Shown one piece after another: positions 1 to 64,000 of a stretch of DNA of 64,000 nt (positions are counted from its first letter, which is position 1; each line of letters opens with the position of its first letter). This DNA is from Gammaproteobacteria bacterium. Lineage in GTDB: Bacteria; Pseudomonadota; Gammaproteobacteria; Steroidobacterales; Woeseiaceae. The translations under genes were made by a program, and so were the position numbers. The notes beneath the pieces were generated by a model. The model was not told the origin of the DNA. It saw nothing but the letters and a program-made list of their open reading frames with translations, and ran no database searches. The stretch spans positions 30,445 to 94,444 of the forward strand of contig JAACFB010000007.1 in NCBI GenBank assembly GCA_009937615.1, given 5' to 3'.

Positions 1-2103
1 ATGCAGGACACCTCGAGCGCCCAATATCGCATGCTGGAGGCTTTAACAGGTGGCTGGGAGGAGGGAGACGGTCGCACACTTTTTTGCGTCGGCGATCCGA
101 TGCAGTCCATTTACCGCTTTCGGAATGCCGAGGTCGGCCAATTTCTCCTGGCTCGGCGATCGGGGATCGGCAATCTGGCGCTGAAACCGCTGACACTAAG
201 GCGCAATTTTCGTTCCGGAGAAAATCTGGTCGACTGGTTCAATGAGGTGTTCCCGAGCGTTCTGTCGGAAAAGGACGATCCTCAGCAGAGCGCTGTCTCG
301 TATGCCGCTGCGGTCGCGGTCCCCAAGCTCGCGGGGCAGGGGGAGTGTACGGTGCACCCGGTATTTGGCGGCAACATCGCAGCGGAGGCCGAATCGGCAT
401 GCAATATCATCAAACAGACCCTGGAAGAAAATCCGGATTCCGACATGGCTGTGCTCGTCCGAAGTCGAAATCATCTGCCCAAGCTTTTGAGCCGCTTGCG
501 GAGAGAGGGTATTGCGTATCGCGCAGTTGAAATCGATCGGTTGACAGACCTTCCGGAAGTGATCGACCTGCTTGCCGTGACCAGGGCACTCGCGCACCCG
601 GGCGACCGTCTCGCCTGGCTGGCTCTCCTCCGCGCGCCATGGGCCGGCCTTGATTGGCGGGATTTGCATGCGCTGGTCATGGGGGATACGAGGTCTACCG
701 TCCGCGAGATATTGCACCAGCAAGAACGTCTGCAAAGGCTCAGCAAGTTAGGGCGCGAAGCCGCGGTCAGGGTACGAGAAGCTATGGACGCAGAACTGCA
801 TACGGGTCGCATGGATTCGCTCCGGTCCCGCGTCGAGCGAGTATGGATGGAGCTTGGTGGCCCGGTTATTCTCGAAAGTGCCCATGCGCTGGAAAATGTT
901 CACCGGTTTCTCGATGTCATTGAAAATCTCGAGGTGGCCGGCACGCTGCCGGACGTTGCCGAGCTCGAAGATGCCCTGGACCTCGTGCATGTTTCAAGCG
1001 ACAGCAATGCGCGATTGCAGATAATGACCATGCATCGTGCGAAGGGACTGCAATTTGACCACGTGCTGCTTTTTGGCCTGGGCAGGGTGCCGGGACGGCA
1101 TCGGCGCAGCGTATTAAGCTGGTTTGATGTCCCGGGCGAACATGGCCAGGATGAGAAGGTCATCAGTCCGATTGGACCCAGGGCCGAAGTTGAAAATGAC
1201 CCGGTGCATCGATTTATCGAAAGCATGGAGTCGGACAAGGACCGGAACGAAATGGGACGGTTGCTGTATGTCGCTTGTACCCGGGCACGGCGCTCCCTGC
1301 ACCTGCTAGGGCATGTGGAGGTCGCAGATGACGGGGAGGAGTTCAAGCCCGCGAAAGCGAATAGTTTGCTCAGTTTGCTGTGGTCAAAAGCAGGTAGCGA
1401 CTTCGAAACGGCTTTTCGGGCACAACGCGAGACGCTCAGCGAAGAGGACTCCGGACGCTGGACAATGCCGCGGCTACAGCGCTTCGATAGACGATGGCAG
1501 CTGCCGGATCTCGCAAAGTTGCCTGGCCAGACGCCTTTCGATGACACTGACGAATCGAACGAGTCTGTGGAGTTTTACTGGGTCGGCAGCGCTGCCCGTT
1601 TAGCGGGGACTGTCGTGCACCGATGGCTGCAGCTTGCCGCTGGTCACCAGGCCGAGCTCGACCTGGAGGATGTCGCGGCGATTGAGGCGACGACCCGGCG
1701 CTGGCTTGCCGAGATGGGCAGTGACTCGTCGGCGGGCGAAATGATCGTCGAGCGCGTGATTACGGCCTTGCGTCTAATGCGGGCTGATGAGAGCGGTCGC
1801 TGGTTACTCGATGGGGATGGTCACGCAGAACTCGCTTTGACCGGTGTCTTGAACGGCAAGCTGGAGTCCGTTGTTCTTGACAGGGTTCGAATCGATGACG
1901 AAGGCACGCATTGGATCGTTGATTACAAAACGAGTTCGCATGAAGGCGGCCAAATCAAGGAGTTTTTACAGGCCGAGTCGGATCGATATCGCCCACAACT
2001 CGCGAAGTACGCAAATTTGTACAAGAATTACAGCGGCGCGCCTGTGCGCTGTGCGCTCTATTTTCCACTGCTGCAGGAATTCATCGAAGTGCCGGTCACG
2101 TAG
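1..2103 (+). CDS. UvrD/RecB/AddA-type helicase with C-terminal PD-(D/E)XK nuclease domain (5' end truncated by window)
   Basis: Helicase motifs CVGDPMQSIYRFRNAEV, LRRNFRS, IMTMHRAKGLQFDHVLL and LLYVACTRARRSLHL; nuclease-like GTVVHRWLQL and WIVDYKTSS near the C-terminus; ORF open at window position 1. Confidence 0.9.
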   Translation: MQDTSSAQYRMLEALTGGWEEGDGRTLFCVGDPMQSIYRFRNAEVGQFLLARRSGIGNLALKPLTLRRNFRSGENLVDWFNEVFPSVLSEKDDPQQSAVSYAAAVAVPKLAGQGECTVHPVFGGNIAAEAESACNIIKQTLEENPDSDMAVLVRSRNHLPKLLSRLRREGIAYRAVEIDRLTDLPEVIDLLAVTRALAHPGDRLAWLALLRAPWAGLDWRDLHALVMGDTRSTVREILHQQERLQRLSKLGREAAVRVREAMDAELHTGRMDSLRSRVERVWMELGGPVILESAHALENVHRFLDVIENLEVAGTLPDVAELEDALDLVHVSSDSNARLQIMTMHRAKGLQFDHVLLFGLGRVPGRHRRSVLSWFDVPGEHGQDEKVISPIGPRAEVENDPVHRFIESMESDKDRNEMGRLLYVACTRARRSLHLLGHVEVADDGEEFKPAKANSLLSLLWSKAGSDFETAFRAQRETLSEEDSGRWTMPRLQRFDRRWQLPDLAKLPGQTPFDDTDESNESVEFYWVGSAARLAGTVVHRWLQLAAGHQAELDLEDVAAIEATTRRWLAEMGSDSSAGEMIVERVITALRLMRADESGRWLLDGDGHAELALTGVLNGKLESVVLDRVRIDDEGTHWIVDYKTSSHEGGQIKEFLQAESDRYRPQLAKYANLYKNYSGAPVRCALYFPLLQEFIEVPVT

Positions 2104-2115
2104 GCATTTTGAGCC

Positions 2116-2853
2116 CTACATTCTGCCCTCGAACTGATATATCCGGTTTACGCCATCATCGGCGAATGGCAGGCGCTGCATGAACTGCCTGAGATTTGGC
2201 GGCGTGCTCGCCTTTGGCGCGAGCAGGGCGACGAACTGATAGCTCAGATCCGGGGCAAGCCGAAGCTGCGCGTCAATGTCGATATCCCCGTCGCTGTCCT
2301 CGATCGCGACGAGAATGCCTGACCCGTCGCTGGAGATATCGGCTCGATAATCACCGAGCGACTCCCGATGCAGGCGCGGATCAACGAGGTCGGCAATTTC
2401 GAACCAGCCTGCCGCCGTCTTGGGGCCAGTCGAATCGGCGGTTAGTTCATCGAGCTGGACAGTCAGCGAGCCGGCAAGCCCCGGATTCTTGAGCACTGAT
2501 CGCAACGTTTGCAGCGGCAAAGCTGCCCGCAGATCCGTCACGGTTACGCCCCCGGCCAGGCCGACGCTGACATTGGCGGTGACAGTCCCGGACGAAGGCT
2601 TAGCTGTGACGGTGTAAGCGAGTGCGCCGGTTAATAACTGCGATGGTCGAATCTGCCAGCGCAGATCTCTCAGATAGACCCGGTTCGCCGCCGCTTCACC
2701 AGCGCTGCCGTTCCATACAGATCCGCTGATTCCCGCGAGTTTCACGGCCTGAGGCGCAAACAGCTGGTATGCAATACGGGCAGGAAAGACGATTAGGAGT
2801 CCCAATGCCAGCGTGAGCACTCCAATGAGTGCGGCGCGGCGAACGCTGAGCAT
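2116..2853 (-). CDS. gspN: Type II secretion system protein N (GspN)
   Basis: One N-terminal TM, GspN-like periplasmic sequence (GISGSVWNGSAG, LRDLRWQIRPSQLLTGAL); last gene of a gspGHIJKLMN run. Confidence 0.85.
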   Translation of the reverse strand: MLSVRRAALIGVLTLALGLLIVFPARIAYQLFAPQAVKLAGISGSVWNGSAGEAAANRVYLRDLRWQIRPSQLLTGALAYTVTAKPSSGTVTANVSVGLAGGVTVTDLRAALPLQTLRSVLKNPGLAGSLTVQLDELTADSTGPKTAAGWFEIADLVDPRLHRESLGDYRADISSDGSGILVAIEDSDGDIDIDAQLRLAPDLSYQFVALLAPKASTPPNLRQFMQRLPFADDGVNRIYQFEGRM

Positions 2854-3344
2854 CAGGGCGCGCGCTCGAGTGTCAGCGTGGCGTTGACGCGGCCCGGACC
2901 CGCCCGGCCGGTGGTGGAGAAGCTACCGGATGCAACCTGCATTCCATATTGGTTGCTCAAATCACCGAGCCAAAGCACCAGGTCGTCGAAAGCAACGTCC
3001 TCGAACTCGACCCGAATGCCGTTGCTCGTGGTTGGCTGGCTGCGTTTAAGCGCACTGTCGAGAGTCCTCGCGCGAAGTGACTGATCGACGATTACCACCG
3101 GAGTCTGTTGGGACATCGCGCCGGGTGATTGTTGATTGCCGGCGGTGGCCGGCGCCAAACCCCTTAACGGCCGCAATTCGGCCAGCGAGCGCTCCCACGT
3201 AGCAACGTTTTCGGCCATGGTTCGTTGGCTCTTGTCGAGTGGCAACCATACAAGCACATAACAAATTGCGATTACGACCGCGGCCGCACCGACGATGACA
3301 AATCCTTGCTCGCGTGATTCCAGGGTGTCGAACCAGTCCTTCAT
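2853..3344 (-). CDS. gspM: Type II secretion system protein M (GspM)
   Basis: MKDWFDTLESREQGFVIVGAAAVVIAICYVLVWLPL start, GspM-like; position between gspL and gspN. Confidence 0.85.
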   Translation of the reverse strand: MKDWFDTLESREQGFVIVGAAAVVIAICYVLVWLPLDKSQRTMAENVATWERSLAELRPLRGLAPATAGNQQSPGAMSQQTPVVIVDQSLRARTLDSALKRSQPTTSNGIRVEFEDVAFDDLVLWLGDLSNQYGMQVASGSFSTTGRAGPGRVNATLTLERAP

Positions 3345-4615
3345 GCGCCTGCTTCCCGAATCTGAATCCTGCTGCTGATCTTGTCCCCGACCTGATCTGT
3401 CGATTGAATCGATGCGCTGAATCGGCCGGACTCGCTGACAATGCGCTGAATATTGTCGAGTGTCGCGACGTCCGGCGCGGTCAAGCGCACATCGACGACC
3501 CCGGCCCGGTAACTGATGGCTTCGATTTCGGCCGTCGTGTTTTGCTGCATGGCTTGCCCGAGCTGCTGGAGCGAGGGCAGAAACAGCTCTGATGCCACAG
3601 GTGCGCCGACGCTCCGCCGCACGGAGTTGACCGTACTGACGGGATCGACAATTTCGCGAGCATCATTCGGCCGGATGGCGCGATACTCCTGAGTGAATTG
3701 TGCCTTGAGCGCCGCTTCATCCTTCGTCAAGCGATAATAATCGACAGTTTTTCCGCCGAATCCGAGGACAACGAGTGCCAGCAAGAGCATAGCGACGTGC
3801 CGCCAGGGCTTGAAGATCCGTGCCAGCTCGGTTTTAGGACCGAATGGCCCTTGCAGGAGGTTGATTCCGCGACCGGCAGCGACGGTTACTGCCAGGCGCG
3901 GAAGAATGCCGTCCGGCAAGAGGTTGATGTCGACGCTGGCGAGCTCACTGCGCAGCGCGTTCCAGTCGTGTTGAAAGCGTTCTTCATCGGCGGGACTGCA
4001 AAAGACCAGTAAGTGAGCCGGTGCGGCGCCAGTCAGTGCTCCGTCTTCGGCGGGCCGCTTCGCATCATCGAGGGCGCCGAAAAGCGCTAGTACGTCGCTT
4101 GGTTTTGCATCCTGCAGGACGAACTCGTTGTCACCGCCGTCATTCACCATGATCTGATCTTCAGCGACGAGCATACTGACCGTACCCGGTATGCTCGCCA
4201 GCCCATGATTTTCGGGGATAATCTGGGCCGCAGATAGGCCGGCCGCATCGAGCAGGCTCAGCCATACACGCATCTGCTCGAGGGAAACCACTGCAACGGG
4301 CAGCTGGCCGCTCTCTCCGCGTTTTCCAGCCGCAAAATGCAGGTTATCTACGTCGTCCGCGAGATTTTCCTCGAGCGCAAACGGCAGTGCCGCCAGGAGC
4401 CGTGCTCCGCCGCGTACCGGAATATCGACTGTCGTCGTCAATACTTCCGTCGCCGGCACGAGCACGATCACGCTGCGATCGGCTACGTCCTTTGCTGCCT
4501 CGGCGATCGGGCCCGTCACGAGGGAGCTTCGCCGCGTGCCATTGCTATCGACGGCGATCCAGCTGGCGGCCTGCTCGGGATCCGAGCCGAGCCGAATGAC
4601 CAGATAGTCTGCCAT
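3341..4615 (-). CDS. gspL: Type II secretion system protein L (GspL)
   Basis: GspL-like cytoplasmic domain (LLAALPFALEENLADDVDNLHFA), single TM, C-terminal ferredoxin-like domain; operon context. Confidence 0.88.
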   Translation of the reverse strand: MADYLVIRLGSDPEQAASWIAVDSNGTRRSSLVTGPIAEAAKDVADRSVIVLVPATEVLTTTVDIPVRGGARLLAALPFALEENLADDVDNLHFAAGKRGESGQLPVAVVSLEQMRVWLSLLDAAGLSAAQIIPENHGLASIPGTVSMLVAEDQIMVNDGGDNEFVLQDAKPSDVLALFGALDDAKRPAEDGALTGAAPAHLLVFCSPADEERFQHDWNALRSELASVDINLLPDGILPRLAVTVAAGRGINLLQGPFGPKTELARIFKPWRHVAMLLLALVVLGFGGKTVDYYRLTKDEAALKAQFTQEYRAIRPNDAREIVDPVSTVNSVRRSVGAPVASELFLPSLQQLGQAMQQNTTAEIEAISYRAGVVDVRLTAPDVATLDNIQRIVSESGRFSASIQSTDQVGDKISSRIQIREAGA

Positions 4616-4617
4616 AG

Positions 4618-5541
4618 TCAGGTTGTCCCCAGGCTGCGCAGGATCGGAGTCACATCACCCCGAGGCCCGCGTTCCAGTATGCTGAAAAACGTTATCCGCA
4701 CCGTATCAATCCGCACGATGACCTTCAATTGAAAAAAGCTCGAGGCTTCCTCGAGCTGGTTTAACACCTCTGGCGTCACGAGGGAAGAAAAAGAGCCCGC
4801 GAGGTCCACAAAGCCTGCGTCCGCGCGTTCTGACAGCAGACGCTCCACATCGGCCGCGGTCAAATTTTCGTCGAGCGACTGCAACACGGGGCCCGTTGCC
4901 GTATTCACGTTAATCGCGGTTCGCCCGGGTAAGGCCGTTATATGCGGCAACAATGTGTCGATGCTGGCTTTATCAATTCCCTCCAGAGCTGCGATCTCAC
5001 TGGCACTGGATAATATCTGGTTTGCGGTACGGTAGGGCGGTATCAAGCCCGAATAGATGGCATCTTCGGCACCGTCCGGAAATTCCGCATCCTGATCGGC
5101 ATCCAACCAGTCTGCAGCGATTCCCGCAAATCGGGGATCGATATCCAGCGTTAGGAGCAGGCGCCGGAACTGCTCAACTGACGGTTCGTCTATGGCGCCA
5201 TCCTGACCGATCAGGTTGTTGATATTGAAGCGTCCCTGCAGGTCCTCAATAGCGCCAAAGACTTCACCGCCGTCGATTGGCAAACCTGGCAGATCGCTGG
5301 CCCAGATTTCGCCAAGATGATCGACATCTGAATCTTCGAGGTCCTGACGCAGGATACTTTGTATCCAGCTCTCGGCACCAAAGGCGACGTTTATGGCCTG
5401 ATCCTGGTTCAACAGCACGATCGTTCGCCGGAGATCAAGTGAGTTGTCCCATTCAAGGCTGTAGGTCAGGGTGGTTACGAGCGCCATTATAAGTAACGCC
5501 GTAATGAGGGCGACGCCGTTATTTTGCCGACGACGAATCAT
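4618..5541 (-). CDS. gspK: Type II secretion minor pseudopilin GspK
   Basis: MIRRRQNNGVALITALLIMALVTTLTYSLEW pseudopilin N-terminus; GRFNINNL and INVNTATGPVLQSL motifs. The tracked ORF extends to 5673, but the ATG at 5541 fits the prepilin leader. Confidence 0.88.
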   Translation of the reverse strand: MIRRRQNNGVALITALLIMALVTTLTYSLEWDNSLDLRRTIVLLNQDQAINVAFGAESWIQSILRQDLEDSDVDHLGEIWASDLPGLPIDGGEVFGAIEDLQGRFNINNLIGQDGAIDEPSVEQFRRLLLTLDIDPRFAGIAADWLDADQDAEFPDGAEDAIYSGLIPPYRTANQILSSASEIAALEGIDKASIDTLLPHITALPGRTAINVNTATGPVLQSLDENLTAADVERLLSERADAGFVDLAGSFSSLVTPEVLNQLEEASSFFQLKVIVRIDTVRITFFSILERGPRGDVTPILRSLGTT

Positions 5542-6152
5542 GGCGCAACCTCGATCAACCGGCTGAGTTCGCCCTCGTCTGCGAGCGTGAGTATGATCTC
5601 GACTGCGCGAGGGCGGGCGCGAGCAAAAACCTCGGCACCAGGTTGTTCTGAGGGTGGCCATATGTCGCTCCACTCTCCGTTGTCCTGATAGTAGCGAAAC
5701 TGCAGGCTCTCTACGTTATCCAGCAGCACCGTGACCACCGGTTCATTGGCGAACGTGCGGTCAAGCACGTTCCAGTGATACCGAACCAGTTCATCGCCTT
5801 CTAATCGATAAGCAGCGCGTTGCAGCGTGCTGCGTGGCAGCCCGGCCGGGTTGCCCCAGCCTGCACGCGTCAATTCAAGCGCAAAATCACCGGACAATGT
5901 GGTCAATAAAGCCGGCGAAAGAGTATCGCCGAATTCAGTTCGCACCGGTCGCGGACTCGTCTGCATCAGGTCGGAACTCAGCAACCGCATGGTTCGTTGG
6001 ACGGACTGCAGCCGGTTCATGCGGGCGTTGAGTAGATCGGCACTGGACAACGTGCTGCCCAGCGCAGCGTACGCCAGGGAGGACATCACACCGAAGATCG
6101 CGAGCGCGACGAGGATCTCGATTAACGTAAATGCCCGAACCAGCCGCTTCAT
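5538..6152 (-). CDS. gspJ: Type II secretion minor pseudopilin GspJ
   Basis: MKRLVRAFTLIEILVALAIFGVMSSLAYAAL prepilin motif; start overlaps the gspI stop (ATGA). Confidence 0.88.
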   Translation of the reverse strand: MKRLVRAFTLIEILVALAIFGVMSSLAYAALGSTLSSADLLNARMNRLQSVQRTMRLLSSDLMQTSPRPVRTEFGDTLSPALLTTLSGDFALELTRAGWGNPAGLPRSTLQRAAYRLEGDELVRYHWNVLDRTFANEPVVTVLLDNVESLQFRYYQDNGEWSDIWPPSEQPGAEVFARARPRAVEIILTLADEGELSRLIEVAP

Positions 6153-6583
6153 TCGCGCGCGCCGCTGCTTTGCGTGTTGCGGTTCCATGATCGATTGCTC
6201 TGGCCCGGCGCAACCGGCTCACCGATAAATCCCGTTACCGTACGGATGTTATCGATGCTGCCGGGGTACGAAACGGATACGTCCAGCCGGTAAAGATCTT
6301 GGACGCCCGTCTCGGATACCACGGCGCGCCAGTGCCATTCGGTTCCGGCGTAATCGACATCCCCCTCCGTGGAGCTCACATCCGGCAAAACGTTGGCAAG
6401 GCGCATCTCGGCAATCTTGTTTTGCGCGATCCAGCTCGCATACGTGCGCTCACGCATCACGTTCGCAGTATCGATCATTTGCCCCATCTTGCTCGCTATT
6501 GCCAGCAATGACAGCCCGATGATGGCGAGTGCCACCATGACTTCGATCAGGGTAAATCCATGCTGCTCAGGGGAAACGCGCAA
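6149..6583 (-). CDS. gspI: Type II secretion minor pseudopilin GspI
   Basis: MRVSPEQHGFTLIEVMVALAIIGLSLLAI; operon context. Confidence 0.88.
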   Translation of the reverse strand: MRVSPEQHGFTLIEVMVALAIIGLSLLAIASKMGQMIDTANVMRERTYASWIAQNKIAEMRLANVLPDVSSTEGDVDYAGTEWHWRAVVSETGVQDLYRLDVSVSYPGSIDNIRTVTGFIGEPVAPGQSNRSWNRNTQSSGARE

Positions 6584-6587
6584 TTAT

Positions 6588-7148
6588 CTAATCGTCCTCG
6601 GTCAGTAGTTCGAGAGAGCCGGTCAGTCCGCCACGAAGCGCAACTGCCTGGTTGGAATCGCTGCGGAGCACATGCAGCTCAAACGGCGTTATGTCTCCGC
6701 TCGAAAATACAAGAATATGCGGGGTGTACGTTTCTTTGGGTCCGGCGGCGCCGACCATATCAGGATTGTCGAAATCAGCAGGTTCATCTTCGAGCATGAT
6801 GTTCCGGCCCTCAAGATAAAGCTCGAGCTCAATATCTTCGGGTAACTGCCGCATTCGAAAGGTAGCGTCCCCGACCAGGTCGCCCCACTGATTTGTAAAG
6901 GGATTGTACTCAACGAACCGGTACGAATGAGCCATGAGCTCGAGCCCTAACTCGCGCCCCTGCATCACTGCCTCATCCTGAGCTACTTCGACGAGCGAGA
7001 TAAGGCGACGCGCTTCTGTCTGGAGCTCACGGTCGTCCCCCAATAATCCAAGTGACAGGAGCGCGACGGACGACACGATACCGATGATTACGATCACGAC
7101 CAGTATCTCGATCAGAGAAAAGCCGTTACGCCGACCTGCAATAGTCAT
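6588..7148 (-). CDS. gspH: Type II secretion minor pseudopilin GspH
   Basis: MTIAGRRNGFSLIEILVVIVIIGIVSSVALLSLGLLGDD; between gspG and gspI. Confidence 0.87.
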   Translation of the reverse strand: MTIAGRRNGFSLIEILVVIVIIGIVSSVALLSLGLLGDDRELQTEARRLISLVEVAQDEAVMQGRELGLELMAHSYRFVEYNPFTNQWGDLVGDATFRMRQLPEDIELELYLEGRNIMLEDEPADFDNPDMVGAAGPKETYTPHILVFSSGDITPFELHVLRSDSNQAVALRGGLTGSLELLTEDD

Positions 7149-7180
7149 GACCAGTAAATGACGTAGAGGTAACTGAGGAT

Positions 7181-7633
7181 TTAGTTGAGATCCCAGTTGC
7201 CGATGTCAGCGTCGACGCCTTCACCGCCAGGCCGCCCATCGCGTCCCAGTGTATAGATGTCGATCTCGCCCTTATTCCCGGGATTGAGGTACAGGTACGG
7301 ATTGCCCCAGGGATCTTGCGGTACCCGGTCCATGTAGCCGCCGGGTTTCCAGTTCTTGATGCCTGGGTCTGCCGGTTTCGTGACGAGCGATTCGAGTCCT
7401 TGCTCCGTGGACGGGTAGCTGAAGTTGTCGAGACGATAAAACTTGAGGGCATTTTCGAGATTCGATATCTCGGCCTTCGCTTTGGTGATCTGGGCGTCAT
7501 CAACACGGCCAATGACATTGGGCGCCACGATAGCCGCCAGGATGCCGATAATAATCACGACGACCATGATTTCGATGAGCGTAAAGCCATTTTGATCGCT
7601 ACAAACGGCCGGATGGTTCGGTTTGTGCTTCAC
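7181..7633 (-). CDS. gspG: Type II secretion major pseudopilin GspG
   Basis: GFTLIEIMVVVIIIGILAAIVAPNVIGRVDDAQ, YPSTEQGLESLV and DPWGNPYLYLNPG are characteristic GspG sequence. Confidence 0.95.
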   Translation of the reverse strand: MKHKPNHPAVCSDQNGFTLIEIMVVVIIIGILAAIVAPNVIGRVDDAQITKAKAEISNLENALKFYRLDNFSYPSTEQGLESLVTKPADPGIKNWKPGGYMDRVPQDPWGNPYLYLNPGNKGEIDIYTLGRDGRPGGEGVDADIGNWDLN

Positions 7634-7705
7634 TCCGCTACTCCATAACAGACGGCAGAGCGCCTGAATTGACTCAATTAATGATTAAACGTCAGTATAC
7701 CAAAC

Positions 7706-8323
7706 ATGGGGTTATACAAACGTGACTCTGGTCGCCGCCAATGGCTTGCAATGCGCTGCTGGGGGCTGCCAATCAGCATCATTACGCTCGCCGGACTGTT
7801 TGCCTTTGCAGGAGAACCCGGGCGGGAGTGGCTGCGCTATGAACGTGCCGGAATCGCCGCGGGTGAGGCCTGGCGCCTGGTCACCGGTCACCTGGTGCAT
7901 CTGAACGTATCGCACTTTGCGCTAAATTCGGCCGGCATGGCGTTGGTTTGGTACCTTGTCGGCACCTACTTTGAACTGCGGTTCTGGCTATTGTTGATAG
8001 TCATGATCGTCGCCGGAATCGATCTCGGTTTCTGGGTTCTGGAGCCGCAGCTTGCCTGGTACGTCGGCCTGTCCGGCTTGCTCCACGGGATCCTCGCAGC
8101 CGGCATTGTCGGCGGAATTCGCGCAAAGCGGCGGGAGGCGTGGTGGCTGGGCATGCTTGTGATGACGAAACTCGGCTACGAGCAGTTGCTCGGACCGATC
8201 CCCGGCTCTGAGGAATCGGCGGGTGGCGCCGTGGTTGTAGCCGCGCATCTATTTGGCGCAATCACAGGCGCCGTAGCGAGCTTTTTCATACCCATTAGAG
8301 TCCGGATCAATGCATCGATATAA
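7706..8323 (+). CDS. Rhombosortase-like rhomboid-family intramembrane serine protease
   Basis: Rhomboid signatures: LVTGHLVHLNVSHFALNSAG, catalytic-type WYVGLSGLLHGILAAG (GLSG serine) and a late TM His; short multi-TM protein; divergent from gspG. Confidence 0.82.
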   Translation: MGLYKRDSGRRQWLAMRCWGLPISIITLAGLFAFAGEPGREWLRYERAGIAAGEAWRLVTGHLVHLNVSHFALNSAGMALVWYLVGTYFELRFWLLLIVMIVAGIDLGFWVLEPQLAWYVGLSGLLHGILAAGIVGGIRAKRREAWWLGMLVMTKLGYEQLLGPIPGSEESAGGAVVVAAHLFGAITGAVASFFIPIRVRINASI

Positions 8324-8344
8324 TCCGCAACGCAAACCCACTAG

Positions 8345-9286
8345 ATGGCGGAGACGGCTTTGACAATCGCAATGGTATTCCCCGGACAGGGGTCGCAGTC
8401 TCCGGGTATGCAAGCAGAACTGGCGGAGGCCTATCCGGATGTTGTTGATTGCTATGCGGAAGCCAGCGAGATTCTCGGCTTCGACCTCTGGCAACTTGTG
8501 CAAGAGGGTCCGAGTGAACGGCTCGCGGAGACTGTCATCACGCAGCCCGCGATGTTAACGGCTGGATACGCGACATGGCGGGTGTGGCAAACCGCCGGCG
8601 GTCGTGCGCCAACGCAGATGGCCGGACACAGCCTCGGCGAATACTCTGCGCTTGTTTGCGCCGGGGCCATCAGCTTTGCCGAAGCTCTCACGGTCGTTAA
8701 GAGGCGAGCAGAACTGATGCAAAGCGCGGTTCCGGCAGGTGCCGGGGCGATGGCAGCCATCCTCGGACTCGATGACGCGGCGATCACGGCGGTGTGCCGG
8801 GAGGCAGCAGAGGAGGGCGTTGCGGATGCGGTAAATTTCAACGCGCCCGGACAGGTTGTTATCGCAGGAGATTCGGCGGCAATAGCCCGTGCAATCGAAC
8901 TGGCCAAAGAGCAGGGTGCACGTCGTGCACTGATGCTGCCTGTCAGCGTTCCGGCGCATTCTGCGCTGATGCGCGAAGCGGGTGAAGCGCTGGCCGACTC
9001 GCTCTCATCCGCACCGTTCTCAACGCCCACGATCACCGTTATCGCGGCGTCGGACGGCAAACCTTATCTGGATGCGGGCGACATACGCGAGCGCCTCGAG
9101 CGACAGGTATATTCACCCGTGCGCTGGGTCAGCACGATCAACGCCTTGATCGGGGGTGGCGCAACATCCATTCTCGAATGCGGCCCCGGCAAGGTACTGA
9201 CCGGTTTGTTGCGCCGCATCGACAAGACTGTGCCCGGCGCATGTATCGACAGCGTCGAGAGCCTGGAAAGGGCCCTGCAGGCCTGA
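8345..9286 (+). CDS. fabD: Malonyl CoA-acyl carrier protein transacylase
   Basis: MVFPGQGSQSPGM, active-site GHSLGEYSAL, FNAPGQVVIAG; followed by fabG-acpP-fabF. Confidence 0.96.
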   Translation: MAETALTIAMVFPGQGSQSPGMQAELAEAYPDVVDCYAEASEILGFDLWQLVQEGPSERLAETVITQPAMLTAGYATWRVWQTAGGRAPTQMAGHSLGEYSALVCAGAISFAEALTVVKRRAELMQSAVPAGAGAMAAILGLDDAAITAVCREAAEEGVADAVNFNAPGQVVIAGDSAAIARAIELAKEQGARRALMLPVSVPAHSALMREAGEALADSLSSAPFSTPTITVIAASDGKPYLDAGDIRERLERQVYSPVRWVSTINALIGGGATSILECGPGKVLTGLLRRIDKTVPGACIDSVESLERALQA

Positions 9287-9318
9287 CGCCAATTTACTTG
9301 AGATCATAAGGACTCCTC

Positions 9319-10074
9319 ATGAGGCATACGTTTAGCAACGACGCGCTGCAAGGCGAAATCGCGCTGGTGACAGGCGCTTCCCGTGGCATTGGCGCGGCAA
9401 TTGCGCAGGCTCTTGCGGCGGCGGGTGCTACCGTGATCGGAACTGCGACGAGCGAGGATGGCGCTTTGGGTATCGACGCGGCGCTCAGTTCGAGCGGCAG
9501 AGGCGTAGTTATGAACATCGCTGATGCCGAGTCGATCCTGGCGGGGATGGCTGATATCCAGAAAAACGAAGGTCATCCTTCAATTGTTGTCAATAATGCC
9601 GGTATTACGCGCGACAACCTGCTGATGCGCATGAAGGAGGAGGAATGGGACCAGGTTATCTCTACAAACCTGAGCGGCGTGTATCGCGTCTGCAAAGCCT
9701 CGTTGCGCGGCATGATGAAGTCCAAGAAAGGCCGGATCATCAATATTGCCTCGGTGATTGGGGTCATGGGGAACGCGGGGCAGTCCAATTATGCCGCTGC
9801 CAAGGCAGGTATCATCGGATTCTCGAAATCGCTTGCACGTGAAATAGGCTCCAGGAACATTACCGTAAACGTTGTGGCGCCCGGGTTTATTGATACCGAC
9901 ATGACGCGAGTGCTTCCGGAAGATCAGCGCACCTCCATGCTGGCGCAGGTGCCGCTGAATCGGCTGGGGCAGAGTCAGGATATCGCCAATGCAGTGGTTT
10001 TCCTGGCCTCCGATGCGGGCAGCTATATCACAGGAGAAACGCTGCACGTGAATGGCGGCATGCTAATGGACTGA
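9319..10074 (+). CDS. fabG: 3-oxoacyl-ACP reductase FabG
   Basis: SDR: VTGASRGIGAAIAQ, NNAGITRDNLLMRMK, SNYAAAKAG, YITGETLHVNGGMLMD. Confidence 0.96.
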   Translation: MRHTFSNDALQGEIALVTGASRGIGAAIAQALAAAGATVIGTATSEDGALGIDAALSSSGRGVVMNIADAESILAGMADIQKNEGHPSIVVNNAGITRDNLLMRMKEEEWDQVISTNLSGVYRVCKASLRGMMKSKKGRIINIASVIGVMGNAGQSNYAAAKAGIIGFSKSLAREIGSRNITVNVVAPGFIDTDMTRVLPEDQRTSMLAQVPLNRLGQSQDIANAVVFLASDAGSYITGETLHVNGGMLMD

Positions 10075-10213
10075 ATTGACGCCAATTCTGTGTAGATTGA
10101 CTCGTACGATTCACATACAATACCGGCCACGGTCGTTGCCGCCTTGACTTATCAAGGACTTACGGTCGGGCCGTGCAACAAATTGATGAGCCTTCTCAGG
10201 AGAAGCGACCACT

Positions 10214-10456
10214 ATGAGCAGTATCGAAGAACAAGTTAAGAGCATCGTTGCCGAACAACTCGGGGTAAAAGAAGACGAAGTGACGAACGATGCTTCATTT
10301 GTCGATGACCTGGGTGCCGATTCCCTCGACACGGTCGAGCTGGTCATGGCCCTCGAGGAAGAATTCGAGACTGAAATCCCCGACGAGGAGGCCGAGAAGA
10401 TTACAACGGTGCAACAAGCTATCGATTTTGTCACTGCTCGCACAGCGGACAGTTAA
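10214..10456 (+). CDS. acpP: Acyl carrier protein
   Basis: [51 protein letters not shown] with the DSL phosphopantetheine site. Confidence 0.97.
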
Positions 10457-10541
10457 TGCTTGAGGCGCGGCACCTGTTGCCGCGCCGGTACTTTTCATCG
10501 TTGCTGCCTCGGCAGACCCGCAAGATTTAAACGGACCTCTC

Positions 10542-11783
10542 TTGAAAGAACGACGCGTCGTTATTACCGGAATGGGTATGAACTCACCGGTAGGAAGCCG
10601 GCTGGATGTTGCGTGGAGAAATGTGTGCGAGGGCGTGTCTGGCATTCATGTCATTGATGATTTTGACACCAGCATGTTGCCGACCCGTATCGGCGGCACG
10701 GTCAAGGACTTCAATCCGGACGATTACCTCTCGCCAAAAGACCAGCGAAAAACTGATCCTTTTGTACATTACGGCCTGGCCGCGAGCATCGATGCAATAA
10801 CAGATTCCGGTCTCGAAATCACAGCCGAAAACGGGCATCGTATTGGTGTAGCAATGGGCTCCGGCATCGGTGGTATACAGACGATCGAGGAAAACCATAA
10901 AAGGATGCTTGAAGGTGGGATGCGCAAGGTATCACCGTTCTTCATTCCGGGCAGCATCATCAACATGACGTCGGGCTACGTCAGCATCACGAAGCACATT
11001 ACAGGCCCCAACGTATCGATCGTCACCGCCTGCGCGACTTCCGCACACTGCATCGGTTTCGCTGGTCGCTGTATCGAACATGGCGATGCTGACGTTATGC
11101 TTGCCGGCGGCTCCGAGCATGCGACTTCGCCGCTGGCGATGGGGGGCTTTTGTTCTGCCCGCGCGATGTCAACGCGCAACGATGATCCGACGCGGGCGAG
11201 CCGGCCCTGGGACATTGACCGGGACGGTTTCGTGCTGAGCAACGGCGCCGGTTGCATAGTGCTCGAAGAGCTGGAGCACGCCAAACGCAGAGGCGCCCGC
11301 ATTTATGCCGAACTTATCGGGTTCGGCATGAGCGGCGATGCGTACCATATTACGTTGCCGCCAGCGGACGGCGACGGCGCACGCAGAGCAATGGAAGCAG
11401 CGATCAATGACGCTGGGATAACGCCGGACGATATCGACTATCTGAATGCTCATGGGACCTCCACCCCTGCAGGCGATGCCGGTGAGGCCGTCGGAATCCG
11501 GAGAGCCTTCGGCGACGCGGCAGACAGGCTGATGGTCAGCTCGACCAAGTCGACAACAGGGCATCTTCTAGGTGCCGCCGGCGTGGTCGAATCAATATTT
11601 TGCATTCAGGCCATCAACGAGCAGGTCGTCCCTCCCACGATCAACCTGGATAACCAGGATCCGGCCTGCGACCTTGACTGCGTGCCACATACAGCGCGCG
11701 ACGCCCGGGTAAAAACGGCGATTTCCAATTCATTCGGGTTCGGCGGGACCAACAGCAGCCTGATTTTTCGCGCTTTTGACTAA
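10542..11783 (+). CDS. fabF: 3-oxoacyl-ACP synthase II
   Basis: KAS motifs: VTACATSAHCIG catalytic Cys, NAHGTSTPAGD, KSTTGHLLGAAG, NSFGFGGTNSSL. Confidence 0.96.
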   Translation: MKERRVVITGMGMNSPVGSRLDVAWRNVCEGVSGIHVIDDFDTSMLPTRIGGTVKDFNPDDYLSPKDQRKTDPFVHYGLAASIDAITDSGLEITAENGHRIGVAMGSGIGGIQTIEENHKRMLEGGMRKVSPFFIPGSIINMTSGYVSITKHITGPNVSIVTACATSAHCIGFAGRCIEHGDADVMLAGGSEHATSPLAMGGFCSARAMSTRNDDPTRASRPWDIDRDGFVLSNGAGCIVLEELEHAKRRGARIYAELIGFGMSGDAYHITLPPADGDGARRAMEAAINDAGITPDDIDYLNAHGTSTPAGDAGEAVGIRRAFGDAADRLMVSSTKSTTGHLLGAAGVVESIFCIQAINEQVVPPTINLDNQDPACDLDCVPHTARDARVKTAISNSFGFGGTNSSLIFRAFD

Positions 11784-11792
11784 GCCAGCAAG

Positions 11793-12092
11793 GTGCCGAT
11801 CGCAGAATGCTTTTTTGCCGCTAAACCGCGGCAGCCGGCACCGCTCATAGTCTCCGACCTGACTTCTGACGGCGGTAACGTGGCATTCTGGGTTACCATG
11901 AATGCAGTGATCTTCAGGCGAAGCCGCATCGCTGCTATGAGCATGGGCACACAACACGTTGTTTCGGGACACGGATACGATTTGGCAGGTGGATCGTTGC
12001 ACCTGGAGCTTCTGCCGAGCCAGGTTTCTGGCGCTTCAGGCCGGTTCAGTAGGCCCGAGCTGGTAGGTTCGATGGCTGCGCAAGAACGATGA
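11793..12092 (+). CDS. Hypothetical 99-aa protein between fabF and mltG (uncertain)
   Basis: GTG start about 10 bp after the fabF stop; TGA overlaps the mltG ATG (ATGA arrangement); no recognised family; weak or absent Shine-Dalgarno. Confidence 0.35.
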   Translation: MPIAECFFAAKPRQPAPLIVSDLTSDGGNVAFWVTMNAVIFRRSRIAAMSMGTQHVVSGHGYDLAGGSLHLELLPSQVSGASGRFSRPELVGSMAAQER

Positions 12093-13123
12093 GGCGCCTG
12101 ATTATTGGTGCAGCTGCGGCTGCGATAACCGTTCTTGGGGCGATAAGCATTGCCTTCCTGTATACGGGGCAGTACCTGGATACCCCGGTCAGCATCGCTG
12201 ATGCCGACGTTGAATTCCAAATAGAGCCGGGCGCGACATTTCGGCAGGTGAGTGACACGCTGGCTGGAAGAGGCATCATTCACAAACCCTGGCTTTTCCG
12301 CTTATACGGTCGTTGGACCGGTGACGCCAACTCGATTCAGGCCGGCGATTACCTGATTGAACCGGGTTTGACCCCAAGAGAGCTGTTGGAAAAATTTACC
12401 AGCGGTGCCGTTCGGCTGTATTCGTTTACGATTATTGAAGGCTGGAATCAGTGGGATCTATTACGAGCAGTGCAAACTCATCGGCAGCTGAAGTCGGAGC
12501 TTACCGTCGAGGATTGGCCTGCATTTCTGCAGCAGCTTGGCGCGGATACAGACCACCCTGAGGGCCTGTTTCTGCCCGATACCTACCGCTTCCCGAGAGG
12601 CACAACGGATCGCGCTGTCTTACAACAGGCGTATGAGCTAATGCAGGAATTTCTGACGCAGGAGTGGTCGAAACGAGCCGAAGATATACCGGTCTCCTCA
12701 CCCTATGAGGCACTGATACTGGCTTCAATCGTCGAAAAAGAGACCGCTCGCGCTGATGAGCGTGCGCTAATCGCCGGAGTGTTCACACGGCGGCTTGAAA
12801 AAGGCATGAGGCTCCAAACCGATCCGACCGTAATTTACGGCATTGGGCCGGATTTTGACGGCAACCTGCGGCGGCGCGATCTGCGGTCAGATACGCCTTA
12901 CAACACTTACACACGCCGTGGGCTGCCGCCTACACCGATTGCCATGCCGGGCAGGGCATCCATACAGGCAGCGCTGCATCCCGCAGAAGGTGATGAGCTG
13001 TACTTTGTTGCCACGGGTCTCGATGATGGCAGTCACAAGTTTTCTGTAAACAAAGAACAACATGACGCCGCTGTGGCAGAGTACCTGCGCCGATTGCGTG
13101 ATCGGCGTAACCAAGGACATTGA
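12089..13123 (+). CDS. mltG: Endolytic murein transglycosylase MltG (YceG)
   Basis: One TM, then YceG sequence: PEGLFLPDTYRFPRGTTD, ALILASIVEKETA, LQTDPTVIYGIG, PYNTYTRRGLPPTPIAMPG, LYFVATGLDDGSHKFS. Confidence 0.96.
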   Translation: MRRLIIGAAAAAITVLGAISIAFLYTGQYLDTPVSIADADVEFQIEPGATFRQVSDTLAGRGIIHKPWLFRLYGRWTGDANSIQAGDYLIEPGLTPRELLEKFTSGAVRLYSFTIIEGWNQWDLLRAVQTHRQLKSELTVEDWPAFLQQLGADTDHPEGLFLPDTYRFPRGTTDRAVLQQAYELMQEFLTQEWSKRAEDIPVSSPYEALILASIVEKETARADERALIAGVFTRRLEKGMRLQTDPTVIYGIGPDFDGNLRRRDLRSDTPYNTYTRRGLPPTPIAMPGRASIQAALHPAEGDELYFVATGLDDGSHKFSVNKEQHDAAVAEYLRRLRDRRNQGH

Positions 13124-13124
13124 A

Positions 13125-13745
13125 TTGAATACGGGCAGATTCATCACGGTCGAAGGTATCGAAGGGGTTGGTAAGTCGACCAATATCGAGCACCTGTCAC
13201 GCATCATCGAAAGCCGCGGATTCAAAGTACTCAAGACACGCGAGCCCGGCGGCACACCGATGGCCGAGCGGATCCGGGCGCTGCTTGTCGAGCACGGCGA
13301 GGAAGAGTTACCCGATATCGCCGAATTGCTGCTGATGTTTGCAGCGCGTGCCTTGCACGTGAACAACGTTATCCGGCCAGCGCTCGCTGCCGGAACATGG
13401 GTGGTCTGTGATCGATTTACCGACGCCAGCAGGGCCTATCAAGGGGGCGGCCGCGGCATTCCAATGAATAACATCAATCAACTCGCGGACTGGGTGCATG
13501 GGAATCTGCAGCCAGACCTGACGATCTTGCTGGATGCGCCGGTCGATACCGGGCTGGATCGCGCAGGCCGGCGAGGGGAGCCCGATCGCATAGAAGTGGA
13601 GCGCCGCGAATTCTTCAGTCGTGTTCGTGAAACCTATCTGCAACTTGCCGGATCGGAGCCCGAACGGTTTATCGTCGTGGATGCGACCCAGGATCTCGAG
13701 TCGGTGCGCAGAGCCGTGGAACGGATCGCATTAGAAATCGAATAA
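13125..13745 (+). CDS. tmk: Thymidylate kinase
   Basis: FITVEGIEGVGKSTN P-loop, TREPGGTPMAERIR, CDRFTDASRAYQGGGRG. TTG start at 13125 proposed because the tracked ATG (13062) lies inside mltG. Confidence 0.94.
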   Translation: MNTGRFITVEGIEGVGKSTNIEHLSRIIESRGFKVLKTREPGGTPMAERIRALLVEHGEEELPDIAELLLMFAARALHVNNVIRPALAAGTWVVCDRFTDASRAYQGGGRGIPMNNINQLADWVHGNLQPDLTILLDAPVDTGLDRAGRRGEPDRIEVERREFFSRVRETYLQLAGSEPERFIVVDATQDLESVRRAVERIALEIE

Positions 13746-13780
13746 TTAACTTTAATTAACTGTTATAAATAATTGATTAT

Positions 13781-14767
13781 ATGGATATTAGTTGGCTTAA
13801 GCAGTTTGCCCAATCCTGGATCGACCGTGCCGAACACGGGCGATTGCCGCATGCCGTGCTGCTAGCGGGGCCTGCCGGCGTCGGCAAACGGGCTGCCGCC
13901 GGCTGGATTGCCGAACGACACCTGAAAATCGGGCCCCAAGTGGAGTTGCCACAGTTTCCGCCGGCAACACTTCAGCATGCTGATCTGCGCTGGATTTCGC
14001 CCGCAGAGGACAAACAGACAATCAGTATCGACCAGATCCGGACGCTCGTGTCGGAGATCAGCCTGACAAGTTATGAGGGCGTCGGTAAGGTGGCTGTCGT
14101 AGAACCTGCTAACGCCATGACCGTTAACGCGGCCAATAGTCTGCTAAAGACGCTCGAAGAGCCTCCGGGCAATGCCATACTGATCCTGATCGCCGACCGC
14201 GTCGGCAGTCTTCCCGCGACAATCTTCAGCCGTTGCCAGCGAATTGAGCTGCTGGCTCCGTCCGAAGCGGAGGGACTCGCCTGGCTCGAGAGCCTGCGCC
14301 CCGGTACACAGTGGGCCGAGGCGCTGAAACTTGCGGGTTACGCGCCCCTGGCGGCCCTGCAGGCCGTTGAGCAGCTGGATACGCACGCCGCGCTAAGCCG
14401 GGACTTCGCAGCTGTCGCCAGCGCTCGAGAATCAGCCATTGATGTCGCTGCGCGCTGGAACCGGCTGGAGATCGACTTTGTGCTGCTATGGCTGGCGCGC
14501 CAGGTTCAACAGTTGATTATTAGCCAGTCGGGTAGCCCGACTGGCGTATTTGGGCCGGGAATGGACAAATCTGTGCTGACGCGCATGGACACTCGAAATC
14601 TGTTCTGCTATTTAGATACGGTTAACCGGTTGCGTGGACAACAAAGCGGTTCCTTCAATGTCCAGTTAGCGCTTGAGGGATTGTTGTTGGACCTCGCTGA
14701 CGGGCTCAGTAATTGTTGCCCGTCGCTGCCGGAAGATGGTATGCGGTTCATGCGAGCAAAGAGGTAG
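13781..14767 (+). CDS. holB: DNA polymerase III delta' subunit
   Basis: HAVLLAGPAGVGKRAAA, QTISIDQIRTLVSEISLTSYEGVGKVAVVEPANAMTVNAANSLLKTLEEPPGN; downstream of tmk. Confidence 0.95.
   Translation: MDISWLKQFAQSWIDRAEHGRLPHAVLLAGPAGVGKRAAAGWIAERHLKIGPQVELPQFPPATLQHADLRWISPAEDKQTISIDQIRTLVSEISLTSYEGVGKVAVVEPANAMTVNAANSLLKTLEEPPGNAILILIADRVGSLPATIFSRCQRIELLAPSEAEGLAWLESLRPGTQWAEALKLAGYAPLAALQAVEQLDTHAALSRDFAAVASARESAIDVAARWNRLEIDFVLLWLARQVQQLIISQSGSPTGVFGPGMDKSVLTRMDTRNLFCYLDTVNRLRGQQSGSFNVQLALEGLLLDLADGLSNCCPSLPEDGMRFMRAKR
14523..14545. repeat. Perfect 10-bp inverted repeat with 3-nt loop inside holB
   Basis: GCCAGTCGGG-TAG-CCCGACTGGC read directly from sequence. Confidence 0.9.
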
Positions 14768-14771
14768 ACCC

Positions 14772-15110
14772 ATGAGTAAACCTGGACTTTTGACGCTGAC
14801 GATCAAGGACAAGAGCGCCCTTTACCTGGCGTACATGCCGTATGTCATTAACGGTGGTTTGTTTATTCCAACAAACAGCTCTTATCGCCTTGGTGACGAG
14901 GTTTTCATGCTGCTTAACCTGATGGGCGAGGAAGAAAAGATACCGGTCGCCGGGACGGTGATCTGGATGACGCCGAAAGGCGCCCAGGGCAAGCGTACGG
15001 CCGGTATCGGGGTGCAGTTCAGTGAACAGGACCAGGGGAACACGCAAAAGAAGATCGAAAATTATCTCGCCGGGGCGCTCGGCGGGGACAAGCCCACACA
15101 CACGATGTAA
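14772..15110 (+). CDS. pilZ: PilZ domain protein (type IV pilus PilZ type)
   Basis: YMPYVINGGLFIPTNSSYRLGDEVFMLLNLMGEEEKIPVAGTVIWMTPKGAQGKRTAGIGVQFSEQD; downstream of holB, a common arrangement. ATG at 14772 preferred over the tracked 14673. Confidence 0.92.
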   Translation: MSKPGLLTLTIKDKSALYLAYMPYVINGGLFIPTNSSYRLGDEVFMLLNLMGEEEKIPVAGTVIWMTPKGAQGKRTAGIGVQFSEQDQGNTQKKIENYLAGALGGDKPTHTM

Positions 15111-15133
15111 AGATTGCTGGAGCAGGTCTCGGA

Positions 15134-16180
15134 CTACAACTGATCCTTGTTGATGCCGTCTTTTAACACGTAGGCCTGATAGCCCCGCTCGCTCAGGATA
15201 TAGGCGCCGGCCGAGCTACGCCGCCCCGTGTCGCAACAAACAACGTATTCACGATCGGGATCCAGCGTGCTGATCTTAAGCCGTATGAAATACAGCGGTA
15301 TATTAATGGCGGCATCAAGATGATGATTCTCGAATTCGCTCGGAAGACGCACGTCGAGCCAGCATCCACCATCGTCGACGATTTTCTGACCCTCCTCCAA
15401 AGTTACCCAGTCGAGCATGGGCTCATTGAGCAGTTTCTTGAAATCGTCCTTGCCAAGACGCATGACGGAACCGTCGGACGTCATTGTCACCGTTGCGTTA
15501 CGTTTTGCATCCGAGATCAGCGCTTCCTCTCCAAAAGTATCTCCAACGTTGAGTTCAGCCAGTTTGATACCGTCTTTGGATAGCGGTGTTTCACGAGTCA
15601 CTATCGCGCTACCGCGGATAAGAACATAGAAGTAGTCACCCTCTGTGCCCTGTTTGAGGATAATTTCGCCGGCATTGTAATTGACCTGCTGCATGCGCAT
15701 GAATATCGCCTGGATATTCGCCGGTGGAATTTTGTGGAATGCTTTTGTCTGCAGCAGCATGGTCATCCAGTCTTCGCCGCCGGAATCGGCGTCGCCGCGC
15801 AAATCCGACACTTCGTAGGTCCCGGTCTGGTCCCATGTCAGCATGACATCGAGCAAATCACTGTCGATCGACAGGAACTGCACGCGGCCCCGGGCCCTGG
15901 CGGAGACCCGCCGGGGATAAATTGGAGAAACCGGGTTGCGCGCAGTCTCGTCGCCACCCTCTACGGTGTCGACAACCTTACCCTGATCGAGCAATTCCAG
16001 AACACCTGACGCAACATAGAACGTGCGCTTTTCGGTATCCCCCTCTTTGAACAGCACCTGCCCCGGGGATAACTCGCGTAACTGGATCTTGCGCGCCAGC
16101 GCCGCAAGATTGTCCCGCTTCAGCCCGTCCAATGGTGAAAACTGCTTGAGCAGGTCCGTAGTTATCTGCTCGCCCGTCAT
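15134..16180 (-). CDS. Tandem cyclic nucleotide-binding-domain protein with C-terminal rhodanese domain
   Basis: Two CNB-like segments (LSPGQVLFKEGDTEKRTFYVASGVLELL; YNAGEIILKQGTEGDYFYVLIRGSAIV...VGDTFGEEALISDAKRNATV), then rhodanese (WLDVRLPSEFENHHLDAAINIPL, VVCCDTGRRSSAGAYILSERGY). Confidence 0.88.
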   Translation of the reverse strand: MTGEQITTDLLKQFSPLDGLKRDNLAALARKIQLRELSPGQVLFKEGDTEKRTFYVASGVLELLDQGKVVDTVEGGDETARNPVSPIYPRRVSARARGRVQFLSIDSDLLDVMLTWDQTGTYEVSDLRGDADSGGEDWMTMLLQTKAFHKIPPANIQAIFMRMQQVNYNAGEIILKQGTEGDYFYVLIRGSAIVTRETPLSKDGIKLAELNVGDTFGEEALISDAKRNATVTMTSDGSVMRLGKDDFKKLLNEPMLDWVTLEEGQKIVDDGGCWLDVRLPSEFENHHLDAAINIPLYFIRLKISTLDPDREYVVCCDTGRRSSAGAYILSERGYQAYVLKDGINKDQL

Positions 16181-16292
16181 ACTTTGTCCTTGTTCAAGTG
16201 CATTATTCCGGTAGCGCGGTATTCTACCTTCAATTCAACGACTTCCGATACACTGATAGGCCCGCAGCGTGAAACGGTGCACAGTTTACGGG

Positions 16293-18320
16293 TCATTCGG
16301 CCGTTAACGTGGACCATCCGGTGTGCGGTTCGAACCGATCTCCGTACTTTCCTGCGAGCTCTCGCATTCGGTTCACGACCGCGTCGAAGCCGCGTTCTCG
16401 CGCATAGTTGACGGGCCCGCCACGAAATGGTGCAAAGCCGGTTCCGAAAATTACGCCCGCATCCAGCAGATCGGCGTCGCTGACCACGCCGTCGGCGAGG
16501 CATGCGACGGCCTCGTTGACCATCGGCAAAATCAAGCGATCCTCGATGTCAGGCGGCAAGCTATCGGCACCCGTGGACGGTTTCACAGCCTTGCCGTCCT
16601 GCCAGGCGTAAAATCCCTGGCCAGTTTTTCGCCCCAGGTGGCCGCGTTCAACCATCGCGGCAAGATTCTCGAGCGTCGGACCTTCCCCGCTTGCGCCAAG
16701 TTGCCGCGAGCTGTGCAGCACGACATCCAGACCGACACTGTCGGCGAGTTCGACAGGCCCCATCGGCATTCCGAACTGCTCCGCCACCCTGTCCACGGTG
16801 GTCAGCGAAATGCCGGATGCCACCAGGTGCATGGCTTCGATCATGTAAGGTGCGAGAACACGGTTGACTACGAAGCCTGGCGCGCTCATGCATTCAAGGG
16901 GAAGCTTGCCGATGCTTTTAACGAATGCAAAGCCAATGTCCAGCGACTGCTGTTCAGTGTCACCACACCGCACAACTTCCACCAGCGGCATTTGCGACAC
17001 CGGGTTAAAGAAATGCAGGCCGATGAACCGCGTTGGCTCACGGAGATCATTCCGTAACTGTTCCAGCGGAATAGTCGATGTGTTGGTTGCCAGCACGACA
17101 TCCGGCCGCATGGTGGACTCGAGCCGCTTGTACAGGTTTTTCTTTGCCTCCACATCCTCAAAAATTGCTTCTATGATCAGGTCAGCGTCGGCAACGCCTT
17201 CGCCCTCGATGTCCATCTGCAACCGCTGAGTCGCGGCCGCACGTTCGGTATCGTTGCGAATCCGTTTGGCGAAGAGTTTCTGGGCCCTCGCAATCGCCGG
17301 CTCGACGAACTTCTGTTCACGGTCCTGCAGCGTGACCTGCATTCCACGCAGTGCACACCATGATGCAATATCGCCCCCCATTACGCCGGCACCTACCACG
17401 TGCACCTTGGCAATCTCTCGATCCGTCTTGCCGCCCTGGCTCTTGAGCCTGTTCTGCAGAAAGAAAACCCGGACAAGATTCCGTGAGGTCGGCGAGCACA
17501 TAAGCTCCGAGAAGGATCTCGCTTCGGCCTCGTAACCGGTTCGAGTGGATGCCCCGTGACGCGCCCAAAGCTCTATCATGGCGTACGGAGCAGGGTAGTG
17601 ATCCCGCCGGGCCTTGCCGGCAACCTGCCGAATCAGCGCGGGCTTGATAAAGGGTCTGATGATCCCTAAGTTCAGAACCTGCTCGACGAGGGATGCCGTG
17701 TGTTTGGGACGCGAAGCCGCGATGAGCTCGCGCGCCGCCTGACGCCAGTTATCGACTGCTGCAATGCGATCCACGAGGCCTATCTTCCTGCCCTTATCGA
17801 CGGTAATGGGCTTGCCGGAGAGCATCAGCTGCATACCTTGCCGGACGCCGCAAATTTGAACCGCGCGCACCGTGCCGCCAAATCCCGGGTGCAGGCCGAG
17901 CTGCACCTCCGGCAGACCCAACACCGGCTTGTCGTTGGCTAACGCCAGCCGATAATCGCATGCCATCGCAAGCTCCAGGCCGCCGCCCAGCGCGAAGCCA
18001 TTGATGACCGCAACTGTTTTACAGCGTAACCCTTCGAGCTTGTCGAACACCTGTTGTCCGAGGCGTGTGACTTCGTAAGCACGCCCCGGCGAGTCGACCG
18101 ACGTAAATTCATTGATGTCGGCCCCCATGATGAATCCATTGCGTTTTCCGGAGTGGATCACGAGACCTTTCGGCGGAGCTGAAGCGTAAAACTCCATCAG
18201 CGTATCCAACTCGGTCATCACTTCGCTGGAAAGAACATTGGCATTGGCATCGGCTTTGTCGATACGGAGCCAAACAATACCTTCGTCATCAGTCTCTGCG
18301 GTCCAGTGCTGCAAATTCAT
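16293..18320 (-). CDS. Multifunctional enoyl-CoA hydratase / 3-hydroxyacyl-CoA dehydrogenase (FadJ/FadB-like)
   Basis: Crotonase part (GFALGGGLELAMACDYRLA, GLPEVQLGLHPGFGGTVR) plus HAD part (VHVVGAGVMGGDIASWCA, ATNTSTIPLEQL, GLHFFNPVSQMPLVEVV). Confidence 0.93.
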   Translation of the reverse strand: MNLQHWTAETDDEGIVWLRIDKADANANVLSSEVMTELDTLMEFYASAPPKGLVIHSGKRNGFIMGADINEFTSVDSPGRAYEVTRLGQQVFDKLEGLRCKTVAVINGFALGGGLELAMACDYRLALANDKPVLGLPEVQLGLHPGFGGTVRAVQICGVRQGMQLMLSGKPITVDKGRKIGLVDRIAAVDNWRQAARELIAASRPKHTASLVEQVLNLGIIRPFIKPALIRQVAGKARRDHYPAPYAMIELWARHGASTRTGYEAEARSFSELMCSPTSRNLVRVFFLQNRLKSQGGKTDREIAKVHVVGAGVMGGDIASWCALRGMQVTLQDREQKFVEPAIARAQKLFAKRIRNDTERAAATQRLQMDIEGEGVADADLIIEAIFEDVEAKKNLYKRLESTMRPDVVLATNTSTIPLEQLRNDLREPTRFIGLHFFNPVSQMPLVEVVRCGDTEQQSLDIGFAFVKSIGKLPLECMSAPGFVVNRVLAPYMIEAMHLVASGISLTTVDRVAEQFGMPMGPVELADSVGLDVVLHSSRQLGASGEGPTLENLAAMVERGHLGRKTGQGFYAWQDGKAVKPSTGADSLPPDIEDRLILPMVNEAVACLADGVVSDADLLDAGVIFGTGFAPFRGGPVNYARERGFDAVVNRMRELAGKYGDRFEPHTGWSTLTAE

Positions 18321-18332
18321 CGAGATCCTCTG

Positions 18333-19067
18333 TTAAGCGACTTCGAAATCGCAAATCAACGGCAAATGATCGGAGTATCGCACCTGTGGAACTTCGAGTC
18401 CGGTCACCACGATACCTTCCTGGTAGAGAATGAAGTCCAGCTCCTTGCGCGGGGCACGGCTCGGGTAGGTCGGCAGGCTTTCGGTGTTGGCCGAGGTAAG
18501 ACCGGCCGCACGCATAAACAGGTAGATCTCGTTCTCACCCCAGAATGTATTGAAATCGCCCGCTACGATTACGGGTTTGTCAGTCTCGTCGATCAGGTCA
18601 TAAAGGCGGCGCAATTGTAAATGACGATGCCGGTACTTAACCGACAAATGCACGAGAAACACGGCAAAATCGCGCATCTCGAATTCAATGATCAATCGCT
18701 TTATGCCGGTGTCAAAATAGTGAAACTTTTCGCCGTGAACGCGCGCTGCGGCCATGAATGCATTGCCCTGTTTGCGCACGATCGGCAGCAGCTGGTTGAG
18801 CGATTTCGACCCGTATTTCGTTTCGTAAGAGGTATTCATGCCGAGCGCAGCGGCAATCTGCTTAGCCTGATTTACCTTGCGGCTCCGGATCGAACCGGTA
18901 TCGACTTCGATCAGCCCGACAATATCCGGATCTACGGACTTGACGAATTGGGTGATTTCGGGAAGTACGCTCTGATTTCCGAGTACGTAGCCGGCGCCGG
19001 GAAGCGGCATATGCATGCTGGCGCCACCGCCGACGGCATAACGAATGTTGTACAAGAGGAGGCGCAT
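18333..19067 (-). CDS. Endonuclease/exonuclease/phosphatase family protein
   Basis: RLLLYNIRYA, DIVGLIEVDTGS, VIVAGDFNTFWGENEI, YSDHLPLICDFEV. Confidence 0.88.
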   Translation of the reverse strand: MRLLLYNIRYAVGGGASMHMPLPGAGYVLGNQSVLPEITQFVKSVDPDIVGLIEVDTGSIRSRKVNQAKQIAAALGMNTSYETKYGSKSLNQLLPIVRKQGNAFMAAARVHGEKFHYFDTGIKRLIIEFEMRDFAVFLVHLSVKYRHRHLQLRRLYDLIDETDKPVIVAGDFNTFWGENEIYLFMRAAGLTSANTESLPTYPSRAPRKELDFILYQEGIVVTGLEVPQVRYSDHLPLICDFEVA

Positions 19068-19191
19068 CTAAGTGTTACGATACCGAATCGCCGTGAGCAT
19101 GGGAACTACTCTTTGACATGATTTCGGGCCGCGCGAAAACCTCCTAAATTGGCTAAACTACGCCTTCTGGGAATCTGCAGCGAGGCAAGCG

Positions 19192-19656
19192 ATGTCAGAA
19201 GCCAATCCGATTCGAGTATTTGTAACCCATACGTTTGATGAAGGCGACGACTATCTACGGGTATTCGAGTTTCTCGAGAGCATGGAGAACTTCTTTTACC
19301 TCAATGTCAGCAAGCCAGATAACATTCCGTTGCAGGGCGGTTCCGAAGCCATAAAAGACGAATTGATTCAGCAGATCAAGGCCTCTGAGGTGGTCATCGT
19401 TCTGCCGGCTGTTTACGAGGCTCAACCAGAACTCCTGAACTACATGATGGACGTGGCTGATGCCAATGGCATCGGAATGATTACCATTCGGCCGTACGGC
19501 GGCTTGGACGAGACGCCGCCGGAAATTGTCGGCCGTGTGAAAGAACACATCGACTGGAATGCCCGAACAATTGTCGATGCGTTGAAACGTGTTGCACGTG
19601 GTGAAGAGACGGCGCGCTGGGAGGTCATCGACTTCCCGGGATTTGAGCCGGACTGA
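19192..19656 (+). CDS. TIR-like / DUF1863 (MTH538-type) domain protein
   Basis: RVFVTHTFDEGDDYLRVFEFLESMENFFYLNVSKPDN...ELIQQIKASEVVIVLPAVYEA...GIGMITIRPYG resembles the stand-alone TIR-like fold of DUF1863/ThsB-type proteins. Confidence 0.6.
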   Translation: MSEANPIRVFVTHTFDEGDDYLRVFEFLESMENFFYLNVSKPDNIPLQGGSEAIKDELIQQIKASEVVIVLPAVYEAQPELLNYMMDVADANGIGMITIRPYGGLDETPPEIVGRVKEHIDWNARTIVDALKRVARGEETARWEVIDFPGFEPD

Positions 19657-19702
19657 CGTCCCCAACCAGCAGATGTGAAATTACCCTGATGTGACTGGTT
19701 CG

Positions 19703-20650
19703 ATGCGACCACTAATCATCGCGCACCGAGGCGCTTCCGGATACTTGCCCGAGCATACGTTTGCTGCTAAACGGCTCGCCCATGAAATGGGGGCCGATTA
19801 CCTCGAACAGGACGTCGTTGCATCGCGGGACAACGAACTCATTGTTCTTCATGACGTGCATTTGGATCGTGTGACGGACGTGGCATCCCGGTATCCGGGA
19901 CGCGAAAGAGCTGACGGTCGTTTCTACGTCCGCGACTTTGATCTCGATGAGTTGCGAACGCTTCACGTCTGGGAACGCATGCAGGCAGATGGGCGGCCTG
20001 CGTACCCGGAGCGATACCCCGCACGAACCGGTGACTTCCGCATTAATACCTTCGGTGAGGAAATCGCATTCATTCGCAAGCTCAACTCGCAAAGCCCACA
20101 TCAGGCAGGGATCTATGCCGAGATCAAGAGGCCCGCATGGCATCGTGCGGAGGGGGTGGACCTGTCAGCGCTGATGCTGGATACGTTGTCGGATCAAGGC
20201 TATGCCGACAGAGAGGATCCGGTATATATCCAGTGTTTCGATGATGCCGAAGTACGCAGGCTGAAAACAGAGCTCGACTGTCCCTGGAAACTCGTGCAAC
20301 TCATAGGCGAAAATGAATGGCTGGAGGCAGACACGGACTACGATTACCTGCGCACGCCGGCCGGTCTGGAGCAGTTGGCGGAGATCGTGGACGCTATCGG
20401 TCCGTGGTTCGACCAGCTGTACACGATCCCTAGTCCTGGCGCTGCGCCGGCCGCAACGGGCCTCGTCGAGACTGCGCATCAGTTAGGGCTTGGCGTGCAC
20501 CCCTATACACTCCGAGCCGATGATCTGCCGGCCGGGTTCGACGACTTCGAGGGACTTGTAAAGTACTGCGTGGCTGAACTGGAGGTCGATGGCGTGTTTA
20601 CCGATTTCCCGGACAAGGTCGCGGAACTGATGCGCGAACTGACTGCCTAA
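19703..20650 (+). CDS. Glycerophosphodiester phosphodiesterase (GlpQ-like)
   Basis: IIAHRGASGYLPEHT, GADYLEQDVVASRDNELIVLHDVHLDRVTDVA, VDGVFTDFPDKV. ATG 19703 preferred; 19691 possible. Confidence 0.92.
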   Translation: MRPLIIAHRGASGYLPEHTFAAKRLAHEMGADYLEQDVVASRDNELIVLHDVHLDRVTDVASRYPGRERADGRFYVRDFDLDELRTLHVWERMQADGRPAYPERYPARTGDFRINTFGEEIAFIRKLNSQSPHQAGIYAEIKRPAWHRAEGVDLSALMLDTLSDQGYADREDPVYIQCFDDAEVRRLKTELDCPWKLVQLIGENEWLEADTDYDYLRTPAGLEQLAEIVDAIGPWFDQLYTIPSPGAAPAATGLVETAHQLGLGVHPYTLRADDLPAGFDDFEGLVKYCVAELEVDGVFTDFPDKVAELMRELTA

Positions 20651-20807
20651 TATGTCCGGGTGCTGGAAAGTATCGGTAGATGCTCAGATGGCGCAGCTGC
20701 GCTCAACCGTTAGCCTGTTCTGCCACGATTGTGACACCCAGCGAGTGATTTTAGACCCTGCTGCGTCTAACTCCTGATACGTCCGGACAAATCGGGATGT
20801 ACTAAAC

Positions 20808-21284
20808 ATGCGACACGGAATGCTTCGACTCTGCACAGTGATACTCGTGGGCATTTATTTTGCTGCACCTGCACCGGTGAAATCGGCCGACAATCCTCTG
20901 AACCGGGATGACTATGATGGCCAGGTTCTGGTGTTGGACTTCTGGGCTTCGTGGTGTGTGCCTTGCCGGCGGTCTTTTCCGTGGTTGAACTCGATGCATG
21001 ACAAGTATGCCGACGAAGGGCTGGTCATCATAGGTGTCAATCTCGATCAGGATGCGGCAGCGGCGAAGGCATTTCTCGACGAGTTTCCGGCCAAGTTTCA
21101 GATCTATTATGACGAGAGCAAGGAGCTTGCCAGGGAGTTCGACGTAATCGCCATGCCCAGCTCCTACATCATTGGTCGCGACGGCAATCTCCTTAAAAGG
21201 CACCTTGGCTTTAAGGTGCGCCGCCAGGATGAATACGAAGCGGCAATTGTCGAAGCTTTGGCAGAAAGGGTAACCAAGCAATGA
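20808..21284 (+). CDS. TlpA/ResA-like secreted thioredoxin-fold protein
   Basis: N-terminal signal sequence, VLVLDFWASWCVPCRRSFPWLNSMH (CxxC), MPSSYIIGRDGNLLKRHLG. Confidence 0.9.
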   Translation: MRHGMLRLCTVILVGIYFAAPAPVKSADNPLNRDDYDGQVLVLDFWASWCVPCRRSFPWLNSMHDKYADEGLVIIGVNLDQDAAAAKAFLDEFPAKFQIYYDESKELAREFDVIAMPSSYIIGRDGNLLKRHLGFKVRRQDEYEAAIVEALAERVTKQ

Positions 21285-21508
21285 GTTCATACATGAAAGT
21301 GCGGCCTGTTCTAATTCTCCTCGTTATTTTCGGCAGTGGTTGTTCATCAATGGGGGTCGAGCCATGGGAGCGCGACATTCTGGCCAAGGATGAAATGCAG
21401 TTGACCAGCGATCCCGTCGAAGCAGCGACCGACGATCACATCTATTTCAGCAAAGAGGCTTCGAGTGGCGGACGTGGCTTCGGCGGCGGCGGCTGCGGCT
21501 GCAATTGA
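21281..21508 (+). CDS. DUF4266-type small lipoprotein with Gly/Cys-rich C-terminus
   Basis: Lipoprotein-like N-terminus (LLVIFGSGCSSMG), VEPWERDILAKDEMQLTSDPVEAATDDHIYFSKEASSGGRGFGGGGCGCN; ATGA overlap with the upstream tlpA-like stop. Confidence 0.85.
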   Translation: MSSYMKVRPVLILLVIFGSGCSSMGVEPWERDILAKDEMQLTSDPVEAATDDHIYFSKEASSGGRGFGGGGCGCN

Positions 21509-21519
21509 GGGTTTGCATT

Positions 21520-22833
21520 ATGAGCGACAAGGACAAACGGACCATTGCGGCCACCCTGGCCGCGGCAACCTGTTCGCTGCTCGGATCCGGTCTTCCCGAC
21601 CCGGTACAGGCGCAGGAAGATCCAACCTGGAATTTCAATACGGCTTTGTTGTATTACGGCGAAGATGACGATCGTGTTCAGGATCTAAGCCTGAGTATTT
21701 TGGCAAATCGGACGTACGTCGATGACCGTGTTCTGACGCTTGGCGTAACGCTCGACGGGCTGACCGGCGCTTCGCCGAACGGCGCATTGCCTCAGAGTTT
21801 TCCACAGACATTCACTCAGCCGTCGGGTAAAAAAACGTACACGATCGACGCCGACAGACTACCAATCGACGACACCTTTAAGGATACGCGGCTCGCTTTG
21901 ACGGCGAACTGGCAACAGCCGCTGGGAAGGCTGTATCAATTCAATATCGGGGCCAGTGCATCCCGCGAATACGACTACACGCACTTCGGGATAAATAGCA
22001 AAATTGCGCGCGATTTCAATCGTCGAAACACGACACTTTTGGCAGGAATCGCAATTGCGCGAGACAGCATAGAGCCGGTCGGCGGCGCGCCGGATGGTCT
22101 GACCGCGATGGCAAATGTCGGCGATCTGAGTAATCGCCGCAATAGCGATACCAAGGACATCTTTGATGTCGTCATTGGAGTCTCGCAGGTCATTTCCCGC
22201 AACCTGATTACGCAGCTGAATTATTCCTACAGCGATGCGAGCGGATACCTGAATGATCCCTATAAACTGGTCAGCGTGGTTGATGGAGTCACGGGTGAAG
22301 TGGTTCCGATACCGCAGTTGCCCGGCAGCGAGGGACCATCGCACCTTTATCTGTACGAGCATCGCCCTGACAGTCGCGCCAAGCACAGCCTGTACACGCA
22401 GGCCAAGTACCATATGGCCGGCAGAGTGCTGGACATTTCCTACCGCTACATGACGGACGATTGGGAAATCGATTCGCACACGGTTGATCTGCGCTACCGC
22501 TGGCCGCTGGGCGGCAGTAGCTACATCGAGCCGCATTTACGACTTTATTCCCAGACCGCGGCCGAATTCTATAGCCTTAGCCTGGTCGATGGCGAGACGC
22601 TTCCGGAATATGTGTCAGCCGACTATCGACTTGGCGAATTTGACGCGATGACAGCCGGAGTCAAGTATGGCTGGCAAACGGGAGGCGGCAACGACATGAG
22701 CATTCGGCTTGAGTTTTACCGGCAATCCGGCGACGTGGCCAGCGACGTTCTGATCGGTAACCAGGTCAACCAGGACAATTATCCGGATCTGAACGCCATC
22801 ATTGTACAAGTTGGTTACCAGTTCGGGCGTTAG
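21520..22833 (+). CDS. DUF3570-type predicted outer membrane beta-barrel protein
   Basis: Signal peptide (AATLAAATCSLLGSGLPDPVQAQ), alternating beta-strand pattern, C-terminal IIVQVGYQFGR; context between DUF4266 and ApbE. ATG 21520 preferred over TTG 21505. Confidence 0.85.
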   Translation: MSDKDKRTIAATLAAATCSLLGSGLPDPVQAQEDPTWNFNTALLYYGEDDDRVQDLSLSILANRTYVDDRVLTLGVTLDGLTGASPNGALPQSFPQTFTQPSGKKTYTIDADRLPIDDTFKDTRLALTANWQQPLGRLYQFNIGASASREYDYTHFGINSKIARDFNRRNTTLLAGIAIARDSIEPVGGAPDGLTAMANVGDLSNRRNSDTKDIFDVVIGVSQVISRNLITQLNYSYSDASGYLNDPYKLVSVVDGVTGEVVPIPQLPGSEGPSHLYLYEHRPDSRAKHSLYTQAKYHMAGRVLDISYRYMTDDWEIDSHTVDLRYRWPLGGSSYIEPHLRLYSQTAAEFYSLSLVDGETLPEYVSADYRLGEFDAMTAGVKYGWQTGGGNDMSIRLEFYRQSGDVASDVLIGNQVNQDNYPDLNAIIVQVGYQFGR

Positions 22834-23748
22834 GTGCGCGTGGCAAATCGCGATTTCGACCGCGGCATCAGCCTGAGTAACGCCGGCGGCTACTGGCGCG
22901 GCCAGTTTGCGGCCATGGGCGGACCGTGTGAGGTTCTTTGCGAAACACACAGCGAAGCCGAGACGGAACGTTTGACCCGAATCGCCGCGGATGAGGTGTG
23001 GCGAATTGAGGAAAAATTCAGCCGTTATCGCAGGGGCAATATTGTAGACCGCATTAACAGGGCATCTGGCAGCGCCATTGAGGTAGACGCGGAAACGGCG
23101 CAGCTGATCGATTTCGCCAAAACACTCTACGAAATCAGCGATGGAGGTTTCGATATTACCTCCGGAGTGCTTCGGAAGGCGTGGCACTTCGACGGCAGCG
23201 ACAATGTGCCGTCTTCGGAACGGGTGGCGCACATTCTGAAATCAGTGGGATGGGATCAGGTGACGTGGTCCCGCCCCGTGCTCCGGATGCGCGTGGGCAT
23301 GCAAATCGACTTTGGCGGCATTGGCAAGGAATATGCGGTTGACCGCGCAGCGGCAATGATCCGCGAAAGCACCGATGTTAGCTGCCTCGTGAACTTTGGC
23401 GGCGACCTTGCCGTCACATCGGCGCCGAAGACCTTCAACCATTGGGTGGTCGGCATAGAGGCCATTGCCGCTTCAGCGTCGATTCCTGCGAATATTCTGG
23501 ACCTGCGAGTTGGTGCGCTTGCCACAAGCGGGGACGCCAGGCGATTCCTGCTGAAGGACGGCATTCGGTACAGCCATATCCTGGATCCACGGAATGGCTG
23601 GCCCGTTGCCGAGGCGCCTCGTTCCGTTACGGTCGCAGCGGACACCTGTACCCAGGCGGGTATGCTGAGCACCCTGGCGATCCTGGAAGGATCGGCGGCA
23701 GAAGCTTTCCTTGATGCGCAGTCGGTTCAATATTGGTGCGATCGTTAA
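22834..23748 (+). CDS. ApbE-like FAD:protein FMN transferase
   Basis: GTG start directly after the DUF3570 stop; FDITSGVLRKAW, IDFGGIGKEYAVDRA, CLVNFGGDLAVT, GIRYSHILDPRNGWPV, TCTQAGMLSTLAIL. Confidence 0.92.
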   Translation: MRVANRDFDRGISLSNAGGYWRGQFAAMGGPCEVLCETHSEAETERLTRIAADEVWRIEEKFSRYRRGNIVDRINRASGSAIEVDAETAQLIDFAKTLYEISDGGFDITSGVLRKAWHFDGSDNVPSSERVAHILKSVGWDQVTWSRPVLRMRVGMQIDFGGIGKEYAVDRAAAMIRESTDVSCLVNFGGDLAVTSAPKTFNHWVVGIEAIAASASIPANILDLRVGALATSGDARRFLLKDGIRYSHILDPRNGWPVAEAPRSVTVAADTCTQAGMLSTLAILEGSAAEAFLDAQSVQYWCDR

Positions 23749-23947
23749 CGGCAAGTAACGGCTCGCGCTTGCCGCACACTTATAAGAATATGGTTTAAAA
23801 AAGTATCATAAGTTATTTAATTTATTGAATAATATTTATTCACTCTGCCCAGTGAAAGCTTGCGATGACACGGGTCGCGCACTGGTGAGCTACTTGGAGT
23901 GAGAACTCGGTCCTTTTTTGCCACCCAAAAATGCATAATCTGCGCTG

Positions 23948-24487
23948 ATGTTTGCCAATCTTGTCGAAAATGCCACCCTGTTAATCGCAGGCGCCTTCCT
24001 GCTCGGCTGGATGCTTTCGCGTATCGTCTCGCGGCTTGGCCGAAAGTTTCGATCAGGCCAGCGAGACCCCAGGGACAGCCGGATTCGTTCGCTTGAAGCT
24101 GAGCTACGTATTGCGAAGATCGACCTCGAGAAAGTGACGGAGAGGGCAGGTGACCTTGAAAATTCGCTTCATGAAGCCAAGCAAGGCATCGAAAGCAGGG
24201 ACACCGTTATTTCGCACCAACAATCCAAATATGATCAGCTGTCCGCGGACCTCAAAGATTCGGTGATCAAGACACGAGAACTGCGCGCAGAACTTGCTGA
24301 ACGCGCGACTGAGGGGGTCAGGTCGCAGGCAAAACTGCGCGAGGTGGAGACCGAGCTCGAGGTTGCGCAGGCGTCGACTGAAATGATCGCCACCGGCATA
24401 CTCGATTACCCGCTGTCGCTCGAGGATCTCAAGCTGGATGAGGGCGACCTGGAAAAGCACGCCGAGGCCAGTAAGTCGGCCAGTTAG
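23948..24487 (+). CDS. Hypothetical membrane-anchored coiled-coil protein
   Basis: One N-terminal TM (LLIAGAFLLGWMLSRIV), then a long heptad-rich region (SLEAELRIAKIDLEKVTERAGDLENSLHEAK). Confidence 0.7.
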   Translation: MFANLVENATLLIAGAFLLGWMLSRIVSRLGRKFRSGQRDPRDSRIRSLEAELRIAKIDLEKVTERAGDLENSLHEAKQGIESRDTVISHQQSKYDQLSADLKDSVIKTRELRAELAERATEGVRSQAKLREVETELEVAQASTEMIATGILDYPLSLEDLKLDEGDLEKHAEASKSAS

Positions 24488-24649
24488 TCCCATGCCATCG
24501 AAACGCTGCGCTCCCAAATCCGACCGGAGTAGGGGCGATCAACGCGCACGCCTCATTCGGAAAAGGGGCATTTATTGACGCGAATGCCGCAGTTTCCAGC
24601 TAAAATAGGCGTGGGGAAATTAAATATATAATAAAAACAAAGGCTTCAC

Positions 24650-25195
24650 ATGACCCTCATTGATCTATGGCTGCCAATCTTGGTGTCGGCCGTATTGGTA
24701 TTCCTGGCCAGCGCAATCATCTGGACCGTATTCAAGTGGCATAACAGCGACTACCGGCAAACCGATGACGAAGCTGGCGTCCGCAAGACGCTGAGCGGAT
24801 CGCAACCGGGCTTCTACGTGGTTCCTTACTGCATGGACCAGGCGGACTATAAACAGCCCGACATGCAGCAGAAGTACCTGGACGGTCCGTTAGCCTATAT
24901 AACCGTTGTGCCCAATGGGCTTCCCAGGATGGGGCCAAGGCTGGTCAGCATGTTTGCGTATTTCCTCCTGGTAGGGGTCCTGTGCGCTTATTTCGTTTCC
25001 CGGACGATCGGCCCCGATTCGGATTATCTCGCAGTATTTCGCGTTGCGGGCACAGTTGCATTTGTTGCTAATAGTATCGCGTTGGTCCCCGAGAGCATTT
25101 GGTTCGGTCGTCCGTGGGCCATGACGGCTAAAAACGTCATGGACGCATTGATTTATGGTCTCATCACGGGTGGCGTCTTTGGCTGGCTCGCATAG
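24650..25195 (+). CDS. Hypothetical multi-pass membrane protein
   Basis: Three to four predicted TM segments with a soluble loop (GFYVVPYCMDQADYKQPDMQQKYLDGPLAYITVVPNG); ATG after an AT-rich leader. Confidence 0.72.
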   Translation: MTLIDLWLPILVSAVLVFLASAIIWTVFKWHNSDYRQTDDEAGVRKTLSGSQPGFYVVPYCMDQADYKQPDMQQKYLDGPLAYITVVPNGLPRMGPRLVSMFAYFLLVGVLCAYFVSRTIGPDSDYLAVFRVAGTVAFVANSIALVPESIWFGRPWAMTAKNVMDALIYGLITGGVFGWLA

Positions 25196-25228
25196 GCCCG
25201 CTGCTCGTCGCCGCAAAGGTCATTTTCA

Positions 25229-25678
25229 GTGCTGAAATTCAGTCTTATCGGCGCCGGTCTCGTGGCGATCACGGTCGCCATTCATGCGTTTGGCACCATG
25301 GCCTGGATTCGGACTATTGCCGCGCAGCAAGAACGGGGGAGCGGTAATTGGCGATTACAGAACCCGCTGCGCCTGCTGATTGGGACGGCGCTGGTTTTAA
25401 TCGGCCTGCACTGCCTGCAAATCAGCATCTGGGCGATCACCTACGTTTATGTTCTTCCAGAGGGTGTACTCGACAATATCGAGGCCGCGGTGTATTTCTC
25501 GTTTGTAACGTTTACAACACTGGGCTATGGCGACATCACATTGACTGAAGGCTGGCGATTACTCAGCGGTATCGAAGCCATGAACGGAATATTGCTGGTT
25601 GGTTGGAGTACCGCAATCTTGTTCGCGGTGGTGCAGCGTACCTGGACAGGTGCAGTGAAACAAAATGCGGAACACTAA
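25229..25678 (+). CDS. Two-TM ion channel family protein (potassium-channel pore motif)
   Basis: Selectivity-filter-like FVTFTTLGYGDITLTEGWRLLSGIEAMNGILLVGWSTAILFAVVQR; GTG start. Confidence 0.85.
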   Translation: MLKFSLIGAGLVAITVAIHAFGTMAWIRTIAAQQERGSGNWRLQNPLRLLIGTALVLIGLHCLQISIWAITYVYVLPEGVLDNIEAAVYFSFVTFTTLGYGDITLTEGWRLLSGIEAMNGILLVGWSTAILFAVVQRTWTGAVKQNAEH

Positions 25679-25711
25679 AACGTCCGCGAGCAATAACAAG
25701 AGGAGTTTCCG

Positions 25712-26815
25712 ATGACAAGCGCTGACAGTTCGACCGTCGATAAACGTTTTCTCGCCAATGCGATGGCGTCATTTATTCAGATCGGCGCGGTACTGCTGTT
25801 ACTCGTCTGGTGTTACACGATCGTAGCGCCGTTTGTCAGTATCGTGGTATGGGGCGTGATCATCAGCATTGCAATTTACCCGCTCTTTAAGGCGCTCGAA
25901 TCGAAACTCGGGGGAAGATCAAAGCTATCGGCAACGCTCCTGGTACTGACCGGCGTTGCCATCATCGTTGTACCGAGCTGGATTCTCGCCGATTCTACGA
26001 TTGGCGGTTTACGCCACGTCGCAGCGGAACTGGAAGACGGCTCCGTTGTCGTGCCGCCACCGGCGGACAGCGTGGCGGACTGGCCGCTTATTGGTACCGA
26101 GGTGTACGAGGTATGGAGCGGCGCCGCCACAAATCTCGAAGCAACCCTGAACCAATTTGAACAGCAACTGAGTGCGGCCGGAAGGGCCGCTATCGGGATG
26201 GCGGGAAGCACCGCGATCGGTGTGCTGCAATTTATCGTTTCGATGATTATTGCCGGAGTGTTATTGATGAGCGCGGCGGGCGGTTATCGGGCTTCCCGCA
26301 ATCTAGCTGCCAGCCTTGTCGGAACGGATCGCGGCGAGTCGCTGACCAATCTTTCCATACTGACTGTGCGCAGTGTCTTCAAGGGTGTACTCGGAGTCGC
26401 CGTAATCCAGGCGTTTATGGCGGCCGTCGGCCTCGTGATAATAGGCGTTCCTGCGGCCGGCCTGTGGGCCGGGGCCGTTCTTGTCCTCGCCATCGTGCAG
26501 CTTCCGCCGATACTGGTTCTCGGTCCGGTCGCGGTATGGTTTTACTCCGTTGCAGAACCGGTGCCAGCCACCATTTTCCTGGTTTACTCGATCATCGTGA
26601 GCTTCAGTGATGCCATTCTCAAGCCTATGTTGCTCGGTCGTGGTGTCGATACGCCGATGCTCGTTATCCTGATCGGCGCTATCGGTGGCGCGATCACCGA
26701 AGGCATCGTCGGACTCTTTATCGGCCCGGTGGTACTCGCGTTGGGCTACGAACTATTGACGGCATGGATGGCACCCGATCAGTCACAGACGGCGGAACAA
26801 GCTGCTGAGGACTGA
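25712..26815 (+). CDS. AI-2E/PerM family transporter
   Basis: Multi-TM protein; VVWGVIISIAIYPLFKALESKLGGRSKLSA and SIIVSFSDAILKPMLLGRGVDTPMLVILIGAIGG typical of the AI-2E transporter family. Confidence 0.88.
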   Translation: MTSADSSTVDKRFLANAMASFIQIGAVLLLLVWCYTIVAPFVSIVVWGVIISIAIYPLFKALESKLGGRSKLSATLLVLTGVAIIVVPSWILADSTIGGLRHVAAELEDGSVVVPPPADSVADWPLIGTEVYEVWSGAATNLEATLNQFEQQLSAAGRAAIGMAGSTAIGVLQFIVSMIIAGVLLMSAAGGYRASRNLAASLVGTDRGESLTNLSILTVRSVFKGVLGVAVIQAFMAAVGLVIIGVPAAGLWAGAVLVLAIVQLPPILVLGPVAVWFYSVAEPVPATIFLVYSIIVSFSDAILKPMLLGRGVDTPMLVILIGAIGGAITEGIVGLFIGPVVLALGYELLTAWMAPDQSQTAEQAAED

Positions 26816-26837
26816 TCGCAACCTGGACACGTCAGCC

Positions 26838-28370
26838 GTGCGTTCGACGCTGATTACAGTATTCGTGGTCCTGGCCGGGTGCGCGCCGGTCGGGCCCGAG
26901 TTCGCACGGCCCGACGCACCTGTGAATCCGGCATGGCTCAATGCAGAACTCAAACAGTTCGATACGGACGTAGCCGAACTCGCTCACTGGTGGACCCGGC
27001 TCGAGGACCCGGTGCTCGACCGGTTGATCGCCACGGCACACAGGCAAAACAACAACATCAAGCTGGCCGGTCTTCGCGTGCTTGAAGCCCAGGCCAGCCT
27101 TGGCATAGCCACCGGTGCGCGCTTTCCTCAGACGCAGGTCCTGAGCGGCAGCGCGACGGCAGTTGGCGCGAGTGAAAGTAATGCCAATACGACCGCGGGT
27201 GACCTGAATTTTACTCAGTACGGGCTCAATGCAAACTTTGCATGGGAAATCGATTTCTGGGGACGGTTTCGGCGCGGAATAGAGGCGGCGGATGCGAGTT
27301 TGCTGGCGTCAATTGCGGGCTTTGACGAAGCCATGCTGCTGCTGACCGCGCAGGTTGCCGACACCTACATCGTCATTCGATCGACCGAAGAGCAGCTTAG
27401 ACTGGCGCGGCAGAACCTGGTTTTGCAGCAACGCAGCTTTGATATCGTGCAGGTTTTGTTTCGAAACGGCGCAAGCTCCGAATTGGACGCGTTACAGGCA
27501 CGGACGTTGCTGTTGAGTACCGAAGCCGCGATCCCGGGCCTCGAAACCGCGTTACGCCAGGCAAAAAATGCGTTGAGCGTGCTGCTCGGCATGCCGCCGT
27601 CAGGTGTCGACGAATTGCTGAATGGGGAAGGGCACCTGCCAATTCTGCCGGACAGAATACGTGTTGGCATTCCCGCAAATATTGTCCGGCAACGGCCTGA
27701 CGTCCGGCGAGCCGAGCTGCAGGCACTGGCTCAGAACGCTGCGGTAGGCATCGCCGAAACCGATTTGTATCCGAGCTTCAGCCTCAGCGGCTCACTCGGC
27801 CTGGCCGCGGCAGGTAACACCGACACGACGCGCACCGGCGACAGCGGACCCGGAGAACTGTTTCGTGCAGAGAGCCTCACCTATTCGGCAGGACCGTCAT
27901 TCGTCTGGCCGTTTCTGAATTACGGGCGAATTCGCAATAATATCCGGGTGCAGGACGCGCGCCTGCAACAGGCGCTGATTCAGTACCGGGAGGTCGTTAT
28001 TCAGGCCGCACTTGAAGTGGAAAACTCGATGGCCGCGCTCGCCGGCACACAGGCACAGGATAAGATTTTGGCAGATACGGTGCGCGTTGCAGAACGATCG
28101 GCGCAGCTGTCATTGTTGCGATATCAGGAAGGATTTGCCGACTACCAGCGAGTACTGGATGCGCAACAGGCCCTGTTCACCCAGCAACAGCGCTATGCAT
28201 CAAATCGGGGCAATGTCGTCCGGAACTTTATTGGAATTTATCGCAGCCTGGGTGGCGGCTGGCAGTCCTCGCAGCCGCGGCAATATGTAGACGAGGGGAC
28301 TCGGGAGCAGATGGAAGACCGCAGCAACTGGGGCGACCTGCTCGACAACCCGCCACAACCCAATGAGTGA
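26838..28370 (+). CDS. NodT-family outer membrane efflux lipoprotein
   Basis: VFVVLAGCAPVGPEFARPDAPVNPAW lipoprotein start; WEIDFWGRFRRGIEAADA; RQRPDVRRAELQALAQNAAVGIAETDLYPSFSLSGSLG. GTG start. Confidence 0.94.
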   Translation: MRSTLITVFVVLAGCAPVGPEFARPDAPVNPAWLNAELKQFDTDVAELAHWWTRLEDPVLDRLIATAHRQNNNIKLAGLRVLEAQASLGIATGARFPQTQVLSGSATAVGASESNANTTAGDLNFTQYGLNANFAWEIDFWGRFRRGIEAADASLLASIAGFDEAMLLLTAQVADTYIVIRSTEEQLRLARQNLVLQQRSFDIVQVLFRNGASSELDALQARTLLLSTEAAIPGLETALRQAKNALSVLLGMPPSGVDELLNGEGHLPILPDRIRVGIPANIVRQRPDVRRAELQALAQNAAVGIAETDLYPSFSLSGSLGLAAAGNTDTTRTGDSGPGELFRAESLTYSAGPSFVWPFLNYGRIRNNIRVQDARLQQALIQYREVVIQAALEVENSMAALAGTQAQDKILADTVRVAERSAQLSLLRYQEGFADYQRVLDAQQALFTQQQRYASNRGNVVRNFIGIYRSLGGGWQSSQPRQYVDEGTREQMEDRSNWGDLLDNPPQPNE

Positions 28371-29508
28371 ACTCATGACTGACCACGACAACGACGATAC
28401 CGAAGAAGACACCACGCGCCCAAAATCGGAAAAAGCCGCGATGGACCCGGTGCGCAAATGGACATTTATCGTACTGGGTGCCTGTGTGGTCCTGATGGTC
28501 TACTACCTGGTTGCCGACCGCATCACACCCTACACGACGCAGGCTCGAGTGAACGCGCTCGTCGTCCCGATTCCGGCTGAGGTCTCCGGGACCGTTACGG
28601 ACGTCGCCGTGACCAGCAATCAATTCGTTGAAGCGGGCGATTTATTGTTCCAGATCGACAGATCGCGGTACCAGCTGGCTGTCGAGACAGCCGAGGCAAA
28701 CCTGCAGTCGGCTCGCCAGGCTACCGGTGCGTCGACGGCTGCAGTCACTGCGGCAGAAGCCCAGACGGCATCAGCGCGTGCCAATCTCTTGAAAGCGGAT
28801 CAGGACGCGGTGCGGCTCAGAAGAATCAAGCAAGAAGATCCTGGCGCCATATCCGATCGGCGCCTGGAAACTGCCGAAGCAACGCTCTCGGTTGCGCGAG
28901 GGCAATTAAGAGCGGCGGAGGCCAACCTGGAGAAAGCACGTCAGGATCTCGGTGAAGCAGGGGACGCGAATTCGCGCATCCTGCAGGCCCAGGCTGCGCT
29001 GGAGCAGGCCGAACTTGATCTCTCGCACACGTCGGTCGTGGCGCCGGCGGACGGCATCGTGACGGATGTACGCGTCGACCGGGGCAATTTTGCTCAAGCA
29101 GGTGCGCCGCAAATGACGTTTCTCGCGACCCATGACGTCTGGATTCAGGCGGATTTCACGGAGAACAATCTGGGTAATATCAAGCCGGGCGATCGCGTAG
29201 ACATCGTGTTCGACGCACTGCCCGGGCAAGTAATCCGTGGCAATATTCGGACCACCGGTTTTGGCGTCAAGGTTGACTCAGCGCCGCTTGGCAGTCTGCC
29301 GACAATTAAGAACGACCGCCAATGGCTACGCGACGCGCAGCGCTTTTCGGTGCTGGTGGACTTCGAGTTGCCTGGCACGCGCGAGCGCCTCGCAATTCGC
29401 GTCGGCGCGCAGGCATCCGTGACGGTATACACGGGCAGAGGCTGGCTTTTTAATGCGCTTGGCGCGCTGAAGATGCGGCTGGTCAGCATTTTTACCTATG
29501 CCTATTGA
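28363..29508 (+). CDS. HlyD/EmrA-type membrane fusion protein
   Basis: VVPIPAEVSGTVTDVAVTSNQFVEAGDLLFQIDRSRYQLAVE, LSHTSVVAPADGIVTDVRVDRGNF; overlaps the efflux OMP gene. Confidence 0.94.
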   Translation: MSELMTDHDNDDTEEDTTRPKSEKAAMDPVRKWTFIVLGACVVLMVYYLVADRITPYTTQARVNALVVPIPAEVSGTVTDVAVTSNQFVEAGDLLFQIDRSRYQLAVETAEANLQSARQATGASTAAVTAAEAQTASARANLLKADQDAVRLRRIKQEDPGAISDRRLETAEATLSVARGQLRAAEANLEKARQDLGEAGDANSRILQAQAALEQAELDLSHTSVVAPADGIVTDVRVDRGNFAQAGAPQMTFLATHDVWIQADFTENNLGNIKPGDRVDIVFDALPGQVIRGNIRTTGFGVKVDSAPLGSLPTIKNDRQWLRDAQRFSVLVDFELPGTRERLAIRVGAQASVTVYTGRGWLFNALGALKMRLVSIFTYAY

Positions 29509-30586
29509 TACGAAATTGAAAGCCGCGCCCAGGCTCGACCTCGCCAGCCTGCGCATACTCCGGTTAGCTCTGGGTACGTCAATTTCACTCTGGTTTTCAC
29601 AGGCAGTGGCCTGGGACATGTCGTTTATCGCTCCCGTCATGACGATGTTTATACTCGCACTGCCAACGCCTGCGCCGAAGCTTAAAAGCGGTATCGCATT
29701 CGTCGCAATTCTCGTGCTGTCCCTAAATGCCGGGCTGCTGCTGCTGCCGACGTTGCTCAATCAGCCACTCGTTGGAGTTCTGTTACTGGTCCTTGCTCTT
29801 TACTGGAGTTTTTATTACACGGCCAAGGGCGGTTCAGCCGTACTCGGAACCTTCGCTACAATGGGTATCGCGATAACCACGGCAGTGGGCACGGTGAATC
29901 TTGATGCCGTGCTGGCCGTGATCGGCGGCGTTACTCTCGGCGGATTTGTCGGCATCCTTTTCGTCTGGGCAGCACATGCGATATTGCCGGATTCCCTGGC
30001 CAGTCCGGCGAATCCAGTGCCCACAGGGAAGCCCGCAGCAACGGACACCCCGGATCTGTCCCAGGCACGGCGCAGCGCTTTTCGGTCGCTGTTGATAGTG
30101 CTCCCGATTGCCCTGTGGTTCCTGTTATCCAGCGCCAGCGCCTCATACACGCCGGTAATGATCAAAGTCGCGTCGATGGGGCAGCAAGCGAGCAACGACG
30201 CAACACGCGTTGCGGGCAAGTCGCTTCTAATGTCGACGGTGATCGGCGGAATCGCGGCGATCATCGCCTGGAACCTCCTGCGGATTGTTCCGTCGCTCAC
30301 GATGTACACCTTGCTGATCGCGCTGGGCGGCCTGATCATGGGCGCAAGGGTCTTTCAAGGTGCTGCAATGGGTCCAAACGGATCGACCTGGTCTTACGCG
30401 TATCTCACGATGATCGTGATCCTCGCGCCAGCCGTTATGGACAGCGCCACCGGTGCCAGCGCCGACGTCAAATTCTGGCAGCGACTGCTGATGTTTGGCG
30501 GGACTACAGCTTATGCCGTGCTGGCGGTGTACCTGTTTGACGCGTTCAAGGGCAAGGAAACCAAGAGCAGAAGCATTCCCGCCTAG
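29498..30586 (+). CDS. DUF2955/FUSC-like inner membrane transporter component
   Basis: LRLALGTSISLWFSQAVAWDMSFIAPVMTMFILALPTPAP, multi-TM; overlaps the HlyD gene. Confidence 0.85.
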   Translation: MPIDTKLKAAPRLDLASLRILRLALGTSISLWFSQAVAWDMSFIAPVMTMFILALPTPAPKLKSGIAFVAILVLSLNAGLLLLPTLLNQPLVGVLLLVLALYWSFYYTAKGGSAVLGTFATMGIAITTAVGTVNLDAVLAVIGGVTLGGFVGILFVWAAHAILPDSLASPANPVPTGKPAATDTPDLSQARRSAFRSLLIVLPIALWFLLSSASASYTPVMIKVASMGQQASNDATRVAGKSLLMSTVIGGIAAIIAWNLLRIVPSLTMYTLLIALGGLIMGARVFQGAAMGPNGSTWSYAYLTMIVILAPAVMDSATGASADVKFWQRLLMFGGTTAYAVLAVYLFDAFKGKETKSRSIPA

Positions 30587-30646
30587 GAGGCTCTGCTTGC
30601 ATTGATCGGGGGCGAGTCGGGCGTCTCAGGCTCCTTGCCAGCCCTG

Positions 30647-30662
30647 ACCCCGTTTCCGGGGT
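30647..30662 (+). terminator. Hairpin after the tripartite efflux operon (weak terminator candidate)
   Basis: ACCCCG-TTTC-CGGGGT perfect stem, followed by T-enriched but not homopolymeric GTATGTGTAATTT. Confidence 0.35.
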
Positions 30663-30792
30663 GTATGTGTAATTTAACATAATATACATTATACGCATAT
30701 TTCTACCTCCCCAAACGGTACTTCTGACCGCGCCCTTGCCCTTGCCCATTTGCTATAGTCCGCGCTTGAACTTGGCTCGGACCCACACACAG

Positions 30793-32316
30793 ATGCCCCA
30801 CGTCGTCAGCTCTCGCGTAACAGAGTCACACTTCGCCTGTCTCAACGAGATGAGGACCTGTGGCGGTCCCGCGCTTACCAGCGGCCTCACAGATGAGGTT
30901 ATTCGGGATTTTCTTGATGCGGACTACAATGAGCTCGCCGTCGCCATCGAACGCGCGTACGCGCGGTTTCGCGAGCTCCAGGAGTCACACCCCGAGTACC
31001 TAGCACTGGATGAGCGTGATCAGATCAACGAGTCTCAGGCAGGGCTAACCAATTTTTACGCGGCTGATGCTGTTAACCCGTATGTCGCGGTGAGCGCATC
31101 CGGACCCTGGGTCGTCAGCCTCAAGGGAGCGGTCATCTATGACTGCGGCGGCTATGGGATGCTCGGTCTCGGACATGCGCCGGAGTCGGTGCTTCAGGCC
31201 ATGAATCAACCCCATGTTATGGCCAACATCATGACAGCAAGCGTGAACCAGGCCGATTTCGTCGCGCGTCTTCGGAGAGAAATCGGGCACTCACGAAAAG
31301 GCGGCACTCCTTTCGCGAGTTTTCTTTGCCTGAACAGTGGTTCCGAAGCGATGTCGATTGCGTCTCGTATTGCCGATGTCAATACAGCAATACTCACGGC
31401 TCCCGGTGCTCGATACGAAGGCTGCACGATCCGCGGGCTGACTTTGCAGGGCAGCTTCCACGGACGAACTGACCGGCCTGCCCGTTTTTCGCACTCGACC
31501 TTGAAAAAATACAAACAACACCTGGCATCATTTCGCGACAGCGAGTACCTGCTGACCGTGAAGCCGAATGACATCGGAGCGCTGGAGGCCACATTTTCAA
31601 ACGCAAGCGATGAAGGGATATTCATCGAGGCATTTTTCATGGAGCCGGTCATGGGTGAAGGCAACCCGGGACTGGCTATTGAGCCCGAATTCTATGCGCG
31701 TGCCCGGGAGCTGACCCGTGAGCACGGCACGATGCTGGTCGTAGATTCTATCCAGGCGGGGCTGCGTGCCAATGGCGTGTTATCCGTTGTGGACTACCCG
31801 GGCTTCCGAAAACTGGAAGCACCGGACATGGAGTCCTACTCGAAGGCCCTGAATGCCGGTCAATTCCCGCTGTCGGTACTGGCACTGTCCGACAAGGCCG
31901 CCGCCAGTTATAAGCGAGGTCTCTATGGCAACACCATGACGTCAAACCCGCGCGCGCTGGACGTAGCCATCGCCGTTCTGGACTCCTTTACGGCCGAGCG
32001 CCGAAAAAATATTCGTTTGCGAGGCCAGCAGCTCCTCGCCGGATTGGCTGAACTGGCCGGCAGCACCGACAACGGTATTACACACACCCAGGGCACCGGG
32101 CTGCTGGTAAGCTGCGAACTGGCTCCCCGCTACAAGACTTTCGGAACAAATAGCACAGAGGATTTTCTGCGCAGGACAGGCCTCGGCGTTATTCACGGCG
32201 GTGAACACTCGTTACGTTTTACACCCGTTTTTGATATTACGGCCAAAGAAGTCGACCTGATTGTAGAACTTACCAAGAACGCGCTGCTGAATGGCCCGAC
32301 ACTTGTGACCGACTAA
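30793..32316 (+). CDS. Class III (fold type I) PLP-dependent aminotransferase
   Basis: GYGMLGLGHAPESVLQAM, FLCLNSGSEAMSIASRI, LTLQGSFHGRTDRPAR, EPVMGEGNPG, MLVVDSIQAGL, SYSKALNAGQFPLSVLAL (PLP Lys), YGNTMTSNPRALDVA. ATG 30793 preferred. Confidence 0.88.
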   Translation: MPHVVSSRVTESHFACLNEMRTCGGPALTSGLTDEVIRDFLDADYNELAVAIERAYARFRELQESHPEYLALDERDQINESQAGLTNFYAADAVNPYVAVSASGPWVVSLKGAVIYDCGGYGMLGLGHAPESVLQAMNQPHVMANIMTASVNQADFVARLRREIGHSRKGGTPFASFLCLNSGSEAMSIASRIADVNTAILTAPGARYEGCTIRGLTLQGSFHGRTDRPARFSHSTLKKYKQHLASFRDSEYLLTVKPNDIGALEATFSNASDEGIFIEAFFMEPVMGEGNPGLAIEPEFYARARELTREHGTMLVVDSIQAGLRANGVLSVVDYPGFRKLEAPDMESYSKALNAGQFPLSVLALSDKAAASYKRGLYGNTMTSNPRALDVAIAVLDSFTAERRKNIRLRGQQLLAGLAELAGSTDNGITHTQGTGLLVSCELAPRYKTFGTNSTEDFLRRTGLGVIHGGEHSLRFTPVFDITAKEVDLIVELTKNALLNGPTLVTD

Positions 32317-32410
32317 CGTCGCCCGATTTTCAAGGTGTAAGTCAGTTATCGTCGCCGGTACCGCTGGTCTTTGATTGTTCCAAAATGTGCCTTGCAGGCG
32401 ACCTCAAAGC

Positions 32411-33229
32411 ATGGAATTAGCTGACTATCTCGAGCGCATCGGTTTCCGAGCCGACCCGCAACCCGAATACAAAGTGCTCTGCGACTTGTTGGCGGCGCAC
32501 GTATGCAGTATTCCGTTTGAAAATATTGATGTACAGCTGGGCAGGAAGTTGACCACCGATATCACGGCTGCCTACGAAAAGATTGTCGGTCACGGCCGCG
32601 GCGGCTGGTGTTACGAGCAGAACGGACTGTTTGGCTGGGCCCTGATTCAAACAGGCTTCGACGTAACGCGCGTTGCAGCGAGCGTTATGAAGCATGTTTG
32701 CGGTGACGTCGCTTCCTCAAATCACTTGTGCCTGCTCGTGAATTGTCGAGATTCGCCAAAGACGTACCTTGTCGATGCGGGTTTCGGCGGCAGCATGCTG
32801 GAACCGATTGAGTTCAAGGAATCAGAAGTATTCCAGGAGCCATTTCGACTGGGCTTGCGCAGACTCGATAATGGCTCGTGGCGATTTTGGGAAAATGCAG
32901 GGGATGGTGAGTTCAGCTTTGATTTTCTTCCCGAGCCCGCAGACGAGGCAGCGATGTCGAAGAGATGTGACTTTCTGCAAACTGACCCCTCCTCCGGTTT
33001 CGTGAAAAACCTTGTCGCACAAAAACGGAGCCGCTACGGGCATGTAAGCCTACGCGGGCGTGTTTACTCAACGGCCCGAAAAGAAGGAATTGAGACGCGC
33101 CTGATCAACTCGGCTGGTGAACTCGTCAGTACGCTCGCCAGCCGTTTTAACCTCGATATACCGGAAGCAGCGGACCTGTGGCCGCGCATCGTAGCTCGAC
33201 ACAGTGAAGTGCAGCGCGAGCAATCATGA
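32411..33229 (+). CDS. Arylamine N-acetyltransferase family protein
   Basis: IPFENIDVQLGRKL, catalytic GRGGWCYEQNGLFGWAL, SSNHLCLLV, YLVDAGFGGSMLEPIEF (Cys-His-Asp triad). Confidence 0.93.
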   Translation: MELADYLERIGFRADPQPEYKVLCDLLAAHVCSIPFENIDVQLGRKLTTDITAAYEKIVGHGRGGWCYEQNGLFGWALIQTGFDVTRVAASVMKHVCGDVASSNHLCLLVNCRDSPKTYLVDAGFGGSMLEPIEFKESEVFQEPFRLGLRRLDNGSWRFWENAGDGEFSFDFLPEPADEAAMSKRCDFLQTDPSSGFVKNLVAQKRSRYGHVSLRGRVYSTARKEGIETRLINSAGELVSTLASRFNLDIPEAADLWPRIVARHSEVQREQS

Positions 33230-34998
33230 GCGAGCTGCCGGATCGGCCAAAAGGGGACTCGCTACAGCCGTTACGCGCCCTTCTGCCGTACGTTCGGCCA
33301 TACAGAGGGACTCTTTATGCGGCAATGGGCGCCCTCCTCCTCGCATCTGCTGCGCAGCTCTCGCTGCCGATTGCGATTCGGTACCTGATTGACGGCGGTA
33401 TCGTCGCCGAAGACCCGTCAAGCATCGATCGGTATTTTGTCGGACTATTCGTCGTTGCCCTGGCCCTGGCTGTCTTTTCATCGCTGCGGTTTTATCTCGT
33501 CACGTGGCTAGGTGAGAGGGTCGTTGCGGACCTGCGTAATGCTGTTTACCGGCATGTCATCCGGCTCGATCCGACCTTTTTCGAAGTTACGAAGACCGGC
33601 GAAGTACTGTCTCGACTGACTACGGATACGACACTGATCCAGTCCATCTCGGGCGCGGGGCTCTCGATCGCATTGCGCTCGACGTTAAACCTGTTGGGCG
33701 CGATGATAATGCTTGCCATTACCAGTCCGCGACTCATGGGCATGATACTGCTGCTCGTGCCCTTGGTGATCGTGCCAATTATCCTGATAGGCAGGCGTGT
33801 GCGCACGCTTTCGCGGGCCAGCCAGGACACCGTAGCCGATACGAGCGGCTTGGCCGGCGAGACCCTGAATGCCATTGCCACGATCCAGGCGTTTACGCTG
33901 GAAGAGTTGCAGAGCAGGCGTTTCGGAGAGGCCGTAATGACGGCTTTTCGAACGGGAGTACGCCGGATCCGCGTGCGCGCTTTGCTAACCGCCGTTGCGA
34001 TCCTCTTCATCTTCGGCGCCATTACGTTTGTCCTTTGGATCGGAACCCGATCAGTCATGGCCGCTGAAATGACAGTCGGTCAGCTTGGGCAGTTTCTGCT
34101 CTACGCCATATTCGCCGCAGCCGCGGCCGCCGGGCTCAGCGAAATGTGGGGTGAGGTGCAGCGGGCGGCCGGCGCGATGGAACGACTGATCGAATTGCTA
34201 TCGGCCAAGTCGGCCGTGGTTGCTCCCGATAATCCGCTGTCGCTGCCCAGGAAAAGCAGCGGCCGCATCAAATTCACTAACGTTACGTTCAGCTATCCTT
34301 CCCGGCCCGATACGCGTGTCGTCGATCACCTCAGCCTGGATGTTAAGGCAGGTGAAACAGTAGCGATCGTAGGTCCGTCCGGCGCCGGTAAGAGCACCTT
34401 GTTTCAGCTGCTGCTGCGATTCTACGATCCCGGCTCCGGCATAATCGAAGTGGATGGTGTGAACATAGCCCGGGTCGCGCCGCAGGAACTCAGAGCCCGC
34501 ATCGGGCTCGTTCCGCAGGAAACCGTACTTTTCGGGGCAAGTGCAGCCGAGAATATTCAGTATGGGCGACCAGGGTCGACCGTCGATGAAGTTGCTGCGG
34601 CAGCAAGAGCAGCCGAGGCCGATGAATTCATTCAGCGATTGCCCGATGGATACGACACGTTTCTAGGTGAGCGCGGCACAAGACTGTCGGGCGGACAACG
34701 GCAGCGTATTGCGATCGCGCGGGCAATTCTCAAGGATCCACCGATTTTGCTTCTTGATGAGGCAACGAGTTCGCTTGATGCAGCGAGTGAAAAATTCGTC
34801 AAGGAGGCCCTTCAACACCTGATGGAAGATCGTACGACGGTCATAATTGCGCACCGGCTTGCCACCGTATTGCGTGCCGATCGCATCGTCGTCATGGATC
34901 ATGGGCGCATCGTCGACGTTGGGACGCATCAGGAATTAATGCAGCGTGACTCCCTTTACCGGCAACTTGCCGAACTGCAGTTTGCAGAAAACAGCTAG
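33226..34998 (+). CDS. MsbA-like ABC transporter, fused permease and ATPase
   Basis: TMD plus NBD: VAIVGPSGAGKSTLFQLL, LSGGQRQRIAIARAILKDPPILLLDEATSSLDA; ATGA overlap with the NAT gene. Confidence 0.94.
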   Translation: MSELPDRPKGDSLQPLRALLPYVRPYRGTLYAAMGALLLASAAQLSLPIAIRYLIDGGIVAEDPSSIDRYFVGLFVVALALAVFSSLRFYLVTWLGERVVADLRNAVYRHVIRLDPTFFEVTKTGEVLSRLTTDTTLIQSISGAGLSIALRSTLNLLGAMIMLAITSPRLMGMILLLVPLVIVPIILIGRRVRTLSRASQDTVADTSGLAGETLNAIATIQAFTLEELQSRRFGEAVMTAFRTGVRRIRVRALLTAVAILFIFGAITFVLWIGTRSVMAAEMTVGQLGQFLLYAIFAAAAAAGLSEMWGEVQRAAGAMERLIELLSAKSAVVAPDNPLSLPRKSSGRIKFTNVTFSYPSRPDTRVVDHLSLDVKAGETVAIVGPSGAGKSTLFQLLLRFYDPGSGIIEVDGVNIARVAPQELRARIGLVPQETVLFGASAAENIQYGRPGSTVDEVAAAARAAEADEFIQRLPDGYDTFLGERGTRLSGGQRQRIAIARAILKDPPILLLDEATSSLDAASEKFVKEALQHLMEDRTTVIIAHRLATVLRADRIVVMDHGRIVDVGTHQELMQRDSLYRQLAELQFAENS

Positions 34999-35049
34999 AA
35001 GTTTGATAAAGTGGAGGTTCCGGGTATTTCTAACCGGCCCGAGGACAAG

Positions 35050-35442
35050 TCAGCGTTCCGCATCGGACGCACAGCCAATGCAAAGTCGAACCGTCGGGTC
35101 AAATTCAAGTCTTTTAATACCAATCGGTCCGTCACAGGATTGGCATAGGCCGTAGACTTTCTTGTCTATACGTCGCAACGCCGCTTCGATGCTACCCAGC
35201 ATGTGCTGGCGGCGCTGGCTCGAGGCCAAGGCCATGGCCTGTGCCTGCATCGCATCCATGCGCGACAACCGGCCTACTTTCGACTGGTCCAGCTCGACAA
35301 TTTCAGACGAGGCCGCGCTTGCCACGGCGGCAGCCTGCAGCTCTGAACGAAGCTCGATGAGACGCTGCCTAAACCGGGTGATTTCCGTATCCAACATATT
35401 ATTCCTAGACTGCCCACCGCGCTTTATTCCCGGCCGTTGCAC
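35050..35442 (-). CDS. DksA/TraR-type C4 zinc finger protein
   Basis: SIEAALRRIDKKVYGLCQSCDGPIGIKRLEFDPTVRLCIGCAS; CxxC...CxxC. Confidence 0.86.
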   Translation of the reverse strand: MQRPGIKRGGQSRNNMLDTEITRFRQRLIELRSELQAAAVASAASSEIVELDQSKVGRLSRMDAMQAQAMALASSQRRQHMLGSIEAALRRIDKKVYGLCQSCDGPIGIKRLEFDPTVRLCIGCASDAER

Positions 35443-35572
35443 ACCTGCGCCCGCAATAATCCAACTCGTGGCAAAATCCCTAAAAATGAAAACTATTTTT
35501 TATTAATAAATTAATAGTTTATACGAATTTTTTAAACTATTTTATTCGAATACTGCAGGACTCCCTACAGTA

Positions 35573-36526
35573 TCAATCCTCGGCAATTTCATGGTTGAGT
35601 TCCCGGCGCTCTCCCGGAACCACGCGGGATCGCACCACGAAGACATTACCGGCGAGGACGAGCAGCGTGCCGAAAATCACGCTCAGGTCAATGATTAGTC
35701 CCTCGAATAACCCGGAAAGAAGCAGCGCCACGACAGGAAACATGACCATCACGTAACCGGCTTTATGCGCACCAATTCGGCCCAGTAAAGTCAGGTAGGC
35801 ACCGAATGCCACGACCGATCCGAAGATGGCTAGATACAACAACGAGGCGATATAGGCGAAAGACACCTCAAATGTAAATGATTGACCTTTACCAATAGCC
35901 AAAGCTGCAGTAAAGGCGCCGCCATAAAACATGCCCCATGCATTTGACTGAATGATCGGTAGTTTTCGACGCTGCGCGGCTTGCGAAGTCATGTTGCCCA
36001 GAGAAGACGTCAAGGCGCCGCCGGCCGCAAGCAGGAGTCCAACCCAAGTGCTATGGGGAACCGACGACTCGCCGATCTGAGGCGAGAACAGCGTAATGAT
36101 CCCCATGATGCCCATCAGCGCACCGATAAGCACGCCCCGCCCGGCTCTGATCCCGAAGAATAGCCGTGCATTGATAATGTTCATCCAGACTATCATCGAA
36201 AATACGATTGCGTTCAGGGCTGAGGAAATATAGATCTGCGCTCCATAGGCAAACACATAGTTCAGGCCAAACAGCAGCAGGCCGAGCAACATGAACCAGC
36301 GGTGGTCGCGAACTCTGAAGTTTAGACTTAGACCACGGATTGCGCTCCACGCAAATAGAACCGCGGCCGCTATCGCATACCGATAGACGATAGACACCTC
36401 GGGAGATACATTTCCCAGCTGAAATTCAATGGCGAACCAGGTCGAGCCCCAGATGAGAACCGAGATCAAGTACAGCAGCTGGTTACTCATCCTCAGTTCC
36501 TGCGATCGGCTCACCTCTGGCATCAT
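35573..36526 (-). CDS. EamA/DMT superfamily transporter
   Basis: LIWGSTWFAIEFQLGNVSPEVSIVYRYAIAA, ten-TM pattern, second EamA repeat. Confidence 0.88.
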   Translation of the reverse strand: MMPEVSRSQELRMSNQLLYLISVLIWGSTWFAIEFQLGNVSPEVSIVYRYAIAAAVLFAWSAIRGLSLNFRVRDHRWFMLLGLLLFGLNYVFAYGAQIYISSALNAIVFSMIVWMNIINARLFFGIRAGRGVLIGALMGIMGIITLFSPQIGESSVPHSTWVGLLLAAGGALTSSLGNMTSQAAQRRKLPIIQSNAWGMFYGGAFTAALAIGKGQSFTFEVSFAYIASLLYLAIFGSVVAFGAYLTLLGRIGAHKAGYVMVMFPVVALLLSGLFEGLIIDLSVIFGTLLVLAGNVFVVRSRVVPGERRELNHEIAED

Positions 36527-36892
36527 AGATTAATGCAGGCCGCAAAAGCACGGAACCTCGCGGCGCAGGCTCACGATATAGCGCGCCTGGGAGCATGATC
36601 AAAGCCATACGTTGGCGCTCTGGGGCTCACCCATGCGCAGGAAGGCTCCCTTCCGGAGGCTCGACCCGGCAGTAGACCCGGTCGAATGCAGCTAACGATG
36701 GCCGGCAATTATGATTGAAGCAGTTGCCGCAGTGATCGTTGCGGCCCACGGGACAGGCCGTCTCGACCGCAGAGCGAGATTCATTCGTCGGGAAGGGAAA
36801 CGCAAGCTGCCCTCGATAAGCCCAGACGAGAGACACGGTCACCCGCCTCGTCATCGGACTTACCGATGCCGGTCAACGCACGCGGACGCCAG

Positions 36893-37057
36893 TCAGGCGC
36901 GCAAGTGGTTGTATGGATCGTTCGCCTCAAGCTCCAAGGCGGGCTCTTCAAGCGTCAGCTCGGATATCCTATCCGGCTCCTCCAACAGTTCGGAACAACG
37001 CTTTTGGATTTCCTCGAGCTTCAATGAGACTTGCGATTCCGATAGCGGCATGTCCAT
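36893..37057 (-). CDS. Small acidic ORF, 54 aa (not in supplied track)
   Basis: Reverse-strand translation MDMPLSESQVSLKLEEIQKRCSELLEEPDRISELTLEEPALELEANDPYNHLRA*; GGAGG about 9 nt upstream of the ATG. Confidence 0.55.
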   Translation of the reverse strand: MDMPLSESQVSLKLEEIQKRCSELLEEPDRISELTLEEPALELEANDPYNHLRA

Positions 37058-37247
37058 GACATCAGGCCTCCATTCCGGGCCGTTCTGTATATTCTGTCAG
37101 CGCAAACTGACGGCCCTTTTGTCTCAGTATAGAGACAGGCGGAGAGCGAAAATGTGAACCAGCTCACACCGTAAACCCGGCAAAAGCGGTAATCGCTGAC
37201 ATTATGTCAGCTGTCCCCGTTGCGAGAAGATTGCGGGATAGTGGCGG

Positions 37248-38219
37248 TCAGTAACGCACCAGTGTTGAGCCCCAGGTGAATCCAGCGCCGAACGCTTCGA
37301 ACAGCAGCAGCTGGCCTCGCTGTATACGACCGTCACGAACGGCGGTGTCCAGCGCTAATGGAATGGACGCCGCCGAGGTATTGGCATGCTCATCGACGGT
37401 CACAACGACGTTGTCCATCGACAGGTCGAGTTTCTTTGCCGCCGCCTTGATGATGCGCAGGTTGGCCTGGTGAGGCACCAGCCAGTCGATATCACTCTTG
37501 TTGAAGCCGTGACCGTCCAGCGTCTCGCGTGCGATCGACCCCAGTGTCGCAACCGCGCGTCGAAAGACCGCATTGCCGTTCATATGGATGTAAGCTTCTT
37601 CCGCACGCACCGCGTCATAGCCGGACGAGATGCCTGCAGGAACTTCGAGCAGGTCAGCGTACTGGCCATCCGAATGGATGTGCGTCGCAAGGATCCCCGG
37701 CTCCTTGCTCGCCTGCAGGATCACCGCCCCTGCCCCATCACCGAATAAAACCGCCGTTGTTCGGTCTTGCCAATTGGTCACGCGAGACAGTGCCTCGCTG
37801 CCAATAATCAATGCGGTGGTCGCGCCCGCTGTCTGAATCATGCGGTTGGCAAGATCCAGCGCGTAAACAAACCCGGAGCATGCCGCCTGCACATCAAAAG
37901 CCGGGCATCCATGGATACCCAGCTTGCGCTGCACGATGCAGGCCGTGCTCGGAAAAACCTTGTCGGGCGTTGTCGTCCCGACAATGATCAGGTCGATATC
38001 CGTAACCTCGATGCCCGCCATGCCAATCGCTTTCGTCGCGGCGGCTATACCCATGTCCGAGCAGGTTTCACCCTCGGCCGCGATGTGGCGCTTATTGATT
38101 CCGGTACGTTCGCGAATCCATTCGTCTGACGTATCCATCGTCTTTTCGAGGTCGGCATTGGTGACCACTTTTTCCGGCAAGTAGCTGCCGGTGCCGGCAA
38201 TTCGTGTATAGATCATCAA
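37248..38219 (-). CDS. fabH: 3-oxoacyl-ACP synthase III (FabH-like KASIII)
   Basis: [30 protein letters not shown] (Cys), VPHQANLRI (His), [15 protein letters not shown] (Asn). Confidence 0.92.
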
Positions 38220-38229
38220 GCCTTCTCGT

Positions 38230-40167
38230 TCAGGAGTCGCGGCGCAGAAAATCTGCGATAGCGCGCAGTGTTGGGTAGTCGAACAGATCGCTTATATCAA
38301 GTTTGCCAGGATAGCGCTCGTCGATCGCGAGGACGATTTCGGTCAAGGTTAGCGAGCTTACACCAACCTCGAAAAGATTGTCTTCCGGTCCGATGATTCG
38401 CTCTTTGGAGAATTCCCGGCAGATGAGCTCGAGTTCCGCGACCAGCGGATCATCGTCGGTTGCGGCTGCGGCGGCTGACGGCGACAACTGTCGCACGACG
38501 TCATCGAATTCCCCATCGAGGTAAGCGTCCAGCAATTTTGCCCGCTGCACCTTGCCGCTGGTCGTTTTCGGAATCCTGGCGACGGGAATCACATGGTCGA
38601 CTTCGAGACCCGCATGTTCTCCAATCGTGCGCCGGACCTCATCGGCCAGGCTTTGAAATGAATCGATATCTTGCCGATAGAGAAGGAATACGAGCAATTC
38701 TTCTGTCTGGCTGTCTTCCGTCTTGGTACCGCCAACGACTACCTTGCCCAGGTCCAGCCCATCGACCTGGGCCGCTATCTCCTCGATATCATGAGGATAG
38801 TAATTTTGACCGTTGACGATAATGATGTCCTTCGAACGACCGGTAATGACAAGCTGGCCGTCGACGAAAACGCCGCAGTCGCCCGTGCGCAACCAGCCAT
38901 CGGCAGTAAACAGGGCCTTCGTGGCCGCGGGATCGCCGTAGATTCTTTCCGTCACGCTGGCGCCCAGCAGCTGAATGTTGCCGACTTTGCCCTGATCGAG
39001 TTCATTGTCCGCATCGTCCACCACGCGAATTTCGACATCCCGTATCGCTGAGCCGACCTTAACGAAGCTCACCGCGTCGGCATCGCCAACGTCCGCCGGC
39101 TCATAAGCCTCGCCGATTCGCAGGCTGTGGCGGTGAACAACGACTCGGGAATATTCGTCGCCCGGGGTCGGGATTGCCACGCCAACCGTAGCCTCGGCAA
39201 GCCCATAAACCGGAAACATCGCCGTGCGTTTCAGGCCATGAGGCGCAAGCGCAGAGAGAAAGTCTTCGCAAAGTTCATAGGAAATTGGCTCCGCGCCATT
39301 CAGGATCAGCTTGACCGATGCGAGGTCCAGGTCCGGCAAACCCTTGCGTTCAAAGAGTTTAAGAAAGTGTTTGTAGCCGAAATTCGGCGAGCAGAGCTGT
39401 GTTGCCTGCAACTCACTTGCTTTACTCATCCACAGTAATGGTCGGCGCACGAAGACGTTGGTATCCATAACCGCGTGATTCGCACCCGCGGCCATGACGC
39501 TCAAATGGTACCCGATCAAGCCCATGTCGTGAGTCAATGGCATCCAACTGAGACTTTGATCGTCCTCCATCCAGTGTGTTGCTTCGATAATCGCGCGAAT
39601 ATTGGTGCAAAGGTTTCGGTGAGTAAGGCAAACTCCCTTGGGGTCGCTTGTAGAGCCTGATGAATACTGAATAAATGCGAGTTCGTCGGGCATGACGGAG
39701 GAAAGCTGCCCGTTTTCCCCCGTTTTTACATCGCTTATCAGGGCGGTCTTCGCATCGAGTATTGCCGTAATCTCTCCCAGCTGTTGCTGTACGGAGAAAT
39801 CACGCAGCCGCTTCAACAAGTCTTGCTCGGTAAAAAGCGTCGCGCGATCCAGCTGTCGCAAAATACGAAAGAGCTTCAGTCGGTGCTCGTCACTTATGCC
39901 TACCGCCACTGGAACGGGAACAATTCCACCAAGTATCGCGGCCCAGAACGCGACCACGAAACTCTCGTTAGATTTGCTGAAGATAACGAGTTCATCGCCG
40001 CTTCGCATGCCACGCGCCTGGAGAGCGCCCAACAGGCCAAGAGCGCGGTCCCACACGTCGGCAAACATTACGACACTCTCATCCCGCTCGCCATCTATGA
40101 AGCGGATTTGCCGGTCTCTGCCACGGGCGTCTGCAAGCAGATCGATCAACGTATCGTATAGCTGCAT
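38230..40167 (-). CDS. Fatty acyl-AMP ligase (FAAL-type) with C-terminal acyl carrier domain
   Basis: [74 protein letters not shown]-terminal [19 protein letters not shown] carrier motif. ATG 40167 preferred. Confidence 0.9.
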
Positions 40168-40171
40168 TCGC

Positions 40172-41482
40172 TCAATCGCGTAGAGACGGGCGCAACACGA
40201 TATCTCGCGCCGTGCGTAAGTTGATACCAAGTTCGAGTTCGGGCTCCCGTGTGTCGGTGAGCGCCAGCCGGAACCGTGGTAATAAGAGAGCGATATGTAT
40301 CTTCATCTCGAGAAACGAAAAATACTCTCCGAGGCAGCGCCGCGGCCCCAGCGAGAACGGAAAAAACGGTCGGTCCTTCTTGGGCGCCGCCGTTGCCACA
40401 AAGCGCTCCGGGTCAAACCGATCGGGATTCGGCCAGTAGTGATCCGTCCTGTGCAGTATATACGGTGACAGGTATATGTCCGTATCCGCAGGAACATCGT
40501 AGCCATCGATTACTTCGTTTTCCCGCGAACGCCGTGTAAACAACCAGACTGGCGGATACAGGCGTAACGTCTCCTCTAGTACCTGTTGCGTGTAAACCAT
40601 TTTTGTCGCGTTGTCCGCAGACACTGAATCGACTCCCGGCATGATCCGCTTTGCTTCCTCAAGCAGGTGATCCTCGACATCGGGGTGGCCGGCAACAAGA
40701 TACCAGACCCAGTTCAGCGTGTTTGCCGAAGTCTCGAAACCGGCAACGATCAATGTCATCAGCTCATCCAGCAGCTCGTCGTCCGTGAAGTGAGCACCCT
40801 CTTTATCCGTCGCCTGCATGTACATCGAGAGAAAATCGAATTCGTCGTTGGCGCCCCGCTGCCGGCGCGAATCGATGATGTCGAGCAACATTTCGCGCAA
40901 CTTGCGAACTTTCAGAACGACACTCAGGTCTCGCGTCGAATCGCGGCTCAGGAAAGCGAAGGGGTTTCCACCGTCCGCAACTATCGTCGTTTCATAATCG
41001 GGGCCGAATATGCTGATCAGGATAAGTTCAAGAGCGAATTCGCTCGTTTCTTCGGTGATATTGATCAATTCGCCCTGCTTCGTGAGCCGGGCCCAGCGCA
41101 AAGCGAGCCGATCGGCGCAGGTCACCATGACGCGTAGCAGTTGGTGCACCTTCTGGCGGCTAAATGCTGGTTGAATCATCGTGCGGGACCGTCGCCAGAC
41201 ATCGCCATCGCTAACGATCAGGCCGTTGCCAAGCAGCATCTTGACCCGCTCGAAACCCGGTCCCTTCACATAGCGGCTGTGCTGTTTTACGAGAATCCGC
41301 TGAACATCAGCCGGTTTATTGACGAAATACGCGCGCCGGCCGTTGGGCCGCAACATGCTGACCGTGTCCCCATACCTGGTCTTCAACTGCTGCAATGTCT
41401 CGAGCGTCTCGGGATCAATTCCGAGTTTCACGGCACCCTCCGGACCTGGGGGTTGCCTGAAAGCTGGTGACGTGGAAGACAT
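40172..41482 (-). CDS. Cytochrome P450
   Basis: I-helix LIVAGFETSANTLNW, ETLRLYPPVWLFTR, heme motif FPFSLGPRRCLGEYFSFLE. Confidence 0.95.
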   Translation of the reverse strand: MSSTSPAFRQPPGPEGAVKLGIDPETLETLQQLKTRYGDTVSMLRPNGRRAYFVNKPADVQRILVKQHSRYVKGPGFERVKMLLGNGLIVSDGDVWRRSRTMIQPAFSRQKVHQLLRVMVTCADRLALRWARLTKQGELINITEETSEFALELILISIFGPDYETTIVADGGNPFAFLSRDSTRDLSVVLKVRKLREMLLDIIDSRRQRGANDEFDFLSMYMQATDKEGAHFTDDELLDELMTLIVAGFETSANTLNWVWYLVAGHPDVEDHLLEEAKRIMPGVDSVSADNATKMVYTQQVLEETLRLYPPVWLFTRRSRENEVIDGYDVPADTDIYLSPYILHRTDHYWPNPDRFDPERFVATAAPKKDRPFFPFSLGPRRCLGEYFSFLEMKIHIALLLPRFRLALTDTREPELELGINLRTARDIVLRPSLRD

Positions 41483-41577
41483 GGAGTGTAAAATTTAGTC
41501 GAAATACCGGGAAAAAGCAGGCGCAATATTACATTGACCCGGCCGGAACGGATACTGCAAACTCGCCGGGACCCCGG

Positions 41578-42339
41578 AAAGTGATCGTGCCTGACAAAAA
41601 GCTCAAAGATTTTCAATCCATAGAATCCCGCCGCAATCCTCGCTCGGGCAGGCGCATGACGCCGTTGCGCCGCACAATTTATTTCCTCGGCATGCCTGTT
41701 CTTAAAGCACTTCTCAAGCTAGGTACGTCTACCTACCGCGTCGAGGCAGTGCTGGGTGCTGAAAACATCGAAAAATTTCTCACCAGTGGCACCTGCTGTG
41801 CGCCGGCCTATTGGCATCAGCACCACGTACTGTGCTCGACGCTGATCAAACAATGGATAAAGAGGGGGTTCAACGCATGCTTCCTCGTGTCTGCCTCTGT
41901 CGACGGTGAAGTGCCGGAACGCATCGCAAGAAGTTGGGGTGCCGAGGTAATTCGCGGTTCGGCAAATCAGACCGGCGCCCTCGCATTGCGCGATATGCAG
42001 GGCATGATGAAACGAGGCTACTCGATCGTCACGACAGCCGATGGGCCAGGAGGCCCGAAATACGAATTCAAACCCGGCGTCATTCTCATGGCGCGCATCG
42101 GCGGCGTCCCCATTCTGCCAATCGCCTGTGCCGCTGAACGAGCCTGGTACCTCGACCGCTGGGACGATTTCATGATTCCCAAACCCTTCAGCCGCGTCGT
42201 TCTCGCAATTGGTGAGCCGTATAAGATTCCGCCCGATACACCTTTGGATCAAATCGAGCCTCACAGGGTGAACGTTCAGCAAGCAGTCATGTCATTAATG
42301 AGACAATCGGAAAAGCGTTTGAAAACAGAGATTTCATGA
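41578..42339 (+). CDS. DUF374-type lysophospholipid acyltransferase-like protein
   Basis: APAYWHQHHVL, RSWGAEVIRGSANQTGALALRDM, TADGPGGPKYEFKPGVILMARIGGVPILPIACAAERAW. Start uncertain within 41467-41656. Confidence 0.85.
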   Translation, partial: KVIVPDKKLKDFQSIESRRNPRSGRRMTPLRRTIYFLGMPVLKALLKLGTSTYRVEAVLGAENIEKFLTSGTCCAPAYWHQHHVLCSTLIKQWIKRGFNACFLVSASVDGEVPERIARSWGAEVIRGSANQTGALALRDMQGMMKRGYSIVTTADGPGGPKYEFKPGVILMARIGGVPILPIACAAERAWYLDRWDDFMIPKPFSRVVLAIGEPYKIPPDTPLDQIEPHRVNVQQAVMSLMRQSEKRLKTEIS

Positions 42340-43079
42340 AAATGCGATTCGACACGGCCTTCGCCGCAATACGCAGCTTTACCATCGCAATCTTTGCAAG
42401 CTCGGTGCTTCCCACAGCTGTGCTGGCGGAGTCCGCGATGCAACCCCACACAGCCGAGTACAGGGTGAAAATCAGCATTGTCGGTGGGCGGCTGAGTACT
42501 GAAGTCAAAAGTACAGACAGCGGATATACAGCGACTCACGTAGTCAGCGCGACCGGCATGTCACGCATTCTTGCCAGTGGCAGCATCAGCGATACGGCGG
42601 AGTTTGATATTGCGGCCGACGGCTTCCGGCCCGTCCGCCTCGTTTCCGATGATGAGATATCCAGCGACAAGATACGTGCCGAAATTGACTTCGACTGGTC
42701 ATCTGGCGAAGCGCGCGGCATTTTAAATGACGAAGAGTACACTGCGGCGATTCCCGACCTCGCCTATGACCGCATCTCGATTCAATATCAGTTGATGCAT
42801 GATCTCCGCAACGGTGTAACCAGCGGTGAATATATTCTCTTCGAGTTCGACGAACTAAAGACGATCTCCGTCAGTAACATCGGAACACGCAAGGTCAAAG
42901 TACCCGCGGGCGAGTACAATGCCGTTGGCATTCAGCATCAAACGGCTAATTCGAAACGTGTGACGACGCTCTGGTGTGTTGAAGAACTCGGCTACTTGCC
43001 CGTCATCATCGAACAGCACCGCAAGGGAAAATTGCGGTTGCGCGCGACGCTCGAGAGATATACGCCGACAACCAGTTAA
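42336..43079 (+). CDS. DUF3108-type periplasmic protein
   Basis: Signal peptide (ASSVLPTAVLA), HTAEYRVKISIVGGRLSTEV, GTRKVKVPAGEYNAVGIQHQT, TTLWCVEELGYLPVIIEQHRKGKLRLRATL. Confidence 0.8.
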   Translation: MKMRFDTAFAAIRSFTIAIFASSVLPTAVLAESAMQPHTAEYRVKISIVGGRLSTEVKSTDSGYTATHVVSATGMSRILASGSISDTAEFDIAADGFRPVRLVSDDEISSDKIRAEIDFDWSSGEARGILNDEEYTAAIPDLAYDRISIQYQLMHDLRNGVTSGEYILFEFDELKTISVSNIGTRKVKVPAGEYNAVGIQHQTANSKRVTTLWCVEELGYLPVIIEQHRKGKLRLRATLERYTPTTS

Positions 43080-43570
43080 ATCCTGTCGAAAACTTGCTCG
43101 AGCGACATCTGCTTCGAGTCACGCGACCAAATTGCAATCCTGCGACTCAGTACCGCACCATCATTCGACAGCTGATACGAGTCGGTGAGCCTGGCGCCGT
43201 CGTCATCGAGGGTCTCTATGACATAGGCGCGGCCTTCCCACCCTGATACGCGCTCCGCGGAAATCTCGCCAACGCTGACCTCGCGGTGCTCGCCAAACCG
43301 ATATTCTTCAACCACCGAGCGATCGAAACTAACAAATAAGCCGCTCGCCGTTTGAGTGACTTTGACCGACTTGCCTGTCTCCAGAAATACATGAACCAGA
43401 GTTTCGCGCGCTCCGCGCTGCGTCGACCCCGTCGTGTCGCGCAAAAGCCAATTTCCGGACAGGTCAACGCCTTCAGGCACCTCGGCCGGTTTGCTGATCA
43501 GGGACTCCTTCGCGCCACATGCAGCCAGAAGCAGCAGAGTTGACGCCAGCGCTGCACCCGCGAGCCGCAA
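43076..43570 (-). CDS. Hypothetical lipoprotein
   Basis: LASTLLLLAACGAKES lipobox; no recognised domain. Confidence 0.7.
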   Translation of the reverse strand: MRLAGAALASTLLLLAACGAKESLISKPAEVPEGVDLSGNWLLRDTTGSTQRGARETLVHVFLETGKSVKVTQTASGLFVSFDRSVVEEYRFGEHREVSVGEISAERVSGWEGRAYVIETLDDDGARLTDSYQLSNDGAVLSRRIAIWSRDSKQMSLEQVFDRI

Positions 43571-45211
43571 CTAGATCTGCTCCAGGAAGGATTCACAGGC
43601 TTCGCGCGAACCATCGGAGCCAGTGGAATTGGCGCACACTACGAGTACCGAATCGCGGATACGGGCAAGCTCCGATTGCTGCTCATTTTCGGTGCCCCAC
43701 TCCGTCAATCTGGACTGCAGTCGAGTCAATTGCGCCTTCGGCCGTTGATAAAAACCCGAAGAATTCTGTAGCTCATCGATCAGCGCAACGGTCGTATCGT
43801 GAATCAGGCTCGTCGCCGTTGGCGCCATTTCGAGCAAGCCGTTGACATAATAATAGCCCCATTGAAACCTCGTCGCGGGACCTTTGGCAACGTCATGTGC
43901 CTGGCGTAGCCACTCCATCGCCGCGTCGGAGTTGCCGGACCGCTGCTCGATGTCAGCCAGCACCACCATGAAATAATAGGGTTGCCTGGATTTTTCAAGT
44001 TCGGCCAGCAACAGCGGCTTTGCCAGGTCGTCCATGCCCGCTTCATTCAGCACGTTGGCTAACGCATTGATGATTGGTTGTCGTTCATAAACGCTTGGTG
44101 TTGAGGTGTCTGCCCAGGTGACAGTATTACGAATCTCTTGCTGCAGATCGGCAGAGAGCTCCCTCTCGGGATCCTCCATTCGCTCCAGGCGTATTTTTCC
44201 GGCCAGCGCATAAATTCGTTCACGTTTATAGACGGATTCATCAGCCGCTATCTGAACCAGTACACGGCGGTAGTCACTGCTCAGCCGCTGCCGCTCTTCG
44301 GAATCCTGATCCGTCAGTGCAGCTATATAGCGCGCACCGGACAACAGAACAGTGAAAATATTTGCTTTGACCAGCTCAATGTTCGCAAGCACCGTCTGAA
44401 ACTGCTGCAAAGCTTCGCTCTTGGACCTTTCTGTGAGCGCCACAGGATTCTCAACATCTGCCGCAGCCTGGAGCATTTTGTCCAGCAACGACATATAGAG
44501 AATCGACCGCTCGATCCGCATTTTTTCGGGGCATGCGCGGTGCATGCGTTCGAACGCGGCACCGGCATCCTTGCCAACAAGGATTCGAGTATCCTGCCCC
44601 CACGAATAGTACGCGAGAAGCCTGCATTCGCTGGGAGACAACTCGACTTCATCAGACATCAATGAGTCGACCAGTTCGCTCGCTGGCGACGCATCGTTCA
44701 ACGTCAGGTCCAAAATACTGGCGTAGGCCTGCAAGTCGATGCCGCCAGGAATTCTTGTCAATTCGACGCCTGCCGGATCAAAGACAATCATCGTTGGATA
44801 TCCGCGCACCCCGAATTTCTCAGCGTAAGCCTGCGCATTCACGGTGTCTCCATCGAGGTAAACGGGGACGAACAATTTTGATCGTTCGATGAACTCCGGG
44901 CTCTTGAAAATCGTCGCACTGATCGCATGGCAGGGCGGACACCATACAGCGCCCCAGTACAGGTAAACCGGTTTACCTGTATCCGCAGCAGCCGCGAGAG
45001 CCTCATCGACACTGCCGGCAAACCACTCGATCCCGCCCTTCAGGCTAGCTTCTGATTCCGCCTCGGCATCGGCCACATCTGACGACTCGGTCGGTTCATC
45101 GGTTCCGCAAGCCACGAGTGCGGTAGCGGCTGCCAGTATCACGAGTCGACGCAGGGATCCCTTGACCTCGTTGAATCTCGATGACGGTGGATAAATTTCC
45201 CATGGTTTCAT
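43571..45211 (-). CDS. Thioredoxin-domain lipoprotein with long helical-repeat C-terminal region
   Basis: VILAAATALVACGTDE lipobox; VYLYWGAVWCPPCHAISATIFKSPEF (CxxC), GVRGYPTMIVFDP; about 350-aa helical C-terminal region. Confidence 0.83.
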   Translation of the reverse strand: MKPWEIYPPSSRFNEVKGSLRRLVILAAATALVACGTDEPTESSDVADAEAESEASLKGGIEWFAGSVDEALAAAADTGKPVYLYWGAVWCPPCHAISATIFKSPEFIERSKLFVPVYLDGDTVNAQAYAEKFGVRGYPTMIVFDPAGVELTRIPGGIDLQAYASILDLTLNDASPASELVDSLMSDEVELSPSECRLLAYYSWGQDTRILVGKDAGAAFERMHRACPEKMRIERSILYMSLLDKMLQAAADVENPVALTERSKSEALQQFQTVLANIELVKANIFTVLLSGARYIAALTDQDSEERQRLSSDYRRVLVQIAADESVYKRERIYALAGKIRLERMEDPERELSADLQQEIRNTVTWADTSTPSVYERQPIINALANVLNEAGMDDLAKPLLLAELEKSRQPYYFMVVLADIEQRSGNSDAAMEWLRQAHDVAKGPATRFQWGYYYVNGLLEMAPTATSLIHDTTVALIDELQNSSGFYQRPKAQLTRLQSRLTEWGTENEQQSELARIRDSVLVVCANSTGSDGSREACESFLEQI

Positions 45212-45215
45212 GACG

Positions 45216-46109
45216 CTATTTTCTCGGTAGTGCAACATAGTCTGTTTCGCCCGGCACTCTGCCAAAACGTCCCTCGTTCCAGTCTCGCTTGGCCTGCTCG
45301 ATGCGCTCGCGGGAACTGCTGACAAAATTCCACCAGACGAAGCGATCGCCTTCGAGCTTTGCGCCGCCTAACAGCAGAACGTGCGCGTTCGTTGTCGCCG
45401 TGATCGAGCCCGTAAAATTATCGTCAAGTATAACCAACTCAGACGCTGCCGATGGCTCATCCTCGATAGCAATGTTTCCCGATATGACATACACGGCCAG
45501 CTCTTCGGACTTCGGAACAGGCACAGTGGCCCCTGCATCCAGCCTTAACTCAACGTATAAAGTCTCGCTTTCCGTCCGCACCGGCGATGTCGCGCCATAG
45601 GCTTCGCCAATGATGACGGAAACGGTTGCGCCTGGCAGGGACAGCGCTGGAATGTCAGCGGCGGTGTAGTGCTCAAAGCGCGCCTCAATTTCTTCATATT
45701 CGCTCGGAAGCGCCACCCAGGCCTGGATTCCGTGCAATTTTTGGCCGCTTGCCAGGATTTCATCCGTCACTTTCTCGGAGTGGACGATCCCCCTGCCCGC
45801 AGTCATCCAGTTGACCTCACCCGCCCGGATTGGCTGCATATGGCCGAGGCTATCGCGATGCAGTATTTCACCTTCAAAGAGATAAGTAATCGTCGCCAGC
45901 CCGATGTGCGGATGTGCGCGCACGTTGACCCCAGTTCCCGGTAAGAACTTCGCTGGACCCATGTGATCGAAAAAAATGAAAGGACCTACCCGCTGACGCC
46001 GCTTGTCAGGCAGTGACCGCCGGACCTGCAACTCTCCGAGACTCTTGGTGACCGGCTTGATACGTGTAGCAATTCCCATAGTGTTCATCATCAAAAGACG
46101 CCTAGACAT
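45216..46109 (-). CDS. Pirin family protein
   Basis: RQRVGPFIFFDHMGPAKF, VRAHPHIGLATITYLFEGEILHRDSLGHMQPIRAGEVNWMTAGRGIVHSE. Confidence 0.95.
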   Translation of the reverse strand: MSRRLLMMNTMGIATRIKPVTKSLGELQVRRSLPDKRRQRVGPFIFFDHMGPAKFLPGTGVNVRAHPHIGLATITYLFEGEILHRDSLGHMQPIRAGEVNWMTAGRGIVHSEKVTDEILASGQKLHGIQAWVALPSEYEEIEARFEHYTAADIPALSLPGATVSVIIGEAYGATSPVRTESETLYVELRLDAGATVPVPKSEELAVYVISGNIAIEDEPSAASELVILDDNFTGSITATTNAHVLLLGGAKLEGDRFVWWNFVSSSRERIEQAKRDWNEGRFGRVPGETDYVALPRK

Positions 46110-47298
46110 GCCTGGCCAGTTCGCGCGCTACGCCGTTGTTCCGACTGACGTGAATCGTATCGAGGCACAGCCAGTTTGCGAGATCGCGTAACTCGCATGA
46201 CATGAATTTCGCACATTCCCGCGGATCAGTACCCACCTCAGAGTGTGCTCGCCGCACGCAGAGCATGCTTCGTTTGCGATCCGCTTTCAAATCAAGTCGC
46301 CCCACTATCTGGTCACCCACCCGAAACGGGAGGACATAGTAGCCCCACTTGCGTTTCTCCGCAGGCACATAAATTTCGATGCGGTAGTGAAATTCGAAGA
46401 GTCGCTCCGCTCGTGGCCGAAACCAGACCACGGGGTCAAAGGGTGAGAGCAGCGAAGCACCCGGGATTTTCCGCGGCAGTCGGGTCCCGGCAGAGATAAA
46501 GGCGGGCACAGTCCAGCCGTCTACGCTGACAGGCGAAATGCTGCCGTCCTCCACGAGCTCTGCAAGCCTTGGCAAGGCATCGCGCGTGGACATGCGAAAG
46601 TAATCGGCAAGATCATGCGCGCTGCCGATGCCCATGGCACGCGCGGCAATGCGCAATAACTCGCGTTGCGCATCGAATTTACCGACCGACCGCAGCAGCA
46701 GCGCCTGCGGCAGAACGCGCTCCGGTAAATCGTAGACTCGCTGAAAATTCGGCAGACGGTCGGCGACTGCTAAATCGCCGCGCGCAAAATGATATTCCAG
46801 TGCCCAGCGCGGAATCGATCGCTGCCAATCACCTGGCTTGCGGCGCGGCCCGGCTACCGGCGGCAAATCGCCCGCAGTCACCCTGCCCTGTTGCTCGACC
46901 CGCCTTAAGACGGCGTCGAGATAGGCGGTTCGACCCCGGATATGCCGCAGCGGGTTATTGTTGCCCATTTGATGCGCGCGCCGTCGATGATCGAGCAGCG
47001 GCCAGGTGCTGACCGGCACAAGCGACGCTTCATGCGCCCATTGCTCGGTAAAACGACCGCAGCCATAAAGCAAGCGGTGCAAACGGTCTCTGTCATACGC
47101 GCCCAGCCGTGACCAGAGGACAAGCAGATGCGCGGGAACCAGCACATTCACGTAATCGAGCTGCAAAAGGCCAAGAGCGTTTACAACCCGACAAAAATGA
47201 CGCCGATCAGGCTTGCTGCCGGGACGGTCGCGATCAAAACCCTGGGCCGCGAGGGCGATACGCCTTGCTTCTGCAGATGACAGTTGTTGTCGTGACAT
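46102..47298 (-). CDS. YcaQ-like winged-helix DNA glycosylase family protein
   Basis: LGLLQLDYVNVLVPAHLLVLWSRLGAYDR, LLSPFDPVVWFRPRAERLFEFHYRIEIYVPAEKRKWGYYVLPFRVGDQIVGRLDLKADR. Confidence 0.9.
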   Translation of the reverse strand: MSRQQLSSAEARRIALAAQGFDRDRPGSKPDRRHFCRVVNALGLLQLDYVNVLVPAHLLVLWSRLGAYDRDRLHRLLYGCGRFTEQWAHEASLVPVSTWPLLDHRRRAHQMGNNNPLRHIRGRTAYLDAVLRRVEQQGRVTAGDLPPVAGPRRKPGDWQRSIPRWALEYHFARGDLAVADRLPNFQRVYDLPERVLPQALLLRSVGKFDAQRELLRIAARAMGIGSAHDLADYFRMSTRDALPRLAELVEDGSISPVSVDGWTVPAFISAGTRLPRKIPGASLLSPFDPVVWFRPRAERLFEFHYRIEIYVPAEKRKWGYYVLPFRVGDQIVGRLDLKADRKRSMLCVRRAHSEVGTDPRECAKFMSCELRDLANWLCLDTIHVSRNNGVARELARHV

Positions 47299-47323
47299 TG
47301 GAGCAGCGTATTGAACCGAGGCC

Positions 47324-49030
47324 CTAGGTCGTCAGATCAGCGGCTTCATACAGCCCCGCCGCAATATTGCCGGCATCGACGGCCAGGCGCTTGTCGATCT
47401 TGCTCGCGTAATCGGCCGCCCGGACGGAGTCGACGAGATGCCACTCACCGATACATTCGGCGTGCGTAAACGTAATACAAAGCCAGCCCCGGTGATCGGT
47501 TTCCATGTATCGAAGATTCGGGTTCAATTCCAGGGTCGCGTCGCGAACCATGCCCGGTTTCCGTTCCGGCAAATATTCCGCAAAACCCGGCGAGGTTACT
47601 GATCCCGTCATGAACTCCACCGCAACGGCTTCTTTCTCTCCGGCCAGGTTCAGATTCCCCGCAAGCGGTGTATGCAAATCCCCGCTGAGAACGACGGTAT
47701 TGCCGCCATAACGTTTGATGTCCCGCAACAATCGCTGCCGTGCCCACGGGTAGCCGTCCCACGTGTCCAGCAATAACGGAGGATTACCCTTGCTAAGGCC
47801 GATGTTTCGTTCCAGCACCTCGCGCCGCACCATCGATGGCTTTTCGAGGTCCAGGATCGGCTCCAGGTCTGGCGTCCGAATCGGAGAAACCAGTACCTGC
47901 TGCGCAAGCGCATTCCACGTCATCGTTGATCTCTTCAGCCGCTTCCGGAGCCAACGTTCCTGTCTCCGGCCCAGCATGCGTCGCTTGACCTTGTTCAATT
48001 CCGCTTCGATACCACCCCGTGTGCCATCTGTCGCACTGATGTCTGGTTGTCGTTCGCGCGAATAAAAGCGTGTATCCAGCAGAATCAGGTTCAGCAGATC
48101 GCCGAACTGAAAAGCACGAAAGATCCGCGTGCGTGAGCCGTTCGCCTCACCGCGAATCGGCATCCATTCGAAATAGGCCTGCATCGCCGCGTCGCGACGA
48201 TCTTGCCACAACCCTTCGTCACGGTCGGAATCGTTTCCGTGATTGTCGGCACCGTCTTTCCAACCTTCGTTGGCGATCTCGTGATCATCCCAAATGGCGA
48301 TGACAGGGTGAGCGCGGTGCATGGCCTGCGAATCACGGTCCGACTTATATTGCGCATGCCGTTTGCGGTAGTCGCCAAGTGTGAGCAGCTCGGTGGGCGG
48401 GTCCGGTTGGCGGCCAAGCTCTTCGGCTCTCTCCGTCGCATACTGCCCTGCCCCATATTCATAGATGTAGTCACCGAGATGAATGACCGCATTGAGGTCA
48501 TCTCGTTGTGCCACCTCGCGGTAGGCGTAAAAGAATCCTGCCGGGTAGTTCGAGCACGACACGACCGCGAATCGAGCCAGGTCGACACTGCCGACCGGCA
48601 GGGTCCTGGTCATGCCAACGGGCGATTGAATGTCTCCAACGGTAAATCGATAGTAGAGCCGAGTATCGGCGGGTAACCTGCGAACATCGACCTTGACCGT
48701 GTAGTCAATCGATTCATCGGTCTCCAGGTGTCCGGCCAGCAACAGGCTCTGCATACCAGCGTCGCGGGCGACCTCCCACACAACGCTGACTTTTTCACCG
48801 TAAGCCCCACTGATGCGGGTCCAGAGCATGATCCCGTCGGCAAGTGGGTCGCCACTGGCAACCCCGTGCTGGAACGCGTAGCGTTTCGCGTAACCCGACG
48901 CCCCCGCCTTCGCAGACAACAAAGCCAGCACTATGGTATTCGCGACCAGCCGGATAAATGTACGCCTCAGCAAGGACCCTCCCGACGCTGAATCAGTTAA
49001 CATTGACGTTCGGAGCATCATACCCGTCAA
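47324..49030 (-). CDS. phoD: PhoD-like alkaline phosphatase
   Basis: LLRRTFIRLVANT Tat-like start; FQHGVASGDPLADGIMLWTRIS, VIHLGDYIYEYG, IWDDHEIANEGWKDGADNH, VVLSGDLHTP. Confidence 0.93.
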   Translation of the reverse strand: MTGMMLRTSMLTDSASGGSLLRRTFIRLVANTIVLALLSAKAGASGYAKRYAFQHGVASGDPLADGIMLWTRISGAYGEKVSVVWEVARDAGMQSLLLAGHLETDESIDYTVKVDVRRLPADTRLYYRFTVGDIQSPVGMTRTLPVGSVDLARFAVVSCSNYPAGFFYAYREVAQRDDLNAVIHLGDYIYEYGAGQYATERAEELGRQPDPPTELLTLGDYRKRHAQYKSDRDSQAMHRAHPVIAIWDDHEIANEGWKDGADNHGNDSDRDEGLWQDRRDAAMQAYFEWMPIRGEANGSRTRIFRAFQFGDLLNLILLDTRFYSRERQPDISATDGTRGGIEAELNKVKRRMLGRRQERWLRKRLKRSTMTWNALAQQVLVSPIRTPDLEPILDLEKPSMVRREVLERNIGLSKGNPPLLLDTWDGYPWARQRLLRDIKRYGGNTVVLSGDLHTPLAGNLNLAGEKEAVAVEFMTGSVTSPGFAEYLPERKPGMVRDATLELNPNLRYMETDHRGWLCITFTHAECIGEWHLVDSVRAADYASKIDKRLAVDAGNIAAGLYEAADLTT

Positions 49031-49035
49031 TATTC

Positions 49036-49473
49036 ATGAATCCACTGAAGAGGCTGACAATCATCTCAATAGCCCTGCTGCCGCTACTGGCATGGTCCGG
49101 TGAGTTCGATATCGAGGGACGATGGCTCAGCGGCGACGGAGACGGCTGGATCAGGATCGAAAGAGACGGTGAGAGCCTCGTGGGAATCATCGCAGGATCG
49201 CCGACAAAGAAACCGGGTGAGCCGCCTCGCTACGATGACAAGAACCCGGATCCGGCGTTGAGAGAGCGTCCTTTGGACGGCCTGACCATTATGAGGGGGT
49301 TTGATTATGCAGGCGACGGCCGTTGGACCGGCGGCACTATCTATGATCCGAACAGCGGCAAGACCTACAAATCAACACTAACGCTCGTGGATGCCGATAC
49401 GCTCAAGGTTCGGGGCTATATTGGCGTATCGCTGTTTGGCCGATCCGATACGTGGACACGCGACGATAACTGA
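49036..49473 (+). CDS. DUF2147-type secreted protein
   Basis: Signal peptide; FDIEGRWLSGDGDGWIRIERDGESLVGIIAGSP, GYAGDGRWTGGTIYDPNSGKTYKSTLTL-like core, LKVRGYIGVSLFGRSDTWTR. ATG 49036 preferred. Confidence 0.85.
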   Translation: MNPLKRLTIISIALLPLLAWSGEFDIEGRWLSGDGDGWIRIERDGESLVGIIAGSPTKKPGEPPRYDDKNPDPALRERPLDGLTIMRGFDYAGDGRWTGGTIYDPNSGKTYKSTLTLVDADTLKVRGYIGVSLFGRSDTWTRDDN

Positions 49474-49478
49474 ACCAG

Positions 49479-49883
49479 TCAATCATTCACCAGGACCGCA
49501 TCCGCCTCGATTTCAACGAGCATGGCGGGATCGATCAGGCGTGCCACCTCGACCATCGACGTAGCCGGCAAGATACCGGCAAATGCCTCGCGATGCGCCC
49601 GCGCTATTTCTGGCCGATGCGAGATATCTGTCACGAAGATCCGCGTACGCACGACGTTTTCGAGCCCGGCACCCGTTGCTTTCAGCGCTTCGGCAATAAT
49701 CTCGATGCAGTGCTGCGCCTGGCGAAACGGGTCTCCAACGCCGATCACGGAGCCGTCTTCGGCCACAGCGGCGGATCCCGCCACGGCGACATATTGGCCG
49801 ACTCGCACAGCCCGGGAGTAGCCAACCAGTGACTCCCACGGTGCTCCGGTCGAAACCGTGGTTTTTCGCTCACTCGAGGACAT
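49479..49883 (-). CDS. RidA family protein
   Basis: GYSRAVRVGQYVAVAGSAAV, QAQHCIEIIAEALKATGAGLENVVRTRIFVTDIS, LPATSMVEVARLIDPAMLVEIEADAVL. Confidence 0.93.
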   Translation of the reverse strand: MSSSERKTTVSTGAPWESLVGYSRAVRVGQYVAVAGSAAVAEDGSVIGVGDPFRQAQHCIEIIAEALKATGAGLENVVRTRIFVTDISHRPEIARAHREAFAGILPATSMVEVARLIDPAMLVEIEADAVLVND

Positions 49884-49924
49884 GGTTCAATAACCTCACT
49901 CTATTTCTATAAAAACTCGTTAGA

Positions 49925-51202
49925 TTATTGTTTATTAACAAATAATTCTTTTTTAACGATGTCGCCCCGACAGCCGTTCAGGGCCAACAACGATAGCGTG
50001 ACATAGCCGAAAACGGCGACCCACAGGCCATCGAGAGTGACCCCGGGCGGCGGATACAGCTGCATGGCAAAGGCGGCCGCGGGAACAATCACCAACAGGC
50101 GCAGGCACTCAACTCGCAGTGACTCCTGCCGTCCCTCATTCAAAGTCCCGAGCGAATAGAGTTGCGCCCAGAGCATGAGACACGGAACCAGGACTCCTCT
50201 CGGCCCCGACTCGACAATCAGAACTGAGATACCAAGCGCGAGAAAGATCGCCACGATGAACTGGGCCAGCACGTAACGTTTCACGGATGGCGGCACCGCC
50301 GGGTCATATTTTCGGAACTTGGTGATGTCAGTCGCGGGCTTCGGGTGGACAGCGGCAACGTCGTCGGGCCGCCAGCCCGTGGGCCGAAACCAGATCCCGA
50401 GCTTATCCCGCCAACGCCGTGCCCTGATCGCATCGAATAGCAGGTAGTCGTAGACCTGAAGATTGGCCCAGAACGGGTTCAGATTCGCCAGCGGTTTTCG
50501 CACTCCAAAAACGACCGGATCGTCATCGCGTTCGTCCTCAAACGTACCGAATAGTCGGTCCCAAAGAATCAGGATGCCGCCATAGTTCTTGTCGATGTAA
50601 CGCTCATTCTGGGCGTGATGGACCCTATGATTCGATGGCGTAACGAAAATGTAATCGAGTGCGCCGAGGCGATGGACGAACTGCGTGTGGACCCAAAACT
50701 GGTAGATCAGGTTGGCAGCACCGACGACCAGCAGGACCTCGAGCGGAAAACCCACCACAAACAGGGGCACGTAGAAAATCCACTCGAACAGGAAACCCGT
50801 GCTCGATTGACGCAACGCGGTCGAAAGATTGTAATCCTCGCTCTGGTGATGCACCGCATGCGCGGCCCACAGTACCGATATCTCGTGGCCGCATCGGTGG
50901 CGCCAGTAGTAGCAAAAATCCCAGCCCACTGCGGCAGCAATCCAGAGGGCTATTCCGCCCGGCGACGAGTCGAACCAGGCAATCGGCATATTGAAGGCCG
51001 CAAAATTTTCGAGCACCAGCCCCCATATCAGGAGTTTCAACAATGCCGTGAAATAGCCCGTGGTTGAGCTCAGCATACCCAGACTCAGGCTGTTGATTGC
51101 ATCACTACTGCGATACAACCCTCGTCCACGCGCTCGATCAAAACCCAGCTCGACAGCGATTGAGGCGATAAAGAACGGCACTGCCAGCGCAATCAAATCC
51201 AT
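49925..51202 (-). CDS. Sterol desaturase / fatty acid hydroxylase family protein
   Basis: His-box motifs WRHRCGHEISVLWAAHAVHHQSEDYN and SNHRVHHAQNERYIDKNYGG; multi-TM. Confidence 0.92.
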   Translation of the reverse strand: MDLIALAVPFFIASIAVELGFDRARGRGLYRSSDAINSLSLGMLSSTTGYFTALLKLLIWGLVLENFAAFNMPIAWFDSSPGGIALWIAAAVGWDFCYYWRHRCGHEISVLWAAHAVHHQSEDYNLSTALRQSSTGFLFEWIFYVPLFVVGFPLEVLLVVGAANLIYQFWVHTQFVHRLGALDYIFVTPSNHRVHHAQNERYIDKNYGGILILWDRLFGTFEDERDDDPVVFGVRKPLANLNPFWANLQVYDYLLFDAIRARRWRDKLGIWFRPTGWRPDDVAAVHPKPATDITKFRKYDPAVPPSVKRYVLAQFIVAIFLALGISVLIVESGPRGVLVPCLMLWAQLYSLGTLNEGRQESLRVECLRLLVIVPAAAFAMQLYPPPGVTLDGLWVAVFGYVTLSLLALNGCRGDIVKKELFVNKQ

Positions 51203-51270
51203 GCCCTATAGTACCGCTATCTGCTCGATCTGCGGTAAGCTCCGGCGCTCTCTTCGGAACTGAGCCTAAA

Positions 51271-52614
51271 ATGATCCACCCTGCAGAACTTAAACTGCTG
51301 CGCGAGGCCCTCGCGACGCTGGCTGAGGGGTTCGAAGACCTTCCGGCGTTTACGCCGGAAATTGATACTGGCGCCGTGCATGCCGTGCTGCAGAGAGTTG
51401 CAGAACGCATGCAGGACAACTACCCGTATTTCCATCCGCAATACGCGGGCCAGATGCTCAAACCACCGCACGCCGTGGCGCGCATAGCCTACGCGATGGC
51501 ACTGTGGGTCAACCCCAATAACCATGCGCTTGACGGCGGTCGCGCCAGCTCCGCGCTCGAGAAAGAGTGCATCGTCGAGTTGGCGCGCATGTATGGCTGG
51601 GAAAACTCGCTGGGCCATCTTACAGGTGGCGGCACGATGGCAAACCTAGAAGCATTGTGGGTGGCAGGCCTGACCAATCCAGGCAAGAGAATCATCGCGT
51701 CTGAGCAGGCACATTACACCCACTCGCGACTCAGCTCGGTACTCAACCTGCCCTTTTCGTCAGTGGCGGTTGACGCGCACGGCCGTATGGAGCTCGTCGC
51801 GATCGAGGACCTGTTGCGTAATGGCGATGTCGGTACCATCGTCGCAACGATAGGCAATACAGGCTTTGGCAGTGTCGATCCACTGCCCGGCATCCTGGAG
51901 CTGGCCGAAAAGTACGGCGCGCGGGTCCATGCTGACGCCGCCTACGGCGGATACTTCGGATTGTCGAGTCAGATTCATGCCTCGACCCGGGCTGCGTACG
52001 ACTGCCTTACGCGGGTCGACTCCATCGTCGTGGATCCGCACAAGCACGGCTTGCAGCCCTATGGCTGCGGCTGCATCCTGTTTCGGGACCCCGACGTCGG
52101 GCGCTTCTACAAGCATGACTCGCCGTTCACCTATTTCAGCTCAGCCGAACTCCATCTCGGGGAAATAAGCCTGGAGTGTTCGCGTCCCGGGGCCTCTGCC
52201 GTCGCGCTATGGGCGACCCAGCAACTCTTCCCCCTGGTCACGGATGGGCAGTTCTCGCAGTGGCTCGATCAGTGTCTGCTCGCTGCGCGTACTCTTTGGG
52301 ACCGGTTGGATACCAGTGTTTATTACCGGCCTTTGATGCCGCCTGAACTCGATATCGTGGTCTATGCCGTCGACGCACCGGACATGGCAGAGGCAAGCCG
52401 GCGGGCCCGGCAGGTATTCGCGCTCGCCGCCGCGCAAAATTTGCATCTGGCGATGGTTGAGCTGCCCTCTGCACTCGTAAGCACCTATGTCCCCGAGATG
52501 GCGGTGAACACCGATACCGTAACGTGCCTGCGATCCGTTTTGATGAAGCCGGAGCACCGAGACTGGCTCGACGAGATCGCCAGAATACTCGAAACCGCAG
52601 GCGCCAGCCTGTAG
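51271..52614 (+). CDS. PLP-dependent group II decarboxylase-like protein
   Basis: HPQYAGQMLKPPHAVARIAYAMALWVNPNNHALDGG, VHADAAYGGYFGL, SIVVDPHKHGLQPYGCGCILFRD (PLP Lys). Confidence 0.9.
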   Translation: MIHPAELKLLREALATLAEGFEDLPAFTPEIDTGAVHAVLQRVAERMQDNYPYFHPQYAGQMLKPPHAVARIAYAMALWVNPNNHALDGGRASSALEKECIVELARMYGWENSLGHLTGGGTMANLEALWVAGLTNPGKRIIASEQAHYTHSRLSSVLNLPFSSVAVDAHGRMELVAIEDLLRNGDVGTIVATIGNTGFGSVDPLPGILELAEKYGARVHADAAYGGYFGLSSQIHASTRAAYDCLTRVDSIVVDPHKHGLQPYGCGCILFRDPDVGRFYKHDSPFTYFSSAELHLGEISLECSRPGASAVALWATQQLFPLVTDGQFSQWLDQCLLAARTLWDRLDTSVYYRPLMPPELDIVVYAVDAPDMAEASRRARQVFALAAAQNLHLAMVELPSALVSTYVPEMAVNTDTVTCLRSVLMKPEHRDWLDEIARILETAGASL

Positions 52615-52642
52615 AACAGCGTCGCCGGCCGTGGTCAGGCGG

Positions 52643-53047
52643 CTAAAAGCGAAGCATTCGGGTCAGAATGAATCCGAGGTAAAAACAGGCGAAGCCACCA
52701 AGCATCGTAGCCACGAGATAAGCGAATGACCCTAGCAACTCGTTACGTTGCAGCATCGTATGCAGCTCCATGACGAGTGCCGACAAGGTCGTAAAACTGC
52801 CGCAGAATCCGATCGCAAATAACAGCCGATACTGATCAGGAATGATTCCCGCATCGTTAAACCAGCTCGCACTGGCGACCAGCTGGGCGATGCCGCCGAT
52901 TGCGAGACAACCCAGCAGGTTAGCGCTCAGCGTTCCCCAGGGAAACGCGACATCGCGCTGCAGAAACACGTTCAATCCAAACCTCGCCATCGCCCCCAGC
53001 GCTCCACCTACCGCCACGAACAGATATGACAGCGCAACGACTTTCAT
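52643..53047 (-). CDS. crcB: Fluoride efflux transporter CrcB (Fluc)
   Basis: VGGALGAMARFGLNV, PWGTLSANLLGCLAIG, IGFCGSFTTLSALVMEL; four TM. Confidence 0.95.
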   Translation of the reverse strand: MKVVALSYLFVAVGGALGAMARFGLNVFLQRDVAFPWGTLSANLLGCLAIGGIAQLVASASWFNDAGIIPDQYRLLFAIGFCGSFTTLSALVMELHTMLQRNELLGSFAYLVATMLGGFACFYLGFILTRMLRF

Positions 53048-53050
53048 GAC

Positions 53051-54016
53051 TCAGCTGATACCCAGCCGCTCTCGAGTGGCCTCATATTCCTGCTGCATCT
53101 GCAAAATCAGATCGCGAGCAGGCAGGATCTCGTCGATGCTTCCCACACCCTGACCGGCGCTCCATATGTCGCGCCAGGCTTTCGCCACGTTGTCGTCCCG
53201 CTTCGCGAAGTTCATCTTGTCTTTACTGCCCTCCGGAAGGTTATCGGGATCAAACCCGGCATTGGCGACGCTATGTTTCAGATAGTTTCCGGGCACCCCG
53301 GAGAAAAGGGATGAATAGACGATGTCTGCGGCTTTGTCCTCCACCAGCATATCTTTGTAGCCTGGGAGCGCATTTGCCTCGTCTGTCGCGATGAAGCGGG
53401 TGCCGACATATGCGAGGTCAGCACCAATTGCCTGCGCCGCAAGGATATCGCCGCCATTCGACATGCAGCCGGAGAGAACGATTACGCCGTCGAACTCGCG
53501 TCGTATTTCCTTGACGAGCGCAAACGGGCTCAGCGTGCCGGCGTGGCCACCGGCCCCGGCGCAAACGGCGATGATGCCGTCGACACCCTGCTCGATGGCC
53601 TTGCGCGCATGCCGAAGGCTGATGACGTCGTGAAATACGAGGCCGCCATACCCGTGCACGGCCTTCACAATGTCATCTGGCGGTCGCAAGCTCGTAATGA
53701 TGATTGGCACTTCGTGTTTGATGCAGGTCTCCATGTCCGCAAAGACCCGACTGTTACTCTGGTGAACGATCTGATTCACGGCAAACGGGGCAACCGGTTC
53801 ATCAGGGTGCTCCTCGGCATACCCACCGAGCTCGCCCTTTATCTCCCGGATCCAGTCGTCAAGTTGTTCCTGGGGTCGTGCGTTAAGAGCCGGAAACGAG
53901 CCGACAACGCCGGCCGTGCACTGTGCAATGACCAGCTTCGGTATTGAGACAATGAACATCGGGGCGCCAATCAGTGGCAGGCGCAGCCGGCCTTCAAATA
54001 ATTTGGGCAGGGCCAC
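53051..54016 (-). CDS. Nitronate monooxygenase family protein
   Basis: LRLPLIGAPMFIVSIPKLVIAQCTAGVVGSFPALNARP, GGHAGTLSPFALV, GGDILAAQAIGADLAYVGTRFIAT. Confidence 0.93.
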   Translation of the reverse strand: MALPKLFEGRLRLPLIGAPMFIVSIPKLVIAQCTAGVVGSFPALNARPQEQLDDWIREIKGELGGYAEEHPDEPVAPFAVNQIVHQSNSRVFADMETCIKHEVPIIITSLRPPDDIVKAVHGYGGLVFHDVISLRHARKAIEQGVDGIIAVCAGAGGHAGTLSPFALVKEIRREFDGVIVLSGCMSNGGDILAAQAIGADLAYVGTRFIATDEANALPGYKDMLVEDKAADIVYSSLFSGVPGNYLKHSVANAGFDPDNLPEGSKDKMNFAKRDDNVAKAWRDIWSAGQGVGSIDEILPARDLILQMQQEYEATRERLGIS

Positions 54017-54034
54017 TACATTATTCTCCCGATC

Positions 54035-54442
54035 TTATTGGAGTTGTTCGAGCATGAACGTCGATACACAGTCGGCCACCAGTACGTCATCGGTGGCGCG
54101 ACGCACTTCGCCCCTCAGTATGACGAGCCGCCGCCGTTCGCTTTCGATCCAGCCTTTCAGTTTGAGCGGGTCATTCACCTTGGCGATTTGCCGGTAGCGA
54201 ACCTCGCAGCGCGCCGTATGTGCTTTACGGCCTTGCTTATAGAGCACGTTGGCCGTCACGTCATCGAGCGCTGTGTAAATGATTCCGCCGTGGACAGTAT
54301 TATCGAAGCCTACGTGATGCTCGCCGGGCGTAAACTCTGCACTGCAAACCTCGCCGTCAAAATGGAAATGTATCCTGAGACCGATCGGATTCTCAGGTCC
54401 ACAGGCAAAGCACATCGTTGCCGCTTCGATCTCGTTCGCCAC
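54035..54442 (-). CDS. PaaI-like hotdog thioesterase
   Basis: CFACGPENPIGLRIHFHFDGEVCSAEFTPGEHHVGFDNTVHGGIIYTALDDVTANVL. Confidence 0.9.
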   Translation of the reverse strand: MANEIEAATMCFACGPENPIGLRIHFHFDGEVCSAEFTPGEHHVGFDNTVHGGIIYTALDDVTANVLYKQGRKAHTARCEVRYRQIAKVNDPLKLKGWIESERRRLVILRGEVRRATDDVLVADCVSTFMLEQLQ

Positions 54443-54451
54443 GAAAAATAC

Positions 54452-55465
54452 TCAGGGAACCTGTTCGTCTATGACAAGCACGACGCTCGAGTTCTCGGCC
54501 GGTCTTACGCGCTGAACGCCAAACCAGTCACCCGATTGCTGCGTCGGCTGCCCGGACAGCGACACTCTTGCGATCAGTTCTATTTCAGCAAACCCTGACA
54601 ACTCGCGCCCGGCAACCATCGAATCCCCGTCGCCCAGATCGATAGTAACGGGAAATTCAGACAGCCGCCTGCGACTTACGGCGATCGGCGGTGATGGCTG
54701 CCCAGGATCCCTCGCAATCACAAAGACGACAGCCTCCGAGGGCAGCGACTGAGCCGCTGCAGCCGATACTGAAACGGCGGCCGACACGATGACATCCGAC
54801 CGGTCGCCGGGTGTTTGCGGCGCTGCCCCGACGATGGCCGCTGGGGGCTCGCCGCGCCATTCAGCAATACGCTGTCGCAGCAGCTGCTCAATTTCCTGTG
54901 GCGGACTCAGTCCCAGCAGAATCTCCCAACGATCAGCTGCGAGTTCTTTATTCCCCCGGTTAAACGCGCCAATACCGCCATAAAAGAGCGCCGTGGCGTT
55001 GTTTGGTTCGATCGCAAGTGCGCTCTCGAAAAGCGCAGAGGTCTGGCCCTCGATGCGGCTATTGTCCCGAGCCAGTATCGCTTCGCCGAGTTCGACGAGA
55101 GTTTCCGCACTCTGCGACGACTCAAGCTTCACAGCCCGATCATACGCATCGGCCGCAGCCGCATAATTGCGAACGGACATGTACGATCTTCCGAGCATCT
55201 TCCAACCGGCTAAATCGTCCGGGTTGTCCTCGAGCCGTGCCGCGAGGCCGTCAATCATTTCGTCCATAGTATGCGCGTCAGCCGGGCCACCAGACGGCAG
55301 ATCCGGGCTGCCCTGCTGCGCGTAAAGACCCGCCGACATGGCCGCAATCGCGGCGATAGACAAGACCATGGTTGCCGTGACACGTTTTTGCCGCGAATAA
55401 AGCGGCCACGCAACGAATAACACGGCCACAAGAACCATTACCGCCAATGGCACCCAGATCGACAC
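54452..55465 (-). CDS. ccmI: Cytochrome c maturation protein CcmI (CycH-like TPR)
   Basis: TM start, YAQQGSPDLPS, TPR-like DNPDDLAGWKMLGRSYMSVRNYAAAADAYDRAV; GTG start at 55465 just after the ccmH stop. Confidence 0.88.
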   Translation of the reverse strand: MSIWVPLAVMVLVAVLFVAWPLYSRQKRVTATMVLSIAAIAAMSAGLYAQQGSPDLPSGGPADAHTMDEMIDGLAARLEDNPDDLAGWKMLGRSYMSVRNYAAAADAYDRAVKLESSQSAETLVELGEAILARDNSRIEGQTSALFESALAIEPNNATALFYGGIGAFNRGNKELAADRWEILLGLSPPQEIEQLLRQRIAEWRGEPPAAIVGAAPQTPGDRSDVIVSAAVSVSAAAAQSLPSEAVVFVIARDPGQPSPPIAVSRRRLSEFPVTIDLGDGDSMVAGRELSGFAEIELIARVSLSGQPTQQSGDWFGVQRVRPAENSSVVLVIDEQVP

Positions 55466-55469
55466 CCGG

Positions 55470-55904
55470 TCAGCCCCCTTCCAAGCTATCGTCATCCAAT
55501 GGCATGGCCATTCGACGCGAGATAACCCGCCACAAAACTGTCGCCCCGCCCAGCAGGAGCAGTACGGGTGCAAGCCAGAGAACAAGAGTTTTGCCGGTCA
55601 GTCGGGGTCTATACAGCGCAAATTCCCCGTACCGTGTGACGAGGAATTCTGCGATTTCCTCATCGCTCAAGCCTTCATCGAGCATTCGGCGGATCTCGCG
55701 TCGTAAGTCGCCTGCGAGGAACGCGTTCGAGTCCTTGATCGTCTGGTTCTGACACTTGAGGCACCGAACCTCGGCAATAATTTTCTCGTAGCGCGCTTGC
55801 AGTTCGGGATCATCGAAGGCCTGGCCCGTGTCGATCGCATTAGACACCGGCGCGACGGCCAGCATGGACATCAGCATTACTATCAGTGAAATTCTCACCC
55901 TCAT
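55470..55904 (-). CDS. ccmH: Cytochrome c maturation protein CcmH
   Basis: RYEKIIAEVRCLKCQNQTIKDSNAFLAGDLRREIRRMLDEGLSDEEIAEFLVTRYGEFALYRP. Confidence 0.96.
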   Translation of the reverse strand: MRVRISLIVMLMSMLAVAPVSNAIDTGQAFDDPELQARYEKIIAEVRCLKCQNQTIKDSNAFLAGDLRREIRRMLDEGLSDEEIAEFLVTRYGEFALYRPRLTGKTLVLWLAPVLLLLGGATVLWRVISRRMAMPLDDDSLEGG

Positions 55905-56431
55905 TGGACAACTCCAGCGGCGCGTATCAGCGGCACGAAATCACGCTCCCATATCTCGCGTGTCAGCGGTGCGATGTGCTTGTGTACCACAATGCCGTTT
56001 GCGTCAATCAAAAAGGTCTCCGGCGCTCCGTAGACACCCCAGTCAATGCCTACACGGCCCTCCTCGTCGAATGCAGATGCAACGTACGGATTGCCCAGTA
56101 CTTCGAGCCAGCGTGTGGCTTCCGGTCGGTTGTCTCTCCAGTTGAGGCCATAAATGGGCAGCACAGCTTCTCTGGCGAGCTGCAGCAGGAAATCATGCTC
56201 CTGGCGGCATCCCGGGCACCAGGTTGCCCAGACGTTGAGCAGAGTCATCTGATTGTCGAAGTCTTTCGAACCAACCGTCCTGGCGGGATCCAGCAGTGAC
56301 GGCAACTCGAACTGAGGCGCCGCCTGCTGCAACAGTGGTGACGGCAGCTCCCTCGGATCGCGAGTCAAGCCGATCATCAGCACGGGTATCAGGATCGCGA
56401 ACGCGACCAGTGGCACCAGGTATCGCGTCAT
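55901..56431 (-). CDS. ccmG: Thiol:disulfide interchange protein CcmG/DsbE
   Basis: LLNVWATWCPGCRQEHDFLLQLA, IYGLNWRDNRPEATRWL, GVYGAPETFLIDANGIVVHKHIAPLT. Confidence 0.96.
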   Translation of the reverse strand: MTRYLVPLVAFAILIPVLMIGLTRDPRELPSPLLQQAAPQFELPSLLDPARTVGSKDFDNQMTLLNVWATWCPGCRQEHDFLLQLAREAVLPIYGLNWRDNRPEATRWLEVLGNPYVASAFDEEGRVGIDWGVYGAPETFLIDANGIVVHKHIAPLTREIWERDFVPLIRAAGVVQ

Positions 56432-58392
56432 CAGGCTGTCTTCGCAACCTCTGATGTTGCGGGGCGTGTCGCACGGGCCGTCATCCGGTAGCGGCGATCC
56501 GTCGTTGCAATCAATCCGCCGATCGCCATGACGAGCGCACCAAGCCAGATAAAGCGAATCATTGGTTTGTACTGAATGCGAACGCTCCAGGTGTCATTAC
56601 CCAGTTGATCACCAAGCGCGACAAACAGGTCCCGGTTCCATAGTGCGAGTATTCCCGCCTCCGTCATCCAGCTTTGCTGCACAAGGTATTGCCGCTTCTG
56701 TGGCCGCACCGTACCGACATACTCACCGTCCTTGCGAATTTCGACAAGCCCCTCGATGGCACTGTAATTGGGTCCCTCGACATCACGAAGCTCACGCATC
56801 TCAAATTGATAGCCGGCAACTTCGATCGAATTTCCCGGACGCAGAGCCTGGTCGGATTCGATATTGAATGCCGACACTACAGTGACGCCAAGCACGAACA
56901 TGCCGAGCCCCGAATGTGCGACCGACATACCGAGCATCGACCGTGACATCGCAGGCGCACCCGCAGACCGGCGCAATGACCGCACTGGATCGATCAGAGA
57001 AACGGCGAGTATCCAGACCGACGCAATAACGCCGACGCTGACAAGCAGGCCGAAGCGACCGTAGAAAATACCGGGGATGCCGATGCCGGCAATCACGGCA
57101 ATAAGGGCCGGCCACTTCAGCGTCGAGAACAGCGTCCCGAAATCCTGGCTGCGCCATGCCGTTCGCATGCCAACGCCGATGAGCAGGACGAGGGGAATCA
57201 TGGGTATCGCAAAAGCAACCTCGAACCAGGGCGGCCCGACCGAAATTTTCCCGGCATTAAAAACCTCAACGACGAGCGGAGCCAGCGTGCCGATAAAAAC
57301 AAGCGCCGCGGCAACCACCAGCAGCACGTTATTCAGCAGCAAAAAAGTTTCCCGCGACAGGGGTTTGAAGCCGGCGGTCGAATCGAGTGCCGGCGCCCGC
57401 CATGCGTACAGCGCGAGCGCACCAATAATGACCACGGCGAGAAATGCGAGGATAAAGAATCCCCGCTCCGGATCCGTCGCAAATGCATGCACCGACACGA
57501 GAATTCCGGATCTCACCAGGAATGTTCCGAGGAGGCTCAACGAAAATGCCGAAATCGCAAGCAGCAAGGTCCAGCTTTTGAACAATCCCCGCTTTTCGGT
57601 TACGGCGAGTGAATGGATCAGCGCGGTACCAATAAGCCAAGGCATGAAGGATGCGTTTTCAACAGGATCCCAGAACCACCAGCCACCCCAGCCCAGCTCG
57701 TAATAAGCCCACCAGCTCCCCAACGCAATGCCGACGGTCAGAAACATCCAGGCCGCGGTCGTCCAGGGTCGCGTCCAGCGCGCCCACTTTTGATCGAGGT
57801 TGCCGCTAAGCATCGCCGCAATCGCAAATGCGAACGCAACTGAAAAGCCCACGTAACCCGCATACAGGATCGGTGGGTGCATCGCGAGCCCGGGATCCTG
57901 AAGCAGTGGGTTCAGATCGGCGCCGTCGGCAGGCGCCGGCGACAGCCGCATGAAAGGATTGGACGTCAGCAACGTGAACAGCAGGAAACCGCTGGACAAA
58001 AGGCCGAGTACACCAACCACGCGAGCGGCAAACGCCTCCGGCAAATCGTGGCTGAAACGGCCGACGGCGACGGTCCAGGCCGCTAACAGCAGGACCCAAA
58101 GCAGCAGGGAACCCTCGTGTGCACCCCAGACTGCGGAAATCTTGTAGATCGTGGGCAATGCCAGCTGCGAGTGAGATGCGACGTACGCCACTGAGAAGTC
58201 ACTTTGCACGAATGCCCAGGTCAGGGCGCCAAAGGCAAAGGCCACGAAAATGAGCTGGCCGGACGCCGCCGTCCTCGCGACAGCCATCATTGCCGCATCG
58301 TTACGATGGGCGCCGACGAGTGGCAAAATACCCTGGCAGAGCGCGAGAGACAGCGCCAGGATCAGCGCAAAGTGTCCAATCTCAGGAATCAC
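56431..58392 (-). CDS. ccmF: Heme lyase subunit CcmF
   Basis: VWGAHEGSLLLWVLLLAAW, QDPGLAMHPPILYAGYVGFSV, WWAYYELGWGGWWFWDPVENASFMPWL, LLGTFLVRSGILVSVHAFATDPERG. Confidence 0.97.
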   Translation of the reverse strand: MIPEIGHFALILALSLALCQGILPLVGAHRNDAAMMAVARTAASGQLIFVAFAFGALTWAFVQSDFSVAYVASHSQLALPTIYKISAVWGAHEGSLLLWVLLLAAWTVAVGRFSHDLPEAFAARVVGVLGLLSSGFLLFTLLTSNPFMRLSPAPADGADLNPLLQDPGLAMHPPILYAGYVGFSVAFAFAIAAMLSGNLDQKWARWTRPWTTAAWMFLTVGIALGSWWAYYELGWGGWWFWDPVENASFMPWLIGTALIHSLAVTEKRGLFKSWTLLLAISAFSLSLLGTFLVRSGILVSVHAFATDPERGFFILAFLAVVIIGALALYAWRAPALDSTAGFKPLSRETFLLLNNVLLVVAAALVFIGTLAPLVVEVFNAGKISVGPPWFEVAFAIPMIPLVLLIGVGMRTAWRSQDFGTLFSTLKWPALIAVIAGIGIPGIFYGRFGLLVSVGVIASVWILAVSLIDPVRSLRRSAGAPAMSRSMLGMSVAHSGLGMFVLGVTVVSAFNIESDQALRPGNSIEVAGYQFEMRELRDVEGPNYSAIEGLVEIRKDGEYVGTVRPQKRQYLVQQSWMTEAGILALWNRDLFVALGDQLGNDTWSVRIQYKPMIRFIWLGALVMAIGGLIATTDRRYRMTARATRPATSEVAKTA

Positions 58393-58856
58393 TGCGGCTC
58401 ACACTCTGTGCTGTAGTCAGCGAGCGATGCTGTCTGCTGGTCAACGTGCGTTGCGAGCGATTCCGCAACCTCCGGCGCCATGTAATTCTCATCATGTTTT
58501 GCCAGTATTGTATCAGCCTCGAATACGCCGGCGTCACCCATGCGGCCATGGGCGACCACACCCTGACCTTCCCGAAACAAATCGGGCCGAACGCCCGTGT
58601 AACGCACTGACATGACGCAGCGCAGGTCGGTGACTTCGAACGTCGCATCCAGGCCATCGATTTCCAGGCTGTCCTCTACGACGAAACCGCCAACCCTGAA
58701 ATTTCGCTCCTCCGGATACTCGCCGGCGATGACCTCCGAAACGCTGATGAAAAACATCATGTTGTCCTGCAGCGCACGCAGAGTGAGTGCGGTCGCCAGC
58801 ACAATACCGGCCGTAGTAAGGCCGACTGCAAGCATTCGTTGATGCCGAGGTGTCAT
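58389..58856 (-). CDS. ccmE: Cytochrome c maturation protein CcmE
   Basis: ALRALQDNMMFFISVSEV, FRVGGFVVEDSL, VSVRYTGVRPDLFREGQGVVAHG, DTILAKHDENYMAPEV (heme His region). Confidence 0.96.
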   Translation of the reverse strand: MTPRHQRMLAVGLTTAGIVLATALTLRALQDNMMFFISVSEVIAGEYPEERNFRVGGFVVEDSLEIDGLDATFEVTDLRCVMSVRYTGVRPDLFREGQGVVAHGRMGDAGVFEADTILAKHDENYMAPEVAESLATHVDQQTASLADYSTECEPQ

Positions 58857-59017
58857 CCGTTGTCTCCGAGCGCTTTAACGCGTACTTCGATATCTCTGTA
58901 GACCTGCCGATGACGCGCCCGTGCGCGCCACTCGCAAATCGCGATCACTATGGCTGTTAATACGAAACAGCTCCATACGTAGGCGCCGTAACCGCCCATC
59001 GACAGTAATTCCATCAT
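58853..59017 (-). CDS. ccmD: Cytochrome c maturation protein CcmD (not in supplied track)
   Basis: Reverse-strand translation MMELLSMGGYGAYVWSCFVLTAIVIAICEWRARARHRQVYRDIEVRVKALGDNG*; single TM, MGGYGAYVWSC typical; between ccmC and ccmE with overlapping stop/start. Confidence 0.92.
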   Translation of the reverse strand: MMELLSMGGYGAYVWSCFVLTAIVIAICEWRARARHRQVYRDIEVRVKALGDNG

Positions 59018-59769
59018 TTCTTCTCTACCGCTGACGACAGCACGAGGTGCCGTACCCAGCGGGTACGGCGTTCCCGGTACAAGACCTCAGTCCTTACACG
59101 GCGCAACAATAGCGCACCAAAAATGAGGGTAAAACCCAGGATCATAGCAAGCAGCGGATACAACATCGCCGCATCCATGGCCGGGCCGCCTTTTTTCATC
59201 AGCGTCGGCCCCTGGTGCAGCGAACTCCACCACTCGACCGAAAAATGTATGATCGGGACGTTCACCGCACCGACGAGGGCGAGCACGGCACTCGCACGAT
59301 CGGCCTTTGCCGTATCGTCAATCGCCCCGCGAAGCGCCATGTATCCGAAATATAGAAACAGCATCACCAGTTCCGAGGTTAGCCGGGGATCTCCCCATTC
59401 CCACCAGGTTCCCCACATTGGACGGCCCCATATCGAGCCGGTTGCGAGCGCGAGAAACGTGAACCACGCACCGATGGGAGCCGCTGCAGCGGCGACCGCA
59501 TGTGCAAGCTTCAGGCGCCATATCAGGCCGATGCCGGCGCTGATCGCCATGATCGAATAAGCCATCAACGACAAGTAGGCCGACGGCACGTGCACGTAGA
59601 TGATGCGGAACGCGTCGCCCTGCTGGTAATCGGGTGGCGCAAGCAACAGCCCCCCGTACAGACCGTAGAAGATCAAAATCAGCCCCGGCAAGAAGAACCA
59701 GGGAATGATCTTTGCGGCCAGGCCATAAAAGTGCGGCGGTGAGGCCAGCTTATGAATGAATTTCCACAT
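59014..59769 (-). CDS. ccmC: Heme exporter protein CcmC
   Basis: DYQQGDAFRIIYVHVPSAYLSLMAYSIMAISAG, ATGSIWGRPMWGTWWEWGDPRLTSELVM. Confidence 0.97.
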   Translation of the reverse strand: MWKFIHKLASPPHFYGLAAKIIPWFFLPGLILIFYGLYGGLLLAPPDYQQGDAFRIIYVHVPSAYLSLMAYSIMAISAGIGLIWRLKLAHAVAAAAAPIGAWFTFLALATGSIWGRPMWGTWWEWGDPRLTSELVMLFLYFGYMALRGAIDDTAKADRASAVLALVGAVNVPIIHFSVEWWSSLHQGPTLMKKGGPAMDAAMLYPLLAMILGFTLIFGALLLRRVRTEVLYRERRTRWVRHLVLSSAVEKK

Positions 59770-59780
59770 CGGGTCGGATT

Positions 59781-60479
59781 CTACTCGTTACTGATACGTA
59801 ATGCGGCTGCGATTGCAAAGGGCGCCAGTGACACAATTAGCACAGCATAGGCCGCGAGAAAATACAGGCCCCCGGCCACAACGTCGCCGGCAGCCGCGAG
59901 TGAAACGGTTCTGGCACCAAAGATCAACAAGGGCATCGCGAGCGGCAGGATCAGCAAACTCAATAACGCCGTACCCCGATGCAGACCAACCGTCAGCGCC
60001 GCACCGATTGAACCGAGCAGGCTGAGGCTGATCGTTCCGAGCAGGAGTGTCAGCATAAGGACCCCCATGACGGACGCAGGCATTCGAAACGTCATACCCA
60101 GGATCGGAGCAACAATTACAAGCGGCAGGCCGCTGGTTAACCAATGTGCAATAGTCTTACCGAGCGACAGCGCGGCAAGAGGAACCGGACTTACGAGCAT
60201 CTGCTCGAGACTGCCGTCTTCGAAGTCCGAAACGAACAGACTGTTCAGCGACAGTAACATCGCCAGTAAAGCAGCAACCCACAGCACGCCCGGGCCGCTG
60301 AATTCCAGCTGCTCCGCACTGGGGCCGACCGCCAGCGGAAACAATGTCGCAACCATCGCGAAAAAAAACAGCGGATTCAGTACGTCGCCCGGGCGTTTCC
60401 ACGCGAGAAACAAATCGCGTTTCGCAACGGCCATCATTCCGCGGCCGAGGCCCGGCATTTCTGGTTGGTTGTCAGTCAT
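59781..60479 (-). CDS. ccmB: Heme exporter protein CcmB
   Basis: KRPGDVLNPLFFFAMVATLFPLAVGP, GVLWVAALLAMLLSLNSLFVSDFEDGSLEQMLVSPVPLAAL. Confidence 0.96.
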   Translation of the reverse strand: MTDNQPEMPGLGRGMMAVAKRDLFLAWKRPGDVLNPLFFFAMVATLFPLAVGPSAEQLEFSGPGVLWVAALLAMLLSLNSLFVSDFEDGSLEQMLVSPVPLAALSLGKTIAHWLTSGLPLVIVAPILGMTFRMPASVMGVLMLTLLLGTISLSLLGSIGAALTVGLHRGTALLSLLILPLAMPLLIFGARTVSLAAAGDVVAGGLYFLAAYAVLIVSLAPFAIAAALRISNE

Positions 60480-61090
60480 TGGAGCTGAATCGTGTGTACC
60501 GGAAAATCGATTTGAATATCCTGATGGGCTGCCATGATAACCATTCCGCCGCGAGCCAGGTGCTCACTGACCAGCGTCATCACAAGCGACCGGCCCTCGC
60601 GGTCCAGGTTGGTGACCGGCTCATCCATCATCCAGAGGGTGGCCGCCGACATCAACATCCGCGCCAACGCTACTCGCCGCTGCTGCCCCGCCGACAAGGA
60701 CCGCACCGGCAGTCGTTTCAGCCGGTTGATATTGAGGCGAGTCAATATGTCGTCGAGATCGTGACGGGAGTCCCGGCGTAGCGCCGATTCGAAGCGCAGA
60801 TTCTCGACCAGCGACAGGTCGGCCTTGAATCCGACCCGGTGCGCCATCCAGACCAATTCGTTGTTAAAGACCTGCCGTTGCCGGCGAACCGGCTGTTCAT
60901 CCCAGTAGATTTCACCGGTCTCGAGCTCGATCAGGCCCGCAATTGCGCGTATCAGGCTCGTCTTGCCGCTGCCGTTGCAGCCCTCGAGCAGCAGCAATTC
61001 ACCCGGGTTCAGGGCGAAGCTCAGGTTTTCAAAAAGGCATCGCTCACCCCGGAACAGCGTCAGGGAGTCTGCCGTTAACTTTGCCGTCAA
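60476..61090 (-). CDS. ccmA: Heme exporter ATP-binding protein CcmA
   Basis: LLLLEGCNGSGKTSLIRAIAGL, LSAGQQRRVALARMLMSAATLWMMDEPVTNLD. Confidence 0.96.
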   Translation of the reverse strand: MTAKLTADSLTLFRGERCLFENLSFALNPGELLLLEGCNGSGKTSLIRAIAGLIELETGEIYWDEQPVRRQRQVFNNELVWMAHRVGFKADLSLVENLRFESALRRDSRHDLDDILTRLNINRLKRLPVRSLSAGQQRRVALARMLMSAATLWMMDEPVTNLDREGRSLVMTLVSEHLARGGMVIMAAHQDIQIDFPVHTIQLQ

Positions 61091-61339
61091 GGCTTTACAC
61101 CTCGTCCGAAAAGACTCATAATCCGGTCCATATTACATAACATATATGATTTTCAATTGGTTACAGTTGTTTCTTAATTTTTTTCGAGCTTATTCTTGGC
61201 GCGTTCCCAATAACGACAAATGCGTTAGTTTCCACCGAACCCCGCATTGGCCAACCCGTCAACTGCGCGTTCCGGTCAAAAAGTAGCGTAAACAGCGATC
61301 GGGGCCCAAGAGTACCGAATTTAGCGCACTAAAGGCGAT

Positions 61340-62638
61340 GTGGGGGGCAAGCTTATGGATCTTGGCGCAGCCGGGCTCAATGAACAACCCTTTCGAACTC
61401 ATGGCAAACCGCTGTCGGTCATCCTCTATGCGTCCCACCGGCAAGCCCTGAGACGGCTTGAGGAGGTCCGCGAGGTCCGTGACGGCTTGTGCCTGGTGCA
61501 GGGACCTGCCCTTTCCGGAAAGTCCACCCTGGTTCGCGCTTTTGTTGACTCCGTCGCCGAAGACGTGGCCGTTGCCGTCGTCGACGCTCGCGGCCTCGAC
61601 ACGGCGCAGCTGCTGGAAGCAATCGTCACCGGGTTCGGCTATGTGATGGAACAGAGCTCGGTGAGTGAGTTCCTTGCCATGCTGCGCGTCTTTTGTTTGC
61701 AGCAGGCCAGTTCAAATGAGCCCCCGATCCTGATCATTGAGAATACCCAATCGCTGAACCCGAATGCCCTGCAAGTTCTGTGCGAACTCGCCGAGTTGAA
61801 CGCCCGGGCGGGAAGCGCCATAAAAATCATTCTCGTGAGTGATCGGTCTCTGACCTCGGTTATCCAGGCGCCCGCGACGAAAGTCATTAAGAAACGCCTG
61901 ACGCATAATTTGCACATGCACCCGATGACTCGTTTGGAGGCGACCGAGTTTCTGTACAACAAGCTTCGCGCAGCCGGAAGTCAGTCCCCGGAGTCCGTAT
62001 TCCCGGTCGCGATCTGTCATGAGCTATGGCAGGCATCCGGCGGCTGGCCCGGCATTCTCGATCGCGTCGCGTTGCTGGCCCTTTCACGAGCCGACAAGCT
62101 TCCCGTGACTGCCCGGTGTATCGAACACCCGGCGCTGCCTCGGGGAACCTGGGCGCACGCGGCGCACAATGATGCGACCGAGGACACAGGATCGCCGCCA
62201 GGGTTGCCGGAACTCTATGTGACACACAACGGCCAGACCCTGAGCGAACTTTGCTTCGATAGGCATCGCTTCCTGATCGGACGCTCCCAGCATAACGATA
62301 TCCCTATATCGAGCAATTTTGTAAGCCGCCACCATGCCATGCTGGTACGAAATGATGGGGCAACATTTCTAATGGACCTCAATAGCACCAACGGGACTTT
62401 CGTCAATTCGAAACGGGTGTCGATCCAAGCGTTGATCCACGAAGACATTATCTCGATCGGCAACCACCGGATTAAATTCAGCGACCCGTCGGCCACAAGC
62501 CGAAGAACCCTTGAGGCCGTAGACGTTGCCGATACCGTGATAATGAAGACGCTCGAGGATATGCGAAAACTGCTGACGAATGAGAATACGCAGGTTATAA
62601 GAACCGCCACCGAGAACCTGCCTACCTCTGGCATCTAG
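61340..62638 (+). CDS. ExeA/MshM-like AAA ATPase with C-terminal FHA domain
   Basis: P-loop [34 protein letters not shown] segment [50 protein letters not shown]. Start may be 61355. Confidence 0.85.
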
Positions 62639-63213
62639 GCGAAGAATTTTTCCTTGAAGTGCTTTCGGCACATCGACACATACCGGTCGTTACCGCCGAT
62701 TTCAATTTGCGAACCCTCTCGGATCGCGGCGCCATTCTCGTCGAAACGAACTACCATCGTCGCCTTTGTGCCGCAATGACAGATTGCTTTTAGTTCCTTG
62801 AGATTGTCAGACCAGGCAAGCAGGTACTTGCTGCCCTCGAACGGCTCTCCCTGGAAATCGGTCCGCAAACCATAGGCAAGAACAGGAATGTTTAGTTTAT
62901 CTGTCACCTCACCCAGCTGAAAGACCTGCTCCTTTGTCAGGAACTGTGCTTCGTCAATCAGGATGCAGTGCAGTGGCGCCTCGTCAAAACGTTCTTCGAT
63001 CAACCGCAGCAGATCGTCGTCGGGGCTGAATGTCGTCGCTTCTGATTCGATGCCAATGCGGGACGTCACTTTACCGACTCCATAGCGATGATCGAACTCG
63101 GGCGCCAGCACGAGCGTGTTCATGCCCCGCTCTTTGTAGTTGTAGCTGGACTGAAGAAGCGCGGTCGATTTTCCCGCATTCATCGATGAATAATAGAAAT
63201 AGAGCTTCGCCAT
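62635..63213 (-). CDS. tdk: Thymidine kinase
   Basis: [82 protein letters not shown]. Confidence 0.96.
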
Positions 63214-63307
63214 ACCGGTACCGAACGAGAATACATGCGGAGCTCGGTAGCCCCGCAGCTCAAAGTGTATCCCGGGTGGGACCTGGGTGCGAGATCGGGT
63301 GGCTCGA

Positions 63308-63523
63308 TTACAGCCGTTTCAGCGTCGCGAGGGTGTTTCGGGCTGCCGCGCGGCTCGGCCTGGCACAGCCGCTGCAAAGCGAACGCAGTTTGTGGCGCGG
63401 CGACACGACCTGGGGAACCGGAGTCACCCTGCCTGCCCGCAAACAGCGACTGCATATGACGAGGTCCGACAAAAGGCCCAGCAGGCGAAAGTCAACTGTG
63501 GCTGAACGGGCTGCGGTCTTCAT
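63308..63523 (-). CDS. Small putative zinc-ribbon protein, 71 aa
   Basis: Two CxxC pairs ([10 protein letters not shown] and [10 protein letters not shown]) about 27 residues apart; GGAGAG five nt upstream of the ATG. Confidence 0.5.
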
Positions 63524-63850
63524 TGCGGCTCTCCATTAAGACAGCCACAGTTGTCTCAAAATACGCGAAGTATGTCCAGTAACCTATTGGTTTCAATCGT
63601 GATATGTGATGCAGTTAACACTTATGAGTGCAGCGGCGCAACTTGACGACAGGGCATTCAAATAGCCCGATCAGTTTGGTTGGCGCCCGGAACCGGGCTC
63701 GAAATTGGATATTTAGCCCGGTGATCCTTATAAAGAGCGAGCAAGACAGGCGAATAAGAGATTGCCACCTTAATGAGGAACGACGCTGTTGTATCGGGCA
63801 CGCCATGCCACTGGGATAAAGATGAACGCCTTAAACGACGAGTGCGCCTG

Positions 63851-63874
63851 GCGAAAGAGAGCGGCCTTTCGCCG
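63851..63874 (-). terminator. Inverted repeat downstream of the tRNA-Leu fragment, possible tRNA terminator or processing hairpin
   Basis: Plus strand GCGAAAG...CTTTCGC (GGCGAAAG/CTTTCGCC with one flanking base each side) just 3' of the CCA end of the tRNA remnant. Confidence 0.35.
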
Positions 63875-63880
63875 CAGTCC

Positions 63881-63936
63881 TGGTGCCCGGGGCCAGACTC
63901 GAACCGGCACGTCCTTTCGGACAGCGGATTTTAAGT
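63881..63936 (-). pseudogene. 3' half of a tRNA-Leu(UAA) gene (putative att remnant)
   Basis: Minus strand ACTTAAAATCCGC TGTCCGAAAGGACG TGCCGGTTCGAGTCTGGC CCCGGGC ACCA: anticodon loop CTTAAAA, 3' anticodon stem TCCGC, variable arm GTCC-GAAA-GGAC, T arm GCCGG-TTCGAGT-CTGGC, acceptor 3' strand CCCGGGC and ACCA. No D arm or 5' acceptor strand lies upstream. Confidence 0.85.
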
Positions 63937-64000
63937 TCTGTATTTGCGCAAATTTAGACAAATCTCCACAAACTGAAACTAATAAGATCAATAAGTTGCG

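Follow-up and report, generated by a model that had tools for sequence, protein, structure and literature searches.

A displaced tRNA-Leu(UAA) fragment upstream of tdk, a probable attachment-site scar of a mobile element in a Woeseiaceae draft genome

Why does a chromosomal contig end, just upstream of tdk, on the 3' part of a tRNA gene whose 5' half is missing? The stretch analysed here, hereafter the window, covers 64,000 bases (positions 30445-94444 of contig C24) of a draft genome of 3.36 Mb in 94 contigs, estimated to be 89% complete, and the contig stops at window base 64000, i.e., 64 bases past the fragment. A preliminary description had read the fragment as 56 nt of tRNA-Leu(UAA) on the minus strand, from the anticodon loop to CCA, with the 5' half replaced by AT-rich sequence; it proposed the attachment-site scar of an integrated element lying at higher coordinates, and called for a search for a second copy within an intact tRNA-Leu(UAA) and for the empty site in relatives. 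Both searches were successful, and these claims hold.

The tRNA-Leu fragment, its intact counterpart and the empty site

The fragment corresponds to nucleotides 32-87 of tRNA-Leu(UAA); it begins where the anticodon loop does, runs to CCA, and is identical to the intact copy of the same genome at 55 of 56 positions. The sole mismatch, C to T, lies in the T stem, on its 3' strand; of the two copies, that in the scar is the likelier to have changed, since it is free of selection. Judged by the alignment, the match is not due to chance, as the next best ungapped match of the 56-mer within the window reaches only 30/56 identities. No tRNA 5' half adjoins the scar, the GC content of the next 64 bases is 33% versus 57% for the whole window, and ARAGORN predicts zero tRNA genes over the 64 kb.

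The intact counterpart lies on another contig (C71), where ARAGORN calls it tRNA-Leu (taa), in agreement with the anticodon read at the scar, and it is the sole complete tRNA-Leu(UAA) found in the genome by similarity search. On its 5' side are tRNA-Cys, tRNA-Gly, pgsA, and uvrC; on its 3' side, 1,257 bases of non-ancestral DNA extend up to the contig start. A displaced tRNA fragment and a restored tRNA copy are, thus, found as expected for the two ends of an integrated element, each on its own contig (Table 1).

The uninterrupted site joining both flanks was found in eight congeners (G015, G028, G029, G032, G064, G071, G086, and G089), where 410-457 bp, free of any tRNA-Leu fragment, separate the 3' end of tRNA-Leu from tdk. 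In four of them (G029, G032, G064, and G071), uvrC, pgsA, tRNA-Gly, tRNA-Cys, tRNA-Leu, and tdk are consecutive on a single contig, and in G029 the FHA/ATPase-like gene and ccmABC come after tdk; ORFs similar to the small ORF upstream of tdk also precede tdk in relatives (L047 and L134). Closing C71:1258 onto window 63880 yields this very order, uvrC-pgsA-Gly-Cys-Leu(UAA)-tdk-FHA/ATPase-ccmABC; the DNA between the scar and the C71 inner end is, therefore, foreign to the site, and C24 and C71 probably carry the two ends of one element. The orientation of the scar relative to the empty sites places this element to its right.

Table 1. Features of the window, of contig C71 and of compared loci.
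Feature	Position	Strand	Basis
ccmA, ccmB, ccmC, flanking chromosomal anchor	59014..61090	-	names by reading ORFs; synteny with relatives
ATPase/FHA-like gene, flanking chromosomal anchor	61340..62638	+	name by reading ORF; synteny
tdk (thymidine kinase), chromosomal gene adjoining the empty site	62635..63213	-	NF003300 5.6e-92, PF00265 5.5e-56; synteny
Small ORF with two CxxC pairs, upstream of tdk	63308..63523	-	read from sequence; ORFs of L047 and L134
Displaced 3' fragment of tRNA-Leu(UAA), nt 32-87, attR-type scar, putatively the host's original 3' half	63881..63936	-	98% identity to C71:1258-1344
Putative inner end of integrated element, cut by contig end, AT-rich	63937..64000	.	contig end, GC, repeats
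SAM-I/IV riboswitch RF01725	C71:38-141 (L138)	+	66.9 bits (gathering score 41.1)
Orphan ORF (L004, about 266 aa)	C71:200-1000		
Short ORF	C71:984-1160		
Intact tRNA-Leu(UAA)	C71:1258-1344	-	ARAGORN
Other RF01725 copies, this genome (G000)	C83:4479-4579; C86:39137-39239		
RF01725 copies elsewhere	G001:C18:917-1016; G034:C92:10577-10682; L143:1496-1583 (G064, cut by contig end)		
G001 tRNA-Leu(UAA) 5' fragment, intact copy, 3' fragment	L034:1589-1627 (C40); L152:9299-9385 (C42); L049:6364-6421 (C29)		
G062 element, intact tRNA to fragment	L134:6568-16263		

The reading that we favor, with a probability of roughly 0.92, is that a mobile element integrated in the anticodon loop of tRNA-Leu(UAA), the intact C71 copy being attL and the scar attR. 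The attP of the element would carry the 3' part of tRNA-Leu(UAA), and recombination, most probably catalyzed by a tyrosine integrase, would have taken place at the anticodon loop of the host gene directly upstream of tdk; at one end, the tRNA gene would then be restored by the 3' part that the element brought, and the 3' part native to the host would be displaced to the other end as the scar. The element would span from window position 63937 to C71 base 1257, with its middle either unassembled or unbinned.

Integrase and cargo at the inner ends

The preliminary description had also expected an integrase together with the intact tRNA-Leu at one end of the element; the tRNA was found there, whereas no integrase was found on C71:1-1257. 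Nor was the element's own integrase found in this assembly, 89% complete, in which PF00589 detects two genes only, XerD, followed by a dsbC-like gene, and XerC, followed by hslV, both named by gene order and ORF reading. Integrases are seen in the elements of six congeners and, as C71:1-1257 has none, the tRNA-side end of the present element is built differently from theirs. We infer a tyrosine recombinase as its integrase, and an element that is, or once was, excisable.

Both inner ends share the short motifs CAACTTATTG and TTTGCRCA, and TTTGCGCAAA sits next to the crossover in the last 64 bases of the window; a 10-mer shared between the inner ends was obtained in 1.2% of shuffles. As a guess, TTTGCGCAAA, CAACTTATTG, and TTTGCRCA are possible integrase-binding sites. 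The exact scar junction has no match among genome contigs, and neither the last bases of C24 nor C71:1-1257 has other copies in this genome except for the riboswitch, so that no interior contig can be linked to the element.

What C71 does carry in place of an integrase is a SAM-I/IV riboswitch standing before an orphan ORF and then a short ORF, both read towards the tRNA. No relative of the orphan protein turned up among 296 other relatives, 368 other genomes of the class, plasmids, phages, or genome contigs, and PHROGs, Pfam, NCBIfam, and PDB sequences gave no match; a CHC2-like zinc finger suspected by eye at its C-terminus was dropped, as Pfam returned nothing. The short ORF gives a TAT-signal match under the Pfam cut-off and resembles a 196-aa protein found behind a similar riboswitch in G001 over the 54 N-terminal residues of the latter, so that it may be a truncated copy of that protein.

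RF01725 reaches the cut-off in only 3 of 73 genomes of the genus, with three copies here and a single one in each of G001 and G034. Part of the stretch past the aptamer is also conserved between copies, whereas the genes behind differ. Around the C83 and C86 copies, the genes look ordinary and there is no tRNA close by, and only the C71 copy is placed inside the tRNA-Leu element. One speculative scenario, which we consider doubtful, is that the element represents an undescribed lineage in which the riboswitch, before orphan genes, would sense the host S-adenosylmethionine, and that mobile DNA has spread this riboswitch in the genus. A riboswitch before an orphan gene is, in any case, more curious than the scar itself.

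Insertions at the same site across the genus

Sixty-one members of the genus gave a tdk match, and we compared the tdk loci of 60 of them. A tRNA-Leu 3' fragment lies upstream of tdk in about 14 of these 60 loci, this genome included, and all fragments begin at nt 29-33, at the anticodon loop, the one in G069 being weak (77% identity). In G001, G006, G014, G016, and G063, 390-437 bp separate the end of the fragment from tdk, and the fragment thereby stops approximately where the tRNA does in the empty sites. A tyrosine integrase-like sequence directly follows the intact tRNA-Leu in G001, G006, G014 (where the contig end cuts it), G016, G020, and G062; the integrases of G020 and G006 may be broken, as their reading frames are interrupted. 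Two elements are contiguous from the intact tRNA to the fragment, spanning about 4.1 kb in G020 and about 9.7 kb in G062. The latter encodes an integrase (PF00589, 1.1e-32), an HK97-type major capsid protein (PF05065, 1.8e-13), a D12-class DNA methyltransferase, and a DndB-like protein, and may represent either a phage satellite or a decayed prophage.

The neighborhood shows further irregularities. The spacing from tRNA-Leu to tdk is 1 to 14 kb in many congeners, some of them without a detectable fragment, and several (L037, L039, L052, L054, L102, and L129) have 1.5 to 5 kb of additional DNA between tRNA-Cys and tRNA-Leu, so that the neighboring tRNA genes also seem to be insertion sites. G001 carries three pieces of tRNA-Leu(UAA): a 5' fragment (nt 1-39, one mismatch) that follows tRNA-Cys, an intact gene, on a different contig, with an integrase after it, and a 3' fragment (nt 30-87, zero mismatches) before tdk; CGCAAATCTCCTCG occurs beside the 5' fragment and again upstream of the intact tRNA-Leu. 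This gene seems to have been entered twice, which would make a 5'-type insertion and a 3'-type insertion side by side. A shorter 3' fragment (nt 63-87, from the T arm to CCA) is found about 165 bp past the intact tRNA-Leu in G013, G026, and G036 (L108, L041, and L126), and also near a contig end in G023 (L112); it may mark another type of crossover, located at the T loop, or else an old scar that these genomes share.

Insertion into the tRNA-Leu(UAA)-tdk interval has, thus, recurred within the genus, through different elements whose sizes start at about 4 kb. Knowing this aids the mapping of mobile DNA, and it may explain the contig breaks found there in several of these genomes.

Alternative readings and comparison with known islands

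Three points count against the favored reading: C24 and C71 are not physically joined in the assembly, no integrase other than XerC and XerD is found in this genome, and nothing related to the orphan protein connects it with a known mobile element. An alternative view is that the scar is a relic of an older element, since decayed or replaced, and that the DNA to its right or beside the C71 tRNA is not what made it. Repeated entry into the site, with its long and sometimes fragment-free gaps and its insertions between tRNA-Cys and tRNA-Leu, fits such a history, as does a C71 inner end devoid of the integrase found in six congeners. However, the scar and the intact copy differ by a single base, and the two inner ends have the CAACTTATTG and TTTGCRCA motifs in common, short as they are; we, thus, regard an older relic as unlikely.

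The other two readings start from the position of the fragment so close to the end of a draft contig. That an assembly chimera or a binning error created it there is highly improbable, as 13 other genomes have the same fragment, with the same start, upstream of tdk, and in some of them (G020, G060, and G062) it lies far inside a long contig. One has to remember, too, that a group I intron occurs in the anticodon loop of tRNA-Leu(UAA) in some bacteria: tRNA species and loop are the same here, and an intron could split the gene with the 5' half just past the window. Yet the tRNA-Leu(UAA) on C71 is complete and uninterrupted, as are the intron-free genes at the empty sites of relatives; the fragment retains the whole anticodon plus nt 32-34, so that the two halves would overlap; and Rfam has no match at the window end, which covers just 64 bases of the would-be intron. 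We, therefore, rejected the intron, whose probability is close to nil.

Integration in the anticodon loop by a mobile element, thus retained, makes the scar a real but ordinary example of a well-described tRNA-gene island, by a textbook mechanism; its value lies in fixing the two ends of a mobile element lost from the assembly. Islander (PMC4383910) describes integration as splitting a tRNA gene that the element restores, the displaced fragment marking the far end, with crossovers at the anticodon loop, the T loop, or the T/acceptor stem junction; it counts 3760 islands with a 3' fragment versus 159 with a 5' fragment, and 2083 anticodon-centered ones, the 3' fragment being the common type at the anticodon subsite. 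By its identity block, from nt 32 to CCA, the present site belongs to the anticodon subtype with a 3' fragment. Like Islander islands, it shows an intact tRNA and a displaced 3' fragment at the two ends and a crossover in the anticodon loop; the att anatomy is no different, only the middle and the integrase being absent from the assembly. With the congener elements (G001, G006, G014, G016, G020, and G062), it shares the tRNA gene, the crossover point, and the chromosomal neighbors, but their inner end sequences differ from those found here, and in the place right behind the intact tRNA, where theirs is a tyrosine integrase, this element has a SAM-I/IV riboswitch and two ORFs.
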